Shown here one piece after another: positions 1 to 64,000 of a stretch of DNA of 64,000 nucleotides. Made by a program: the position numbers and the translations under genes. The notes below the pieces were generated by a model, which was not told where the DNA came from, ran no database searches, and saw nothing but the letters and a program-made list of their open reading frames with translations. Source of the stretch: Pirellulaceae bacterium (GTDB lineage Bacteria; Planctomycetota; Planctomycetia; Pirellulales; Pirellulaceae); contig JAQWSU010000045.1 of the NCBI GenBank assembly GCA_029243025.1, positions 62,001 to 126,000 on the forward strand, written 5' to 3'. Each line of letters opens with the position of its first letter. The first letter of the stretch is position 1.

Positions 1-1132
1 GAACGCGACCACCTTGGCCGAGGCTCGTTTGAAAGTCGAGCTCGACAAGTTAGCGTTGAAGCAGTTTGAAGATGAAGAAGGCGGTACCTTCCAGATTGAA
101 CTGCAGAATGTGGAATTAATCATTCAGGAGGCAGAAGCAGGCGAACTCATCCAACAAACGAACTTGACTGGAGTTGAGCAACTTTACAAGTTGGGCTATC
201 GGAGCAGTGGTGAATTGGCGCAAGCCCGTCTCGAGACATTGAAAGCCGAACGTGAGCTGGCCGCGGCTATTTCGAAGAAGAAAGAGCTTGTCGAGTATCA
301 GTACAAGAGACAAAAGATGGAGCTGGCAGGTGCGTTGGCCTCGGCCGATCGTGCTTTGGAGCAGGTGGAGCGTGACAACATTGCGCAGCTGACTCAGGCC
401 GAAGCGAAAAAGATCGCTGCCCAAGAGTCTCTAAAAAAGGAAAAGGAGCTGCTGGCTCGCTACGAAGACCAGATCAAAAAGTGTGAAATCAAGGCACCAA
501 TCGACGGCATGGTTGCTTACGCGACTGGGCGTAGCCGGTACTACCGCGAAGAGATTCGACCAGGCGCAGCGGTTCGTCCGCGTCAACCGATCCTGACGCT
601 GCCAAACCTCCGGAGCATGCAGGTTCGCACAACCATTCACGAGTCTGTCCTTGATCAAATCACTAAGGGGCTCAAGGTATCGATCCGTGTGGACGCATTC
701 CCGGACCGAAGCTATCAGGGGAGCGTTCAATCGGTCGCCGTGCTGCCCGATCAAGGAGGTTGGATGAGTTCGGACACAAAAGTCTACGCGACCATCATCA
801 CGATTGACGAAGAAGTCCAACAGCTAAAACCAGGCATGACTGCGGTTGTCGATATTCACGTGGATCACTTGCGGGACATCGTCGCTGTCCCCATTCAGGC
901 GATTTTGCAGGTGAAGGATGAAACGTGGTGTTACGTTCACTCCCAGGGAGTTTCCGAACGACGCTTCGTCGATCTTGGACGCACCAACGACAAGTTCGTC
1001 GAAATCAAGTCTGGGCTGCGAGTCGGGGAACGTGTGGTGTTAAATCCGAACGCAATCACGGATCTCGACAGCTCGGGTGACGATGCGAATCAGGAAATCC
1101 AGACGAACAGTACCGAACTGGCTTCTTCCTGA
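1..1132 (+). CDS. HlyD/MacA-like periplasmic adaptor subunit (5' end cut by window)
   Basis: This is the membrane-fusion (adaptor) subunit of a tripartite efflux or export pump. It would bridge an inner-membrane permease and a TolC-like channel. The reading frame is open to the left edge, so the true start and any signal or membrane anchor lie outside the window. The visible part has a long Glu/Lys/Ala-rich helical hairpin (about the first 150 residues), then the lipoyl/beta-barrel region with the typical 'IKAPIDGMV' motif, and a membrane-proximal domain ending near 'GLRVGERVVLNP'. It lies 88 bp upstream of a MacB-type permease on the same strand, which supports an export operon. The ATPase subunit is not seen and may be upstream of the window. 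The family is clear; the substrate is unknown. Confidence 0.88.
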   Translation, partial: NATTLAEARLKVELDKLALKQFEDEEGGTFQIELQNVELIIQEAEAGELIQQTNLTGVEQLYKLGYRSSGELAQARLETLKAERELAAAISKKKELVEYQYKRQKMELAGALASADRALEQVERDNIAQLTQAEAKKIAAQESLKKEKELLARYEDQIKKCEIKAPIDGMVAYATGRSRYYREEIRPGAAVRPRQPILTLPNLRSMQVRTTIHESVLDQITKGLKVSIRVDAFPDRSYQGSVQSVAVLPDQGGWMSSDTKVYATIITIDEEVQQLKPGMTAVVDIHVDHLRDIVAVPIQAILQVKDETWCYVHSQGVSERRFVDLGRTNDKFVEIKSGLRVGERVVLNPNAITDLDSSGDDANQEIQTNSTELASS

Positions 1133-1220
1133 CCGCAAACGGTCAGTCAATTGATTTTGCAAGGCGGTCGACCGTGGCTGGACGGTTACCGGTTCGCTGA
1201 AACGGTATGGTGCTTGTCCC

Positions 1221-2507
1221 ATGTGGCTCAGAACTCTGCAACTCGGCATTCGCAATCTCATGCTGCACAAGCTGCGCAGTTTACTTACGATGTTGGGCAC
1301 AATCCTAGGCGTCGGTTCGGTCATCTCCATGCTGGCGATCGGCGAGGGATCAAAGCAACACGCGGTGGAACAAATCCGCAAATTAGGAGCAGCGAACGTC
1401 ATTGTGCGGAGTGTCAAACCCGAAGAGACCGATGAGCCGATCGGTAATAGTTCTGGACAACGTGTCAGTCGAGTATTGGACTACGGGTTAAAACATCGCG
1501 ACTTTGATCAATTGACGACTGCCATCCCGAACATCGTGGAAGCCGTTCCGATCTCGCTTGTTCGCAAGAATGCTCAGTTTAATCGTCACCGCATATCAAA
1601 TGCCCGTTTGTTGGGAACGACACCCGCCTATTTACGAGTCAAGAATTTGGAGATTAAGCGAGGCCGTTTCCTTTCCGACTCAGACCTGAATACGACAGCA
1701 AACGTGGCGGTCTTGGGTGCTGGAGCTGCCAACAAGTTGTTTGGCTACGAGGATCCATTAGGCAAGTCACTCTTGTTGGGGCAAGGCGCATACCAAGTCG
1801 TGGGTGTATTGAGAACGCAGGACCCCGGTGGCGCGGCTCCTGCGGCAATTGGCTTACAAGACTTCAACAACGACATCTACATTCCACTGACTGCCGCTCA
1901 ACGACGGTTTGGCGAATTGCAGATGATTGTTCGTTCCGGTAGCGAAGAGTTTGAACGGAATCAGTTGAGCGAAATCACCCTGACCTTGAGTCACGAGAAA
2001 CTAGTAAGTGCCACTGCCAGCATGGTGCGTACTTTGTTGGAGAAATCTCACCGGGATAGCAATGATTTCGAAATCCAAGTTCCGCTCGAACTATTACAGC
2101 AAGCCGAACGAGAGAAGCAAATTTGGAATCTAGTGCTCGGTTCCATTGCCGGAATCTCGCTGCTGGTCGGCGGCATCGGAATCATGAATATCATGCTGGC
2201 CACGGTGACGGAGAGAACTCGTGAAATTGGTATCCGCCGTGCACTGGGAGCCAAACGCCGCGACATTATCTCCCAATTCCTAGTGGAGACCATGGTCCTG
2301 TCGACCTTCGGTGGATTGCTGGGCATCGCCCTGGGAATTGCGATTCCCACCGTCGTGTCGATTTCGTCCGAGATCCAAACCATGATCAGCTTTCGTGCGA
2401 TCGGACTCGCTTTTGGGATCTCGGTTCTGATCGGCATTGTGTTTGGTGTTTACCCAGCACGTCGGGCCGCCATGCTTGACCCGATTGAGGCCTTGCGGCA
2501 CGAGTAA
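1221..2507 (+). CDS. MacB/FtsX-type ABC transporter permease
   Basis: Inner-membrane permease of the MacB/LolC/FtsX class, 428 aa. An N-terminal membrane helix follows '[16 protein letters not shown]' and contains the family motif '[20 protein letters not shown]'. A large periplasmic domain (MacB_PCD type, about residues 45-290) comes next, then three membrane helices in the FtsX domain (about residues 300-425). The cytoplasmic coupling loop is '[20 protein letters not shown]', which contacts the ATPase in this family. There is no nucleotide-binding domain in the same chain, unlike E. coli MacB, so a separate ATPase is expected. The gene follows the adaptor gene closely and converges with the TolC-like gene, 8 bp away. 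No strong Shine-Dalgarno sequence is visible before the ATG. Confidence 0.9.
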
Positions 2508-2515
2508 TTTTCGCA

Positions 2516-5500
2516 TCACTCCGATGTGGGCGAGAGCTCCAACTTGGGGACTGGAGGCTCGGGCAGTTCCTGTTCAAAAGCAGGCTGATCGGAAAACGGC
2601 TCGACAACTTGCGTCTCAGGAAGGGTTTCCACCGCGTCCTCTTGAACCGGGACGCCGCGGATCATTACCGTCTCTTCTCCCGGCAGAGGATGCCGGTAGA
2701 TTTGATAGATAAGCTTCGAAGGTTTGACCCATGGCGTAATTCCACCATACGTCGGGCCCGCATTCCGCGGATAAATAGTTCGCGGTTCGGGTTGATAATT
2801 TGGATCATTAATCTCGGGCCAAAACCCATTCGAGTCAAGCTGCATGAGTTCGAGATTCAAGACGAATTGAGCTCGATCCACTAAGTATTTAAGTCGATCG
2901 TTGGCGACGCTTTGCAGTGATTCTCGCGACGTCTGCAAGGCGAGCAGCAAGTCGGTTCCTCGAACGCCCTCGATTCCCAACGACAGCTGCAATTGCACAC
3001 TGATCACTTGCTCGGCAGCGAGTGCCGCTCGAGTGACACTGATCGGATACTGAACTCGCAATCGCTCGAGTTGACGCAGATCATTGCGAATTTCGAATTT
3101 GATCGTATCCTCCAATTCCATCAGACTCCGTCGACCCTGTTGATAGTTAATTAAGGTTCGCCTGTAGGTATTACGTTGGAGTCGTCGATTCAGTGGCAAG
3201 TCAAGCGAGAGCCTCAAATCAGTGCTGCTGGAGTCAAAGTCAAAATCAAAAGGTTCATTTTTTTCATTGCGTAGTGTGTGAGTCGCATTGAAATTGAGGA
3301 CAGACCTCAGGTCATCGGCGGCGTATTTGATTTGGCGCCAGTCATCGGCCAGGAAACCTCGTCGGTTCATCAAATCTAATCTCTGGATCAACGCTGTCAG
3401 CATCGCATCATTCTCGGTAATGTTGACGGCAGGCAAACCACCTTGTGACTCTTGTAACAGTTCCGTCGTCAACAGAAGCAGCCGGTCAGTAATCTCAAAT
3501 GTTGCCCGTCTACGATCGGCTCTCGTGACATTCGGAGCCCAACCAGCCAACACTCGCAGCGCCTGATCCATGCGATTTACTTTGCCCCGTAAAGCCCGTG
3601 TGTCTTCAAGCAAGGCATCGAGTCGTGCTTGTTCTGGGTTCTCAAGAACATCCGCCACCCTTTCTTTGAGCAGGTTAAATGCGGAAATCGCCTGTTTGAT
3701 TTGCAAACTCCAGTTCGCCAAGTCGGCACTGTGAATTGCGCTGATCGCACGCAAACGTTTGAGCTGGCGTTGGGCCAATTCCAATCTCGCCTGAATGACA
3801 TCGGAAGTTCGCTGGTACAGCAAGATTGTCGGTTGAGGCACGCCAGGATCTTCAGATCTTGCCAATTCGAGTTCAGCCCGTTCAACTTCGACCAGTGCGA
3901 TGTCGACATTGATATCGAACAACAATCGGGGCAATTCCGGCGGGACCCTACTGATCTCGTTGCCCTGTTTTCGCAAACCCATCCACTGGATCAGACGTTC
4001 CAGCAGAAAATAACTTGGATTCAACAAGTCACCCCGATTAAGAAGCGGCTGAGCTCTCTGAGCTTCAACTCGCCGCCGCCAACGACGGACTCGCTCGGCA
4101 GCAACTTCCATTTCATCCAACAAGGTCAAGCGATCAAGTTCCGCCAAATTGACGTTGATCTCAGCCTCTGTCGGTAGTCCGATTACCAGCTTCAAGGTAT
4201 CGAGTTTCAATTCAAGCCCATTACAAGCATTGATCAGATCCCGACGTCCGCTGAGCATCTCTTGCTCGTACTGGTCAACAGCCACTTGGTTGGGCGCTTT
4301 CTGAACTTCGGCGCGAATTTCCGCTTGAGCCTGTTCGACCGTCCGAACTAGGGAAAAATAGTTCTGGGAAGCAATTTCGATTTCTCGATAGGTTCTCAAG
4401 ATTTCATAGTACTGCCTTGCCAACTCAAGGAAGAATTGCTTACGGTAACGGGTAAAGTCCCGAGCTGCGTACACCAATTGGCGTTCCGACTGAATGAGGG
4501 GCTCCAGGAGCACATCCCGTTGCAAGATATCTTGGGTGAAGTCAAACAGGAGTTCGGATGCGATGTCTGAAGTAAACCCATCCGGTCCGTTAAACGTCAG
4601 CAACACATCATTCGCAAACCTCGCCAGAATGGTTCCGCCAGTGGCCAACATCCGATCGACCTGAAACACACTTGGAATCAATAAACGGCTGCGGTCATCA
4701 CCATTCGTACGCGTGTGGCGATAGTTGACGTCAGAACCGTTTCCAGCTCGCGAAAATTTCAAGTAATAGTCGTAGCGATCAAGTGACACTCCCAACGCGG
4801 CAACGTACAACGTCTCTTTTTCAGTTTGATAGGCACGGCTATTCAGACGTCCCAGGTCGACGATTTCAGACAGATTTAACTTCGGTCCATGACTGGCTGA
4901 TTCCGGGGAAGTGTTAAATTCCTGCCGGTACTCCGCGCGGACACTTTTAAACTCATTCATTCGCTGCAAGCAATTCGTCGGCAAGGCGTCCCAATACTCC
5001 GCAGGAATGGGTTGCACATCCGTCGTTTCTTGCTGTTGTTCAAGTTCAACTTCGTCGACCACCGTCAATGGCAGGGGCTCGGGCGGCTGCACCAGTTCCA
5101 GGGCGGATGCCAAACGCACCTCCCCAACAACCGGCTCAGGCCATGCCTCTGTCCTTGGCAATCGTCTCAGCGACGCGAGCGATTTCGTCGCTTGAATACT
5201 GCGACCAAGTAAGCGTGGGATATCACCTGGGCCAAGCGCGTCAGGCGAAATCGAGTCGTCCGCAGAAATCGGCCGACTTTGGTAGAGCACCGGCCCTGGC
5301 GGCGGCAACACCGGACGATCGGGATTCGTGGGATCAGCCAGTCGTGAACCGGGGCTCGGATAGACACTGTATGCGGCCGGAAGTTGCCAAGGAGTCCCCC
5401 CAGACTTTTCATCCAGCAACGTGGTCGCGTCGGCATCCGCGCGCAAGCGATACTGGCGGCGCGTGCAACCGCTCTCAGTCATTACCACTAGCAGTGAAAT

Positions 5501-5524
5501 CACTATCAGCCAGCGAAGCTGCAT
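2516..5524 (-). CDS. TolC-family outer membrane efflux lipoprotein, double length
   Basis: Outer-membrane channel component of the TolC/OEP family, about 1002 aa, roughly twice the usual 450-500 aa. I place the start at the Met of 'MQLRWLIVISLLVVM', because it begins a lipoprotein signal peptide ending in the lipobox-like 'TESGC'; an upstream in-frame start would add 36 residues. About 250 N-terminal residues with no recognised fold precede the first OEP-like coiled-coil half (about residues 360-500, 'LARQYYEILRTYREIEIASQ'). A long helical insert follows, and then a second OEP half near 770-930 ('LSLDLPLNRRLQRNTYRR', 'RNDLRQLERLRVQYP'). It converges with the MacB-like permease gene and probably forms the exit duct for that pump. 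The large size and insert are the odd features. Confidence 0.82.
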   Translation of the reverse strand: MQLRWLIVISLLVVMTESGCTRRQYRLRADADATTLLDEKSGGTPWQLPAAYSVYPSPGSRLADPTNPDRPVLPPPGPVLYQSRPISADDSISPDALGPGDIPRLLGRSIQATKSLASLRRLPRTEAWPEPVVGEVRLASALELVQPPEPLPLTVVDEVELEQQQETTDVQPIPAEYWDALPTNCLQRMNEFKSVRAEYRQEFNTSPESASHGPKLNLSEIVDLGRLNSRAYQTEKETLYVAALGVSLDRYDYYLKFSRAGNGSDVNYRHTRTNGDDRSRLLIPSVFQVDRMLATGGTILARFANDVLLTFNGPDGFTSDIASELLFDFTQDILQRDVLLEPLIQSERQLVYAARDFTRYRKQFFLELARQYYEILRTYREIEIASQNYFSLVRTVEQAQAEIRAEVQKAPNQVAVDQYEQEMLSGRRDLINACNGLELKLDTLKLVIGLPTEAEINVNLAELDRLTLLDEMEVAAERVRRWRRRVEAQRAQPLLNRGDLLNPSYFLLERLIQWMGLRKQGNEISRVPPELPRLLFDINVDIALVEVERAELELARSEDPGVPQPTILLYQRTSDVIQARLELAQRQLKRLRAISAIHSADLANWSLQIKQAISAFNLLKERVADVLENPEQARLDALLEDTRALRGKVNRMDQALRVLAGWAPNVTRADRRRATFEITDRLLLLTTELLQESQGGLPAVNITENDAMLTALIQRLDLMNRRGFLADDWRQIKYAADDLRSVLNFNATHTLRNEKNEPFDFDFDSSSTDLRLSLDLPLNRRLQRNTYRRTLINYQQGRRSLMELEDTIKFEIRNDLRQLERLRVQYPISVTRAALAAEQVISVQLQLSLGIEGVRGTDLLLALQTSRESLQSVANDRLKYLVDRAQFVLNLELMQLDSNGFWPEINDPNYQPEPRTIYPRNAGPTYGGITPWVKPSKLIYQIYRHPLPGEETVMIRGVPVQEDAVETLPETQVVEPFSDQPAFEQELPEPPVPKLELSPTSE

Positions 5525-5769
5525 TCTGACGATCTCTTGTGTGGAGCTTGAGTCTTGCGGACAGTGGTTAGTGTCGGCAGTTTCGACAAGCTTATGAGAA
5601 GAAATCCCACGGTTCGCAAAACACGTTCTCAATTAAAGAGATCACGCTGCCCCGACAGAACAGCGAAACCCCATGAACGACTGCTGCAAGGCAAGTCCGG
5701 GGGCTTTGGAGGACATGCAAGAGATACAGGCAAGTGGGGAAAAAAGGCCAGAAAGTGAAAGAGCGAATA

Positions 5770-6762
5770 TCAGACTGATAGCGTTTCCAGCAGTTCGACG
5801 TATTCGACAGGGATCGCCTTGTGCCTCGCGTAAGTCTCTTGGAACGGTGTCAATTGACATTGGTTAGCGATGACACCTGCCATGACTCCATTGGCTCCAT
5901 CCTGAATGGATCGGACCGCAAAGTCTCCCAAACGACTCGCCAAGATTCGATCTTCGGGTGTTGGTGAGCCACCACGCTGGAGATGCCCCAAGATTACACA
6001 GCGAGTTCCAAAGGGACAGTCGGCGTCAACAAGTCGCTGTTGCAGTTGCAAGGCACCACCGGTTTCGTCACCTTCTGCGACAATCATCAGCACGGATGTC
6101 TTACCACGACCTTTCAAGATCTTGATGTTCTTCACCAGTTGTTCGACATCCGTTGGAGTTTCCGGAATACAGACGCATTCGGCGGCACCTGCGAGTGCCG
6201 AATGGATGGCAATGTAACCGCTATGTCGCCCCATCACTTCGATCAAGAACATACGAACGTGGCTATCCGCCGTATCGCGGATTTTATCTACTGCATCCAC
6301 GGCCGTTTGGACGGCGGTGGAAAAACCGATCGTATAGTCGGTACCAATCAAATCGTTGTCAATCGTGCCTGGACAGCCCACGATCTGCCCATCCCAATAC
6401 TGGGCAAGTGCAACAGCACCTTGCAAGGTGCCATCACCACCAATCGGGATCAGTGCATCAATGTTGTTTTTGCGAAGAATTGCCGCTGCCTTCTGCTGCC
6501 CTGCTGGAGTGCGGAATTCATCGCTCCGACTGGAGTGAAGCATAGCACCACCCAACTTGCCAAGATCAGACACCGAACGCAGCGTCATGGTAGAGGATTC
6601 CGTATTGCTCCAGAAGTTTTCCTCCAATAAGCCTTCGTAACCCCGTCGAATACCGATCACCTCATGCTTTCGGGACAGTGCCGAGCGGACGACGGCTCGG
6701 ATACAGGCATTCATGCCTGGCGCGTCGCCTCCGCTACAGAAAACTCCGATTCGCATCGCCAT
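5770..6762 (-). CDS. pfkA: 6-phosphofructokinase, ATP-type signature
   Basis: Phosphorylates fructose 6-phosphate in glycolysis. The 330-aa product starts 'MAMRIGVFCSGGDAPGMN', which matches the N-terminus of the family. An upstream in-frame extension to position 6900 is open but does not look like protein of this family. Key motifs: 'GGDGT' at residues 108-112 and 'PGTIDND' at 131-137, with the catalytic Asp near 135, and 'MGRHSGYIA' at 177. Gly in GGDGT and Gly in PGTIDND are the residues typical of ATP-dependent enzymes; pyrophosphate-dependent forms carry Asp and Lys there. The length is close to the 320 aa of E. coli PfkA. The gene is divergent from the chorismate mutase gene, with about 240 bp between the chosen starts. 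Confidence 0.93.
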   Translation of the reverse strand: MAMRIGVFCSGGDAPGMNACIRAVVRSALSRKHEVIGIRRGYEGLLEENFWSNTESSTMTLRSVSDLGKLGGAMLHSSRSDEFRTPAGQQKAAAILRKNNIDALIPIGGDGTLQGAVALAQYWDGQIVGCPGTIDNDLIGTDYTIGFSTAVQTAVDAVDKIRDTADSHVRMFLIEVMGRHSGYIAIHSALAGAAECVCIPETPTDVEQLVKNIKILKGRGKTSVLMIVAEGDETGGALQLQQRLVDADCPFGTRCVILGHLQRGGSPTPEDRILASRLGDFAVRSIQDGANGVMAGVIANQCQLTPFQETYARHKAIPVEYVELLETLSV

Positions 6763-7004
6763 GTCCCCAACTGGAGCGGCTGTGGGTCGTTTCATTCCAA
6801 AACTCTGGAAGGACACACGCGTTAGAAGGGTGCCCTCAGACAGCCTAGCACGGCCGCGGCAGTCACGGCAATGGGACAGCGGGCGTTCAGCGGACTTCAC
6901 CCGTTTGACGAAGTCTAAACCGCATGATAGCTTCCAACCTTTGCGAGGATGCGGATTTTTCGATCTGCCGCAATGTAGAGCCGTTTGAAAAACTGGTGCA
7001 AGTG

Positions 7005-7442
7005 ATGATTAACTGTCGAGGGGTTCGTGGCGCGACAACCGCTGACGAAAATTCGCCGGATGCGATTTTGACAGCGACTCGCCAGTTATTGGCACTCATG
7101 ATCCGCCAAAACGAGATCAAAGCCGAAGACGTTGCCAGCATTATCTTCACGACAACAGCGGGTCTGAATGCTGAATTCCCCGCTTTAGCCGCCAGGCAAC
7201 TCGGCTGGCTTGATGTGCCGTTGTTGTGCACAACGGAAATCGATGTCCCCGGATCTCTTCGCGACTGCATTCGGATCCTGGTCCACTGGAACACGACAAA
7301 GTCACAAACTGAGATTTCGCACGTCTATGTCAAAGGGGCCGCACAGCTTCGCCCCGACCTTTCTGATTTGCCGCCTGTCGACATGGACGATTTGCAGGAT
7401 TGGATCGAACAACATCTGGTGAGTCCTGATCGGGATTCCTAA
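7005..7442 (+). CDS. aroH: Chorismate mutase, AroH class
   Basis: Converts chorismate to prephenate in phenylalanine and tyrosine synthesis. The 145-aa product aligns by eye with Bacillus subtilis AroH over its whole length: 'RGVRGATT' at the N-terminus, '[16 protein letters not shown]' in the middle and '[18 protein letters not shown]' at the end. Residues matching the AroH active site are Arg8, Glu78, Arg90 and Tyr108. I chose the ATG at 7005 because family members start just before the RGxRGATT motif; the frame is open upstream to 6924, but those residues are not family-like. It is divergent from pfkA, and no other aromatic synthesis gene is nearby. Confidence 0.93.
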
Positions 7443-7589
7443 TCAATCGCCAAGCGATGGGTACGCTTTGCGGTCAACACTCGTTGCGAAATGTTTCTCA
7501 CAACGGTGATTCTGCTCGGATCGCCTGGAATCGATTAAATCGTTGACCTAACCGATCCTCCCGACGATGATATACCGGAGAGTGGACTG

Positions 7590-9338
7590 ATGAATTGCTC
7601 GCTAATACCAAAGGCTTCGAGGAGTATTGCGATGGTGTTTCCTATTTTGCGGCTGCTGGTCCTACTGGCGGCTTTTGTCATAGTAGATCTCCAACAAGTT
7701 CGAGCCGATGAACGTCCCAATATCATCATCATGATGGCAGATGACATGGGATTCTCCGACATTGGTTGCTACGGGGGAGAAATCGAGACGCCGCACCTGA
7801 ATCAACTGGCGACAAACGGTCTTCGATTCACCCAGTTTTACAACACGGGTCGTTGTTGCCCGACACGCGCATCGCTGCTGTCAGGCTTATATCCACATCA
7901 GGCTGGCATCGGCCACATGATGGAAGACCGCGGACTGATTGGCTATCAGGGTGACCTGAACCGAAACTGTCGAACCATCGCCCAAGTGATGCAACCGGCT
8001 GGCTACGCGACTTACATGTCGGGCAAATGGCATGTAACAAAAAAGATTGGCCCACAGCTTGATCCGGGAGATCAGAAGAACTGGCCGCGTCAGCGCGGTT
8101 TCGACCGTTTTTTTGGCACCATTCATGGTGCAGGAAGTTTCTTCGACCCGAATTCGCTTACGCGCAATAACCGTCTGATTGTCCCGGCCAACGATGACTT
8201 TTATTACACCGACGCGATCAGTGATCACGCAGTCCAGTTCATCGCAGAGCATGACAGTCGATCACCTTTTTTCATGTATGTGGCTTATACCTCTCCCCAC
8301 TGGCCGATGCACGCAAAACCGGCAGACATCGCCAAATACAAGGGGCGCTATTCCCAAGGCTGGGATAAAATGAGAAGGGCCAGACATCAGCGAATGATCG
8401 AGATGGGATTGGTCAATCCAGACTGGAAAATGACTCCACGCGACGCCCGAGCAAAAGCTTGGAAAGATGCAGAGATGAAAGCTTGGTCGCAAAGCCGCAT
8501 GGAAGTTTACGCGGCGATGATCGACAGCATGGATCAAGGAATTGGCCGTATCATTCAACAGCTAAAGGCTTCCGATTATTTAGACAATACTCTAATTCTC
8601 TTTTTGGCTGACAACGGAGGTTGTGCCGAGGAATATGGGAGTAACCGGGCAGCCAAGCCCGAAGATCTTACCCCCCGCAAAGCTGACAGTGGCCCGATGC
8701 GTGCTGGTGAATTGCAAACGGCCATGATTCCCCGCAAGACCCGGGACGGATTCGTTGTACGCACGGGACGAGGAGTTAAACCGGGCAACGCGGACACCTA
8801 CATCGCCTATGGCAAAGAGTGGGCGAATGCCTCCAATACTCCCTTTCGCCTCTACAAACACTGGGTCCATGAAGGTGGCATCAGCTCGCCTTTGATCGTT
8901 CATTGGCCCAAAACGATTGCCTCAGAAAACCGGAACTCCTTTGTCCATGATCCGGCACACTTGATCGATCTAATGGCAACCTGCGTGGACGTCGGACAAG
9001 CCAGCTATCCCACTCAAGTTGATGGTGAAACGATCACTCCGATGCAAGGCATCAGCCTACACCCAACAATGAAAGGCGAGCGACTCGAACGAAAGCAGCC
9101 GATTTTCTGGGAACATGAAGGAAATCGCGCTATCCGAGAGGGCCAGTGGAAACTGGTTGCCAAAGGATCGCGAGGAAAGTGGGAACTCTACGACCTGCAA
9201 GCAGACCGAACGGAACTCCATGACTTGAGTGAACAGCACCCCGAGCGAGCAAAGGCGATGGCAGAGCGATGGGAATCCTGGGCTGTTGACGCGAAGGCAA
9301 AACCCTGGCCTTGGAATCCCAAGAAAACTAAATCTTAA
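7590..9338 (+). CDS. Secreted sulfatase (arylsulfatase family)
   Basis: Hydrolyses a sulfate ester; in planctomycetes such enzymes usually act on sulfated polysaccharides. The 582-aa product starts with a signal peptide (about residues 1-39, hydrophobic 'LRLLVLLAAFVIV', then 'VRADERPN'). Metal-binding Asp51-Asp52 lie in 'MADDMGFSDIGCYGGE'. The formylglycine site is Cys89-Cys-Pro-Thr-Arg93 (C-x-P-x-R), followed by 'ASLLSGLYPHQAGIGHM'. 'GKWHVTKK' and 'LFLADNGG' are further sulfatase active-site segments. A GGAG ribosome site lies 9 nt before the ATG. The next gene is another sulfatase, 84 bp downstream on the same strand, so the two may be co-transcribed. Substrate not determined. Confidence 0.92.
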   Translation: MNCSLIPKASRSIAMVFPILRLLVLLAAFVIVDLQQVRADERPNIIIMMADDMGFSDIGCYGGEIETPHLNQLATNGLRFTQFYNTGRCCPTRASLLSGLYPHQAGIGHMMEDRGLIGYQGDLNRNCRTIAQVMQPAGYATYMSGKWHVTKKIGPQLDPGDQKNWPRQRGFDRFFGTIHGAGSFFDPNSLTRNNRLIVPANDDFYYTDAISDHAVQFIAEHDSRSPFFMYVAYTSPHWPMHAKPADIAKYKGRYSQGWDKMRRARHQRMIEMGLVNPDWKMTPRDARAKAWKDAEMKAWSQSRMEVYAAMIDSMDQGIGRIIQQLKASDYLDNTLILFLADNGGCAEEYGSNRAAKPEDLTPRKADSGPMRAGELQTAMIPRKTRDGFVVRTGRGVKPGNADTYIAYGKEWANASNTPFRLYKHWVHEGGISSPLIVHWPKTIASENRNSFVHDPAHLIDLMATCVDVGQASYPTQVDGETITPMQGISLHPTMKGERLERKQPIFWEHEGNRAIREGQWKLVAKGSRGKWELYDLQADRTELHDLSEQHPERAKAMAERWESWAVDAKAKPWPWNPKKTKS

Positions 9339-9422
9339 AGTCGGGAATGATTTCTTGTCCTCGAATCATTCCAACACCTTCGTCGCTCTCCCTGACAAAC
9401 TACCTTCGGAGCTACTAAATTG

Positions 9423-10997
9423 ATGTTCCGCTTTTTTCTCTTTGTGTCTCTCCTGCTTACTGTCCAAGCAAGCATCTGCTTCACCGCAGAACCCTGCGTC
9501 GCTGACAGGCGACCACCGAATATTCTATTCGCCATTTCCGACGATCAATCCTATCCCTACGCGTCAGCCTACGGCACTTCAGGTGTGACCACGCCCGCCT
9601 TTGATCGAATTGCCAGGGAAGGAGTTCTATTCACCAATGCGTTTGTTCCCTCACCGGGCTGCAGTCCGACCCGCGCCGCAATTTTGACAGGTCGTTATCC
9701 GTGGCAGAATCAGCATGCAGGCACCCATGCAAGCTCATTCTCCAATCAGCTGACCGTCTATCCGGCCCTGTTCGAACAGGCCGGATATCATGTCGGCTAT
9801 ACCGGCAAAGGTTGGGGGCCCGGCAATTATCGTGACGGCGGATTCACCCGCAATCCAGCCGGCCGAGAATACACCAAACGCCTCCAACAAGCACCGCCCG
9901 GCATCCGAGCCACCGATTATGCCGGAGCGTTCGAAGCCTTTCTACAAGATCGTCAGTCGGGTCAACCGTTTTGCTTTTGGTATGGCAGTTCTGAGCCTCA
10001 TCGCACCTTTGGAGCAGGAATTGGCCTCGCTCACGGCAAGCAATTGGACAACGCAGAGGTGCCTTCGTTCTTACCTGACGTTCCAGAAGTCCGCCAAGAT
10101 ATTCTCGACTACTGCTTTGAAATTGAATGGTCTGACCAACACTTAGCTCGCATGATTGATTTACTCGAACAAGCCGGTGAATTGGAAAATACTCTGATTG
10201 TCGCGACCAGCGACAATGGAATGGCTTTTCCTCGCGCTAAGGCAAACGCCTTCGAATACGGAGTGCATGTCCCCTTGGCCATTCGCTGGGGAAATCGAGT
10301 GCCGAGCGGACGGGTGGTTGATGATCTTGTCAATCTGGTCGATATCATGCCCACTTTTCTGGCGGCCGCCGAATTGCAGCACCCGGGCGATCGTCCGATG
10401 TCTGGCAAGAGCTTGCTTCCAATCCTCGAATCCCAAGCGGAGGGAACGGTGGATCCTGAACGCTCGGTGACTTACGCCGGTCGAGAACGACATTCTTCTT
10501 CCCGTTGGCAGAATCTTTCCTATCCTCAGCGATGCATTCGCAGCGATAAGTTCCTCTACATTAGAAACTTTCGTCCGGAGCGCTGGCCCGCGGGAGCACC
10601 TCAAAAAATGGGGGTTGGGAATTACCCGCAGGACCGATCCAAAGTGGGGCCCATGCATGCGGCCTACCATGACATCGACGCTTCACCGACACTCGATTTC
10701 TTAATCGCCTCCGCCAACCATGCAGAGCTTGGCAAGTATCTCGGCTGGGCCGTTGATTTGCGGCCGGCCGACGAACTCTATCAGATCAAGCAGGATCCCG
10801 GCTGCCTGCATAACTTGGCGGATGACGAGCGATACCAGTCGATCAAACTGAAAATGTCGAAAAACCTTGAGCAGTTCCTCCGCCAAACCGATGATCCACG
10901 GATCGTGGATGGAGGCGATGTATTCGAGACCTATCGGCGTTACAGTCGCATTCGCGATTTTCCGCGACCTGCTTGGGTAAAGGAAGCATCCAAGTGA
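9423..10997 (+). CDS. Secreted sulfatase (sulfamidase / heparan N-sulfatase-like)
   Basis: Second sulfatase of the pair, 524 aa. A signal peptide (residues 1-21, 'RFFLFVSLLLTVQASIC') is followed by 'RPPNILFAISDDQSYPYAS', with the metal-binding Asp pair. The formylglycine motif is Cys80-Ser-Pro-Thr-Arg84, followed by 'AAILTGRYPWQNQHAG'. 'VATSDNGMAFPRAKANAFEYG' is the C-terminal metal and substrate segment and resembles N-sulfoglucosamine sulfohydrolases. A TTG at 9420 directly precedes the ATG; the GGAG near 9408 is 8 nt from the TTG and 11 nt from the ATG, so either could be used. It differs strongly in sequence from the upstream sulfatase, which suggests different substrates rather than a recent duplication. 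Confidence 0.9.
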   Translation: MFRFFLFVSLLLTVQASICFTAEPCVADRRPPNILFAISDDQSYPYASAYGTSGVTTPAFDRIAREGVLFTNAFVPSPGCSPTRAAILTGRYPWQNQHAGTHASSFSNQLTVYPALFEQAGYHVGYTGKGWGPGNYRDGGFTRNPAGREYTKRLQQAPPGIRATDYAGAFEAFLQDRQSGQPFCFWYGSSEPHRTFGAGIGLAHGKQLDNAEVPSFLPDVPEVRQDILDYCFEIEWSDQHLARMIDLLEQAGELENTLIVATSDNGMAFPRAKANAFEYGVHVPLAIRWGNRVPSGRVVDDLVNLVDIMPTFLAAAELQHPGDRPMSGKSLLPILESQAEGTVDPERSVTYAGRERHSSSRWQNLSYPQRCIRSDKFLYIRNFRPERWPAGAPQKMGVGNYPQDRSKVGPMHAAYHDIDASPTLDFLIASANHAELGKYLGWAVDLRPADELYQIKQDPGCLHNLADDERYQSIKLKMSKNLEQFLRQTDDPRIVDGGDVFETYRRYSRIRDFPRPAWVKEASK

Positions 10998-11003
10998 GAA
11001 TAC

Positions 11004-11021
11004 GACGCTCACTTTAGCGTC
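11004..11021. terminator. Hairpin between convergent genes
   Basis: GACGCT-CACTTT-AGCGTC forms a 6-bp stem with a 6-nt loop. It lies between the sulfatase stop and the DUF1570 gene stop, overlapping the latter, so it could end transcription from either side. No T-tract is present, so the call is tentative. Confidence 0.35.
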
Positions 11022-12366
11022 CCTGCAACCACCTTCGCCCAACCTGCTGGGCGGTAGATCGATTAGGAAAAGCTTTGATCTGAAACTGCTTGCCCTTCGC
11101 CTGCTGTCGTTTGTAGAGCTGAAGTTGTTGCGGGGATGACGTGATCATGAGTTGACGCTTTTTCCCAAAGATCAACAACGCGTAATGCGTTTGATTTGCA
11201 ATCGGATCGACATAGGGCAGCGTGCGCAAGTGCTTGAACACCTCGTTTTCCAACTTCAGGTAATCCGAACCGAAAAATTCAGTAAACAGGCTCCCTGGCT
11301 GTGCTGTTTCGAGCGGACCGATCTTGCTGACTCGTCGCAGGTAGGCGTAAAAGTTGGCCCGCTCATGCTTTGCCAAGTAGTTGACCAACGCCCAAGAAGT
11401 GGCGTAGCCCAACGAATCCAGACTTGTGGCTTCTACCGTCTTTCGAATCAGCTGTCCCGAGGTAGGTTTTCCTCGGTTCGCCTTGAAGTGCTCGCTGAGC
11501 TCATGCAGACGTAAGTCATTGACTAAACCAACCCCTTTCCATCGCACTCGCTTCCTCAGATCGGTCGGTGCAAAGTATTCGGCCAAGCCTTCGCTAAACC
11601 AGAGCGGCCAGCGGGACAATCGCTGTTGCACGCCAATGTTGTGAAGAATCTGATGGACACCTTCGTGCGCAATCGTTGAGATAGATTGCTTGAATGCCAA
11701 TTCGGGTGCAATTTCCGTCAGTCGTGATTGCTCGTACATCACAACGTGGTTGGACAATCCATTATAATAAGCGACTAACCCTGGAGGCATCGAACGGTAC
11801 TTCTCGAACTCATCTTGTGTACGAAACATGACGACGACAAGCGGAAAACGCGGATCCTCGACAGGAATACGTTGGCGTCGAAAATAGTTAAAAAGCCCAG
11901 GATACATCGTTTCCATGATGCGACTCGTTGCAGTTGCAAACGCGTCACTGGTGTTGTAGACATAAATGTACCGCTTGGTCGTTCGTGTGCGAAAACCCTG
12001 GAAGCGCCCCGTCGTTAATTCGTGAGCGATTTCGGCTTTGGTTGCCGCCACAAAGGGGCGTTCGGTAGGCGTCACTTCATCGGACTTGGCAGAGATTAAT
12101 TGGCCGTTGGGCAGCAGCACGACAAACCGATTACCAACCTCAACATGCACGATGCCAACCACTAGCGCGTCTTTGTGGTTGACAATCACACGACGCCCAT
12201 CGCCGGGGCGAGCGGGTGCGGACGGCAACAACAGCCCTAATTCCTCTGGCGTTGCCTGAGGAAATTGCCGTTCTTCAGCCGGGACGCTGGAAATCGCAAC
12301 CCCACCGAACAACAGCAAAAAGCTGCCAAACCGAAAGACCGTCAGAATGGATCGTCGGAAAATCAT
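11014..12366 (-). CDS. DUF1570-type putative secreted metalloprotease
   Basis: A 450-aa exported protein with a signal peptide (about residues 1-30, 'FGSFLLLFGGVAISSVPA'). The C-terminal half carries a gluzincin-like zinc site: His234-Glu-Gly-Val-His238 (HExxH) in 'TIAHEGVHQILHN', and Glu259 in 'WFSEGLAEYF' as the probable third ligand. This arrangement is typical of the DUF1570 family, common in planctomycetes. The N-terminal part (about residues 55-110) looks like a small beta domain ('HKDALVVGIVHVEVGNRFVV'). It converges with the sulfatase upstream. Peptidase activity is inferred from the motif only; no substrate is known. Confidence 0.8.
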   Translation of the reverse strand: MIFRRSILTVFRFGSFLLLFGGVAISSVPAEERQFPQATPEELGLLLPSAPARPGDGRRVIVNHKDALVVGIVHVEVGNRFVVLLPNGQLISAKSDEVTPTERPFVAATKAEIAHELTTGRFQGFRTRTTKRYIYVYNTSDAFATATSRIMETMYPGLFNYFRRQRIPVEDPRFPLVVVMFRTQDEFEKYRSMPPGLVAYYNGLSNHVVMYEQSRLTEIAPELAFKQSISTIAHEGVHQILHNIGVQQRLSRWPLWFSEGLAEYFAPTDLRKRVRWKGVGLVNDLRLHELSEHFKANRGKPTSGQLIRKTVEATSLDSLGYATSWALVNYLAKHERANFYAYLRRVSKIGPLETAQPGSLFTEFFGSDYLKLENEVFKHLRTLPYVDPIANQTHYALLIFGKKRQLMITSSPQQLQLYKRQQAKGKQFQIKAFPNRSTAQQVGRRWLQGR

Positions 12367-12620
12367 CAGTGATTATTGAAAATGGCCCGAAAAGAAACCC
12401 TAGCCAAGAAATGCTCCATTCCCCGATTCTGAACCGTTAAGAGGTTCAGGTCAACGCATCTGTCGGAAGAGTGTGGCAAACTCCCACTTTTCCTCGATTT
12501 CTCTCAAACTTATAATTCTTGCCAATCTACAAAAAAACAGAAACATTTCAGGGCGCCGGGTTCCAGTCCTCAAGATCGGGACAGGATCGGTTCCAACCCT
12601 CAAATTCCGGGACGACTGCT

Positions 12621-12830
12621 ATGGGCTTCAGAAAATCAAATCATCGTGGATCGAGCCCCGTTCGCTGTCCAACCTGCGGCAGGATGATCGATCCGTTGAT
12701 CACGGCCGTGATGCCGTTTTGCAGTGAACGCTGCCAGCAAATCGACTTGGGCCGTTGGTTTGATGAAGAGATTGGCCTGCCGGTTGAACCCGAGATCGAG
12801 TTCAATGAAGAACGAAGTTCCGAAGACTAA
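12621..12830 (+). CDS. yacG: DNA gyrase inhibitor YacG-like zinc protein
   Basis: A 69-aa zinc-ribbon protein. In E. coli, YacG binds GyrB and inhibits gyrase. The motif Cys16-Pro-Thr-Cys19 ... Cys34-Ser-Glu-Arg-Cys38, followed by '[15 protein letters not shown]', is the complete family signature. I chose the ATG at 12621, just upstream of the first Cys pair; the frame is open further upstream, but those residues are not conserved in the family. A multi-pass membrane protein gene starts 30 bp downstream on the same strand. Confidence 0.9.
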
Positions 12831-12860
12831 CTCCCATTGTTGATGTGAAAGTATCGTGCC

Positions 12861-14240
12861 ATGGCCAATAACGACGGATCAGTACGGTCAATTTCATGGC
12901 CAGCTGTTTGCCCCTGGACAATGCTGTTCGGCTTGTTTCGATTGTCTGTTTCCATGCAGGTGTTGCTGCTGGCACTTCTCGGGAGCTTTGCCTCGACGGC
13001 AGGTTGGAGAATCGCCGATCGGATCTTATTGAACGAAGTATCTGCTCAACAGCCGCAGGTACGCGTCTTTGTTGACCAAGTCACAACTTGGCCGGGAAGC
13101 ACGCCTCAAACAAACACGATCACTCTTGACACTGCGCCCTCCGCCCTCACAGAACCTGCGTCAACCATTGACCCACGATTTGGTCGTCGACATCGTGGAA
13201 CAACTGATCGGGGCTTCATTGATGGTCGCGCCCCGATGCTACAACTGCCCGACCTGTCCATCGTCGCAGCCGTTTTTCAACGTACGCCAGCCTACGTGCT
13301 TACAGAACCTTTCCGTCGCCTATTCGTGCAAGAGATTGGTTGGGATCAATGCCTCTTTTATTCAGTCGGGGGCTTTTGGACGCTATTGGTTTGGTGTTTA
13401 TTCGGTGGAGCGATAACACGAATTACCGCTCTGAGATTAGGACGTCAAGAGCGAGTCGGACTTCGTGACGCATTGGCTTTTGCTCGACAAAAATGGTGCT
13501 CCTATTTCGCCGCACCCGTTTTACCGCTGTTGGCGATAATATTTCTCGGTTTACCACTCATGGCAATCGGCATCGTCATGCGACTCGACATCGGTGTGGC
13601 AATTGCTGGCTTGCTTTGGATAATTGTTGGCTTGACCGGACTGGGCATGGCAATCTTTGCGATCGGTTTACTTTTTGGCTGGCCTTTAATGTGGTCCACG
13701 GTCAGCACGGAAGGAACGGATGCATTCGATGCCATTAGTCGTTCCTATGCGTACACCTATCAGCGTCCGCTGCAGTATCTGTTGTATGTCGCCTTGGCGA
13801 CGACGCTGGGCGTTGCCGGCTGGTTTTTAGTCGCCTTTTTCTGCGATACGATGATCGGATTGACGAGTTGGGCAATTGCCTGGGGTGCCGGCGCCTCGAC
13901 GTTGGAATCGGTGAGAACGGTGCTCGCGGACAGCGATTCGCAATCCGGTCGATTTTTCTTACCGTTCGGCGCTAATCTGATCGGTTTGTTCACCAATTGC
14001 ATTCGCAGTTTTGTGACTGCCTACAGTTATGGATTTTTCTGGGTAGCCGCCGCTGGCATCTATCTGTTGTTACGGCACGACACCGATCAAACTCCCATCG
14101 ACGACGTTTACATGACGGAGGACGATGAATTATCGCTTGGCTTGCCCAACCTGGCGGTTGATGAGGCAGGAGTCCCCGGCGTGGCACCGGCAGACGAAGT
14201 CACTGCAGACGAAGCAAAGGCTGCTCGTCCTGAGCCTTAA
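12861..14240 (+). CDS. Multi-pass inner membrane protein of unknown function
   Basis: I do not recognise a named family. The 459-aa product has a hydrophobic segment near residues 35-50 and then a hydrophilic, probably extracytoplasmic stretch (about 60-150, Thr/Pro-rich). At least five membrane segments follow: around 'GGFWTLLVWCLFGGAI', 'APVLPLLAIIFLGLPLMAIG', 'AIAGLLWIIVGLTGLGMAIF', 'YLLYVALATTLGVAGWFLV' and 'YGFFWVAAAGIYLLLRHD'. 'DAFDAISRSYAYTYQRPLQ' between helices resembles loops of glycerophosphoryl-diester or DUF4013-like membrane proteins, but I would not assign it. The C-terminus is acidic. It sits directly after yacG and may share its transcript. Confidence 0.75.
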   Translation: MANNDGSVRSISWPAVCPWTMLFGLFRLSVSMQVLLLALLGSFASTAGWRIADRILLNEVSAQQPQVRVFVDQVTTWPGSTPQTNTITLDTAPSALTEPASTIDPRFGRRHRGTTDRGFIDGRAPMLQLPDLSIVAAVFQRTPAYVLTEPFRRLFVQEIGWDQCLFYSVGGFWTLLVWCLFGGAITRITALRLGRQERVGLRDALAFARQKWCSYFAAPVLPLLAIIFLGLPLMAIGIVMRLDIGVAIAGLLWIIVGLTGLGMAIFAIGLLFGWPLMWSTVSTEGTDAFDAISRSYAYTYQRPLQYLLYVALATTLGVAGWFLVAFFCDTMIGLTSWAIAWGAGASTLESVRTVLADSDSQSGRFFLPFGANLIGLFTNCIRSFVTAYSYGFFWVAAAGIYLLLRHDTDQTPIDDVYMTEDDELSLGLPNLAVDEAGVPGVAPADEVTADEAKAARPEP

Positions 14241-14278
14241 AACCCAAGCTGCCTGGGCAAAAAAATTGAAGAGGAACG

Positions 14279-14629
14279 TCAGCTGCCCGCCCGAAACCAA
14301 TCCTGCATTGTCGAGTGAAATTGCCCTTTAGTCAGCACTTCGTCACAACCAGATTCCCGAGCGTTCTTGATCTTCTCTGTGTGGACATGGGGTGCAATTG
14401 CAATCACTCTTACGGTAGAAACCGCCTCTCGGATGGATCTCACAATTGTCCCGACCTCGTTCGCAGACGAATTTAAATCCAGAATCACCTGCTGCACCTC
14501 CATCGACTGGCAGTCGGCGATCAGTTGCTCCGCATTCGAAACCACTTTGCAGACTGCGTTGGCTTGCTGAGCAACCTGGGTCACTTGCGAGCTGAGCATC
14601 AGATCACTCGATAGCAGGAGTGTGTTCAT
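14279..14629 (-). CDS. Degenerate receiver (REC-like) domain protein
   Basis: A 116-aa single-domain protein with a CheY-like pattern: beta-alpha repeats, a possible phosphoacceptor Asp51 in 'VILDLNSS' and Lys101 in 'EVLTKGQF'. Other receiver residues are missing. The N-terminal acidic pair is reduced to one Asp (Asp9), and the Thr/Ser after beta-4 is Ala in 'VIAIAP'. It is therefore probably a pseudo-receiver or one with altered phosphorylation. The start Met is chosen because the sequence before it does not fit the fold; no clear ribosome site is seen. It starts 16 bp after the P-II gene on the same strand, so the two are probably one operon and may work together. Confidence 0.65.
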   Translation of the reverse strand: MNTLLLSSDLMLSSQVTQVAQQANAVCKVVSNAEQLIADCQSMEVQQVILDLNSSANEVGTIVRSIREAVSTVRVIAIAPHVHTEKIKNARESGCDEVLTKGQFHSTMQDWFRAGS

Positions 14630-14645
14630 TGGATTGGGACGGTCG

Positions 14646-14993
14646 CTAAACCGCTTCTTTGCCTCGTACTGTTTCGCCAATGCGAATTACTTCCTCAACG
14701 GGTAATTGAAAAATCTTACCATCGCCGATATTTCCTTCCGCACCTGCTCGTCCGGTCTGCTCAATCACCTCCATCGTGCGATCTACGAAATCATCGTTGA
14801 CGACGATTTCCAGCACGATTTTCCGAATGAGTGTCATACTATACTCCATCCCTCGGTAAGTCTCAGTGTGCCCTCTCTGTCGCCCATATCCATGAGCATC
14901 ACAGACAGTGAGACGCTCGACACCAATGCCCTTGAGAGCTTCTCGTACGGCCTCCAATTTGGTCGGACGAATGATCGCATATAGAAGTTTCAA
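14646..14993 (-). CDS. glnB: Nitrogen regulatory protein P-II (GlnB/GlnK family)
   Basis: Trimeric signal protein that reports 2-oxoglutarate, ATP/ADP and nitrogen status. I choose a TTG start at 14993: it gives 'MKLLYAIIRPTKLEAVREAL', matching the family N-terminus, and has GGGAG 8 nt upstream. The 115-aa product keeps Gln39, Tyr51 (the uridylylation site in enterobacteria) and Lys58 at the standard positions. The T-loop is unusual ('YRGMEYSMTLIRKIV', with Arg57 where Pro is usual). There is a short insertion, 'AGAEGN', before 'IGDGKIF', which displaces Lys90 to 93. A receiver-like gene follows 16 bp downstream. No amtB or glnA is in the window, so its partner is unknown. Confidence 0.92.
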   Translation of the reverse strand: MKLLYAIIRPTKLEAVREALKGIGVERLTVCDAHGYGRQRGHTETYRGMEYSMTLIRKIVLEIVVNDDFVDRTMEVIEQTGRAGAEGNIGDGKIFQLPVEEVIRIGETVRGKEAV

Positions 14994-15171
14994 CGGTAAC
15001 GCTCCCAAGATGGCAAGGCGAGTAATTCGGGAGCGGAATCCCGAACGCGTAGCAACCCAAGTTTAATCGAGCAGCGATGACTCGAAAAGACGAACCGGCA
15101 GCGGAAATGACACCACTGCCGGTCGAGCCTCTGGGGGCGAACGTCGATTGTCAGATGAGGGGGGTACCGAA

Positions 15172-17877
15172 TTACGGTGAATAGAGCGTCAACGAGGCAT
15201 CCTTCGCTTTGAGCGCACGATCGGCGGCTGCCTGCAGGTGTGCTTTCGTGTAGCTATCTAACCCCTCTAGCTTCGCCGCCTCGTTCATCTTGGAGATCAG
15301 CTCACCAAGCTGAGCGTAGGCAATGGCTTGGCAATCTTGCGGTGCGTTTGTCTCTCCCATCGCAAGTGACGACAGCGATGCCAGATAGTTTCGTTGCAAA
15401 TTGCGTCGCAAACTACTGATGGCCGGTTTGCGATTGGAGTACTCACCGGGCTTCAAATCCTTGAGCTCGGAAAAAATCACGTTGGTAAGTTCCTGAATCA
15501 ATTCGGCCGCAGTGAATGCATCCTTGTCGTTCGCAATTTTCAGTTCCGCATCATGCAACCGTTCTAGCGTCAAGGACGAAAGTAGTTGCGACAGAATTCG
15601 GGCCTGCCACATCGAGATCACATCATGAACCGGGTAGTCGGCGCGTGACTTGTTGGGGGTACCCCAGTGGGACCAATTCAGCGGAGCCAGCAGGTTGTAC
15701 TGTCCCGGATCGATTTGGTAAGGCTCATCACTCAACACGTACTCAGACAACAGCTTGAGAGCTTCTCGCTGTTGATTAGCTTCGATTACTTGGAAGGGAG
15801 GTGGAGCATCCTTGTCGCCCTTATGACTGCGGCTGACATCAAGACCACCAATGTATCGCGAGGCAAAAAACATCGATTGACCGTGGGTCGCGAGCAGCAC
15901 ATTGAAAGAGCGTCGGGCGTCGTTGTAATCATCCCCATCCTTCGTGATCCTATCGACGATACCGGGCATCAGACTTGCCACGAGCTTGGCCTGTTTCTGA
16001 GCGTAAACAAGCGGATCATCTCCCAGATCAAACCGATTTGAGAAGGGGTCGGGATCAATTCCTCGCGTGTCTTCGTCGGTGGCATACGCATGGCCCGGTT
16101 CGCCACTCCGCGCAGCAATCTTCTTGAGTTCAGCAACTTCGCCTTTGGTACCGCCCGACAATTGTTTGTAGCCGTATTCAATCGCCCAATAATCGTAAGG
16201 GCCGATCGTTGTGGAGTAAAAATCTCCCTGCTTGATTCCGTCCTGAACGATGTTAACGGGTATGTAATCCATCACTGACGCAGTGAGTCCCGTTTCTTTG
16301 GTCTTTTCAGGATCATTCAAATCCTGCAGCGACAAGAACGTACTGGACTTGAAGTTATGTCGTAATCCGAGTGTGTGACCGACTTCATGCATGGTGACTT
16401 CCTTCAACCCTTGCATGATCAGTTTTTCCTGCATCTTGGCCGATTGTTTCGGATCTGCCTGAGCCAACAAGGCCGTCCGTCCAAAGGCAAACTGCATCGC
16501 CATGCCTTGGCTTAACATGCACTCGCGTTGAGTTTGCGACATGCCCATCAGAGGCTTCTTCAGACTTTCCTGATAGGTTTCTAAATCGAGCGGACCGCCC
16601 GTCAGCGAAGCAACCGTCGCAGGCGTAAGTGTTTCAAATTTCGACCTCCAGGACTCCAGGAAATCCGAGTCGAAAATAATGTCCGCGTCGAGAATTTCAC
16701 CCGTGTAGGGGTTCACGCGAGATGGTCCCATCGCGAATCCAGCGCTAGCCGTGATCCATCGGAAAGTGTTGTAGTTGATATCTTCCGGGTCCCACGTGGC
16801 GTTGTCGGGTTGCTGGCGAACTTCAATCGCATTGATAAAGCCCGCTTTCTCAAATGCCTTGTTCCACTCGCTAATACCATCGTAAATCGGCTTGCGATAT
16901 TTAAAAGGAACAGTCTTTTCGATCCAAAAAATAATCGGTTCCTTGGGAACCGACTTCGCCGCGGACGAATCCGCCTTCTTCAAATTCCAGCGATTGATAT
17001 AGCGGAGGAAGCGGTCATCCGTTTGCCGCGAGTAATCCTTCACCACCGTCACGAAATAACCCACACGGTCATCAGCCACGCGCGGCTGGTAACTCGTTTG
17101 CGGTACCTTACTAATAGAATAATGAACGTTGATCGTCACACCGCGCGTGTCCGCAACCGACTCAATCGTCGAACGACCACTCGATGCATAGGTCGCCGCC
17201 ACTTGCAGCTCAATGTTGTCTTTAAAGCCCTTGACCGAAGCCCAAGATGACTTGGTTGGCGAAAATGAAAATCCAGGAAGCACTTGGGAAATCTGTGGAA
17301 GGTCACTCATGAAAATGGGAGTGAAATCAACCAAGTCGCCACCTCGTGGACCTTTGCTTAAAATCGGCAGGCTGAACAACACACTATCGGTGTACGCGTT
17401 CTTGACCGCCGTCGCCTCGGGGGTATTCTTCGCTGCTCGAAATCGCACATTCTTGCGGATTACATGAACCCGATCGTCCACCTTGCGAAACGACCAAACC
17501 CAGTTGTCATCACCAATGTTCCAAGACATGCCCCCATACAACGGCTCTCGCCCAATCCCTTTGGCAATCGAGATCAGCACGATGTACCGGTTGACGTAGT
17601 CGGCACTACTCAATTCGCAATACAGCCGGTTGCCTTTGCGATAAGTGCGCAGCAAACCATCGACGGGCTTGGCATCCTTCAGAATTATCGCATGCTTCGG
17701 TGGACTGGCTTTCGCAGCAGTCGCAGACGATCCGGTCGGACTGCTAGGTTTTCCAGCAGTGGAGGTGGCTGAGACCGTTTCAGGTTTGGCAGTCGCAGAA
17801 GAGTCCGTTTCTTGCGATCGGGCCGGCATCGCACACATCAAAACGGCGAGCGTCGCCGTGAAACACCGAAAGTACAT
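15172..17877 (-). CDS. Secreted zinc metalloprotease (DUF4953/DUF5117 metzincin-like)
   Basis: A large exported protease-like protein, about 901 aa. It starts with a signal peptide ('CFTATLAVLMCAMPARS') and a low-complexity Ser/Thr/Ala linker. About residues 60-300 match the DUF5117-type domain, and the catalytic region near residue 495 has 'HEVGHTLGLRHNF', an HExxHxxGxxH metzincin zinc site. Downstream 'SVMDY' contributes the Met-turn. The ATG at 17877 is preceded by GAGG at 5 nt; a GTG two codons earlier is also possible. It stands alone, with more than 600 bp of non-coding sequence upstream. Function is inferred from the motif; the natural substrate is unknown. Confidence 0.85.
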   Translation of the reverse strand: MYFRCFTATLAVLMCAMPARSQETDSSATAKPETVSATSTAGKPSSPTGSSATAAKASPPKHAIILKDAKPVDGLLRTYRKGNRLYCELSSADYVNRYIVLISIAKGIGREPLYGGMSWNIGDDNWVWSFRKVDDRVHVIRKNVRFRAAKNTPEATAVKNAYTDSVLFSLPILSKGPRGGDLVDFTPIFMSDLPQISQVLPGFSFSPTKSSWASVKGFKDNIELQVAATYASSGRSTIESVADTRGVTINVHYSISKVPQTSYQPRVADDRVGYFVTVVKDYSRQTDDRFLRYINRWNLKKADSSAAKSVPKEPIIFWIEKTVPFKYRKPIYDGISEWNKAFEKAGFINAIEVRQQPDNATWDPEDINYNTFRWITASAGFAMGPSRVNPYTGEILDADIIFDSDFLESWRSKFETLTPATVASLTGGPLDLETYQESLKKPLMGMSQTQRECMLSQGMAMQFAFGRTALLAQADPKQSAKMQEKLIMQGLKEVTMHEVGHTLGLRHNFKSSTFLSLQDLNDPEKTKETGLTASVMDYIPVNIVQDGIKQGDFYSTTIGPYDYWAIEYGYKQLSGGTKGEVAELKKIAARSGEPGHAYATDEDTRGIDPDPFSNRFDLGDDPLVYAQKQAKLVASLMPGIVDRITKDGDDYNDARRSFNVLLATHGQSMFFASRYIGGLDVSRSHKGDKDAPPPFQVIEANQQREALKLLSEYVLSDEPYQIDPGQYNLLAPLNWSHWGTPNKSRADYPVHDVISMWQARILSQLLSSLTLERLHDAELKIANDKDAFTAAELIQELTNVIFSELKDLKPGEYSNRKPAISSLRRNLQRNYLASLSSLAMGETNAPQDCQAIAYAQLGELISKMNEAAKLEGLDSYTKAHLQAAADRALKAKDASLTLYSP

Positions 17878-18507
17878 ACTCACCTCGCTCTGTTAAAAGC
17901 AGATTCAAATCAAAGGAGTGACGGGAACGTGCAGCCAAGGGTGTTTTGACGCGCGTGCGGGATTTCTGCTGCGGAGGTCAAATATACCCTATATCCTATG
18001 TGTTGCAGAACGATCGCATCTTGCACACATTCTCAAAAAACTTCAGGATTTTGGCCTTAGCAGGCGACTTCATCGAGAATTATAGGCAGCTTGTAGTGGT
18101 GACAATGAAAGAAAGCCGTTTCCCCAGCCTCGACCTCCCTTTCCCGGCCCAGATCGGGCGTGTTTGTCCGCCACGCAACGCTTCTCATCGTCACCAATCC
18201 GTCAATTTCTTCCGTAAAAGACGCTTTTTCAACGACTCCGTCGCTCCCTATTCGTCGACTGGCGGCCAATTTCGCACCGCCTGCTCCCGATGGAACGTCT
18301 GCTGAGCGACACTTCGGCACAGCCTGTGATCTCCTGCAGAGCCAACTGACCAACGCGCCCGAGCTACCGCGATAAAATCTGACTGCCGTCTGAGCACCGA
18401 GCTGAGTCGATTACTGCTGGCTGGACGCCACCTGGAAGACGAGTCTGCCGTCGGCTTGGTAGAATCCAGCTCGGAATCCCTCACACAGTGCCGAAACTCA
18501 ATTTCCC
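17878..18507. other. Intergenic region between divergent protease and phosphotransferase genes
   Basis: About 630 bp between two divergent gene starts, so promoters for both should lie here. I see no tRNA, no strong hairpin, and no open frame with convincing protein-like composition. Confidence 0.5.
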
Positions 18508-19518
18508 ATGCAATCCATCTCCGCATCAACTCAACGTGCGTTGTCTCATTTTGTCCCCCAAGATGGAATTACATCGATCGCCGCGTTGGGAAACGCTGGC
18601 GGCTTCAGCGGAGCGCAACTCTGGCGCTTGACAATCGGTGGAGAAGAGTGGTGCCTCAGACGCTGGCCGCAGGAACATCCTTCGGAGAAACAACTCGACT
18701 GGATTCACCGGGTGCTGTTTCACGCGGCGGAAAACGGAATCAGCTTCTTACCACTTCCCTACCGAATCGAAAATAAAAAATCCCACTGCAAAGTCGATGA
18801 TTTTTTTTGGGAACTTTCTCCCTGGATGGTAGGTAAAGCCGACTTTTGGGATGACCCCTCTGAAGATCGACTGACCGCAGCCCTCAAGGCCTTGGCAACG
18901 TTCCATCAAGCTACGACCCGATTCACTCCGCAACAAGTGAAGCCAGCTCCCGGAATCATTGCCCGTGAAAAACAATTGCAACAGTGGAAGCGGCTTCTCC
19001 TGAACCCAAATCTTGCAAGCCAAGTCAGTCCTGATAGCCGCTTCGCCTCGCAGGCGTCTGAGATCATCTCGTTGATGCCATCAGTCGTGCCGAGATGCGA
19101 AAAATGGCTGTACGAAATCCCCAAATCGTCGAATCTACAACCCTGCTTACGCGATATTTGGCATGATCATGTGCTGTTTCATGATTCGCAAGTATCGGCC
19201 TTCGTTGATTTCGGTGCCCTGCGAATTGACTCGGTCGCCGTTGATCTCGCCAGATTGCTTGGAAGCTTGGTCGGTGACGCCCCCGATCGCTGGCAACTCG
19301 GGTTGCAAGCTTACCAAGAGGTGCACCCCATCGCCGAGGAAGATCAAGCCAAGCTAGCGGCAATTGACTTGGCGAATTCGGTACTTTCAGCAGCCAATTG
19401 GATCCGTTGGATCTACGTCGAGCATCGCCAATTTGAAAATGGGCAGGCTGTTCAAGCAAGATTGGACCAGATTCTGCGGAGGCTGCGATTCCAGTCGAAA
19501 TCCCCCTTCGCGATCTAG
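18508..19518 (+). CDS. APH-family phosphotransferase with altered catalytic loop
   Basis: A 336-aa protein kinase-like fold enzyme of the aminoglycoside phosphotransferase/choline kinase superfamily. The N-lobe has a glycine-rich loop ('GNAGGFSGAQLWRL') and a 'WCLRRWP' segment in the place of the lysine strand. The catalytic loop reads 'RDIWHDHVLF', with catalytic Asp216, and His221 at the position where most members have Asn ('HGDLHPGNVLF'). The metal-binding 'VDFGALRID' has Asp234. The loop change may be specific to a planctomycete subgroup. Substrate unknown: small-molecule kinase or a non-catalytic member. No neighbouring gene suggests a pathway. Confidence 0.78.
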   Translation: MQSISASTQRALSHFVPQDGITSIAALGNAGGFSGAQLWRLTIGGEEWCLRRWPQEHPSEKQLDWIHRVLFHAAENGISFLPLPYRIENKKSHCKVDDFFWELSPWMVGKADFWDDPSEDRLTAALKALATFHQATTRFTPQQVKPAPGIIAREKQLQQWKRLLLNPNLASQVSPDSRFASQASEIISLMPSVVPRCEKWLYEIPKSSNLQPCLRDIWHDHVLFHDSQVSAFVDFGALRIDSVAVDLARLLGSLVGDAPDRWQLGLQAYQEVHPIAEEDQAKLAAIDLANSVLSAANWIRWIYVEHRQFENGQAVQARLDQILRRLRFQSKSPFAI

Positions 19519-19857
19519 GTGGCAAGCATTCTCGAAATCCAAGAAGTTCCCCCAATCAAATTGCGTCCGGTTTTAGCTGGCATTTTTGATGATTTGCGAG
19601 CATGAAGGAGCGCAAATCCGGCAAATTGATCCAGCGAATCGAAATCGGCGTTCCCCCAGAACACAACCTTCGTATCATACATACTGGCTACAGGCGGCTG
19701 GACCGAGCAGCCGCCTATCGAATTCGAAAAGTTACGACGGAGGCGGTCGGCGATCGTTGACCGCAGAATACGGCTATCGCTAAAATTCACAGCGAAAGCA
19801 GCCGTCCGACCCCGGTTAAAAATACTCCTATCGAGAATGACCCTAGGAATTGCCAAG
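19519..19857. other. Intergenic region upstream of the dsbD-like gene
   Basis: About 340 bp with no convincing gene or RNA. It should contain the promoter of the thiol:disulfide reductase gene. Confidence 0.4.
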
Positions 19858-22359
19858 ATGCTATTTCGTTTGCTCGTCTGCGTGGCGGTCTTCCCAAGTG
19901 TTGCTGTCGCCCAAACGGCTCCATTGATTCCGGAGTTGAGTGGACTGCTTCCACCGTCTTCTGGCAAACAAGAGATCCACATTACATCGAGTTACAAGCT
20001 CACGGCCGACGGTCAGTTGGGGGAGCTTTCGGTAACGGCCGATTTAGAGCCTGGCTGGCATGTCTATTCTGTCACGCAAAAATCCGGCGGGCCGATGCGT
20101 ACGCGAATCGTGCTCGATTCAAAAGGAATCGAACTGCTGGGACCTTTTCAGCCGGACCGGCAGCCTACGAGCAAGAAAACCGATTTCTTCAAAGTGCCTG
20201 TCGAGGAGCATGACGAACAGGTTGTCTGGACCGCACCCTTTCGCGTATTGGGGGCTAGCGCCGAAGGCCTGGTCATTCAAGGCGATGTGAAAGGTCAGGT
20301 CTGCAACGAACAGGGTGGATGCATCCCACTATCGACCATGGACACAAAGTTCACCGCGCAGCGGAGCGGTGAACTGGCCAAACCACCGGCGGTGACAACG
20401 GCCCCACGACGCACACCGCCTGTAAGCCCCACAAATCAAAATCCACCGGTGAACGATGCATTAGCATTCGCAAACTTCACCGTTCCATCGGGAAAAGGAT
20501 TTCGAAAAGGAGCCGTTCATGCCTCGATTCAAGGATCCACTTCTGCGTCCGCCAAGCCAGGGGACACGATCGAAGTCAAGCTCACCATCAATCCGGATCC
20601 TGGTTGGCACGTCTACGCTTACGCACCGAAGGAAGATCGCAAAAGCATCTCAAAAGCGACACTGATTGCGATTATGCAGCCTACCGGATGGCAGGCGGCT
20701 AAACCCAAAACAACGGGCAAGATCATTGTTCATGAAACGGGTTTGAGCATCGAGCCGGTTCAACGTTATTACGAGTCGAGCGTGAGCTGGACGGTGCCGG
20801 TTACAGTGCCGCAAACGGCGAAATCCGGCAAGCATGAATTACGTGGCATGGTTGGCTATCAGACGTGTACCGAATCCCGGTGTGATCGACCAACAGCTGT
20901 TGCGTTTTCTGCGATCGTCCAAGTGGGAGATCAAACATCGAGCGCGACAGTCCCGTTGGGATTCCTAAAGGGAAACTACGGATCGGTTGCCAAATTCTTA
21001 GACACCCGCGAATTACCTGAGCTCATGTCGACTCCTTCGCCTCCTGCCACTTCGGGCACAGGGAGTGGTTTCGATCTATCGAAAATCGTGGTTGCTAAAG
21101 GCGAGGAAAGCTCAATCGGCTACGTTTTGGTCCTAGCTCTCGTGGGCGGATTCATCTTGAATTTCATGCCCTGTGTCTTGCCCGTAATCGGCTTGAAAGT
21201 CATGGCTTTTGTTCAACAGGCAGGAGAAAATCGCGGCCGCGTCTTCATGCTGAATGTCTGGTATTCGCTCGGTATGATTTCCATTTTCATGCTGCTCGCG
21301 ACCTTGGCTTCCGCAGCTTCGCTGGGACTTAGTGACCGCGGTTTGGGATGGGGTGAACAGTTCAATTACGACGGATTTACGATTCCGCTACTCTCCGTTG
21401 TCTTTGTCATGGGATTAAGCTTCCTAGGGGTATGGGAAATCCCCATTCCAGGTTTCGTTGGCGGGAATGCTGCCAATCAGCTGGCCACCAAGGAAGGCGT
21501 TGCTGGCGCCTTCTTCAAGGGAGTCATCACAACCATCTTGGCCACACCCTGTAGTGGGCCGGGCATCGCCACGGCGTTGACTTGGTCTGCGACCAAACCC
21601 CCTGCTCTGGTTTATCTCGTCTTTGCGGCGATGGGGATTGGCATGGCCTTCCCCTACTTGTTGATTGGAGCATTTCCTAATTTGGTTCGATTTATCCCGA
21701 AGCCGGGTGCATGGATGGACACATTCAAGCAGCTGATGGGCTTCGTTCTCCTGGGCACCGTGGTTTATATGTTCACGCTGGTGACGCCGGCCAAAGTGGT
21801 GCCGACGATCGCCTTGATTTTCGCACTTTGGGCAGCTTGTTGGTGGATTGGTCGGACTCCGGTTGGATCAGGTTTTCTGATCCGATTGCGAGCCTGGTTT
21901 TTCGCTGGCGGTTTTGCAGCCATCATTGGCTGGTTTGCATTCGGTTATGAGAGCAATAATGAACACGAACTGCCGTGGCAACCCTACTCGCTGGCGACAC
22001 TCGACGAAAACCTCAGAGCAAATCGCACCGTCATGATCGATTTCACCGCGGATTGGTGACCGACCTGCAAAGTCTTAGAACGGTCTGTTCTAAACACGCA
22101 AGCAGTTCGAAAAGTGGTAGACGACAATGAAATCGTGACTCTCATCGCGGACTGGTCGAATGAAGAGGAAGACGTCACCGCTTTGCTGGATGCGCTCGGA
22201 GATAAGCAGTTGCCGGTGATTGCAGTCTTTCCAGCTGGAGAGCCCTACCACCCCCGCAAACTAACCGGCATTTACACCAAGAATGAATTGATTCGTGAAC
22301 TCAAGGATGCTGGCCCCTCAGCATCGTCCGAACAAGTCGCGGCGAGGCCTCAGCAATAG
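19858..22359 (+). CDS. dsbD: DsbD-family thiol:disulfide reductase, selenocysteine-containing (in-frame TGA at 22057)
   Basis: Moves electrons from the cytoplasm to periplasmic thiol proteins. The frame runs through one TGA to TAG, giving 833 aa. The start at 19858 has TAGGA upstream and gives a signal peptide 'MLFRLLVCVAVFPSVAVAQ'. Two N-terminal DsbD-alpha-like domains each keep a Cys pair (Cys149/Cys155 and Cys337/Cys342). The membrane domain carries the relay cysteines Cys439 ('FMPCVLPV') and Cys565 ('TPCSGP'). The C-terminal thioredoxin domain reads 'DFTADW-U-PTCKVLER', with TGA as residue 734, exactly at the first Cys of CxxC, and Cys737 intact. About 100 residues of thioredoxin fold follow, including the cis-Pro segment 'LPVIAVFP'. 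A hairpin with a GGUCU loop follows the TGA. Without readthrough the protein would lack its cytoplasm-facing redox site partner. A pseudogene is the alternative, but the downstream frame is intact. Confidence 0.85.
22057..22059 (+). other. In-frame UGA, proposed selenocysteine codon (U734)
   Basis: TGG-TGA-CCG-ACC-TGC encodes W-U-P-T-C. The TGA stands where DsbD homologues have the N-terminal nucleophilic Cys of the thioredoxin CxxC. Homologous coding continues in the same frame for 100 codons with no other stop before TAG at 22357. Confidence 0.85.
22075..22093 (+). promoter_or_regulatory. Bacterial SECIS-like hairpin
   Basis: TTAGAAC-GGTCT-GTTCTAA is a perfect 7-bp stem with a 5-nt loop, starting 15 nt after the UGA, with the loop 22 nt after it. 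The loop sequence GGUCU is the same as in the E. coli fdhF SECIS apical loop, where G and U contact SelB. The spacing is within the range known for bacterial SECIS elements. It lies inside the coding sequence, as bacterial SECIS elements do. Confidence 0.82.
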
Positions 22360-22412
22360 TTATAAGCTCCGACTTCGTGCAGCGCGCCTCCAAGGGAACG
22401 TCGGTTGGCCAA

Positions 22413-23489
22413 TTAGCCGACGGCATCAACAACCTTTCCGCTGCCAGCACCGACTTTTCCAATCTCGTGGCATTCAAAGTCGGCGGATTCCACAATCTGT
22501 TGAATCCGTTTGGCGTAGAAAGGACTGACCACCAAGACGAGCCCAATTCCCATGTTAAACACTCGCTGCATCTCAGCCGGCTCAATTTCACCCAAGCTCT
22601 GCAGCCAACGAAAAACAGCCGGGACGGGCCAACTCTTCATATCGATCTGTATGTCCACGTGCTTCGGCGTGATTCGCTCAAGATTTTCCTGGAGGCCGCC
22701 TCCCGTGATATGGGAAATGCCATGCACCACATTCTTCACCTTGTAGTGATTCAGAATCTCCTTCACTGCCGGGGCATAAATCCGAGTTGGTTCGAGTAGG
22801 GCATCCTGAACCGTCTGACCAAGTTCGCTCACATGATCCGTCGCTTGGAGAGCTGCCACCTCGAAGACAATTTTACGAACGAGGCTAAATCCGTTGGAAT
22901 GCAGTCCGTTGGACGAGAGCCCCAACACAATGTCACCCGAGTCGATTGTCTCCCCCGTGATCAGATGCTTGCGTTCTACGACGGCAACGCAAAACCCGGC
23001 TAAGTCATATTCGCCCGGAGCATACAAATCGGGCATAATCGCCGTTTCACCACCGAGCAAGGCACAGTCGGATGTCATACACCCTTCGCTAATCCCCTCT
23101 ACGATTTGCTCAAGCAAGTCGGGACTGTCGTGAGACATTGCGACGTAATCGAGAAAGAACAGCGGTTCGGCCCCACAACAAATCGCGTCGTTGACGCTCA
23201 TCGCGACTAAATCGATTCCAACGGTGTTGTGTACCTGGGCCAGCGTGGCAACTTTGAGTTTGGTGCCAACCCCGTCAGCACAGGAAACGAGCACAGGATC
23301 TTCATAAGTTCTACGAAATAAGGGGCTCTGGAAATCCAGCTGAAACAGGCCCGCAAACCCGCCGTCCAGCTTCATGACTCGCGGTGAGAAGGTGCGATGC
23401 ATCAATCGCGGCAGCTTTGCCATCGATTGCTGGTAGACGTCCAGGTCTACGCCGGCACTTTTGTAGGTCGCCTTGGACATTCGCTCCAC
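22413..23489 (-). CDS. purM: Phosphoribosylformylglycinamidine cyclo-ligase (AIR synthetase)
   Basis: Closes the imidazole ring in purine synthesis (FGAM + ATP to AIR). The 358-aa product has the family start '[11 protein letters not shown]' and the key motifs '[13 protein letters not shown]', '[25 protein letters not shown]', '[13 protein letters not shown]', '[17 protein letters not shown]' and '[17 protein letters not shown]'. The length is close to the usual 345 aa. The start is either the GTG at 23489 or the ATG at 23480; GGAG lies only 3 nt before that ATG. The gene converges with the dsbD-like gene, with 53 bp between them. No other pur gene is nearby. Confidence 0.96.
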
Positions 23490-24188
23490 ATTTCTTCAAA
23501 TCTTCAAACTTCAAAGATGCAAACCGGAATTTTACGGAGCATTATCATAAACTGTCAACGCTGGGGGCAGGAGGCGTCGTCTGTGAAATAGTCGCCAGCG
23601 GCCGTGGACTATCGGATGCACCGGTTATCGGGGGCATAGCGGCAAATGCAAGGATTTCGCCCTCTCCGACGTCGCCGATCCCTGACTCCCCCCCTCTCCT
23701 TATCGGCGGAAGACGCGACCCACCCCTGCTGTATGGCTCGAGACCGTCCTTCTTCACCCCGTTGTGGGCTTCGCAAAGCATCCGATCCGCCTATCATGCC
23801 GGTCGGGCTATTTAGCGGTTGTTCTCACCATGAAAAAGATTTGGTGAGTTAGCCCGTTCCCGAGGTTCTAACCAAAGTAGCACCTACAACGAAAAGTAAG
23901 GGGTAATGAGCAGAGGCTGATTGCTTCCCACCGTTGACGATTATTAGCGAAGGAGGAATCAAGCAAGATCGTCGGACGTTGATTTATCTCCACGCGCCAC
24001 AGATCTTTGAAGCGGAAAATCTTCACCCGATGAAATTCTTTACCCAGGGCGTGCAACGTGGTTTGTGTTCGTGGTTTTTCGAGCAAAAACATTCGAGGAA
24101 TGATCGTCCGGTTAACTACTAGTGGTATCCTTCCTCTGTTGTTTAGTACGACTTCGAACCACCTGTGAATATTGATGGATCTTGCAAG
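23490..24188. other. Intergenic region between divergent purM and glgX
   Basis: About 700 bp between divergent starts. Short frames exist on both strands but have no protein-like pattern. A strong AAGGAGG sequence near 23949 is not followed by an ATG-started frame of any length. No tRNA or riboswitch was recognised. Confidence 0.45.
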
Positions 24189-26276
24189 ATGCTGATGGCT
24201 CACCCTCACCCGGAACTACAATTCACGCACCTTCTACCGTACGGAGCGCTCATACACGATCGTGGCGTTCAGTTCGTCGTATTCAGTCGCTCGGCGACTG
24301 CGATGCGATTGTTGTTTTATGACAACGTCTCCGATACGGAACCAAGCGAAATCATCAAATTCGATCCTGACACCGATCGCTGGGGAGACATTTGGAGCGT
24401 TTTTGTTCCAGAGGTCGGCGCGGGGCAGCTTTATCATTTTCAGGCAGAGGGGCCATTTGATCCGGCCAATGGCCACCGATTTAACGGCCACGCTCGACTA
24501 ATCGACCCCTACGCCAAGGCGCTCGCGGGTGAATTCCAGCCGTCGGCTGACGGTATCATTCGTCCCCCAAAGTGCGTGGTCATGGACGATTACTTCGACT
24601 GGGAAGGCGACCGCCATCTTCGTCGTGATCTGTCGGAAAGTGTCATCTACGAGATGCATGTCCGTGGATTCACGATGGACGAAACGAGTAAAGTCGAACA
24701 CCCTGGTTCGTACTTAGGTGTCATCGAAAAAATCCCTTATCTGAAATCACTCGGTGTCACTGCCGTCGAGTTAATGCCGGTCCATGAGTTCCCGATTCAA
24801 GGCACTGATGGCCAAAAGTTAGACCGGCCGAACTATTGGGGATACGATCCACTCGCCTTTTTCGCCCCGCACCGCGGTTATGCGGCCGGATCCACGCCAG
24901 GCAGCCAAGTGATCGAATTTAAACAGATGGTGAAGGCGTTACACCAAGCTGGAATCGAAGTGATCTTGGACGTGGTTTTTAACCACACTTGTGAAGGAAA
25001 CGAACTAGGGCCGACTCTCAGCTTTAAAGGACTTGAAAATAACGTCTATTACATGCTCGAAAGCGGTTCTTATTACAAGAACTTCTCGGGATGCGGAAAC
25101 ACCATCAATGGAAATCACCCAATCGTTCGTGAAATGATTTTCCATTGCTTACGGCATTGGGTTCACAACTATCACATTGACGGGTTTCGTTTTGACCTCG
25201 CTTCGATTCTTAGTCGAGATCGCCAGGGGCATTTGGTGCCCAACCCGCCACTCGTCGAAGCGATTGCTGAGGATCCGCTGCTGGCCGACACCAAGATCAT
25301 TGCGGAAGCATGGGATGCGGCAGGCGCTTATCAAGTGGGCTCATTCGGAAATCTTCGATGGGCTGAGTGGAACGGACGATACCGAGATGACATGCGCAGA
25401 TTCTGGCGTGGCGACTCGGGAATGCTGGGCCACTTGGCGACTCGCCTGGCCGGGTCGAGCGATCTCTACGAACCGGGAGGTCGAAGACCGTACCACAGTA
25501 TCAATTTCGTCACATCGCACGACGGTTTTCCGCTCAACGACTTGGTGACTTACAACGACAAACACAACGAAGTCAACAGCGAAGGCAATCGTGATGGTGA
25601 CAACAACAACTTGAGTTACAATTACGGTATCGAGGGACCAACTCGTCATCAGGGCATCGAACGCATCCGTGAGAGACAGCTAAAAAACATGTTAGCGACG
25701 CTCTTGCTGAGCCAGGGTGTGCCGATGATTCTGTCGGGTGATGAATGTCGACGAACGCAACACGGCAATAACAACGCATATTGCCAAGACAATGAAATCA
25801 GCTGGTTCAATTGGAATCACATCCAGCAGAACCAAGAGCTGGTACGGTTCGTTCGATCGGTGATCGCTTTCCGAAGACGTCAGCCGACCGTTCGTCGCAA
25901 GTACTTTCTCAGCGGACAACCCACTCGCTCCGGGCTGTCAGATGTGAATTGGTACAGCTCGCTTGGAACCGCGATTGACTGGACCAAGGATGACCGATGC
26001 CTAATCTGCTTGCTGGCCTCTCCAGGATTAGCGGAAGACCCCGAGCAGCAGGGACGTGATGTTCTGATCATGATCAACAATGCTCATGATCCACAACAAT
26101 TCATCCTACCGCCGATTGCAAAGGGAGCCCGCTGGCGCACCGTGCTCGACACGGCTGCGCCTTCGCCGCGAGATGTCTTCCCGGATTCTAATGGTCCGTC
26201 ATTGCCAAGAACCGGATGCCTTACACTCGAGGAACACTCGTTACGGTGCTACGTCGCCGTCAACGAGGAGTCTTAA
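24189..26276 (+). CDS. glgX: Glycogen debranching enzyme GlgX (GH13 isoamylase type)
   Basis: Cleaves alpha-1,6 branches of glycogen limit dextrin. An N-terminal CBM48-like domain (about residues 10-110, 'GVQFVVFSRSATAMRLLFYD') is followed by the GH13 barrel. The catalytic residues, numbered from this start, are Asp336 ('IDGFRFDLAS'), Glu373 ('IIAEAWDAAG') and Asp445 ('FVTSHDGFPLNDLV'). 'VNWYSSLGTAIDWT' lies in the C-terminal part. The product is 695 aa, near the usual 650-720. A GTG at 24165 or an ATG at 24195 are other possible starts. The gene stands alone; no glgA, glgB or glgP is next to it. Confidence 0.94.
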   Translation: MLMAHPHPELQFTHLLPYGALIHDRGVQFVVFSRSATAMRLLFYDNVSDTEPSEIIKFDPDTDRWGDIWSVFVPEVGAGQLYHFQAEGPFDPANGHRFNGHARLIDPYAKALAGEFQPSADGIIRPPKCVVMDDYFDWEGDRHLRRDLSESVIYEMHVRGFTMDETSKVEHPGSYLGVIEKIPYLKSLGVTAVELMPVHEFPIQGTDGQKLDRPNYWGYDPLAFFAPHRGYAAGSTPGSQVIEFKQMVKALHQAGIEVILDVVFNHTCEGNELGPTLSFKGLENNVYYMLESGSYYKNFSGCGNTINGNHPIVREMIFHCLRHWVHNYHIDGFRFDLASILSRDRQGHLVPNPPLVEAIAEDPLLADTKIIAEAWDAAGAYQVGSFGNLRWAEWNGRYRDDMRRFWRGDSGMLGHLATRLAGSSDLYEPGGRRPYHSINFVTSHDGFPLNDLVTYNDKHNEVNSEGNRDGDNNNLSYNYGIEGPTRHQGIERIRERQLKNMLATLLLSQGVPMILSGDECRRTQHGNNNAYCQDNEISWFNWNHIQQNQELVRFVRSVIAFRRRQPTVRRKYFLSGQPTRSGLSDVNWYSSLGTAIDWTKDDRCLICLLASPGLAEDPEQQGRDVLIMINNAHDPQQFILPPIAKGARWRTVLDTAAPSPRDVFPDSNGPSLPRTGCLTLEEHSLRCYVAVNEES

Positions 26277-26323
26277 CGATATTGAGAACGTGCCCCGCCA
26301 ACGGGCATGGCTCGCGTCGCTGA

Positions 26324-26349
26324 CACGGTCAAAGCAAACTGAGACCGTG
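26324..26349 (+). terminator. Hairpin downstream of glgX
   Basis: CACGGTC ... GACCGTG forms a 7-bp stem with a 12-nt loop between the convergent glgX and secretion-ATPase genes. No T-tract follows, so it is only a candidate terminator. Confidence 0.35.
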
Positions 26350-26420
26350 CGGCACGGTAACGAGACGTCCATCTGCGTTGACGGAGAAGATTCATGCTTC
26401 ACTGCTCTTTCCGCGGCCGT

Positions 26421-27644
26421 TCAATCATCAAAGAACTCAAAGGGAATACAACGAAACATCTCTTCGGTTGTCGTTGAACCGACTGCGATTTCAAGCAAAG
26501 CCGATCGTCGCAGCTCGAGCATTCCATTTCTGACAGCCGCCTCGTGCAGGCTCTTCATCGATTCTCCCTGCACCATCATCTTACGAATTTCATCGTTCAT
26601 CCCTAGCACTTCGCAAACACCAAGCAATCCGTCATAGCCTTGCTCGTAACATTGCTCGCATTTACCGGGAGCATACATGGTCTTACCCGTATCAGGCGGC
26701 AACAAAGACCGCACATCTTGAAACAGTGTGGGATGATCCGAGACATCAATAGGAACTTTGCAGTTCGCACAGAGGCGGCGCAGCAAGCGTTGGGAAATAA
26801 TGCCCAACAAACTGCTGGCGAGAAAGTGAGGGTTCACGCCATAGGACAGCAAGTTGTAAGCCGCTGAAGCGGCGACAGGCGCATGAAGGGTGGCCAACAC
26901 GAGATGTCCGCTATTCGCCGCTCGGACGGCTATTTTCGCCGTTTTTGCATCTCGAATTTCGCCAATCATGATTACGTCCGGAGCTTGCCGCAAACAGGCC
27001 GCTAACAGCTCGGGAAAATCAACGCCAACCCTGATGTTTACTTGAGATTGACGGATGCCGTCCAAGACATACTCGATCGGATCCTCCAAGGTATTAATCT
27101 TGCGTTCACCATTATTCAATTCCTGCAGGCAACTGTAGAGCGTTGTTGTCTTTCCACTTCCAGTGGGGCCGCTGACCAAAATCAAACCACTCGGGTTTTT
27201 CATCAACGACATCAATTCGTGATAAGCTTGCTGGCTCACGCTCAGCTCGTCTAATCGAATCAGTCCCCGTTGGCGATCCAGAATCCGGCAGGTGATATCT
27301 TCCCCATGGAGAGTTGGCATACAATTCAAACGCAAATCAACGGCACCTTCCTCACGATTGAAAACCCAACGGCCTTCGAGAGGACGGAAGCGTTCGGTGA
27401 TGTCGATGTTCGACATCGCCTTGAAATGAGACATCAGCTTTCGACCATATTCTAGCGAGTAGCTGCGGACAGTACGCATGATCCCCATCTGTCGTAATCG
27501 CACCTCGACCTGATCTTGATTCGTCAAAAAGAACAGATCGCTAGCCTTCATCTGAATCGCTAACTGTATCAGGGCAGCTGCGGTACGATCGACGGGTTCG
27601 TTTTCAGCATCAATCCGATTATCAGGCTCGATCTGGTTACTCAT
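26421..27644 (-). CDS. GspE/PilB-type secretion ATPase
   Basis: Hexameric ATPase that powers type II secretion or type IV pilus assembly at the inner membrane. The 407-aa product has Walker A 'GPTGSGKTTTLY' (residues 159-170), the Asp box near 'NTLEDPIEYV', Walker B 'DVIMIGEIRDAKTAKIAVRAA' and the His box 'GHLVLATLHAP'. A zinc C4 element follows ('CANC' and 'CEQC'). It is shorter than typical GspE/PilB (about 500-570 aa) because the N1 domain is missing. The ATG start shares one base with the stop of the upstream STAS gene (TGATG), so translation is probably coupled. The nearby DUF1559 prepilin-like gene fits a pseudopilus role. Confidence 0.9.
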   Translation of the reverse strand: MSNQIEPDNRIDAENEPVDRTAAALIQLAIQMKASDLFFLTNQDQVEVRLRQMGIMRTVRSYSLEYGRKLMSHFKAMSNIDITERFRPLEGRWVFNREEGAVDLRLNCMPTLHGEDITCRILDRQRGLIRLDELSVSQQAYHELMSLMKNPSGLILVSGPTGSGKTTTLYSCLQELNNGERKINTLEDPIEYVLDGIRQSQVNIRVGVDFPELLAACLRQAPDVIMIGEIRDAKTAKIAVRAANSGHLVLATLHAPVAASAAYNLLSYGVNPHFLASSLLGIISQRLLRRLCANCKVPIDVSDHPTLFQDVRSLLPPDTGKTMYAPGKCEQCYEQGYDGLLGVCEVLGMNDEIRKMMVQGESMKSLHEAAVRNGMLELRRSALLEIAVGSTTTEEMFRCIPFEFFDD

Positions 27645-28003
27645 CAATTCGTACTCGTTACGTGGTTCCGTGCTTCGTCGAGTCCCTCGACAACTGGGAT
27701 GACTTCTCCGAGACGCATCATGGTAAAAACCCGGTGGATCAGCGGAGGTACCGAATGGACCACAACGCCGAATCCCTGTTCTTTTGCCGCTCGGTTGATG
27801 CTCAACAACCAGCCGATTCCGCTGGAGTCCAGGAAGGTGGCGTCATTCAAGTCGAGCAGAATGTGTTTATCCAGCCCTTGCTCTGGCAAATTGAGCAAAC
27901 TCAGCGGCGTCTTGTTGGCGCCCGACACGGCATCGCCGGAGATATCGCCGACCAGTTGAAACTGGGTCCAGTCGTTCTCTGAATTCACCAACCGGACATC
28001 CAT
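27644..28003 (-). CDS. STAS-domain protein (anti-sigma factor antagonist type)
   Basis: A 119-aa protein of the SpoIIAA/RsbV class. Such proteins bind anti-sigma kinases or act as phospho-switches. The conserved loop 'DATFLDSSGIGWLLSI' holds the serine that is phosphorylated in this family (Ser60/Ser61). The rest fits one STAS domain ('FGVVVHSVPPLIHRVFTMMRL'). GAGGAG lies 8 nt before the ATG. It overlaps the secretion ATPase gene by one base, which suggests that it regulates or localises that ATPase rather than a sigma factor; no anti-sigma kinase gene is adjacent. Confidence 0.88.
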   Translation of the reverse strand: MDVRLVNSENDWTQFQLVGDISGDAVSGANKTPLSLLNLPEQGLDKHILLDLNDATFLDSSGIGWLLSINRAAKEQGFGVVVHSVPPLIHRVFTMMRLGEVIPVVEGLDEARNHVTSTN

Positions 28004-28360
28004 AATGCAATCTCCTCAATTTGCTTGAATTCAATCCTGCCCGCAGCCAATCTCACCTAATCTGCCCGATGGATACGGCCTCCCGAGCTCGCCAATCAAC
28101 CGCCAGAACGGCGCGCTCCCCCTGCGTTTCTCTGTACTCGACAAAGAATCCTCGACAAAGAATCCTCGACCGCAGTGAATGGCAGAAACCCCGAGAGCTG
28201 CTTTCCGTCCAGCGTGCGAAGCCCTGATTGTAGCCGTTGGCGGGGGTTCTGCCGAGGCAACCCCAACAGGTCGTCGGCAAAAACGATTCGAGCCAGCAGG
28301 CGTGTTTTTCGTGAACGGACCCACCGGAAATGAGCGAATCTGGCCCGCCGGAAGCGCCGG
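28004..28360. other. Intergenic region with a short tandem repeat
   Basis: 357 bp between the STAS gene start and the stop of the DUF1559 gene. A 14-bp unit, CTCGACAAAGAATC, occurs twice in tandem at 28137-28164, followed by a partial third copy (CTCGAC). No gene is supported; the region should hold the STAS-ATPase promoter. Confidence 0.5.
28137..28170. repeat. 14-bp tandem repeat, 2.4 copies
   Basis: CTCGACAAAGAATC repeated at 28137 and 28151 with a 6-base remnant. It is probably a local slippage duplication, upstream of the STAS-ATPase operon. Confidence 0.7.
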
Positions 28361-29533
28361 TTAATCGATTTGGTGCAGGGGGCCCCTTTCCTTGCCGTTT
28401 CGAGTTCCGATGGCACGCCAAATCTCTAAGTCAATTGTGTCATCGATCGAAGCAACGTGACCGTCTCCAAAACTCACGTTGACCGTCCTCCGATGGTGAC
28501 TTCGTGCACTGATAATGGCGTGTTCACCCGGCGTATCCGGAATTGCGCTCCAATTTCCGCAATCCTGCCCTGTCCAGTTGGGAGGCGCGACATGGTTGTA
28601 CATCGTGCCCGCGTAGCCCGCAAATGGCCAGCCATTCGAATAGTTCGAGCCTGACAGCCAACGGCCGGCGGACGTAAAGTTATATCTTGATGGCCGGGGT
28701 CGGTAGTTCTTGCAACGACGAAAAATGATCTCGCGCCGAATTGGGCGATCTTCTCGGCCAGGCATCGTCACGATGTCACTCGCTGTCGGTAACTTGATTG
28801 CCGCATTGATTCCGCTGCCCTTGGTACGTTCTGAAAAGAAGGCTGTTTTCGATAGTCCATCCAGGATTTTCCCAGAAGTCATCCCCCGCTTGCCAGCTGA
28901 AAAAGCACCATTTCCCAGCACCGACTGACCGCCCACCGTCGCGTCGTGAGTGGCTTGCCGCGACGTCGAGTACGCGCCGCCGTAAGGCGTAGAACCGCCG
29001 AAGTTGTATCGATAGTTGTTCTCTGAAATAATCCGAACAGTATTCGGATCACTAGGACAAATAAACATGTCCTCTGCTGTCGCGTAAGCATCGTAATTGA
29101 TGTTGTAAGGTTGACCAGCTTGACTCATACGCCGTGCCGACGGTCGTTTGAGGTCGATCATTTGATACACCGAATCGCTTTCCAGGTGGGGCAAGATCCA
29201 GATGTGAACCGATCGAAATCCCGTGGATTCCCCCTGGCCTGCCCGTTGGTTAACTCGGTTGTAATTCGTGTAGGCTCGTTGAACACGCCCCCCATGAACC
29301 CAATCTGGCAGCAAGCGTCCAGGAGGAAATCTGGCATGGGTCGATTCATAATTGGCAACTGCCATACCAATCTGGCGAAGACGATTCATGCAACGTGTCC
29401 TGCGCGCGGCTTCACGAGCAGAATTGATTGCCGGCAATAACAAGACGATCAAGATTCCCATCAGACTGATCACGACCAGTAGTTCGATGAACGTAAACGC
29501 GGGCGATGGTTTGTTGCGGCAATCGAAGGTCAT
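28361..29533 (-). CDS. DUF1559 prepilin-like protein
   Basis: A 390-aa planctomycete pseudopilin-like protein. A type IV prepilin N-terminus (about residues 10-45) reads '[20 protein letters not shown]', with Glu at +5, followed by '[21 protein letters not shown]'. The residue before the cleavage site is Ala rather than the usual Gly. The large C-terminal DUF1559 domain ends with the family's H-x9-DG motif, '[19 protein letters not shown]'. I chose the ATG at 29533; a TTG four codons earlier is also open. It lies on the same strand as the upstream-pointing STAS-ATPase pair, about 360 bp away. Its precise function is unknown; an extracellular surface role is likely. Confidence 0.9.
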
Positions 29534-29551
29534 GGATCCAGTCAACGATCA

Positions 29552-29591
29552 GTTTCAGTGCCCATGAGCCATCCGTTTCAGTGCCCATGAG
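29552..29591. repeat. 17-bp direct repeat, two copies
   Basis: GTTTCAGTGCCCATGAG occurs at 29552-29568 and 29575-29591, 23 bp apart start to start. It lies just upstream of the DUF1559 start and probably arose by local duplication; it might affect translation start choice, since each copy contains a CAT (ATG on the minus strand). Confidence 0.7.
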
Positions 29592-30340
29592 ATGGGGAAC
29601 GCTGATCACTTTAAGAACGTTTCTCGACCATTGAAAATTTGCACGAGTGGATGAAAAGTACTCCCTTCACAGATCGCAGGTAAAAACGGCCAAAACGAAC
29701 TCGATCCGCCCTCATGGTGAAGAATCACGAAGTTCAAAGTCGCAAACAAACGACGCCTTATTGCCCAGGTCGTTCACCTCAGAGCAAAATCAGGAAGCCA
29801 GTCGAATCGGAAGGGGCAACGGTTTTGACACCGGAAAACGAAGCTGGCGGATCATCCCAATCAAGCCGATTCTTTTTCGCTCCGATCGCGATCAAGGCTC
29901 AATCTTTTTTTCGCAGGCGAATGTGCAATCTATCCGACGAGTCGGTTCCAAACCAACGAGCGATCGCTGCTCAAGCGAAAAACGAAAAAAATCATTGGCC
30001 GGTCGCAAGAGCATCGGATCCGCTCTTTGCTCAAGCAAGTTTTTTATTTTTTTGGTGAAGCTAAAGAATCGTTTGACTGTAAAGAATACGTTACGGAAAA
30101 TCCCTTCGTCACCGTTGCCGCAGCGAGATGAAGGAAGCGCGATTTCGGAGGCCAAAGTGGAAGTTCGAAGTTAAGCAAGCTGATCAATTGGTTTGAATCA
30201 TTAAGCTGCTGCCATTTCCGGATGCACAGAACGGGAAGATTTCGTTTCATTCCTTGAACATTGCCAAGCGTTCTCAACACGGGAAGCTTGGCGGTTTCCC
30301 ACAACTCCAACTATTTTTGTCGAGCGGCCGTACGGGAGAA

Positions 30341-30370
30341 GAAACGAATCGTTTCGGATCAATCGTTTCG
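30341..30370. promoter_or_regulatory. Palindrome plus half-site, possible operator
   Basis: GAAACGA-A-TCGTTTC is a perfect 7+7 inverted repeat. Its right half is repeated as AATCGTTTCG at 30361, 14 bp further on. This is the form of a repressor or activator site, but no regulator is known and the distance to the next large gene is about 500 bp. Confidence 0.3.
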
Positions 30371-30454
30371 CGTTGAGATTTTCCGAGCCGAGATTTTGAT
30401 TTCGTAACCGCTCCCAAAAAGATTAGCGCGCAAAATCATTAAAAACAGACTACA

Positions 30455-30616
30455 ATGAGCGACGAAACGGCAATCGCCGTCGATGCATTTCGCAATGAGG
30501 TAGTGGCGTTACGTGTATTTGACACCGAAAAGGTGCTACATCTGCGTCGCAACGAGATAGTGGTACGAACTGATCCAGAGAACTCCAAATCGCTCAGGGC
30601 TCGCTTTGTCAAATAA
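30455..30616 (+). CDS. Possible small protein, 53 aa
   Basis: ATG-started frame encoding a charged peptide ('MSDETAIAVDAFRNEVVALR' ... 'RARFVK'). It contains two similar segments, 'FRNEVVALR' and 'RRNEIVVR'. A TACAAT box overlaps the start region, but there is no clear ribosome site. It is unlike any family I know and may be chance coding. Confidence 0.2.
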   Translation: MSDETAIAVDAFRNEVVALRVFDTEKVLHLRRNEIVVRTDPENSKSLRARFVK

Positions 30617-30866
30617 GCGGTTATTTCTGTATCAGGCGTTACCCGTTCAGACGAGGAAGACGATTTCCGAAACGAAGTTCGTGGCTGAGGTGTGAGATCA
30701 ACAAAGTGTCGTAAGGACAAATGATCTTTGAGGGGAACTGGTGATTCAGTCCAGCTGGGGTTCTCGACAAGCGTTTATTTTTAATCACATTCATTCCAGG
30801 TCTTTGGTATCGACCGAGACTTGCGCGTTCATTGGTTAACATGAAGGTTGTTAGGAGTTATTTGAT

Positions 30867-33800
30867 ATGGGTCGTAAGAAAAGCCGATCGGTCTCCCGTC
30901 GTTTGCTGAAGCAATCCGAAGCCATTGATAAGCGACGTGTGTCTGCAGTGGAACCGCTTGAACCTCGAGCAATGTTGGCCGCCGACCCTGTCCTATCTGA
31001 ATTCCAAGCATCGAATGTTAATACCATCCTTGATGGCAATGGCCGATCTTCTGACTGGATTGAGATCCGCAATCCGGACGTCGAAGCAATTAATGTTGGT
31101 GGTTGGTATTTGTCGAATGACGAGCTGGATCTGAAGCAATGGCAATTCCCCGGAAATACGACGCTTGAACCGGGCGAGATCATCGTTGTGTTCGCGTCGG
31201 GTGACAATGAGGCCGACCCGGCCGGCAACTTACACACGAACTTTAAACTTGACCGTGACGGCGAGTTCTTGGCGTTGGTCAAGCCGGATGGAACGACGGT
31301 CACTCAATCGTTCAATCCCTATCCTGCACAACTCGAGGACCAATCTTTCGGGTTGGCTGTCAGTCGAGATGTCAAAGAATTGATTCCCGACGATGCGGCG
31401 ATTAATGTCCACGTCCCAGCCAACAATGATCTCGGAACCGGTTGGACAGCAACGGAATTTGACGATTCCAGCTGGACCTCTGGCACAACGGGCGTTGGTT
31501 TCGAAGATCTTTACTCGGCCTTCACAGAAGCGGACGAGTTCGACGCACCGTTAGGCCCGGAATGGACCACCGATATCCCCGACGGCGGTACATCAACGGT
31601 GGAGATCACCGGTGGCAACTTGGTCATGAACGTTCCCGAGGGACAAGACACACGACACAGCAGTCGTGGTCTCGCGCCGATTGTTTACCGTGAAATCCCG
31701 GGGGATGGCCCGATTGACTGGGAATTCACCACGCACGTCACGCAGGGCGAGGACGACGAGGGTCGAGCTGGAATCGGCATCTACGACGCCAATAATGGCA
31801 AGCTGGCGATCAGTCTTGAATACTCCATCGATGACGACAAGATCATTTTCACATCTGGCGGTGTGGAAGTTGACACGGACCGCGAGCGAAACAAAGAGAA
31901 CTATGCCCTCAAAATAGTCCGCGACAACATCGCAAAGACTTGGAGCGCATTCTTCAAGACCAATCTCGCTGGGGATTGGAAAGCTGTTGGCGTCGCAACT
32001 GACGGCATCGACAGCTCGCCTTACATCAGCCAGCCACGAGCGGCGTTGTTTGCTCGCACCCCCACCAGCACGATCACGGCCACCTTTGATCGCGTTGAAT
32101 TCTCGATTGCCGATCAACGTCCGATTTATCCAATTAGCCTGGACGTCAAAGATTCGATGATGAATCAGAATTCATCGATTTACATGCGAATCCCCTTCGA
32201 ACTCAACGAAAGCCCCACTCGTTTTGACGAGTTAGATTTAACGACCATGTCAGACGATGGCTATCGAGCGTTTTTGAACGGTGTCGAAATCACGGCACAA
32301 AATGTACCAATCGATAGCACTTGGAATTCCGAAGCTTCGTCGACCCGAGGTGCGGTGAACGGCGTGATCCCGGTCGACAGCGTTTTCGCAGCCGCGTCGC
32401 TGGGCGCTTTGCGTGAAGGCACGAACGTGTTAGCCGTTCAAGGAATGAACGTCAACGCAAGCGATCCCGACTTCTTCTTCCACGCGACGCTTTCAACTGC
32501 GGAGATTCTATCAGAATCATTGCAACCGTTTATTCAACCCACTCCGGGTGAATTGAATCTGCTCCCGGCTGCTCCAACGCCCGTAATCACAGGTGACTCG
32601 GGGCTATTCTTTGGCAGTCAAACGATCGAATTGGGTATCGACAATCCAAACCCCAACCTCGAGATTCGTTACACGCTGGACGGTTCCAATCCAACCGCCA
32701 GATCCAGTCTGTACGGCGGACCGATCGTGCTCAACGAAAGTGCCCGACTCGAAGCAAAAACGTTCGACAACTCGGCGAACCCCAACTTTGTTGCGAGCAA
32801 CGCCGCAAGTGGTACCTTCTTCGCCCTGGCGGACGATCTTCGGGAAACGGATTCAAATCTGCCAATCATCATTCTCGATACGCTCGGAAAGGGCGTTCCC
32901 AGCACAGGCTCTACCAGCCTGGTTGGCATGAACGTCGCAGTATTGGAAGTGAGCAAAGCGACGGGACGAGCGTCCATTGATGGTGCAATCGTCGACTACC
33001 TAGGAAGAGGCGGTGCACGTTCTCGTGGATCGAGTACGGGCGGCCAACCTAAACACAACATGTCCTTCGAAACCTGGGGCACCAGCGGCACCACGGCAGA
33101 TGACGACACCAATGTCGCCTTGTTGGGAATGTCAGCTGAGAGTGATTGGGTATTGCACGCTCCCTATGATTTCGACCGTGCCTTAATCCGCAACCAATTG
33201 GCATTCGATGTGAGTAATCAAATGGGACAATGGGCTCCCGACTACCGACCCGCAGAAGTCTACCTCAACAAAGGTGACGGAGTGGTCTCGGCGGACGATT
33301 ACTTTGGTGTGTATGCCGTCTTGGAAAAAATCAAGCAAGGTGGCGATCGGGTTGATATCGCAGCGATTGATCCATCCGTGACAAAAGCTCCCGATGATCC
33401 AAACTTAGAAGAAGGCGAGCCGAATATTTCCGGTGGCTACATGTTCAAGGTTGACCGAGCCGATCCGGATGCACCGGCCTTTTCCGCTGGTCGGCAATCG
33501 CTGAACTGGGTGACCCCCAAGAGCCCCGGCAGTCGAACTGCAAGACCGGATCAGAAGGCTACTTCGACTCAGCAACAATGGATCACCGATTACCTGAATG
33601 AGTTTGCTGATACACTTAGGAATCCGGACATCAATGATCCCGAAGGATATTCCAAGTACATTAACCCGATCTCTTGGGTTGACACTCATCTGGTCAATGT
33701 TTGGATGATGAATGTCGATGCCTTGCGTCTCAGTGCTTACATGCACAAGGACCGTGATGCTCCAATGGATTACGGTCCGATCTGGGATTTTGATCGATCG

Positions 33801-36800
33801 GCGGAATCGACGGATGGTCGTGATGATGACCCTTACGTTTGGCGTTCCGAAGTACCCGACTTTGGTACCGATTTCTTCGGGAACGGAACACAGCGTTGGT
33901 GGGGCGATTTATTCAGCGATCCTGGATTCTGGCAGTTATATGTTGACCGTTGGCAAATGTACCGCAACACGATGCTCAGCGATGACGGAATTAATGAAAC
34001 GATCAATCGGCTCGCCGATCCTTTGACGGAAGCTCAGGCTCGCAATTTCACCAAATGGCGTGGCACTAGGCCTCGTAACAACAGTAATTTCGGCTCCGGT
34101 AAATTGAATGGAACCTGGCAAGGCGAAGTAGAAAACATGCGTCAGTGGCTCCTTGAGCGCGCTGGATTCATGGACGCTAACTTCGTTGGCCAACCTCTCT
34201 TCGATATCGGTGGCGAACAGTTGTCAGCCAATGCGGACGGGGATTTATTGAGCCCGGGCACCGAAGTCAATGTGTCTGCCGCACCGTTAACTTTCTACAA
34301 CGACACGGTCGTCCTGTCGGGTGACGTGGGCGCGTCAACTGCCAGCTACCTCATCCCCACGGACAACTCGCTGGGCGCCGATTGGGCAGCACCCAATTTC
34401 GACGACGGGCAATGGACATCCGGACCATTGGGACTCGGATTTGACAGTGGCGATGATTTCCTCGACCTGATCGGTACCGTCATTCCCAAGCCCGATGACG
34501 TGAAAGATGGTGGAACCACCGTACTGGCTCGAATGGAATTCAACCTGGCTGATGCATCCTCCGCCAAATCCGAGGATCTCATCCTGCGAATGAAGTATGA
34601 CGACGGCTTCGTTGCCTATCTAAACGGCACAGAAGTCTGGCGACAAAACATTCGCGACAACGATCTTGCTTGGGACTCGCGTGGCACTTCGCACCGTGAT
34701 TCCGAAGCCGTCGTTTTTGAAGACTTTGACATCTCAGAGTTCAGCAATCTGCTCGTGGACGGCCGCAACGTGCTGGCCATTCGAGGTGTCAACTCAACCT
34801 CTGGCAGTAACGACATGCTCATGCTGCCCGAACTGGTATCTCGAGAAGTCAATTTCGGCGTGAATCCAAACGCCAAGGTCTACTACACCACCGATGGAAC
34901 CGATCCTCGTGGACTTGATGGCACGCCAACGGCATCCTCTCAGCTCATGCCACAAGGCGGAGCTCTGACCATCAATGAAGATGTTCGAATTGTGGCTCGA
35001 GCGTTTGACGACGCCACCGACCGCGGTCCGGAAGCGAGAATCGTTAAGACCGACTGGAGTGGCCCGCTGCAATACGACTTCTTTGTTGCGGACTCTCCGC
35101 TCGTAATCAGTGAGCTCAACTACAACCCAGCTGGCGACGACGCGGACAACTCACCCTACAACAATGACGATTTCGAGTTCATTGAAATCCACAATCCCAG
35201 TGCAGCGGCTGCGAGCTTGCTCGGCGTCAAACTGGCAGATGGCGTTGAATTCGATTTCTTCGACGCCAGCACGAGCTCAATTGCTCCGGGTGGTTATGCG
35301 ATTGTCGCCAGTAACACGGCAGCATTCGCAGCACGCTATGGTAACAGCGATGCCGTCATCGGCGTCTTCGACGGCTCTCTGGACAACACGGGTGAGGACG
35401 TTGACCTGGTCGATGGAACGGGAGCAACAATCTTCTCGTTGAATTACAACGACAGCGATCCCTGGACAATTCGGGCTGACGGTTTTGGTGCGACCCTCGA
35501 ATTGATCGATCCCAACAACACACCCGCCGAACGCCAGAACAAGTGGTACAGCTGGCGTGGCAGCAGTGAAAACGGTGGCTCGCCCGGAACCGCCGGAGTC
35601 GGCGCTGCCGGAGTCGTCGTCAACGAGGTGCTTGCTGGAACGCGAGATCCAGTGAATCTGTCCGATTCGATCGAACTACACAACGTGACGGATGCCGCAA
35701 TCGACATCAGTGGATGGCGACTCAGTGATGCCGCGGGTTCTCTGGATAAATTCACCATTCCGAACGGAACCTTACTTCCCGCCGGTGGCTATGTCGTCTT
35801 CGATGAAAGTGATTTCAACGCGGACACCCCGGTGAATGGCAATGACGGATTCGCACTCAATGGTGTCGAAGGTGACAATGTCTGGCTTACCAAACCCGAT
35901 GGCAGCTTTGTGGATGATGTCCACTTCCGTGAAACGATTAATGGCGAGTCCCTCGGACGAGTGCCTAATGGTTCGGGTCGCTTAGCCCCCTTATCGGTGC
36001 TCAGCCTAGGCGCAGAGAACCTCTCCCCGCGGGTTGGACCAATCGTAATCAGCTCGGTACAGTACAACCCACGTGCCTCATCGTTGGCACTTGAACAAGA
36101 TCCGAGCCTGGAAACGAGTGACCTTGAATATGTTCAAATTCACAACCCCACAGGGGCCGACGTTTCGTTGAACGATTGGCGACTTCGTGGCGGCGTGGAA
36201 TTCAGCTTTGAGGACGGTACGACAATCGCCGCGGGCGAAACGATTACCATTCTGAAATTTGATCCAACCGATCCTGAAAATATCAATCAAGTCAACGCCT
36301 TTAAGCTCCATTATGCAGTAGGCGACGGCGACCGACTGCTGGGTGGCTATGCGGGACAACTCAGTAACAGCGACGATCGAGTCACTCTGTTACGTCCGAT
36401 TGCTCCCCCCGCCAACCAGCCCAACGAAAGCCCTCGTGTGCTCGAAGATGAAGTCCTCTACGACGACCTGGCGCCGTGGCCTTCGCAAGCGGATGGAACC
36501 GGACGTGCCTTGGTTCGCATCACGATGAATGCGTTTGGCAACGCGGCGAGCAGTTGGGTTGCGGGTGACTTGCCTGCATCCCTCGCGGGTGAACTGCCTG
36601 GTGATTTCGATGGCAATGGAGTCGTCAATCAAGACGATATCAATCTGCTGTTTGTCGAAATTCGCTCGCTGAACAACAGTGCTGAGTTCGATTTGACAGC
36701 TGACGGACTCGTCAACAATGCGGATCGTGATGAAATGGTGAACACGGTTCTCGGCACCGATTTCGGCGACTCGAACCTTGATGGCCTGTTCAATTCGAGT

Positions 36801-37202
36801 GACTTGGTAATCGTCTTTCAGGCCGGTGAATACGACGACGCCACTTCCGGTAACTCACTTTGGGAAACGGGCGATTGGGACGGCGACGGCGATTTCGGCT
36901 CCGGCGACCTGGTCCTTGCCTTCCAAAGCGGAGCTTACACAACAGGCGCCGTCGATCCGACAAGCGTCAACCTCCAGTTGGTTGGTGCGGCAATCACGCA
37001 AACCACTGCAAGCGACGACACGAAAGTTCAAACGCTGGCCAATACCCAAACGGTCAACCCGGGTGCCAACCCGTTGGGGAACGTTCGTGTGGTTGACGCA
37101 TCGGTCGAGTCCTTGTTTGACGCCCGTAGTCGTGACGAAAGCAAAAACAGCATCATCGAAGACGCGGCCGAAGCGTTGGTCGATGATGGACTGAGTTTCT
37201 AA
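30867..37202 (+). CDS. Giant LEPR-XLL / lamin-tail / CotH / dockerin secreted protein (first paralogue)
   Basis: A 2111-aa secreted protein. AGGAG lies 9 nt before the ATG. The basic N-terminus leads to 'VEPLEPRAMLAAD', the planctomycete LEPR-XLL export motif. Approximate domain order: lamin-tail domain (36-150), lectin-like and galactose-binding-like beta domains (150-570), chitobiase-C-like segment (575-650, 'FFGSQTIELGID'), CotH kinase-like domain (665-1115, with 'DYGPIWDFDRS'), a second beta-rich region (1140-1400), three more lamin-tail domains (1410-1870), and dockerin-type EF-hand-like repeats (1885-2030, 'GDFDGNGVVNQDDINLL', 'GDWDGDGDFGSGDLVLAF'). The acidic tail ends 'SLFDARSRDESKNS'. 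CotH domains phosphorylate secreted proteins in spore formers; activity here is unproven. A paralogue follows directly. Confidence 0.9.
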   Translation: MGRKKSRSVSRRLLKQSEAIDKRRVSAVEPLEPRAMLAADPVLSEFQASNVNTILDGNGRSSDWIEIRNPDVEAINVGGWYLSNDELDLKQWQFPGNTTLEPGEIIVVFASGDNEADPAGNLHTNFKLDRDGEFLALVKPDGTTVTQSFNPYPAQLEDQSFGLAVSRDVKELIPDDAAINVHVPANNDLGTGWTATEFDDSSWTSGTTGVGFEDLYSAFTEADEFDAPLGPEWTTDIPDGGTSTVEITGGNLVMNVPEGQDTRHSSRGLAPIVYREIPGDGPIDWEFTTHVTQGEDDEGRAGIGIYDANNGKLAISLEYSIDDDKIIFTSGGVEVDTDRERNKENYALKIVRDNIAKTWSAFFKTNLAGDWKAVGVATDGIDSSPYISQPRAALFARTPTSTITATFDRVEFSIADQRPIYPISLDVKDSMMNQNSSIYMRIPFELNESPTRFDELDLTTMSDDGYRAFLNGVEITAQNVPIDSTWNSEASSTRGAVNGVIPVDSVFAAASLGALREGTNVLAVQGMNVNASDPDFFFHATLSTAEILSESLQPFIQPTPGELNLLPAAPTPVITGDSGLFFGSQTIELGIDNPNPNLEIRYTLDGSNPTARSSLYGGPIVLNESARLEAKTFDNSANPNFVASNAASGTFFALADDLRETDSNLPIIILDTLGKGVPSTGSTSLVGMNVAVLEVSKATGRASIDGAIVDYLGRGGARSRGSSTGGQPKHNMSFETWGTSGTTADDDTNVALLGMSAESDWVLHAPYDFDRALIRNQLAFDVSNQMGQWAPDYRPAEVYLNKGDGVVSADDYFGVYAVLEKIKQGGDRVDIAAIDPSVTKAPDDPNLEEGEPNISGGYMFKVDRADPDAPAFSAGRQSLNWVTPKSPGSRTARPDQKATSTQQQWITDYLNEFADTLRNPDINDPEGYSKYINPISWVDTHLVNVWMMNVDALRLSAYMHKDRDAPMDYGPIWDFDRSAESTDGRDDDPYVWRSEVPDFGTDFFGNGTQRWWGDLFSDPGFWQLYVDRWQMYRNTMLSDDGINETINRLADPLTEAQARNFTKWRGTRPRNNSNFGSGKLNGTWQGEVENMRQWLLERAGFMDANFVGQPLFDIGGEQLSANADGDLLSPGTEVNVSAAPLTFYNDTVVLSGDVGASTASYLIPTDNSLGADWAAPNFDDGQWTSGPLGLGFDSGDDFLDLIGTVIPKPDDVKDGGTTVLARMEFNLADASSAKSEDLILRMKYDDGFVAYLNGTEVWRQNIRDNDLAWDSRGTSHRDSEAVVFEDFDISEFSNLLVDGRNVLAIRGVNSTSGSNDMLMLPELVSREVNFGVNPNAKVYYTTDGTDPRGLDGTPTASSQLMPQGGALTINEDVRIVARAFDDATDRGPEARIVKTDWSGPLQYDFFVADSPLVISELNYNPAGDDADNSPYNNDDFEFIEIHNPSAAAASLLGVKLADGVEFDFFDASTSSIAPGGYAIVASNTAAFAARYGNSDAVIGVFDGSLDNTGEDVDLVDGTGATIFSLNYNDSDPWTIRADGFGATLELIDPNNTPAERQNKWYSWRGSSENGGSPGTAGVGAAGVVVNEVLAGTRDPVNLSDSIELHNVTDAAIDISGWRLSDAAGSLDKFTIPNGTLLPAGGYVVFDESDFNADTPVNGNDGFALNGVEGDNVWLTKPDGSFVDDVHFRETINGESLGRVPNGSGRLAPLSVLSLGAENLSPRVGPIVISSVQYNPRASSLALEQDPSLETSDLEYVQIHNPTGADVSLNDWRLRGGVEFSFEDGTTIAAGETITILKFDPTDPENINQVNAFKLHYAVGDGDRLLGGYAGQLSNSDDRVTLLRPIAPPANQPNESPRVLEDEVLYDDLAPWPSQADGTGRALVRITMNAFGNAASSWVAGDLPASLAGELPGDFDGNGVVNQDDINLLFVEIRSLNNSAEFDLTADGLVNNADRDEMVNTVLGTDFGDSNLDGLFNSSDLVIVFQAGEYDDATSGNSLWETGDWDGDGDFGSGDLVLAFQSGAYTTGAVDPTSVNLQLVGAAITQTTASDDTKVQTLANTQTVNPGANPLGNVRVVDASVESLFDARSRDESKNSIIEDAAEALVDDGLSF

Positions 37203-37676
37203 TCGAATCCGACTCTCGCTTGCCCCAACAGACCTCATCGGTCGCTAACAGACAGCGACCGATGAGCAGGCTGTTCGGTGCCTAGGTTGCTCACCTGCTG
37301 CTCTTCAGCCGTGCCTTCGCCCTGTCGGCCAATCATGGCTTGTTGAGTCAACTGAACTTGCCAATGGAAATCGGCGAAACTATCCGGGAAAAGCTGGGAG
37401 TTTCGAGATTCTTCTTTTATAATCCGCATCTGCCCGATTGATGGCTGAATGGCTGGCTTCTTGGCGACACTTGGCAGGAAATCAGCTCTCGGATCGACTC
37501 ACGACTTGGTGTTTAGCTCGCTGCAAGACCGTGCCGTTTCGTTCCATGCAACCGCAGCCAAGTCCAAAGAGGGATAAGCCTTGATCGTTTGTGCACTAAT
37601 CCGGATCCGAATTTAATTTACCATTCAAGCCAGCCAGAGTTGGCATGATGGGCTTTGCAGCTGTGAGGAGTTTTCA
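37203..37676. other. Intergenic region between the two CotH paralogues
   Basis: 474 bp. It begins with a strong hairpin (37234-37266) that may end transcription of the first gene. No open frame with protein-like composition. The promoter of the second paralogue may be here. Confidence 0.5.
37234..37266 (+). terminator. Strong 13-bp hairpin after the first CotH gene
   Basis: CTCATCGGTCGCT-AACAGAC-AGCGACCGATGAG is a perfect 13-bp stem with a 7-nt loop, 31 bp after the stop codon. There is no U-tract, so it may be a Rho-assisted terminator or an mRNA-stabilising hairpin. Confidence 0.55.
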
Positions 37677-40600
37677 ATGAATCGTCAGAGATGGAATTTC
37701 GGTGGCTTAACGAATCGGAGCCGTGGCCAACGTGCTGTTCACCATGCATTGCGAAACAGCATCGTCGAGCAGCTAGAAGCACGACACCTGCTAGCCGGCG
37801 ATCTTTCGATTTCTGAATTTCAGGCGATTAATTCGACAACAGTGGCAGACGAAGACGGTGACTTCGAAGACTGGATTGAAATCCGGAATGCCGGTGTCGA
37901 ATCAGCAAACCTTGACGGTTGGTACTTGACGGATGACGATACGGAACTCGACAAGTGGGAGTTTCCCGCCGTATCGGTTGACGCGAGTGCACAAATTATT
38001 GTGTTCGCATCCAACAAAGATCGCACTGACCCTAACAGCCAGTTGCATACCAACTTTAAGTTGGCTGGTAACGGTGAGTACTTGGCCCTCGTCAAACCGG
38101 ATGGTACCGTCGCCCAAGACTTTGGTGAACAATACCGACCCCAATTCGAAGATCAGTCATTCGGCTTGGCGATCGGTAGTGAAACGGTCGAGTTGCTTGA
38201 CGGCTCCGAAGCAGTTCGCGCCACGGTGCCGCTTGACAATGGACTTGGCGACGAATGGATTCAACCCGCCTTCAACGATGAAGGCTGGTTCCAAGGCAAT
38301 CAAGGAATCGGCTACGAAATCGCCCGACCTGGCTTCGAACTGCAAGACGACTTCGATGGAGTTCTTGATCCGGCTTGGAACGCTAACATTCCGGCTGAGG
38401 GCACCAGCACGGTGGAGTTGGTGGATGGAAAGTTACGCCTCGATGTCCCCGCCTCCCAAGACACCAGCTGGGAAGCTCGAGACTTGGCGCCCTTGGTCAC
38501 ACGCGAATTGCCCGGAGACAGCCCGGGAGACTGGGAAGTCGTCACCCGTGTGTCCCAACGCGCCTCGGATCGTGGTGTTGCGGGTATCGGTGTGGTCGAC
38601 GCAACCACCGGGAAACTGCAGATTCAATTCGAATACTCATCTCGCTTGAGCTTTCGGCTGATCGCTGGAGGAGACTCGCAAGGTTCTCGGGTAAGCGTCA
38701 ATCGCACAGACTACTATTTACGATTGGTACGCGACGGCAAGACCCAAACTTGGTCCGCGTTTTACAAGTTGGATGCGGCCGACGATTGGAATCTTGTCGC
38801 AACAGCAATGGACGGGGTGGATAACACGCCAGTGGTTGACCAACCTCTATTCGCATTTTACGGCCGAACACCTCGCAGCGCGATTCGAGCGGACTTTGAC
38901 TATGCTCAATTCATTGTGCCAGACCAACAGCCTGTGTACGGCCCAGAAATTGGCTTGAATCTCGGCAATGAGATGTTCAACAACAACGCGTCTGCCTATC
39001 TGCGAATTCCCTTTGAAGTCGAAGGTGACCCGTCGCGATTTGATGAACTGGCTCTGACGGCTCGATACGACGACGGCTTTCGTGCATTTCTCAATGGTGT
39101 TTTAATCACCGAACAAAATGTCCCGATCGAATCCACCTGGAACTCGTCCGCAACCAGCGTCTTTGGTGCCGTGAATGGTCGAATCCCCTCCGTTCAGATC
39201 AATGTGAGCGCCTTTATCGATGCACTGAAACCCTCGGAGAACCTGTTGGCCGTGCAGGCGATGAATGTCAACTCACTCGACAGAGACTTTTTCTTTGATG
39301 CACTGTTATCAGGTGCCGAAGTTCTCGAAGAAACACCCCAGTTCTTTATCGTTCCCACGCCAGGCGAGCCCAACGATTTGGCAGCCGCGCCCTCGCCCGT
39401 GTTGATCGCTGAACAGGGTGTCTTTTTTGGGAGTCAGACAATCGAATTGCAACTCGAGGAACCCAATCCTGCTCTGGAAATCTTCTACACCCTGAATGGT
39501 ACCGATCCAACGACAAACTCCACCCGCTACGTCGGGCCGATCGTTCTGACCGAAAGCGCGATGCTTCAGGCGAAAAGCTTCGACACATCCGCTAATCGGT
39601 CCTACGATCCAAGTAATCCAGTTTCCGGAACCTTCTTTGCTGCCTCCGAGTCGCTCCGAGGCCGTGATTCAGATATTCCACTCGTCATTCTTGATTCACT
39701 CGGTCAGGGACTGCCTGGATCGGGATCAACCTCTTTGCGTCCCGTGAATGTCATCTTTTACGATGTGAGCAAAGCCTCAGGCCGATCTGAGCTTGATGGC
39801 CTGGTGGAATACTTGGGCCGTGGTGGAGTTCGCGATCGTGGCTCAAGTACAGCCGGTCAGCCGAAACCCAACATGACGTTTGAGGTTTGGGGAGCAGACG
39901 GGACCACCGAAGATGACGACACAGATGTGTCGCTCGCCGGCATGCCCGCCGAGAGCGACTGGGTCCTGCACGCCCCTTACAATTTCGATCGAGCCCTGAT
40001 TCGAAATCCGTTCTTCATGGGCTTGAGCCACGAAATTGACGTCTGGGCCTCCCATACGCGTTTCGTCGAAGTCTACTTCAATCGCAACAATGGGGTCGTT
40101 GAAGAACGAGATTATGCAGGCACCTACGTTTTGATGGAAAAAGTCACTCGTGGGCCCGACCGAGTAGATATCACGGCCATTTCCCCAGCGGATAACGATC
40201 CCAACAGCGAAGAGATATCGGGAGGCTACATTTGGAAAGTCGATCGAGCCGATCCGGGTGAGCCAACCTTCTCCGCCGGCGGCCAGGGAATCAATTGGGT
40301 GGAACCCAAAAGCCCCCGAGGGCGAGCTGATGAAGATCAAAAGGCGACTGCCGAACAAGAAGATTGGGTGCAGGACTACATCAACGCTTTTCGGGATACG
40401 CTACGTAACCCGAACATTAATGATCCAGATGGGTATTCAAAATATATCAACGTTGATTCCTGGATTGATCAACACCTAATCAATGTCCTGACCTTCAATG
40501 TGGATGCCTTTCGTCTAAGCGCCTACTTCCACAAAGATCGTGGCAAGCCAATGGAATACGGCCCGCTTTGGGACTGCGACCGTTGTATGGAATCCACCGA

Positions 40601-43600
40601 CAATCGCGACGATGATCCAACCGTCTGGACCAATTCCAGCGGCACCAATTTCTTCAGCTACACCTGGTTCCGAGAACTGTTTCAAGATCCCGGCTTTTGG
40701 CAGGCCTACATCGACCGATGGCAACAACTGCGAAAGGATGAATACAGCAATGACAATATCGATACCATGATCGATCGTCTTGCCGATGACGTTCGTGAAT
40801 CTGCCGCGCGAAACATCGAGCGTTGGTCGAGCGCGAGTCGCTATCGATCAAACAGTGCCTATCCCTCAGGCAAACTCGACCGAACATTCCAGGGCGAAAT
40901 CGAGCATCTACGTGCCTGGTTACACGCACGAGCTGAATTCATGGACCACAATTTCGTGCAACCGGTGAGTGTCCGGGTAGATGGCGAGGAACTTGGTCAG
41001 GAAAAAGGAGTGATCATTGAGGCTGGCAGCGAAGTCCAACTTATCGGTCCCTCGGTCGTCTCCTTTGACAATCCGGCCTTGATTCTTGGTGAGCCGGGTG
41101 AAGCGGTATCCACCTATTTTGTACCCGTCAACGACGAATTGGGGACAAATTGGTCCGCAAGCGATTTCGACGACAGCCAATGGCAGTCCGGTCCTCTGGG
41201 CATCGGATTTGACACCGGGGATGACTTCCTCGAATTGATTCGCACAACCGTCAGACCCTCGGAAACCCACCCGGATGCGACGACGATCCTGAATCGATTG
41301 GAATTCAACATTGATGACGTCGACGCCTTGGCCGACAACGGCTTGGCATTGCGAATGAAGTACGATGACGGTTTCGTCGCTTACTTGAATGGCGAGGAAA
41401 TCGTGCGTATTAATCTTCGCGATAGCGACTTGGCTTGGGATTCACGCGCCCGTTCTCATCGAGATAGCGAAGCGGTCCTTTTTGAAAACTTCGACATTAG
41501 TGAATTCAAACACCTGCTAGTGAATGGCACGAACGTCCTCGGACTCCGTATCATTAATTCGAGCAAGACAAGCGGCGATATGTTGATGTTGCCCGAATTA
41601 CGATCCACCTCTTTTGGTGAAAACCCCAATGCGGCTCTCTATTACACGACCGATGGAACCGACCCTCGTGGGGCCGACGGTAATCCAAGCGAATCGGCCA
41701 TCAAATTGCCCATCGGTCAGACGGTAACGATCAATGCAAACACGCGAATCTTGACCAGAAACTTCGATGACATCTCTGATCGAGGGGAAGAATCGAGAAT
41801 CGTGCGTACCGCTTGGAGTGGTCCCAAACAATACGACTTTGTCGTGACTTCATCGGAACTCGTAATATCGGAATTGAACTACAATCCGAGTGCCGCTTCG
41901 GATGATGAACAACAGGCTGGATTTGGCCGAGATGATTTTGAGTTCGTCGAAATCCTGAATGTGGGCTCGCAACCAGCCGATCTCACAGGTGTTGAATTGA
42001 CCGATGGCGTGGAATTCGATTTCCTCAACAGCGCCATTAAAACGCTTGCCAGTGGCGAACGACTCCTGGTCGTCAGCAATCCGGCAGCCTTCGCAATGCG
42101 ATACGGGAATGAGTTGCCGATTGCGGGTGCCTTCTCGGGGTCTCTCGATAATAACGGGGAAGACATCGACATCGTCGAAGGAACGGGTGACGTCATCTTC
42201 TCCGTGAATTATGCCGACAGCGATCCCTGGCCCGTGCGGTCCGATGGCTTTGGTGCAACTTTGGAATTGATCAGTCCCGAGAGCGTTAGCTCGGAAAAAC
42301 AAAGTAAATGGTACCAGTGGCGTGGAAGTACCGACGTCGACGGGTCACCCGGTCGTGCCGGCTCCGGATCACTCGGTGTCGTCATCAATGAAGTGCTCGC
42401 TCGCACTGAAAACCCGGTCAACTTGCCCGATTCAATCGAATTGCACAACACGACTGGAACCCCCTTGGATATCAGCGGATGGGGTCTGAGCGATTCCGCC
42501 GATAACTTCTTAAAATTCAATTTCCCCGCAGGAACCACCATTCCGGCGCGAGGCTATTACGTGCTGGATGAATCGGCCTTCAATCCAGACAATCCACCGC
42601 AAGGCTCCGAAGACTTTGGCTTGAATGGACGGACGGGCGACAGTGTCTGGTTGGTAACCGGCAAGGGAGATTTTGTCGACGACGTCCATTTCCGTGGAAC
42701 CCTCAACGGTGAATCTCTGGGACGCTTCCCCAACGGTTCCGGCAGACTTTCACCCCTCAAGCGAACGTCGTTAGGACTTCCGAACACCGATCCTCGCGTC
42801 GGTCCTATTGTGGTGACAGAACTTCAATACAACCCAATACTTTCCGATGCGGCCCTGGCGATGGATCCAAATCTTGATGCAAGTGATTTGGAATTCATTG
42901 AAATTCACAACCCGACCGCAGCTGTCGTCGACTTAACGGAATGGCGAGTGCGAGGCGGCGTCGATTTTGATTTCCCCGAGGCCGACACTCTGGCCGCTGG
43001 CGAAACAGTCGTGCTACTTAAGTTCGATCCCGCCGACCCAGAAAACATCAATCAAGTCAATGCCTTCCGTGCTCACTATGGCATTGATGACAATGTGCGA
43101 CTGTTGGGTGGGTATCGAGGTCTGCTCAGCAACGCTGACGACCGAGTCTTGCTCTTGCGGCCAGATGGGACTGACCCTGATGATCCAACCGAAATCCTTC
43201 GCGTCCAAGAGGATGAAGTCCTCTACGACGATTTGGCACCTTGGCCTAAGAGCGCTGATGGAACTGGACATTCGTTACAACGCAAGTCCGTTGACGCCTT
43301 TGGGAATTTGGGGCCGTCTTGGAATGCCACCATTCCGTCGCCCGGATCTCCCGATTCAACGATCGTCGGTGATTTCAACCTCGACGGTCTCGTGAATGAA
43401 CTCGATATCAATTTGCTCTTCGAGCAAATGCGATCCACCAACCCAAATCCCAGCTACGACCTGACCGGCGATGGTCTCGTCAACGCAAATGATCGCCAGG
43501 AAATGATCGAGAATATTCTGTCATCAAATTACGGAGACGCCAATCTCGATCGCGTATTTAATTCCAGCGATCTCGTGATCGTCTTCCAGGCGGGAGAATA

Positions 43601-43955
43601 TGACGATCCCCTCCCGCTGAATTCTCAGTGGGAAACAGGCGACTGGAATGGCGATGGTGATTTCGATTCAAGTGACCTCGTGCTCGCCTTCCAGTCAGGT
43701 GCCTATCAGACCGCCGCGATCAAAGTGAGTCACTTGCAGCGAATCCGTGCGGCCTTTGCGGAAGATCATGCGGAACAGGATGATCGATCGGCTGGGACCG
43801 AACTCCTCGGTCTTGCCGACCATCCGCTAGATCGGGCTGTCGAAATCGACCTCATCGAAGAAAGTTTGCAATCATTATTTGAAGACAAAGAACGGGAAGA
43901 TGAAAAGAGGATTGAACAAATCACCGATTCACTGCTTGAGCAACCGCTGGAGTAG
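37677..43955 (+). CDS. Giant LEPR-XLL / lamin-tail / CotH / dockerin secreted protein (second paralogue)
   Basis: A 2092-aa protein with the same domain order as the preceding gene and clear similarity along its whole length, so a tandem duplication. GAGGAG lies 6 nt before the ATG. The N-terminal motif is 'VEQLEARHLLAGD'. Features: first lamin-tail domain ('SISEFQAINSTTVADEDGD'), chitobiase-like 'FFGSQTIELQLEEPNP', CotH region with 'EYGPLWDCDRCMESTD' (Cys flanking the Asp, where the paralogue has Phe and Ser), three more lamin-tail domains, and dockerin repeats ('GDFNLDGLVNELDINLLFEQ', 'GDWNGDGDFDSSDLVLAF'). The C-terminal acidic tail is longer than in the paralogue and contains 'SLQSLFEDKEREDEKR'. 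Role: probably a surface or matrix protein; the enzyme activity of CotH here is only inferred. Confidence 0.9.
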   Translation: MNRQRWNFGGLTNRSRGQRAVHHALRNSIVEQLEARHLLAGDLSISEFQAINSTTVADEDGDFEDWIEIRNAGVESANLDGWYLTDDDTELDKWEFPAVSVDASAQIIVFASNKDRTDPNSQLHTNFKLAGNGEYLALVKPDGTVAQDFGEQYRPQFEDQSFGLAIGSETVELLDGSEAVRATVPLDNGLGDEWIQPAFNDEGWFQGNQGIGYEIARPGFELQDDFDGVLDPAWNANIPAEGTSTVELVDGKLRLDVPASQDTSWEARDLAPLVTRELPGDSPGDWEVVTRVSQRASDRGVAGIGVVDATTGKLQIQFEYSSRLSFRLIAGGDSQGSRVSVNRTDYYLRLVRDGKTQTWSAFYKLDAADDWNLVATAMDGVDNTPVVDQPLFAFYGRTPRSAIRADFDYAQFIVPDQQPVYGPEIGLNLGNEMFNNNASAYLRIPFEVEGDPSRFDELALTARYDDGFRAFLNGVLITEQNVPIESTWNSSATSVFGAVNGRIPSVQINVSAFIDALKPSENLLAVQAMNVNSLDRDFFFDALLSGAEVLEETPQFFIVPTPGEPNDLAAAPSPVLIAEQGVFFGSQTIELQLEEPNPALEIFYTLNGTDPTTNSTRYVGPIVLTESAMLQAKSFDTSANRSYDPSNPVSGTFFAASESLRGRDSDIPLVILDSLGQGLPGSGSTSLRPVNVIFYDVSKASGRSELDGLVEYLGRGGVRDRGSSTAGQPKPNMTFEVWGADGTTEDDDTDVSLAGMPAESDWVLHAPYNFDRALIRNPFFMGLSHEIDVWASHTRFVEVYFNRNNGVVEERDYAGTYVLMEKVTRGPDRVDITAISPADNDPNSEEISGGYIWKVDRADPGEPTFSAGGQGINWVEPKSPRGRADEDQKATAEQEDWVQDYINAFRDTLRNPNINDPDGYSKYINVDSWIDQHLINVLTFNVDAFRLSAYFHKDRGKPMEYGPLWDCDRCMESTDNRDDDPTVWTNSSGTNFFSYTWFRELFQDPGFWQAYIDRWQQLRKDEYSNDNIDTMIDRLADDVRESAARNIERWSSASRYRSNSAYPSGKLDRTFQGEIEHLRAWLHARAEFMDHNFVQPVSVRVDGEELGQEKGVIIEAGSEVQLIGPSVVSFDNPALILGEPGEAVSTYFVPVNDELGTNWSASDFDDSQWQSGPLGIGFDTGDDFLELIRTTVRPSETHPDATTILNRLEFNIDDVDALADNGLALRMKYDDGFVAYLNGEEIVRINLRDSDLAWDSRARSHRDSEAVLFENFDISEFKHLLVNGTNVLGLRIINSSKTSGDMLMLPELRSTSFGENPNAALYYTTDGTDPRGADGNPSESAIKLPIGQTVTINANTRILTRNFDDISDRGEESRIVRTAWSGPKQYDFVVTSSELVISELNYNPSAASDDEQQAGFGRDDFEFVEILNVGSQPADLTGVELTDGVEFDFLNSAIKTLASGERLLVVSNPAAFAMRYGNELPIAGAFSGSLDNNGEDIDIVEGTGDVIFSVNYADSDPWPVRSDGFGATLELISPESVSSEKQSKWYQWRGSTDVDGSPGRAGSGSLGVVINEVLARTENPVNLPDSIELHNTTGTPLDISGWGLSDSADNFLKFNFPAGTTIPARGYYVLDESAFNPDNPPQGSEDFGLNGRTGDSVWLVTGKGDFVDDVHFRGTLNGESLGRFPNGSGRLSPLKRTSLGLPNTDPRVGPIVVTELQYNPILSDAALAMDPNLDASDLEFIEIHNPTAAVVDLTEWRVRGGVDFDFPEADTLAAGETVVLLKFDPADPENINQVNAFRAHYGIDDNVRLLGGYRGLLSNADDRVLLLRPDGTDPDDPTEILRVQEDEVLYDDLAPWPKSADGTGHSLQRKSVDAFGNLGPSWNATIPSPGSPDSTIVGDFNLDGLVNELDINLLFEQMRSTNPNPSYDLTGDGLVNANDRQEMIENILSSNYGDANLDRVFNSSDLVIVFQAGEYDDPLPLNSQWETGDWNGDGDFDSSDLVLAFQSGAYQTAAIKVSHLQRIRAAFAEDHAEQDDRSAGTELLGLADHPLDRAVEIDLIEESLQSLFEDKEREDEKRIEQITDSLLEQPLE

Positions 43956-44265
43956 TCAAAGGAAATCCCCGTCTTTTGCCAGAAATCACTCGATTTGAAA
44001 CTTTCGCGGCGCCCCGTCCGGGCGGCGAGGAGCCGCATGAACCGGTGGCAAAAACAGGCTGTTTTTTTCTCTTTACGATATAATGCTCTCTGTAGAGCGC
44101 GACACGCAACCTTGTCACATTGCGACCAGGCGATGAGGATGAACCGCGGTTAAAACACCCGATGCAGCCCAATGAAATCCTCATTGATTCATGCTGTCAT
44201 CAACTTTTCAAAAACAGGTTTGCTGGGATTCGCCTTCAGGCAATCTGGCCAGGGAGACTTCAAGA
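43956..44265. other. Intergenic region before the third giant gene
   Basis: 310 bp. AAAAACA-GGC-TGTTTTT with a following T-run at 44050-44068 is a weak terminator-like element. The ribosome site AGGGAG (about 44251) for the next gene lies at the end. The frame is open upstream of the chosen start to 44191. Confidence 0.45.
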
Positions 44266-47200
44266 ATGGCGTATCTAACGGGTCGTCCATCGCGGCGTCA
44301 ACGACGTGCTGCATTCGTAGAAACGATGGAAGCGCGTGTCTTGCTCGCCGGTGACTTGGTGGGTCATTGGATTGCCGATGACCTCAACGCAGAGCTGGAC
44401 GATCAGGCAACCGTCAGCCGTTGGGCGGATTCGGTGAGCGGAATTGAAGGTTCTGCGATCGGACAACCAATACTCGCCAAAGGACAAATCGGCGGTCGTT
44501 CGGCAATTCGCTTTGAAACTTCGGATGGAGTCGATGCGATCAAGGTGGCCGGATCAGTCAGCCCGTTGCGAACAGCGGAAGACTTCTCGGTTTTCGCCAC
44601 CTTCCAGACAGACTCGTCGGAACTGCAGGGTGGTCGGGACGTTTGGTTTTCCAATTCGGGTCTCGTCGACGCCAACAGTCGAAACTTTGGCCGCGACTGG
44701 GGTTTGTCGATCAATCCAGAGGGAGCTATTTCAGCAGGGATTGGCACCTCGTTTGGCGCGTCGGCTAACGTCTATTCTGACGTATCGGGTTTGAACGATG
44801 GACAAATGCACGTTGCCACATTAACACGTAGCGGCGATACGCTGACGCTTTACGTGGATGGTAATGTTGCGGGCTCCACCGCAGATGGTGTTGCAGGCCC
44901 TCTCTCACCGATCGACACCATGTTTGGCAACACATCCTCGTCGGGCGACGTCGGTTTCGATGGTGATATTGCCGAGATCCGCATGTACAACGGTGCGTTG
45001 ACGTCTACCGAAGTCAGCAACGTGATTGCCGAAGTCAACTCCTATTACGCAAATGCTAAACCCCAAGCCACGCCGGATGCATATACGGTGGCGGAAGACA
45101 GCGATTTCTTCTTGAACTTCTTCCCAGCGGATCAGGGAGTGCTCGCGAACGATACCGATGCGGACGGCGATCCGCTCACTGCCACCGTGATCGAAACAAC
45201 ACAACACGGCACACTTACATTTCAAGCCGACGGATCGTTTTTCTATCTCCCCGACTCGAACTTTTTCGGCACTGACACGTTCACCTATGTGGCAGAAGAT
45301 TTCCGAGCATCCGAACCAACGACGGTGACTATGAATGTGTCACCCGTCTACGATCCTGCCCTTCCCGTATCGGATCGTTACAAGATGTTATCCGGAACGC
45401 TGCTCACGGTTGGGACAGAGACGGGACTCCTTGCGAACGACCTAAACATTGACGAAGCCGACCTCAAGGTCGTGCTTGAACGAACCGTTAGCCGTGGTTC
45501 ATTGTCGTTGTTGGATGATGGATCTTTTGATTATGACCCACAAGGGGCGTTCGGGATTGAAACGTTTGCGTACCGAATCGATGATGGCACGAACATCTCG
45601 AATTCTGTCGAGGTCACCATTCTGATCAACAGTCCGCCGATTGCAAATGATGATCAGTTCATGATCTCAGAAGACGTTGCCTTAAACACAGGCATCGATG
45701 CGGGTGTGACGCAAAATGATATCGATGCCGAATCGGATCCTTTCACCGTCACGTTGTTGTCGGAACCGGAGTTCGGCACATTGTCGCTCAGCGAAAATGG
45801 GGCCGTCTCCTACACCCCCAATGCCAATTACTACGGAGATGATTCTTTTACTTACCAACTGAGTGACGGCGAAGACCTTTCCAATGTGGCTACGGCAACC
45901 ATCACGGTCCAAGCTGTAAATGACGCCCCTAGCCCGGAAAAAGACGTTTACTTTGGCCTATCCGGTCAGACGATTGAGATCGCTGCAGGGTCGGGAGTCC
46001 TTGCCAATGACATCGACGTTGAAGGCGGCACCTTGACCGCCACGCTGGTCTCCGGTCCGACCCAGGGAAGTGTCGAATTCAATAGCGATGGCTCCTTCGC
46101 CTATCAGGCACCCGCTGGCTTCACCGGATTAGCAACGTTCACCTACTCGGTCTCAGACGGCCAAACGAATTCCCAGCCCACCGAGGTTGAGATCGCCATC
46201 AATTCGCTGGTACAGCAGCAACAGATCCTGATTAACGAAATCCATATCGATCCCCCGGTGAAGACAGAGATCGTTGAATTCGTTGAATTGTACAACCAAG
46301 GTGATGTCCCTGTAGACGTTTCCGACTGGACCATTCGAGATGGCATCGGCTTCCGATTCCCAGCCGGTTCTTCGGTCGAACCGGGGGGATACTTGGTGGT
46401 TGCGATGGACCCGCAGATGTTCCAATCAAAGTTCAAAAAGCCGGCGATTGGCCCTTGGGAGGGCAAGCTCAATAACTCAGGGGAAACCATCGAATTGTGG
46501 AGTGCGGGCGGCGATCGCATCGATCGAGTTGATTACAACGTTGGATTTCCCTGGCCGTCAGTCGGTGAGGAACCCGGACCATCAATTCAGTTAATTCACC
46601 CTGCTCTCGAAAATGACATCGGTGGTAGCTGGCGTTCCGCGGCACCAACACCTGGTGCTAAGAACTCCGTCTTTGCGGAGAATGCTGCACCACAGATGAG
46701 GCAAATCAACCACTCGCCTGAACAGCCGACAGCAGAAGATGCCGTGACGATTACGACTTACGTCACCGACCCGTCCGGCATCCAAAACGTAACGCTGGAG
46801 TATCAGCTCGTTGATCCAGGTAATTATTTCAGCCTGAGCGATGCACGCTACAAGACCAGTTGGACCAGTGTTGCGATGTTGGATGACGGCCAAAATGGTG
46901 ACGCAACAGCCGCCGACAACATCTACACCGCTGTCTTACCGGCCGAACTCCAAACTCATCGAAGACTGGTGCGTTATCGCATCACTTCAACCGACACTGC
47001 AGGAGCATCGATCACCGCACCGTATGCTGACGATCTGCAACCCAATTTCGCCTACTTCGTCTACAACGGCATTCCTGATTGGACAGCGGCCGATCGCCCC
47101 GGCCGTACACCCGATGTGACCTACGATAGCGAATTGCTCAACAGCGTACCCGTCTATCAATTGATTACCACGAAAGACTCCCACCTCGATTCACAATACA

Positions 47201-49767
47201 TTCCCGACTCGTCCCGTCGCGGTGGATACAGCGGCAGCGATTACCTCTGGGAAGGCACGATGGTCTATGACGGCGTCGTCTATGACCACATCCATTATCG
47301 TGCCCGCGGTGGAGTGTGGCGCTACGCGATGGGTAAAAACATGTGGAAGTTCGATTTCAATCGCGGACATCGCTTCCAAGCTCGAGATGATTACGGGAGC
47401 AAGTACGATACAAAATGGGACAAGCTGAATTTCTCATCGGTGGTTCAACAGGGTGATTTCCAACATCGGGGCGAGCAGGGGCTGTTCGAATCCGTCGGAT
47501 TCAAACTGTTCAACCTTGCCGGCACAGAAAGCCCCAACACCAATTATGTTCATTTCCGAATCATTGAAAGCGCCAACGAGCAGGGCGCCGACCAATACAG
47601 TACTGACTTCCAAGGTATGTACCTGGCGATTGAACAGCCAGACGGCCAGTTCTTAGATGAGCACGATCTGCCCGACGGAAACTTTTACAAGATCGAGGGC
47701 AACAATCCTGAGTCAACGACGAACCAAGGCCCCTATCAAGTGGATGATCGCTCGGATGGAAAATCTTTCATCCGCGAATTCCGTGGTGGCAAACGCCCTA
47801 CGGTCGAATGGTGGAAAGACAATCTCAACCTGGAAAAATACTACACCTACCAAACGATCTCGCATGCCATCCATCATTACGATACGGCCTTTGGCAAAAA
47901 TTTCTTCTACTACAACAACCCGGAAACGGGACTGTGGGAGATCCACCCTTGGGATCTCGATCTAACCTGGGCCGACAACATGTACGGCAATGAAAACCAC
48001 GAGTTCAATGTGAAGGTCGCAAAGAACAACGATTTCAATGACTACACACTCCAGGCCAACATCGATCTCAAAAACCGACTCAACCGGGACTACCAAAACA
48101 GCGCTCGTGAGATCCTTGATTTGCTTTTCAACCAAGAGCAAACGGGAATGCTGATTGATGAAATGGCAAGTTTCGTTTATCAGCCAGGAGAACAATCTTT
48201 CGTCGACGCCGACCGTGCCATGTGGGATTACAACCCTGTCAACGCGCAGAACTCCAAATACAGCAACAGCAGCAAAAATGCATCGCGTTGGAAGTATTAC
48301 CAAAAGGCAAGCAGTAAAGACTACCCTGGAATGATCAAGATCCTAAAGGATTACGTTGACAAACGAAACAAATTCATCACCGATCGCATCCTGACCAACG
48401 AAGAGAATATTCCGACCACGCCCACCATCAGCTACGCCGGGGAGGCTGGATTCCCCGTCAGCGATTTGACTTTCCAAACCTCGACGTTTGCCAGTCCAGT
48501 TAACGCTGAATTCGCCGCAATGGAGTGGCGAATTTCAGAGATCACCGACCCGTCAGTTCCTGGGTTCGATCGCTACAACCGAACTGCACCTCGAAAATAT
48601 GAAATCGAATCGACCTGGGAAAGTGGTGAGCTGGATGCCTTCGCCGATACGATCAGCATTCCCTCGCAGCATGTAGAAGCGGGCAAACAGTATCGCGTTC
48701 GAGTACGAATGATGGACAACGATCAACACTGGAGTCATTGGTCGGATCCCGCTCAGTTCGTAACCTCGGCAGACGTTGCTCCCGAGCTGGCGAATTCACT
48801 GCGAATCAGTGAGATCAACTACAATCCGTATGCGGCTACCGCTGCCGAGAAAGCGGCGGGGCATACGAGCAACGAAGATTTTGAATTCATCGAACTGATC
48901 AACATTGGCGATCAATCGATTGATCTTACACCCGCATCGCTGGAACAAATTGAAACGGACACAGGAGACCAGGGCGTTAATTTCACCTTTGCCGAGGGCA
49001 ACGTGACGTCGCTCGCTCCGGGCGAACGCGTCCTGGTAGTAGAAGATGTGAATGCGTTCAAGTCTCGCTACGGCAGCGATTTACCAATCGCCGGCAGTTG
49101 GGGGGGACGACTCAGCAACGATTCGGAACAGATTACCTTGTCTGCTTTTGGAACAACCATTCAACAATTCAGCTACCAAGACGAATGGTATCCGTCGACC
49201 GATGGCGACGGATACACGCTTGAAATCGTCGATGCCAATCAATCGGATCTCAATCAATGGTCGGCGAACACAGGCTGGAAGGCCAGTTCAGTCCAGGGAG
49301 GCACACCCGGCAAGGGTGCTGACGAACGCCTTCCCGGTGATGTAAACGGCGACGGTTTGTTCAATTCATCTGACCTGGTGGCCGTCTTCCAGCTCGGTCA
49401 ATACGAAGATGGGATCGCCGGCAATTCGGGCTTCGGTCAAGGTGATTGGAACGGTGACGGCGAATTCGACTCAACTGATTTCGTCTACGTATTTCAACTG
49501 GGCGTCTATTCGGCCGGCGCCTCTCCCGTTAGTTCGCTTGAAAATCAAGATCTGGCCGCAGCCCTGCAGGGGAATCGTGAATCTTCACGCGGCGAGAACT
49601 CGACTGGCGAACTTCGGGCACCAACTCTGACGACAAATCGCCGACCCGTCGCGATTGATTCGGTCTCCGCGCTTGATCAGATATTCGACGATTTGGACTT
49701 TGAACGGGAATCAGTAAAGACGACGGACCTGCTGACAGACGATGAAGACTTTGGGCTCGTTTTTTAG
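44266..49767 (+). CDS. Giant LEPR-XLL protein with LamG, cadherin-like, lamin-tail, CotH and dockerin domains
   Basis: A 1833-aa secreted protein. I chose the ATG at 44266 because AGGGAG lies about 9 nt upstream and it directly precedes the basic stretch and 'VETMEARVLLAGD'. Approximate order: LamG-type lectin domain (30-270, 'LVGHWIADDLNAELDDQ'), four cadherin-like/tandem-95 repeats (270-650, 'GVLANDTDADGDPLTATVIE', 'PDSNFFGTDTFTYVAEDF'), lamin-tail domain (650-790), Ig-like linker, CotH-like domain (about 960-1380, 'YLAIEQPDGQFLDEHDL', 'WEIHPWDLDLTWADN'), second lamin-tail domain (1530-1690), dockerin repeats (1695-1770, 'GDVNGDGLFNSSDLVAVF'). It ends 'ALDQIFDDLDFERE'. The CotH part is only distantly similar to those of the two preceding genes. 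A sulfatase gene starts 52 bp downstream. Confidence 0.88.
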   Translation: MAYLTGRPSRRQRRAAFVETMEARVLLAGDLVGHWIADDLNAELDDQATVSRWADSVSGIEGSAIGQPILAKGQIGGRSAIRFETSDGVDAIKVAGSVSPLRTAEDFSVFATFQTDSSELQGGRDVWFSNSGLVDANSRNFGRDWGLSINPEGAISAGIGTSFGASANVYSDVSGLNDGQMHVATLTRSGDTLTLYVDGNVAGSTADGVAGPLSPIDTMFGNTSSSGDVGFDGDIAEIRMYNGALTSTEVSNVIAEVNSYYANAKPQATPDAYTVAEDSDFFLNFFPADQGVLANDTDADGDPLTATVIETTQHGTLTFQADGSFFYLPDSNFFGTDTFTYVAEDFRASEPTTVTMNVSPVYDPALPVSDRYKMLSGTLLTVGTETGLLANDLNIDEADLKVVLERTVSRGSLSLLDDGSFDYDPQGAFGIETFAYRIDDGTNISNSVEVTILINSPPIANDDQFMISEDVALNTGIDAGVTQNDIDAESDPFTVTLLSEPEFGTLSLSENGAVSYTPNANYYGDDSFTYQLSDGEDLSNVATATITVQAVNDAPSPEKDVYFGLSGQTIEIAAGSGVLANDIDVEGGTLTATLVSGPTQGSVEFNSDGSFAYQAPAGFTGLATFTYSVSDGQTNSQPTEVEIAINSLVQQQQILINEIHIDPPVKTEIVEFVELYNQGDVPVDVSDWTIRDGIGFRFPAGSSVEPGGYLVVAMDPQMFQSKFKKPAIGPWEGKLNNSGETIELWSAGGDRIDRVDYNVGFPWPSVGEEPGPSIQLIHPALENDIGGSWRSAAPTPGAKNSVFAENAAPQMRQINHSPEQPTAEDAVTITTYVTDPSGIQNVTLEYQLVDPGNYFSLSDARYKTSWTSVAMLDDGQNGDATAADNIYTAVLPAELQTHRRLVRYRITSTDTAGASITAPYADDLQPNFAYFVYNGIPDWTAADRPGRTPDVTYDSELLNSVPVYQLITTKDSHLDSQYIPDSSRRGGYSGSDYLWEGTMVYDGVVYDHIHYRARGGVWRYAMGKNMWKFDFNRGHRFQARDDYGSKYDTKWDKLNFSSVVQQGDFQHRGEQGLFESVGFKLFNLAGTESPNTNYVHFRIIESANEQGADQYSTDFQGMYLAIEQPDGQFLDEHDLPDGNFYKIEGNNPESTTNQGPYQVDDRSDGKSFIREFRGGKRPTVEWWKDNLNLEKYYTYQTISHAIHHYDTAFGKNFFYYNNPETGLWEIHPWDLDLTWADNMYGNENHEFNVKVAKNNDFNDYTLQANIDLKNRLNRDYQNSAREILDLLFNQEQTGMLIDEMASFVYQPGEQSFVDADRAMWDYNPVNAQNSKYSNSSKNASRWKYYQKASSKDYPGMIKILKDYVDKRNKFITDRILTNEENIPTTPTISYAGEAGFPVSDLTFQTSTFASPVNAEFAAMEWRISEITDPSVPGFDRYNRTAPRKYEIESTWESGELDAFADTISIPSQHVEAGKQYRVRVRMMDNDQHWSHWSDPAQFVTSADVAPELANSLRISEINYNPYAATAAEKAAGHTSNEDFEFIELINIGDQSIDLTPASLEQIETDTGDQGVNFTFAEGNVTSLAPGERVLVVEDVNAFKSRYGSDLPIAGSWGGRLSNDSEQITLSAFGTTIQQFSYQDEWYPSTDGDGYTLEIVDANQSDLNQWSANTGWKASSVQGGTPGKGADERLPGDVNGDGLFNSSDLVAVFQLGQYEDGIAGNSGFGQGDWNGDGEFDSTDFVYVFQLGVYSAGASPVSSLENQDLAAALQGNRESSRGENSTGELRAPTLTTNRRPVAIDSVSALDQIFDDLDFERESVKTTDLLTDDEDFGLVF

Positions 49768-49819
49768 TGAACGTCGCCTTCCCCCCAGTCTGTCGCTCCT
49801 CGAGAGGGATACGGGGCGA

Positions 49820-51277
49820 ATGAAACTTTCCATGTGGCTGTGGTATTTCCAACGCTACTGCCTGGTCACGTTCGTTGTCAATCTGGCCAGCACCCCAATT
49901 GCTGCTGCCCCCAAGAAGAATGTGCTGTTGATCATCTCCGATGATCTCTCGGCAGAAGCGTTGTCCTGCTATGGCAACCAACAATGCCAAACGCCGGCGA
50001 TCGACCGTCTGGCGACCCAAGGTTTGCGTTTTGAGCGCGCTTATTGCCAATTCCCGGTCTGCGGACCATCACGGGCCGCTTTAATGTCGGGCATGTATCC
50101 GCAAACGATCGGCGTAAGGGGCAACGGGTCTTCTTCACGATTTACGGAAAATCTTGGGGAACGTCCTTCGTTCGCCCAACACTTCCGGAATCATGATTAC
50201 TTCACGGCGCGAGTCAGCAAAATCTATCATATGCGTGTCCCCGGTGACATTACAAACGGTGTGGATGGGCCCGATCACATCGCTTCCTGGTCTCAACGTT
50301 TTAATTGCCAGGCACCGGAGTGGATGACGCGTGGCCAACATTTCCATTTGAGTAACGAGCGTCTCAAGCGAGACCCTAACCAACATTATGGTCTTGGATT
50401 TGGTTCGGCATTTTATGTCGTGAAAGGGGAGACAAATGGAGCCGAACAACCTGATGTGATGGCCGCCGACAAAGCGATTGAACTGCTAAATAACATCGGA
50501 GATGCGCCATTCTTCCTAGCGGTCGGATTCGTTCGGCCTCATGTGCCGCTGGTCGCACCCGCGAGTTTCCATGAGCCGTATCCGACAGCCAAAATGCGAT
50601 TACCACAACGTAAGCTGGACGACTGGGATGACATTCCAAAAGCAGGCAGATCTCGCAACTCAACTGGGATGGGTTTAGCTGAAAGCGAAGAGAAACAGCG
50701 GCAGGTCATCTCAGCCTACTATGCATCGGTGACATTCATGGATCGACAAGTCGGACGCATCATCTCAGCCTTGGACCAGGCTGGATTACGGGATGATACG
50801 ATCGTCGTTTTCACCTCCGACCACGGTTATCACCTGGGAGAGCATGACTTCTGGCAGAAGATGAGTCTCCATGAAGAATCGGTTCGCATTCCAGTCATCA
50901 TCTCAGCGCCAGAGAAAACCGTGGCGACCACGGCAAGCCTGTTTGAACAAATCGACTTATTCCCGACGTTAGCAGAACTTTGCAACCTCCCAGTGCCTGA
51001 GCATTGCCAAGGACGAAGTGCGGCCTCGCTATTCGATCACCCGAAACAACCGTTAAGAACTCAGGTTTACTGCCTGAAGGGGAAGGCGCATCTATTGCGC
51101 ACCGATCGTTGGGCTTACATCGAGTATCCAGACAAATCCTGCGAACTGTACGACATGCACGCGGATCCTCAGCAGTTCTCCAATCTCGCATCGGTGGAGC
51201 GACATGCCGAGTCGCTGACAAAGATGCAACGCCGATTACGAAACAAACTACGCTCGATTCAATCCCACTCTTACTAA
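49820..51277 (+). CDS. Secreted sulfatase (iduronate-2-sulfatase-like)
   Basis: A 485-aa sulfatase. The ATG at 49820 gives a signal peptide ('CLVTFVVNLASTPIAAAPKK'); an upstream in-frame start at 49742 would overlap the preceding gene and is less likely. Metal-binding 'LLIISDDLSAEALSCYGNQ' leads to the formylglycine motif Cys81-Gly-Pro-Ser-Arg85 in 'QFPVCGPSRAALMSGMYPQ'. 'FLAVGFVRPHVPLVAP' and 'VVFTSDHGYHLGEHDFW' are hallmarks of the iduronate-2-sulfatase-like subfamily common in planctomycetes. It sits just after the giant dockerin protein and may be co-transcribed with it. Substrate unknown. Confidence 0.91.
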   Translation: MKLSMWLWYFQRYCLVTFVVNLASTPIAAAPKKNVLLIISDDLSAEALSCYGNQQCQTPAIDRLATQGLRFERAYCQFPVCGPSRAALMSGMYPQTIGVRGNGSSSRFTENLGERPSFAQHFRNHDYFTARVSKIYHMRVPGDITNGVDGPDHIASWSQRFNCQAPEWMTRGQHFHLSNERLKRDPNQHYGLGFGSAFYVVKGETNGAEQPDVMAADKAIELLNNIGDAPFFLAVGFVRPHVPLVAPASFHEPYPTAKMRLPQRKLDDWDDIPKAGRSRNSTGMGLAESEEKQRQVISAYYASVTFMDRQVGRIISALDQAGLRDDTIVVFTSDHGYHLGEHDFWQKMSLHEESVRIPVIISAPEKTVATTASLFEQIDLFPTLAELCNLPVPEHCQGRSAASLFDHPKQPLRTQVYCLKGKAHLLRTDRWAYIEYPDKSCELYDMHADPQQFSNLASVERHAESLTKMQRRLRNKLRSIQSHSY

Positions 51278-51420
51278 GCGGCTCTCCACGGCGACGGGGA
51301 AGAATCAGAACCCAAGGCTTTCGCCAAACCTCTGTCGCATTGTATCCGCTAATCTGCCAATTCCATTCAGAAAACGATTCACCGAACCGTTGCTCTCCTG
51401 GCAAAACGACCTGCGGCAAA

Positions 51421-52518
51421 TCAAACCGAACCCAACAATTCGAGTTCAAGCGGTGCGTTTGAAACGGTCGTGCTCGCGACTTGCCTTAATGGCGAATTTT
51501 TTTCGTCATCTTCAACGACCAATTCCAGGGCCGCTGCCATCTCATCGCGTTGAAATACGCGGTCGACGGACTGAGCAGCCAATGTTGGAACGTGGCCGCT
51601 ATCAGCTAGAGAGCCATTATCCAGTTGCAAATCAACAGGTGATGCGTCCAAGGCGTTTTCACCCTCACCCTCGTCAACATTTGTTTTGTTCAGTTCGTTC
51701 AACACCAACAAAGCATCAAGCGGTTCCACGAATCGATTGTCATTCGTATCGAAATAAACCGTTACCTCACCGCTGGGCGTCCCCAATTCGCGAGCCCCTG
51801 CGTTGTTCAACTCATTGATGACGAGCAGTGCATCCAGTGGTGATATAAACGAGTCCGCATTGACATCCAAAGGGTTGTCAGCGTTGTGCCAAGGGTTCGC
51901 TTGCGATTCACTCGCTGCGTCCACAAACAACTGTCGCAGCTCGGCATAATTCTCCGAATCGCTCAGATTGTTGCTCGTTAGATTGTAGGTGGTGACAACT
52001 TCGTTGTTCTCATCGATGATCACAACATCACGAAATTCGTAATCCCAACTGTTCAAGTAAACATCCGATCTTCCGTCTTCGTCATCATCCAGATCTTGAA
52101 CCCAAGAAATGTCACGGCCATCGGTAATGCTTGAGTTGCCTAGTTCATGCCCTCGCTCGTTAACGCCGATAATGTCGATCTCAAGATCACTGTAATCGAG
52201 ATCAAGTTCTTTCTGGATCTGATCAAGGTAGCCAAACTGGCTACTGCAGTAGCCTCACGTTGCATGCCCAAAATACCACCCCGAGACCTGCCCAAGATAG
52301 TCACGAGGTGAAATCGATTGATTGAATCGACTGGAGGTGGCATTCACGTCAAGTAACGAAAAGTCGGGGACCAACTCCCCTTCACCTTCCGCGACTAATT
52401 GCACTTCGGCAACATCGCCTCCATGTAACATCTCGCGAGCCTCCAGGCTCTCAACGGCGAGGACTGAACTCCTTGATCCGGCCAATTTTGGTTTACATTG
52501 GGTCCACGGCAGGCGCAC
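51421..52518 (-). CDS. LEPR-XLL redoxin-dockerin selenoprotein (in-frame TGA at 52257-52255)
   Basis: Two frames that look like separate genes join in the same frame across one TGA into a 365-aa protein. A GTG start at 52518 has GGAG 10 nt upstream. The N-terminus has the LEPR-XLL-type motif 'VESLEAREMLHGGD'. A redoxin/thioredoxin-like domain (about residues 45-190) contains 'PDFSLLDVNATSSRF', 'RDYLGQVSGWYFGHAT-U-GYC', where U88 and Cys91 form a UxxC motif, then 'LEIDIIGVNERGHELG' and 'FRDVVIIDENNEVVTTYNL'. Dockerin-type repeats follow (about 195-270: 'DVNADSFISPLDALLVINEL', 'DTNDNRFVEPLDALLVLNEL'). The C-terminal tail contains 'SVDRVFQRDEM'. A hairpin lies just after the TGA. If the TGA were a true stop, the redoxin would be cut in mid-fold. 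The alternative is a pseudogene or sequencing error, but conserved coding continues for 277 codons. Confidence 0.84.
52228..52254 (-). promoter_or_regulatory. Bacterial SECIS-like hairpin(s)
   Basis: On the minus strand, GTAGCC-AGTTT-GGCTAC (52244 down to 52228) forms a 6-bp stem with a 5-nt loop whose second base is G; the loop starts 16 nt after the UGA. This is at the short end of the known spacing for bacterial SECIS elements. An overlapping perfect palindrome, GGCTACTGCAGTAGCC (52254 to 52239), directly follows the UGA and could compete or form a longer structure. Confidence 0.65.
52255..52257 (-). other. In-frame UGA, proposed selenocysteine codon (U88)
   Basis: GCA-ACG-TGA-GGC-TAC-TGC encodes A-T-U-G-Y-C. 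The UGA takes the place of the first Cys of a thioredoxin-fold CxxC, right after the beta-strand 'SGWYFGHAT' that precedes the active site in redoxins. Confidence 0.84.
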
Positions 52519-52877
52519 GATAGGTCAACTCCAACAAAGAAATGTTTCACAATCGGGTGAATTGAAATTCACCTTCCAGAAGAGTCACGTCTTTTCAGTA
52601 TAAGCAAGTTGCAAAAATCGCACACCGATATCCACCACTTGTAAGAATTCACTCTGTTTTTTGCTGCCGATATTCTTAAACAATCCGTATCTGTGGCCAA
52701 TTCGGCGCATTTATTAAAGAGACGGCATTACTCAAAGGGGACCGGATCAAGGATTTTCCGCCCCGAACAGCGACTTTCCGGTTCCGCCGATACGGGCAAA
52801 ACGGGAAAGTCGCGAGAGAAGGTTGACGTCGCTATACTTGAACTGAAATCAATCTCGAATACGTGGGAGATACCTAG
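52519..52877. other. Divergent promoter region between the selenoprotein and oxidoreductase genes
   Basis: 359 bp between divergent starts. It holds a long inverted repeat, GCGACTTTCC at 52770-52779 and GGAAAGTCGC at 52804-52813, separated by 24 nt, about 65 bp upstream of the oxidoreductase start. No gene is supported. Confidence 0.5.
52770..52813. promoter_or_regulatory. 10-bp inverted repeat upstream of the Gfo/Idh/MocA gene
   Basis: GCGACTTTCC and GGAAAGTCGC are exact inverted copies with a 24-nt spacer. This could be a regulator site or an mRNA 5' hairpin; function unknown. Confidence 0.35.
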
Positions 52878-54224
52878 ATGGATCGTCGTAATTTTTTGCA
52901 GCTCGGTGCTGCCGGTCTCGCGATGACTGCGGCTCAAAATCAAGCTGCCGAAGTCGCTGCAGAGAGCAAACCACGAGTCGGCTTGATCGGCTGTGGTTGG
53001 TATGGCAAATGTGATCTATTCCGTCTGCTCCAGGTAGCGCCGGTCGAAGTGGTATCGCTGTGCGATGTGGACCGCGAGATGTTATCCCATGCCGCCGACA
53101 TGGTGGCTTCGCGTCAACGGTCAAAGAAACGACCACGGACCTACGGCGATTATCGAAAGATGCTCGCAGAAAAAGACTTGGATATCGTTCTGATCGGAAC
53201 GCCTGATCATTGGCACGCGCTTCCTATGATCGAAGCAGTCAAAGCAGGTGCTGACGTGTTCGTGCAAAAACCGATCGGAGTTGATGTGGTCGAAGGTCAG
53301 GCGATGGTGGCAGCCGCTCGCAAGTATGACAAGGTGGTTCAAGTCGGTACCCAACGTCGAAGCACACCGCACATCGCGCAAGCTCGGGAAGAAATCATTC
53401 AGTCGGGTCTTCTTGGCAACGTCGGCCTTGTCGAAATCTACTGCTATTACCACATGCGGGCTCGAGACAACCCGGCAGACAGTGACCCGCCAGCCAATTT
53501 GGATTATGAAATGTGGACGGGGCCTGCCCCGCTACGTCCTTACAATTCACTGGTCCATCCTCGACGTTGGCGCGCCTTTATGGAATACAGCAATGGCATT
53601 GTCGGCGACATGTGCATCCACATGCTCGACATGGTGCGTTGGATGCTCGACTTAGGCTGGCCAGACCGTGTTTCGTCGACCGGCGGCATTTACGTGGACA
53701 AGGCCAGCAAAGCAAACATCACGGACACGCAAACCGCGACGTTTGATTTTGGCGATCTTCCCATTGTCTGGCAACATCGCAGCTGGGGACCTCCTGTTGA
53801 TCCCCAGTATCCTTGGGGCGCCACACTCTATGGGGACAAAGGGACGCTGAAGGTCAGCGTGCAAAGCTTTGACTTTATTCCAAAATCAGGTAAGTCGATT
53901 CACCAAGATGTCGTTTACGAGCTGGAACAGTATCCGGAAGACAAAACTGAGAAAGATCTGGAGCGACATGTGGCGCCGGCCATCCGCCGCCACATGCAAG
54001 ATTTCTTGAGCAATATCCAATCACGTGGCAAACCAATCGCCGACATCCAAGAGGGTCACATTTCCACGACCAGTTGTGTGCTTGCCAATCTATCAGTTGA
54101 CCTTGGACGTTCGTTGACCTGGGATGCTGAAAAACAGCAGGTCGTCGGCGATCAGGAGGCAAACGAGCGACTGGCACGGCCCTATCGAGCGCCTTGGATC
54201 CACCCCGATCCCAATCACGTCTAA
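52878..54224 (+). CDS. Gfo/Idh/MocA family oxidoreductase, exported
   Basis: A 448-aa NAD(P)-dependent sugar or cyclitol oxidoreductase. The N-terminus 'MDRRNFLQLGAAGLAMTAAQ' is a twin-arginine (Tat) signal, common in planctomycete members of this family. The Rossmann motif 'VGLIGCGWYGKCDLFRLL' and 'LIGTPDHWHALPMIEAVKAG' lead to 'DVFVQKPIGVDVVEGQ', where Lys is the usual catalytic or coenzyme residue of the 'EKP' motif (here QKP). The C-terminal substrate domain has 'WRAFMEYSNGIVGDMCIHMLDMVRWMLDLG'. GGGAG lies 8 nt before the ATG. It is divergent from the selenoprotein gene and followed by a sulfatase gene. Substrate unknown. Confidence 0.9.
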   Translation: MDRRNFLQLGAAGLAMTAAQNQAAEVAAESKPRVGLIGCGWYGKCDLFRLLQVAPVEVVSLCDVDREMLSHAADMVASRQRSKKRPRTYGDYRKMLAEKDLDIVLIGTPDHWHALPMIEAVKAGADVFVQKPIGVDVVEGQAMVAAARKYDKVVQVGTQRRSTPHIAQAREEIIQSGLLGNVGLVEIYCYYHMRARDNPADSDPPANLDYEMWTGPAPLRPYNSLVHPRRWRAFMEYSNGIVGDMCIHMLDMVRWMLDLGWPDRVSSTGGIYVDKASKANITDTQTATFDFGDLPIVWQHRSWGPPVDPQYPWGATLYGDKGTLKVSVQSFDFIPKSGKSIHQDVVYELEQYPEDKTEKDLERHVAPAIRRHMQDFLSNIQSRGKPIADIQEGHISTTSCVLANLSVDLGRSLTWDAEKQQVVGDQEANERLARPYRAPWIHPDPNHV

Positions 54225-54328
54225 CTCAAGAAAAACAGTTCGGAAACAAGTCGATCTTCTTTTCCGTATGCCGAACGAGAAGATCGGACCGCTGTTCTGT
54301 TGCCGCTTGAAAAAGGTCAGTCAAGAAT

Positions 54329-56290
54329 TTGGTCAAAAACATCCTGTCGACAAGACCGATCGGGCGGGCGATCGAGTCTCGGTATGCACTCACATTCATT
54401 GCTTCCCTCGCCTTCATCGGCCTGCCAGCCGAGGAGAGCCAAGCCAGCGATAATCGGCCAAATATTCTGTGGATCACTGCAGAGGACATGAGTGCGAATC
54501 TTGGCTGTTACGGAGACTCATTCGCGTCGACACCGCATCTAGACCGTTTCGCAAGTGAATCCATTCGCTTCACTCAAGCCTACGCATCGGCGCCCGTTTG
54601 TTCACCCGCGCGCTGCTGCCTGATTACGGGCATGTATGCAACGTCGCTCGGCACACAACGTTTGCGTTCTCATTTCTCTCTTCCGGAACATTGCAAACCG
54701 TTTCCTGAATTGTTGCGAAGTTCGGGTTACTTCACATCAAACAACGTAAAAACCGATTACAACATCCAGGATGAGAGACAACACATCCAAGCCATGTGGA
54801 GTCAGAATGGTCCGCACGCTCACTGGCGTCAACGGAAGTCAAAACAACCCTTCTTTGCCGTTTTCAACCTGATGACTACCCATCAGTCACGAACCAGCGT
54901 CTGGCCCCACGCGAAGTTTGAACGCGAAGTTGCCGCTCAAATCAGTGATGGAATTCAACATCCGCCAGCCGATGTGCCGTTGCCACCTTACTATCCGGAC
55001 ACTCCAACTGCCCGACGTGAAATGGCACGTTACTATGATTGCATTCGTGTCATGGATCAACAAGTCGGACAACTCTTGCGAGAACTTGACGAGGACGACT
55101 TGGCCGAGGAGACAATCGTTTTTTTCTTTTCGGATCACGGCATGGGAATGCCGCGCGGCAAACGATTACTCCACGACAGTGGCATGCACGTGCCGTTGAT
55201 TATCCGGATCCCTGAAAAATTCAAGCCGTTGAAACCGGGAGACGTCCAGCGTCACAACAAGTCAGACGTCCAGAATCAAATGATTTCGTTTGTTGACTTC
55301 GCACCCAGCGTGCTGGCCTGCACCGAGGTTGAAACTCCCGCGTGGATGCAGGGACAGCCTTTCATTGGACCGAACCCAATACGTCGAGAATACGTCTACG
55401 GAGCGCGCGATCGGGTGGATGAAGTCGACGATTTGTCTCGATCCGTTCGCGATCATCGCTACCTGTATATCCGCAACTACATGCCTCATCGATCATGGAT
55501 GCCGCCCGAATGGTATTCCGATCACTCTGCTTTGCGCCGTGAAATAGCGACATTGCGAGATGCGAAGCGTCTCAATTCGAATCAACTCACCTTCGCCGCA
55601 GATCAAAAGCCCGTGGAAGAACTCTACGACACGTCCGTGGATCGGTTTCAGTTGAACAATCTGGCAAAGGATCCTCGAGTTTCTGATGTCCTCCAACGCA
55701 TGCGATCAGCTCATAAAAAATGGGTATTCGAGACACGCGACATTGGCTTCTTGCCGGAATCCATTGTCTGGGATCGCTTGCGTCACGACAGCCCCTGGGA
55801 CGTGGCGCAAGATCATGATCGCTATGCCTTAGACCACACGCTGTTGACAGCTCAATCCGTCGGACGGGAAAGCACGCTGGCGGAACATATAACGCGCTGC
55901 CAAGCTGCGGATCCGGCCGTTCGTTTTTGGGGCGTAGTCGGTTTACGCTGCCAGGGAGAATTGACCACGTCGAGCCGATCCCTCTTGTTGGATCTACTGA
56001 ATGATCCAGTCGCCGCGGTTCGAATCGAAGCCGCTTCGGCCCTTCTTTCAGCCGGTGAATCCCAATCAGCAACCAACGTACTTTTAAGCGAGATCCGCGG
56101 TGACAATGTTGATGTGATCCTGCGGGCAATTCGGGCACTGCAACTGAATTTCAAGACGGCACGACCTGACCGCGAGACAGTTCAAGCTGTCTTGGATCGA
56201 GCAACAGAAAAAGAAACGACTAGCTCGCATCCCTGCTGGATGTTCGTCCGATTCAGCGCCGATGCCTTGCGAAACCACCTGAAACAATAA
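54329..56290 (+). CDS. Sulfatase with C-terminal HEAT-like repeats
   Basis: A 653-aa sulfatase starting at a TTG; no ATG or GTG fits, the frame is closed upstream by a TGA at 54308, and AAAGG lies about 12 nt before the TTG. Signal peptide 'YALTFIASLAFIGLPA'. The first metal motif is 'ITAEDMSANLGCYGD' (Glu-Asp rather than Asp-Asp). The formylglycine motif is Cys91-Ser-Pro-Ala-Arg95. 'FFFSDHGMGMPRGKRLLHDSG' is the heparan N-sulfatase-like active-site segment. About residues 530-650 form helical HEAT-type repeats ('LLDLLNDPVAAVRIEAASAL', 'ATNVLLSEIRGDNVDVILRA'). Such fusion occurs in planctomycetes. It may share a transcript with the oxidoreductase gene 104 bp upstream. Confidence 0.88.
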   Translation: MVKNILSTRPIGRAIESRYALTFIASLAFIGLPAEESQASDNRPNILWITAEDMSANLGCYGDSFASTPHLDRFASESIRFTQAYASAPVCSPARCCLITGMYATSLGTQRLRSHFSLPEHCKPFPELLRSSGYFTSNNVKTDYNIQDERQHIQAMWSQNGPHAHWRQRKSKQPFFAVFNLMTTHQSRTSVWPHAKFEREVAAQISDGIQHPPADVPLPPYYPDTPTARREMARYYDCIRVMDQQVGQLLRELDEDDLAEETIVFFFSDHGMGMPRGKRLLHDSGMHVPLIIRIPEKFKPLKPGDVQRHNKSDVQNQMISFVDFAPSVLACTEVETPAWMQGQPFIGPNPIRREYVYGARDRVDEVDDLSRSVRDHRYLYIRNYMPHRSWMPPEWYSDHSALRREIATLRDAKRLNSNQLTFAADQKPVEELYDTSVDRFQLNNLAKDPRVSDVLQRMRSAHKKWVFETRDIGFLPESIVWDRLRHDSPWDVAQDHDRYALDHTLLTAQSVGRESTLAEHITRCQAADPAVRFWGVVGLRCQGELTTSSRSLLLDLLNDPVAAVRIEAASALLSAGESQSATNVLLSEIRGDNVDVILRAIRALQLNFKTARPDRETVQAVLDRATEKETTSSHPCWMFVRFSADALRNHLKQ

Positions 56291-56427
56291 GACAAGAACA
56301 GCGTCTGATGCAGACCAGCGAGCGAGCAAGTCACTTAACAGCGACTCATGTAGCCTGCTGAAAAACTCCAGCCTTGTATGCCAAAATGAATTCAAATTGC
56401 ATTGTGGAAGACAAGAAGAAAAGTACC

Positions 56428-56946
56428 ATGTCGAATTTTCAAATTGATTTTCGCCCCCAGCTCGTTGATCCAACAGCATTCATTGCCGAAAACGCAGTGG
56501 TACTAGGCGATGTGACGATCGGGGCCGAGGCGAGTGTTTGGTTCAATGCGGTCGTTCGTGGCGACACGAGTCCGATACAAATCGGTCCTGGCTCGAATGT
56601 GCAAGACAGTTGTGTCCTGCACGCCGACCCAGGTTTCCCCTGTGAGATTGGAGAGAACGTTACCATCGGACACGCTGCCGTCGTTCATGGAGCGACGATC
56701 GAGGACAATGTCTTGATCGGCTTGCGTGCCGTTGTCCTGAATGGAGCCAGAGTTCGTTCGGGAAGTGTCATTGCCGCTGGTGCAATCGTCACCGAGGGAG
56801 TAGAAATCCCACCTCATTCACTCGTAATGGGAGTGCCAGGCAAAGTAGTTCGAGAAACGACCGAGCAGCATCTAGCGCAGATTCGTCATGCAGCTGAACA
56901 TTACAAGATTGCAAGTCGAAAATACAATTCTCGGTTGGAGAGCTGA
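56428..56946 (+). CDS. Gamma-type carbonic anhydrase family protein
   Basis: A 172-aa left-handed beta-helix (hexapeptide repeat) protein of the gamma carbonic anhydrase/YrdA/PaaY group. Repeats of the form [LIV]-G-x4 run through 'VVLGDVTIGAEASVWFNAVV' and 'IGENVTIGHAAVVHGATIED'. Three zinc-binding His are at 65 ('VLHAD'), 82 and 87 ('GHAAVVHG'). The C-terminal helix ends the trimer-forming domain. I chose the ATG at 56428; the frame is open to 56374, but the extra residues do not fit the family. Activity cannot be told from sequence, since many members are inactive or act on other substrates. Confidence 0.88.
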   Translation: MSNFQIDFRPQLVDPTAFIAENAVVLGDVTIGAEASVWFNAVVRGDTSPIQIGPGSNVQDSCVLHADPGFPCEIGENVTIGHAAVVHGATIEDNVLIGLRAVVLNGARVRSGSVIAAGAIVTEGVEIPPHSLVMGVPGKVVRETTEQHLAQIRHAAEHYKIASRKYNSRLES

Positions 56947-57100
56947 TGAGTAACACGGTGACCCAACGTGTTATTTCGATCCGTTCATGAACAGAACATT
57001 AAACTTCAGAACTGAGTAAGTGCCGATGACAAAGGATTTGATTGATTTACTATCAGTTGCATTTCGGCGAGTCTCTATTTCCACCGAAAACCGAAATAGA

Positions 57101-60100
57101 ATGCAGGCAATCATGATTATTCGTTGCTTATTCTTACTCTGCTTTCTGGCAATGCTACCAGACCCGGTCAAGGCGCTTCCACCGGACCAGTCCCTGGAGA
57201 TGCAGTTGTGGGCAGCCGAACCTCAACTGCGTGATCCGGTTGCCTTGTCATTCGATAATTCGGGGCGGCTGTATGTGGTTCAATCGGCTCGACGCAGCTC
57301 AGTTGACATCGACATCCGCCAACATAAAGAGTGGGTTCTCGACGATCTTGGCAATCAATCCATCCACGATCTCCGGCAATTTTTCCGGCAAAAGATGGCG
57401 CCGAAATTCAGCGACACCAATCGGTCATGGCTGGAGGATCGCAATCATGACGGCAGCCACGACTGGAAGGATTTACAAGAGGTCACAGAAACGATCCAAC
57501 TGCTGGAAGATCGGGATGGCGATCGAAAAGCTGATCACTCCACCGTGTTCGCGACCGGCTTCCAAGAAGAGATCACAGGAGTTGCTGCGGGCGTGATGCC
57601 ATTGGGAACGGATGTTTTTTTCACCGTCTACCCTGATCTTTGGCGTCTGTCAGATGCGAACCGGGATGGCGTGGCAGAAAAACGTCAGTCGGTCCACCGA
57701 GGCTTTGGTGTCCACGCAGCTTTTGACGGTCATGATCTGCACGGCTTGACCATTGGTCCGGAGGGAAAAATCTATTTCAGCGTAGGTGACAACGGCTTTT
57801 CAATCAAACCCACAGGCGCGACACCGATTCACTATCCAAACACAGGCGGTGTACTGCGCATGAATCCCGATGGGAGTGAGCTGGAAGTCTTCGCAATCGG
57901 TTTACGCAACGTGCAGGAGATCGCCTTTGATGAGTATGGAAATCTATTTTCTGTTGACAACGACGGAGACTTGGCAAATGAGCGTGAGCGGTTCGTTTAT
58001 ATCGTGGAGGGCGGCGACTCGGGCTGGCGACTGAATTGGCAATTCCGCACCGAAGGCTGGTCGAAATTCACCCAAGGGCCTGCCTACAACCCTTGGATTG
58101 AGGGCCAATTATGGAAACCCCATTTCCAGGGACAGGCGGCCTATATCGTGCCTCCAATTTCGAATTATTCCGTGGGCCCCGGCGGCTTCAAATACAACCC
58201 GGGTACTGCACTCAACGACCACTATCGTGGTCACTTCTTTTTGTGTCAGTTTCCCGTCAAAAAAATCACGTCGTTTCAAGTTCGACCTAATGGAGCTTCG
58301 TTCTCGATGACGAACGAACACACGTTCCATGAAGGTTTAATGGCCAGTTCAATCAACTTTGGACCGGACGGCGCGCTTTATATTGCTGACTGGGATGGAA
58401 TGTGGAGTCCCAATGGACGCGGAAAAATATATCGAGTCGACGAACCCAAGGCAGCCAACGGAGAGCGACGCAAGAACGTTGCTAAACTATTGCAAACAGG
58501 CTTACGCGATCACCGGATCACGGAGGTGAGTGAGTTACTCGGCCACCCTGACCAGAGGATTCGACGACTGGCCCAATTTGAACTCGTACGACGCCAGGCT
58601 GCCGCCACCTGTTTGCAAATAGCTGCCACAACATCCGCCCCCCAATTGGCTCGCATCCATGCCCTTTGGAGCCTCTTGCAAATGCAGGCTCATTGCTTAC
58701 CCGACTTGACCACACAGCTACCTTGGCAAGATGCAGATCCTGAAATTCGCGCTCAGGTTGGCAAATTAGCAGGTGACATGAAACTCGACACCGCGACAAA
58801 ACAGGTAAGACAATTACTACAAGACCCATCGGCACGGGTCAGGTTTCATGCAGCGATTTCAATCGGCAAACTGGGCGCCGCCGAGGCGACAAACGAGCTG
58901 TTCCAGTTGGCAAAGCAAAATGCAAATCGGGACCCCATGTTGCGACACGCAGTCATCATGGGTCTTGCGAATGCAACCCCGCCTGCCCAATTGGCGCTTG
59001 CCAAAGACGACCCTTCCGTCTTTGTGCGATCCGTTTGCGTCGTCGCGTTGCGTAAGCGGCGAGCTGAAGAACTCGCCCACTTCTTGACTGACTCGGATCC
59101 CTGGGTCCGCCGAGAAACAGCTGCTGCAATCCATGATGACTTCTCACCTCCTATCGCCCTGAAAAAGCTCGCTGCTCGACTCAATGAACAGCCAACGGAA
59201 AGTGACCCCGCAATCATCCGCCGAGCAATCAGTGCTAACTTTCGACTGGGACGAAACCAGGATGCTGCGCGATTGATCAACTGTGCTGCAGATGCCAGCA
59301 TGTCCCTCGAGATGCGTCTCGAGTCGCTAAACTGCTTAATGCGTTGGGCAGAAAACCCCAGCTACGATCGAGTGGTCGGACGCATTCGCGAACGCGAACC
59401 GCAAGATGTCAGTGACGCTCGCAATTTGCTTCAAAGCCACATTGAATCATTGTTGCAAAACCAAGAGCCCGAACTGGATGTTGCCATCGCACGACTCGTT
59501 CGTGAACGAGAACTCGATGTTCCCAATGAAATCTTCGCTCGCTGGTTTCGCACAGAAGATCAACCACTGCCGATACGAATAGAATCGTTAAAGACCCTGG
59601 CCGCACGAAATTCCCCGCAACTTGCTGAACAATTGGAAATCGCCTTGGCAACGAACGAACAAGCGTTACGAGCCACCGCTTTCCAATTACTGACCACCCG
59701 CAATCCGCAACGGGCGATCGATTGGCTGACTGAGCAGTGGCCCGACATCGATTTGCAAGAACGTCAGGCCGGGATTCGACTTCTCGCTGCTCTCGACAAA
59801 CCGATGGTGAAGCGATGGTTGAGCTCTTTGCTGGAAAAGTGGTCCCTCGGACAACTAGAGCCCGAGTTGTATCTGGATGTACAGCAGGCGATTCAGCAAC
59901 GGGCGAACCGCGATCTCTTGGCTCGCTTGCAACCGTTGACAAACAAACATTCTGACCAAATCAACCTGCTCGGAGGTGATGCCGCGCGTGGAGAACACAT
60001 TTTCAAAAATCACGTCACCGCCCAATGCGTGCGTTGCCATCTGGCCGGTGGAGGTAGTAAACAAGCAGGACCGGAACTCCAGGAGATTGGCAAACGAGTC

Positions 60101-60385
60101 GACCGGACCTACCTATACGAAGCCTTGATTGAACCTAGCAAAAAAATTGCCAAAGGTTATCAAACGGTAGTTTTGGAGACAGACGATGGACGACAAGTCA
60201 CCGGTAATATCATCGCAGAAGATGAATCATCACTGACAATCATGAACTCGACCGCGAAGCCACAAAAGATCGCAAAACAATCGATTGAATCGAGAAGAAT
60301 AAGTCAGTTGTCAACAATGCCATCGATGAAAGACGTCTTAACGCAATTCGAGATCCGCGATCTCATCGAGTATTTATCCCAATAA
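57101..60385 (+). CDS. PVC-type membrane-bound dehydrogenase with HEAT repeats and cytochrome c domain
   Basis: A secreted redox protein of about 1094 aa. I chose the Met at 57101, which begins the signal peptide 'MIIRCLFLLCFLAMLPDPVKA'; GTG 57020 and ATG 57026 are also open. The N-terminal part (to about residue 450) is a beta-propeller of the glucose/sorbosone dehydrogenase type ('YVVQSARRSSVDIDI', 'GLTIGPEGKIYFSVGDNGF', 'ALYIADWDGMW'), with Ca-loop-like 'DRNHDGSHDW' and 'DRDGDRKADH'. About residues 460-940 are HEAT-like repeats. The C-terminus is a class I cytochrome c, with heme site Cys976-Val-Arg-Cys-His and 'KKIAKGYQTVVLETDDGRQV', typical of the PVC CxxCH family. Substrate and electron acceptor unknown. 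Confidence 0.9.
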   Translation: MQAIMIIRCLFLLCFLAMLPDPVKALPPDQSLEMQLWAAEPQLRDPVALSFDNSGRLYVVQSARRSSVDIDIRQHKEWVLDDLGNQSIHDLRQFFRQKMAPKFSDTNRSWLEDRNHDGSHDWKDLQEVTETIQLLEDRDGDRKADHSTVFATGFQEEITGVAAGVMPLGTDVFFTVYPDLWRLSDANRDGVAEKRQSVHRGFGVHAAFDGHDLHGLTIGPEGKIYFSVGDNGFSIKPTGATPIHYPNTGGVLRMNPDGSELEVFAIGLRNVQEIAFDEYGNLFSVDNDGDLANERERFVYIVEGGDSGWRLNWQFRTEGWSKFTQGPAYNPWIEGQLWKPHFQGQAAYIVPPISNYSVGPGGFKYNPGTALNDHYRGHFFLCQFPVKKITSFQVRPNGASFSMTNEHTFHEGLMASSINFGPDGALYIADWDGMWSPNGRGKIYRVDEPKAANGERRKNVAKLLQTGLRDHRITEVSELLGHPDQRIRRLAQFELVRRQAAATCLQIAATTSAPQLARIHALWSLLQMQAHCLPDLTTQLPWQDADPEIRAQVGKLAGDMKLDTATKQVRQLLQDPSARVRFHAAISIGKLGAAEATNELFQLAKQNANRDPMLRHAVIMGLANATPPAQLALAKDDPSVFVRSVCVVALRKRRAEELAHFLTDSDPWVRRETAAAIHDDFSPPIALKKLAARLNEQPTESDPAIIRRAISANFRLGRNQDAARLINCAADASMSLEMRLESLNCLMRWAENPSYDRVVGRIREREPQDVSDARNLLQSHIESLLQNQEPELDVAIARLVRERELDVPNEIFARWFRTEDQPLPIRIESLKTLAARNSPQLAEQLEIALATNEQALRATAFQLLTTRNPQRAIDWLTEQWPDIDLQERQAGIRLLAALDKPMVKRWLSSLLEKWSLGQLEPELYLDVQQAIQQRANRDLLARLQPLTNKHSDQINLLGGDAARGEHIFKNHVTAQCVRCHLAGGGSKQAGPELQEIGKRVDRTYLYEALIEPSKKIAKGYQTVVLETDDGRQVTGNIIAEDESSLTIMNSTAKPQKIAKQSIESRRISQLSTMPSMKDVLTQFEIRDLIEYLSQ

Positions 60386-60497
60386 CGTCACTGAACCATC
60401 CAGTAACAGTCGTACGTTCTCACCGCGCTGTGAATCCACCACGGCTTGCCGAACCGACCTTCTGTGAGCCAGTCTCAGAAAAACATCCAGTCGATAC

Positions 60498-61487
60498 TCA
60501 CGATTTTTCCTGTGACACATGCACATCCATTTGTGGAAATGGAATGCCGATCCCCGCTTCATCCAAGTGCATTTTGATCGCCCGCATGAGTTCTTCCCGC
60601 TTGCCCGAGTATGCGGCCGCTGGAAACCAGACTCGCACCACCCAATTCACGGACGAATCCGCCAGTTCATTCAGATAAATCTGTATGCCGCGTCCTTCCC
60701 CCTCAATGATTCCGTCTAACGACTGAACCGCAGCCAGCAGGATCGCACGAGTCGTGTCAATCTCGGCCGAATAATCAACACCTACATTCACGTCGATTCG
60801 ACGCTCGTTGTGATGCGTCACATTCTCAATGATCCCGCCCGAAATCATACTGTTGGGTACCACGATTCGCCGATTGTCAGGCGTATCGAAGGTCGTGGCA
60901 AACAGGTCGATCTCATTGACCTTCGCCGTAATGCCAGCGGCATTGATGACATCGCCGACCTTGAAGGGGCGAAACACCAACAACATCACCCCAGCCGAGA
61001 AGTTTGAGAGCGTACCCTGGAAAGCAAGACCCACGGCAAAACCTGCCGCACCAATCACCGCTGCAAAGCTGGTCACTCCAATACCAAAGTACTGTAACAC
61101 TCCCAGACCAGCACCAACGATGATCAGGTAAAAAATGACCTTTCCGACAAATCGCCCCAACGTTTCATCAACCCGTTTTCGGACCGGAGCGCTACAAATT
61201 CGTGCGACAAATGCCGCAAAGAAATAGGCGAGAATAAAAACGACAAATGCGGTGGCCGCCGGTAGAGCGTAGCCCTTCAACAACACTCCCACGCCGGAAA
61301 CGGCCGACTGAAAGTCACCAGACTGAAGCGATTCAAGTGTTGTTGAGGCTTGGCTTCCCAGATCCTGAACTGATTTTTCAATTTCTTGCTTCACGTCGTC
61401 CTTCGCATTACTCTCCTGCCCCAAAACGGTCATCTCTGAAGCAGAAAATGCAACTGAGATCGCGAATAGTAGAAGCTTCCATTTCAT
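60498..61487 (-). CDS. MscS-family mechanosensitive channel
   Basis: A small-conductance mechanosensitive channel that releases solutes on hypo-osmotic shock. The 329-aa product starts 'MKWKLLLFAISVAFSASEM', with CAGGAG 7 nt upstream, which supports this start over one eight codons earlier. A signal-like segment and short amphipathic region are followed by membrane helices (about 75-200). The pore helix TM3 is seen as 'FGIGVTSFAAVIGAAGFAVGLAFQGTLSNFSAGVML'-like sequence in several parts. The beta domain follows with 'FRPFKVGDVINAAGITAKV', and the C-terminal domain with 'IDVNVGVDYSAEIDTTRAIL'. The gene lies alone between two + strand genes. Confidence 0.93.
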   Translation of the reverse strand: MKWKLLLFAISVAFSASEMTVLGQESNAKDDVKQEIEKSVQDLGSQASTTLESLQSGDFQSAVSGVGVLLKGYALPAATAFVVFILAYFFAAFVARICSAPVRKRVDETLGRFVGKVIFYLIIVGAGLGVLQYFGIGVTSFAAVIGAAGFAVGLAFQGTLSNFSAGVMLLVFRPFKVGDVINAAGITAKVNEIDLFATTFDTPDNRRIVVPNSMISGGIIENVTHHNERRIDVNVGVDYSAEIDTTRAILLAAVQSLDGIIEGEGRGIQIYLNELADSSVNWVVRVWFPAAAYSGKREELMRAIKMHLDEAGIGIPFPQMDVHVSQEKS

Positions 61488-62051
61488 TCCAAGACTCCTG
61501 AAAACAATCATTAAAATTCATCTTGCAAGATTTGAACTTACAAAAATGAGCGGCCAACAAGTAAACGTTTGAAAAGAACTACCCTTGGAAGGTTTTAACA
61601 AGTTCAAATTCAATCGGATATGGGCAGGACGCTTGAAAACAATCAAGAGTTTTTGCCCCTTGTTTCTATCAGCTCAACACGGTCTTCCTTGCCTACCCAG
61701 TATCAAAAATTCCCCGCAGAAGGGAATCAAGAACAGACTTATAAAAAAACCTTTGGTCGGTATCAAGGGATAACCGGCAATGGCACGGCCGCGTTCGACC
61801 TCCACGAATCGTGGCAGGCGGATGGACTTGGTCTTCTCAATTCCGTAGTTCGCCCCGCATATCGGCTCGCCTCTCGAACGTTCCATCACACAGCATGCTG
61901 CCACTCGATGCGTTCTATATATCGACTTGGTAAATCGCTCGGTAGAATAGTCGGGCAGCGAGTAAAAACAGAAACGTCGTGTGAATCGAATGTGTTCGAT
62001 TACGAGCGTTGCATTTCAGCAAGAGCCAAAACAGAGAAGCATTGAATCACT
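61488..62051. other. Intergenic region before the right-edge phosphodiesterase gene
   Basis: 564 bp. An open frame at 61620-62045 lacks family-like sequence and is probably chance. No RNA gene or strong hairpin was recognised. It should hold promoters for both divergent genes. Confidence 0.45.
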
Positions 62052-64000
62052 GTGAAATATCGTGACCGCAGACCGTTACGCCCCATGGCCATCGAATTAC
62101 TCGAGAATCGAATTCTCCTGGCAGTCGACCATGTCGTCCACATCAGCGTCGATGGCTTAGCATCGCGTTGGCTTGAACCACTCTTGCGTGCAGAAGAACG
62201 AAATTCCAGCGGGGACTATTCAACGTTTCTGGAGTTGCAAAACGAAGGTGCATGGACGCTCAATGCGCGCACCGATGCAAATTACACATTGACCTTACCC
62301 AACCACAGTTCGATGTTAACGGGGCGACCTGTATTGGAGCACAACAGTCTTCCATTGCAGATTGGACATGCCTGGACGGACAATAATGATCCGCCTGTTG
62401 GGCAGACGCTTCACGCCAATCATCCCGATTTAGACTACGTGAGCAGCGTCTTTGACGTAGTCCATGATCAGGGTGGATCCACAGCGTTGTATGCGACCAA
62501 GAGCAAATTCTCGCTTTTCGACAGATCTTACAATTCCTCCAATGGAGCTGCAGATACGAATCCCAAAGGTGGCAACAACGGTCGAGACAAAATTGACCGC
62601 TATTTTGTATCTGCTGACATTTCTCAGGTCGTCGATCAATTTGCAGCTTCGCTCGGCAGGGAAGAGTTCACCTACAGTTTTTTGCACCTAGCCGGGCCTG
62701 ACCGGAAGGGGCACCAATTCGGCTGGGCGTCCCCAGCCTGGAATGAATCTGTCAAAGAATCCGATCGCCAAATTGCTCAAGTGATGAACATGATCAGATC
62801 GGATTCAGGACTGCGAGATTCGACCGCGATGATCGTAACTTCGGATCATGGAGGACTTTCCACAGGCCACGCGTCGGCCGCAGAACTTGCGAACTACCAG
62901 ATTCCTTTTTATGTCTGGGGAACGGATGTCCAAGCAGGTGCCAATTTATATTCGATTTATTCCTCCACAACATCAGATCCGGGTTTCGGTCAACCAAATT
63001 TTTCGAATGCTCAACAACCGATTCGCAACGGTGACTCAGGGAACTTAGCATTGGAGCTTTTGGGATTGCCACCCATTCCGGGATCGACCCTTCGCAATTT
63101 ACACCCTTGTGCCGTTAACGCGACTTGTGATTTACCTCCCGACCGTTCTCCATCGGAGTCATTCGACTTCGGTGACGCACCGGCACCATTTCCAACTTTA
63201 CAGGAAGAAGCGGGAGCTTTCCACAAGCTAGAACCGGGATTCTTTCTTGGTTCGATGGTAGATGCTGAATCAGATGGGCAGCCAGATCGCCAGGCCCTGG
63301 CTGATGATGATGAAGACGGGATCACTTTCATTTCCGCAATGGTGCCAGGCCAGACAGCTTCCCTTGATGCAGTCGCATCAGAAGCGGGTATTTTGCAGGC
63401 CTGGTTCGACTGGAACGTGGACGGTGACTGGGCCGATTCAGGTGAACAGGTGGTCGCCAACCAACCACTTACGGCCGGCAGCAATCGTTTAACCTTTCAA
63501 GTTCCATCAGCCGTCACATCAACTTCTTTGTTCGCTCGTTTTCGATTTTCACGTCAGCTTGATCTGTCACCTAGCGGTTCTGCTGAGACGGGTGAAGTCG
63601 AAGATTATCAGGTCATCATTCAAACCGAGCCGATGACGATCGGCGAAGTCAGGGCTGGGAACGATTCATTTCAAATGCACAGCGGAACAGCACCCGTCAG
63701 CTTGCCAGTCTTGACCAATGATCAGGGGACGGGTGAACTGACAATCATCAATCTAATCCAATCCGACTTGGGGCAGGCAACCATCGCGAGCAATGGCAGA
63801 AGCATTATCTATGCGCCCGCGGCAAGCTTTCAAGGAAGGGAAACATTGGTCTATCAAGTTCAGGATTCGGGAGGATCAGTTGGACAGGCGAACGTTTTGA
63901 TCCAAGTGAACAGCATGATTTCGCCTCATCCGCATCCGCCCTCCAAAAATGATGGTCCTGAAGTTGCTCTGCGACTGAAAGCGACAAACGAATCTGGCGA
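62052..64000 (+). CDS. NPP-type phosphodiesterase with GEVED and cadherin-like domains, LEPR-XLL-like start (3' end cut by window)
   Basis: Secreted enzyme of the type I phosphodiesterase/nucleotide pyrophosphatase branch of the alkaline phosphatase superfamily. A GTG start at 62052 (an ATG at 62085 is also possible) is followed by a basic stretch and 'IELLENRILLAVD', a diverged LEPR-XLL motif. The catalytic domain (about residues 30-345) shows the metal Asp in 'VVHISVDGLASRWLE', the catalytic Thr segment 'YTLTLPNHSSMLTGRP', 'FLHLAGPDRKGHQFGW' and 'MIVTSDHGGLSTGH'. About residues 375-520 form a GEVED-type beta domain ending 'TGEVEDYQVII'. A cadherin-like/VCBS segment follows ('GNDSFQMHSGTAPVSLPVLT'). 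The frame is open at the window edge, at 649 codons. Confidence 0.88.
   Translation, partial: MKYRDRRPLRPMAIELLENRILLAVDHVVHISVDGLASRWLEPLLRAEERNSSGDYSTFLELQNEGAWTLNARTDANYTLTLPNHSSMLTGRPVLEHNSLPLQIGHAWTDNNDPPVGQTLHANHPDLDYVSSVFDVVHDQGGSTALYATKSKFSLFDRSYNSSNGAADTNPKGGNNGRDKIDRYFVSADISQVVDQFAASLGREEFTYSFLHLAGPDRKGHQFGWASPAWNESVKESDRQIAQVMNMIRSDSGLRDSTAMIVTSDHGGLSTGHASAAELANYQIPFYVWGTDVQAGANLYSIYSSTTSDPGFGQPNFSNAQQPIRNGDSGNLALELLGLPPIPGSTLRNLHPCAVNATCDLPPDRSPSESFDFGDAPAPFPTLQEEAGAFHKLEPGFFLGSMVDAESDGQPDRQALADDDEDGITFISAMVPGQTASLDAVASEAGILQAWFDWNVDGDWADSGEQVVANQPLTAGSNRLTFQVPSAVTSTSLFARFRFSRQLDLSPSGSAETGEVEDYQVIIQTEPMTIGEVRAGNDSFQMHSGTAPVSLPVLTNDQGTGELTIINLIQSDLGQATIASNGRSIIYAPAASFQGRETLVYQVQDSGGSVGQANVLIQVNSMISPHPHPPSKNDGPEVALRLKATNESG

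Follow-up and report, generated by a model that had tools for sequence, protein, structure and literature searches.

A likely selenocysteine redoxin with a LEPR-XLL-like start and dockerin repeats in a Pirellulaceae bacterium

A single gene on the minus strand of the window, by which we mean the whole 64,000-nucleotide stretch of Pirellulaceae DNA analysed here, runs from 52518 to 51421 across an internal TGA, and this TGA almost certainly encodes selenocysteine (Sec); the residue lies in the active site of a redox protein that resembles thioredoxin and is probably exported. We consider it highly probable that the product is an exported Sec redoxin, made under the direction of a SECIS hairpin, held at the surface by its LEPR-XLL-like and dockerin parts, and engaged in thiol/selenol-disulfide chemistry of the ResA/TlpA kind. 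In the mechanism that we propose, SelB and tRNA-Sec would decode UGA 52257-52255 as selenocysteine, guided by the hairpin at 52244-52228, and the chain would be exported via its LEPR-XLL-like N-terminus and retained on the surface of the cell or close to it, where the paired dockerins, stabilised by calcium, would serve for binding or anchoring. U88 would there attack an oxidised substrate, a disulfide or some other, C91 (C8 being the one further cysteine) would resolve the bond to give a U88-C91 selenenylsulfide, and an electron donor would then reduce this selenenylsulfide.

The gene and its parts

51421-52518, minus strand: whole selenoprotein gene of 365 codons, with a GTG start at 52518 and a terminal TGA at 51423-51421 (profile match spanning the internal TGA)
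52255-52257, minus strand: in-frame TGA, almost certainly selenocysteine U88, first residue of UGYC (same TGA in relatives)
52228-52244, minus strand: predicted SECIS hairpin with a 7-bp stem GUAGCCA/UGGCUAC and the loop GUU at 52237-52235 (covariation, spacing, folding)
51916-52371, minus strand: predicted thioredoxin-fold redoxin domain, residues 50-201, with the UxxC site U88/C91 (NF053656, structural model, ResA/TlpA fold)
52420-52464, minus strand: degenerate LEPR-XLL-like N-terminal motif, residues 19-33, around LEAREML (PF07595 below cut-off; motifs in relatives)
51688-51867, minus strand: type I dockerin with two calcium-loop repeats, residues 218-277 (Dockerin_1, E 6.4e-10)

The joined frame consists of 87 codons, the TGA at 52257-52255 and an open frame down to 51423-51421, giving 365 residues that read ...YFGHAT-U-GYC... 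around the internal codon. Upstream of the GTG only two sense codons (Pro, Ile) follow an in-frame stop, so that no ATG, GTG or TTG lies further upstream, and a GGAG precedes the start by 10 nt. The NCBIfam model NF053656 matches residues 50-201, on both sides of the TGA and over its full profile (1-146), with 204.1 bits (E 9e-61) against a curated cut-off of 100 bits, which bears out the view of the preliminary description that the two frames are one gene. The dockerin repeats it had named are equally well founded, with the best stretch of Dockerin_1 (PF00404) at 39.5 bits, above the gathering score of 22.9; Pfam Redoxin (PF08534) reaches 17.5 bits, below its gathering score of 26.6. C8, U88 and C91 are the only thiol or selenol residues in the chain.

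Of the LEPR-XLL export motif proposed earlier there is a motif-like stretch (VESLEAREML, a degenerate LEPR-XLL) with a weak Pfam match: PF07595 (Planc_extracel, LEPR-XLL) gave 15.3 bits (E 0.016) against a cut-off of 25.5 when the N-terminal piece was scored alone, and was absent from the match list when the whole protein was searched. Three relatives also score below 25.5 bits (L005 13.5, L007 15.7 and L008 20.3), and the LEPR-like motifs of relatives read LESRTLL, LEGRHLL, LESRALL and LELRAMM. L007 is a second gene of the family in the window's own genome, on contig 26, and a search of one further genome from the genus gave three family places, two of them near-copies. L005 and L006 (genome G001) differ by one residue and lie on separate contigs, through recent duplication or an assembly effect; L006, the near-copy of L005, was excluded from alignments A1 and A2 and from the tree.

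The suggestion of a new selenoprotein family fails, because NCBI already has the domain: NF053656 (redoxin_TUGYCR, 'TUGYCR motif thioredoxin fold (seleno)protein') is part of NCBIfam release 20.0 (June 2026). Of the TUGYCR signature the window protein contains T-U-G-Y-C, followed by Ser instead of Arg, as in many relatives.

Predicted fold and chemistry

With the window domain and 67 relatives, AlphaFold2 gave a mean pLDDT of 92.6 and a pTM of 0.88. Foldseek placed a Bacteroides disulfide isomerase, ResA and a DsbE-type protein in its top ranks, while VIA-align gave ResA a Z of 16.9 (135 residues aligned at rmsd 2.1), against 14.5-15.4 for peroxiredoxins and 15.2 for yeast Sco1, and on this model the predicted fold is nearest ResA/TlpA. 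Searched by sequence, the PDB yielded nothing better than E 0.05 with the single query and a best E of 0.24 with the profile. U88 and C91 are invariant in all rows of alignments A1 (TGA rows only) and A3 (a structure alignment of the window and 67 of 78 related TGA loci), an invariance that for U is partly by choice because the rows were selected for TGA.

The most likely function predicted from the model is that of a surface or envelope thiol/selenol-disulfide oxidoreductase. The motif of peroxiredoxins is PxxxT/SxxC, and it is absent here, G-H-A-T preceding U88 with His at the third residue before it; this absence, together with the two-residue UxxC spacing, would favour disulfide exchange over a peroxiredoxin cycle. 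An Arg (R163) is aligned against the cis-Pro of the thioredoxin fold in the sole alignment that reaches there, a weak one (2lrn, E 0.24), and the hhalign alignment to a TlpA-like protein ends before that position; disulfide exchange in the usual manner is therefore not assured. Peroxiredoxins keep an active-site Arg at about the cis-Pro position, and this one alignment, the peroxiredoxin chains in the structure list and the sub-cut-off Pfam matches to Redoxin (window protein) and AhpC-TSA (relatives) would all suit a Sec protein that reduces peroxide in the manner of a peroxiredoxin instead of exchanging thiols and disulfides. We regard this as unlikely, since the residue three before U88 is His, not Thr or Ser, ResA/TlpA-type chains top both structure lists, and the UxxC spacing is typical of thiol-disulfide exchangers.

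Metal binding by Sec-x-x-Cys in place of disulfide turnover, with a toxic metal or with copper on the model of SCO1/SenC, appears improbable. Relatives show weak SCO1-SenC matches (E 0.0009-0.008, below cut-off), and yeast and human Sco1 and BsSco are found among the structure matches, but SCO proteins have CxxxC plus a distal His, whereas the spacing here is UxxC, and Sco1 at Z 15.2 stands below ResA at 16.9.

Selenocysteine decoding and the downstream hairpin

The genome contains the machinery for Sec, namely selA (570 bits), selB (365 bits) adjoining selA, selD (352 bits) and a tRNA-Sec with the anticodon tca (64.7 bits, ARAGORN). Because the selD gene (L062, G000:C60:108592-109518) has an in-frame TGA of its own, SelD is probably a selenoprotein in this genome. 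TGA also terminates 7 of the 23 long frames of the window and the present gene at its 3' end; as an ordinary stop elsewhere, it shows that the code is not altered throughout the genome, and genome-wide recoding of TGA was rejected on this ground.

Among NF053656 domains over cut-off, TGA was present in 16 of 19 in the draw from the window's phylum (from 15 of 392 genomes) and in 57 of 66 in that from the phylum of Plesiocystis (from 55 of 377 genomes, with the split row of G539 counted once to give 66 rows), counts that include the non-blindly drawn centre genomes G000 and G393 and become 14/17 and 56/65 without them. U stands at the first UxxC position in every TGA domain of both draws (16/16 and 57/57). 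The three non-TGA domains in the window's phylum are two first tandem copies without active-site residues and one fragment, whose match begins at the resolving Cys; the nine in the phylum of Plesiocystis are eight Cys forms and one degenerate domain. Homologues with either Sec or Cys at residue 88, which the preliminary description had in view, were thus found, and in relatives the domain continues past the TGA rather than ending at residue 87. In 288 Verrucomicrobiota genomes, a match at E <= 1e-20 occurred in the centre genome only.

Searching the GTDB collection with a DNA pattern that places TGA in the active site retrieved 82 stretches, and the domain is encoded beyond the TGA in all except four of them (L072, L110, L134 and L152). 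The resulting 78 loci are distributed over Planctomycetota, Verrucomicrobiota, Myxococcota, Pseudomonadota, Krumholzibacteriota, Eiseniibacteriota, Latescibacterota and Gemmatimonadota (one locus each for the last two), with phyla taken from record titles, mostly of metagenome bins, plus ranks from the tree; the record for Plesiocystis pacifica SIR-1 (L073) contains the family. A sequencing error at 52255-52257 was rejected, since it cannot account for an identically placed TGA on 78 further contigs. A pattern with a Cys codon found 16 stretches and no relatives in the GTDB contig collection, which is no evidence of absence because Cys forms exist in the profile draws; viral contigs contained no relatives with the TGA or Cys pattern, and plasmids gave no match. 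Switching between Sec and Cys requires five changes on the quick tree, where gain and loss of Sec are indistinguishable: the tree is quick, the branch of L190 is long, and L039, used as outgroup, has a TGA of its own.

Several related sequences deserve mention in their own right. L026 and L027 (G213 and G064) contain tandem redoxin domains, SIYA/SLYA in the first and UGYC in the second, so arranged that the first copy is apparently dead beside a Sec copy. A sister redoxin group that includes L039 (G134:C44) stays under the NF053656 cut-off and has many rows with an in-frame TGA inside the match; two of its members were scanned and gave no better NCBIfam model, and L039 shows dockerin-like repeats by eye. 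In L048 (G237:C571), a TlpA-like protein, an in-frame TGA occupies the first active-site position (WGFW-U-GPC). L086 and L094, from records titled Akkermansia muciniphila and Pedosphaera, have an almost identical domain, and one of these two MAG names is probably wrong.

The window RNA GUAGCCA-GUU-UGGCUAC occupies nucleotides 11-27 downstream of the UGA, with 17 nt from the UGA to the 3-nt loop, or 16 nt if the closing A-U pair is counted into the loop, in keeping with the hairpin first described with its loop 16 nt downstream. It satisfies the bSECIS model (loop of 3-9 nt, stem of 4-16 bp, G within the first two loop positions, 16-37 nt from the UGA, MFE <= -7.5; PMC13188914) with its GUU loop, 7-bp stem, 17-nt spacing and -8.5 kcal/mol for the hairpin taken alone (17 nt), so that the SECIS element predicted after the TGA on the minus strand is supported both by these constraints and by covariation in 81 sequences. 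In the SECIS alignment A2, whose 81 rows are 77 of the 78 loci, the window, L005, L007 and L008, 94.7% of 567 cells are paired, versus 77.1% with shuffled partners and 28-41% with slides of one to three columns. Both partners have changed while still pairing in 91 cells, versus 24.6 in shuffles; five pairs show both-sided change, which 35 of 500 shuffles reached, and RNAalifold recovers the six outer pairs without guidance. The full set of six is present in 74 of the 81 Sec forms and in none of the eight Cys forms (pairs formed: 5, 4, 2, 3, 4, 4, 1 and 2); one Cys form, L182, keeps five of the six, contrary to expectation. At other in-frame positions of the 78 related genes (21,503 in all) the six pairs occur in 0.3%, against 74/81 at the TGA, and the hairpin is therefore not a matter of chance. 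The innermost pairs carry little information because the fetching pattern behind most of the 81 sequences fixed Gln and Phe/Tyr codon bases in or beside the loop, while the five outermost are free of this bias, with a conserved Gly codon constraining one side.

An outside set of 38 Sec domains, from the draw of the Plesiocystis phylum and neither fitting the fetching pattern nor included in the SECIS alignment, forms six pairs in 33 cases, five pairs in two cases and two pairs in three. These last three are a single subgroup (L246, L247 and L248, from G633, G562 and G724; ATUT[YF]CATQV), in which the shared hairpin is not formed in register and which may use another SECIS; the same three genomes also contain the Cys forms L185, L189 and L187. 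Synonymous codon shuffling, applied to 81 of the 82 sequences (L148 was too short and was excluded), gave a moderate energy signal (mean z -1.45; p <= 0.05 in 30/81), and for this reason the covariation test and the outside set carry the argument for a SECIS.

Within the 48 nt from the UGA of the window, the minimum-energy fold is a competing hairpin, GGCUAC/GUAGCC, and the SECIS hairpin appears as the centroid only; the two overlap because GGCTAC stands both before and after GTAGCC (52254-52239, minus strand), and the stability of the 48-mer exceeds that of its shuffles only slightly (z -0.54). L076 and L108 fold into the same competing hairpin as the window. Reading of UGA competes with termination at Sec codons in general, and the competing hairpin might suggest a selenium-dependent switch, with UGA read as Sec when selenium is plentiful and an 87-residue piece with its own role made otherwise; we give this very little credence, as residues 1-87 take in no more than the leader with its LEPR-like motif and the opening strands of the fold, and no family match is confined to them. 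That the TGA is a plain stop, in a pseudogene or behind an 87-residue product with chance downstream similarity, can practically be dismissed, since relatives across phyla share the TGA, an intact downstream domain and a covarying hairpin, and the genome has Sec machinery, even if gene callers would terminate the frame at residue 87 and TGA does serve as a stop in this genome. Selenocysteine at the first position of the redoxin active site (HAT-U-GY-C), as originally put forward, thus agrees both with the conservation of U88 in relatives and with the machinery present.

Surface attachment and relation to known systems

Export features were assigned by a simple rule of thumb in the 75 relatives with an intact 5' side (3 of the 78 loci lack it), and some such feature occurs in 66 of them: a lipobox after a hydrophobic stretch in 34, a hydrophobic signal-like stretch in 26 and a LEPR-like motif in 6, with none in the other 9. 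A PEP-CTERM tail was found in two relatives (L117 over the Pfam cut-off, L092 just under it), and an acidic DxDxDxLxDxW tail ends 17 of the 18 rows in a Verrucomicrobiota branch of the tree. Lipoprotein, signal-like, LEPR-like plus dockerin or PEP-CTERM ends are found among the relatives, most of which would therefore be exported. From these features we infer that the window protein works outside the cytoplasm, as the preliminary description supposed. Its export route, its surface location and the direction of its redox reaction are proposals, while computation shows the single gene, the conserved Sec codon, the covarying SECIS, the Sec machinery, the predicted fold and the UxxC pair.

The layout of the window protein, a LEPR-like motif plus dockerin, recurs in L005, L100, L108 and L114, is combined with Ig-like domains in L007 and L008, and appears again in L103 and L078, where the dockerin scores are below cut-off. 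The quick tree joins the window to L005 (SH-aLRT 92) and unites six LEPR rows in one group (83); three changes are needed for the LEPR label, and no starred set includes the window. In L124 (408-1814), a sequence stretch that ends inside the gene, a LEPR-like motif, a Sec redoxin and a cyclophilin prolyl isomerase (E 7.4e-39) share one frame, a fusion that hints at protein-folding work outside the cell. Cohesin (PF00963) had no match at E <= 0.001 in the window's own genome (about 96% complete), and a role in a cellulosome was rejected for that reason. Clustering of the frames flanking the 78 relatives revealed no conserved operon partner that would name a function; besides antisense shadow frames that overlie the gene, the only recurring neighbours are ABC-transporter ATPase-like, and because these recur in only seven loci at scattered distances, no operon partner is claimed.

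Exported bacterial selenoproteins are known in the form of periplasmic formate dehydrogenases; the present case would add a small Sec redoxin tied to many kinds of surface anchor, across many phyla. Because plain gene calling truncates such proteins at UGA, current counts of exported selenoproteins in these phyla are probably too low. The covarying SECIS could be used as a ready test element, and the Sec forms set against the few Cys forms offer a natural comparison within the family. Tentatively, and with rather less than even confidence, we suggest a large, mainly Sec-containing family of exported oxidoreductases that would act at the cell surface, in the oxidative folding or repair of large surface proteins, with a shared SECIS outliving divergence and anchors swapped by lineage. 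The hosts of this family might be Planctomycetota, Myxococcota, Verrucomicrobiota and several candidate phyla; its anchors could be lipid, LEPR/dockerin, PEP-CTERM and a calcium-loop tail, and the LEPR-redoxin-cyclophilin fusion might speak for its folding role. If this were true, surface selenium chemistry would be a common bacterial strategy and the Cys forms late replacements.

Although the domain family is already named at NCBI, its LEPR/dockerin surface-display layout was not found in print among the matches listed. In the same literature listings there was no paper on the TUGYCR domain or the LEPR/dockerin combination, and no description, again among the matches listed, of the domain's conserved RNA signal or varied surface anchoring; nor was the domain described among the matches listed for planctomycete, new-family, exported, secreted or periplasmic selenoproteins. 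A 2026 review (PMC13188914) includes among prokaryotic selenoproteins a 'Redoxin family protein' (PF08534, UxxC) and a 'Prx-like thiol:disulfide oxidoreductase' (PF00578, UxxC/UxxU), and its text has no NF05 accession, 'TUGYC', 'secreted' or 'periplasm'; by table description only, one of its redoxin-like entries may include the NF053656 family. Selenoproteins in two planctomycete genomes are reported in PMC4807772, where neither 'redoxin' nor 'dockerin' begins a word of the main text, and the main texts of PMC12013277, PMC2398784 and PMC5029168 have no 'redoxin' or 'Planctomycet'.

Compared with NF053656, the catalytic domain of the window protein is a member (204 bits versus a cut-off of 100), whereas NF053656 is a domain model whose name is silent on LEPR-XLL, dockerins, SECIS and export, and gives Arg where the window has Ser after UGYC. 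With ResA, TlpA and DsbE the protein shares its predicted fold, the two-residue spacing of the redox pair and, by inference, an extracytoplasmic place; unlike them it would have Sec for the first Cys, has about 20% identity to them, aligns Arg versus cis-Pro in a single weak alignment (E 0.24), and has no TlpA family model among its matches. The redoxin-like entries of PMC13188914, compared by table entries alone, are likewise Sec-containing with UxxC. The planctomycete LEPR-XLL/dockerin surface proteins (PF07595, PF00404) are alike in their N-terminal motif and dockerin pair, and the window's own genome has many matches to the dockerin part, while the frame at 44191-49767 of the window has a similar start, MEARVLL; unlike these proteins, the one described here would carry a redox selenoenzyme as its cargo.
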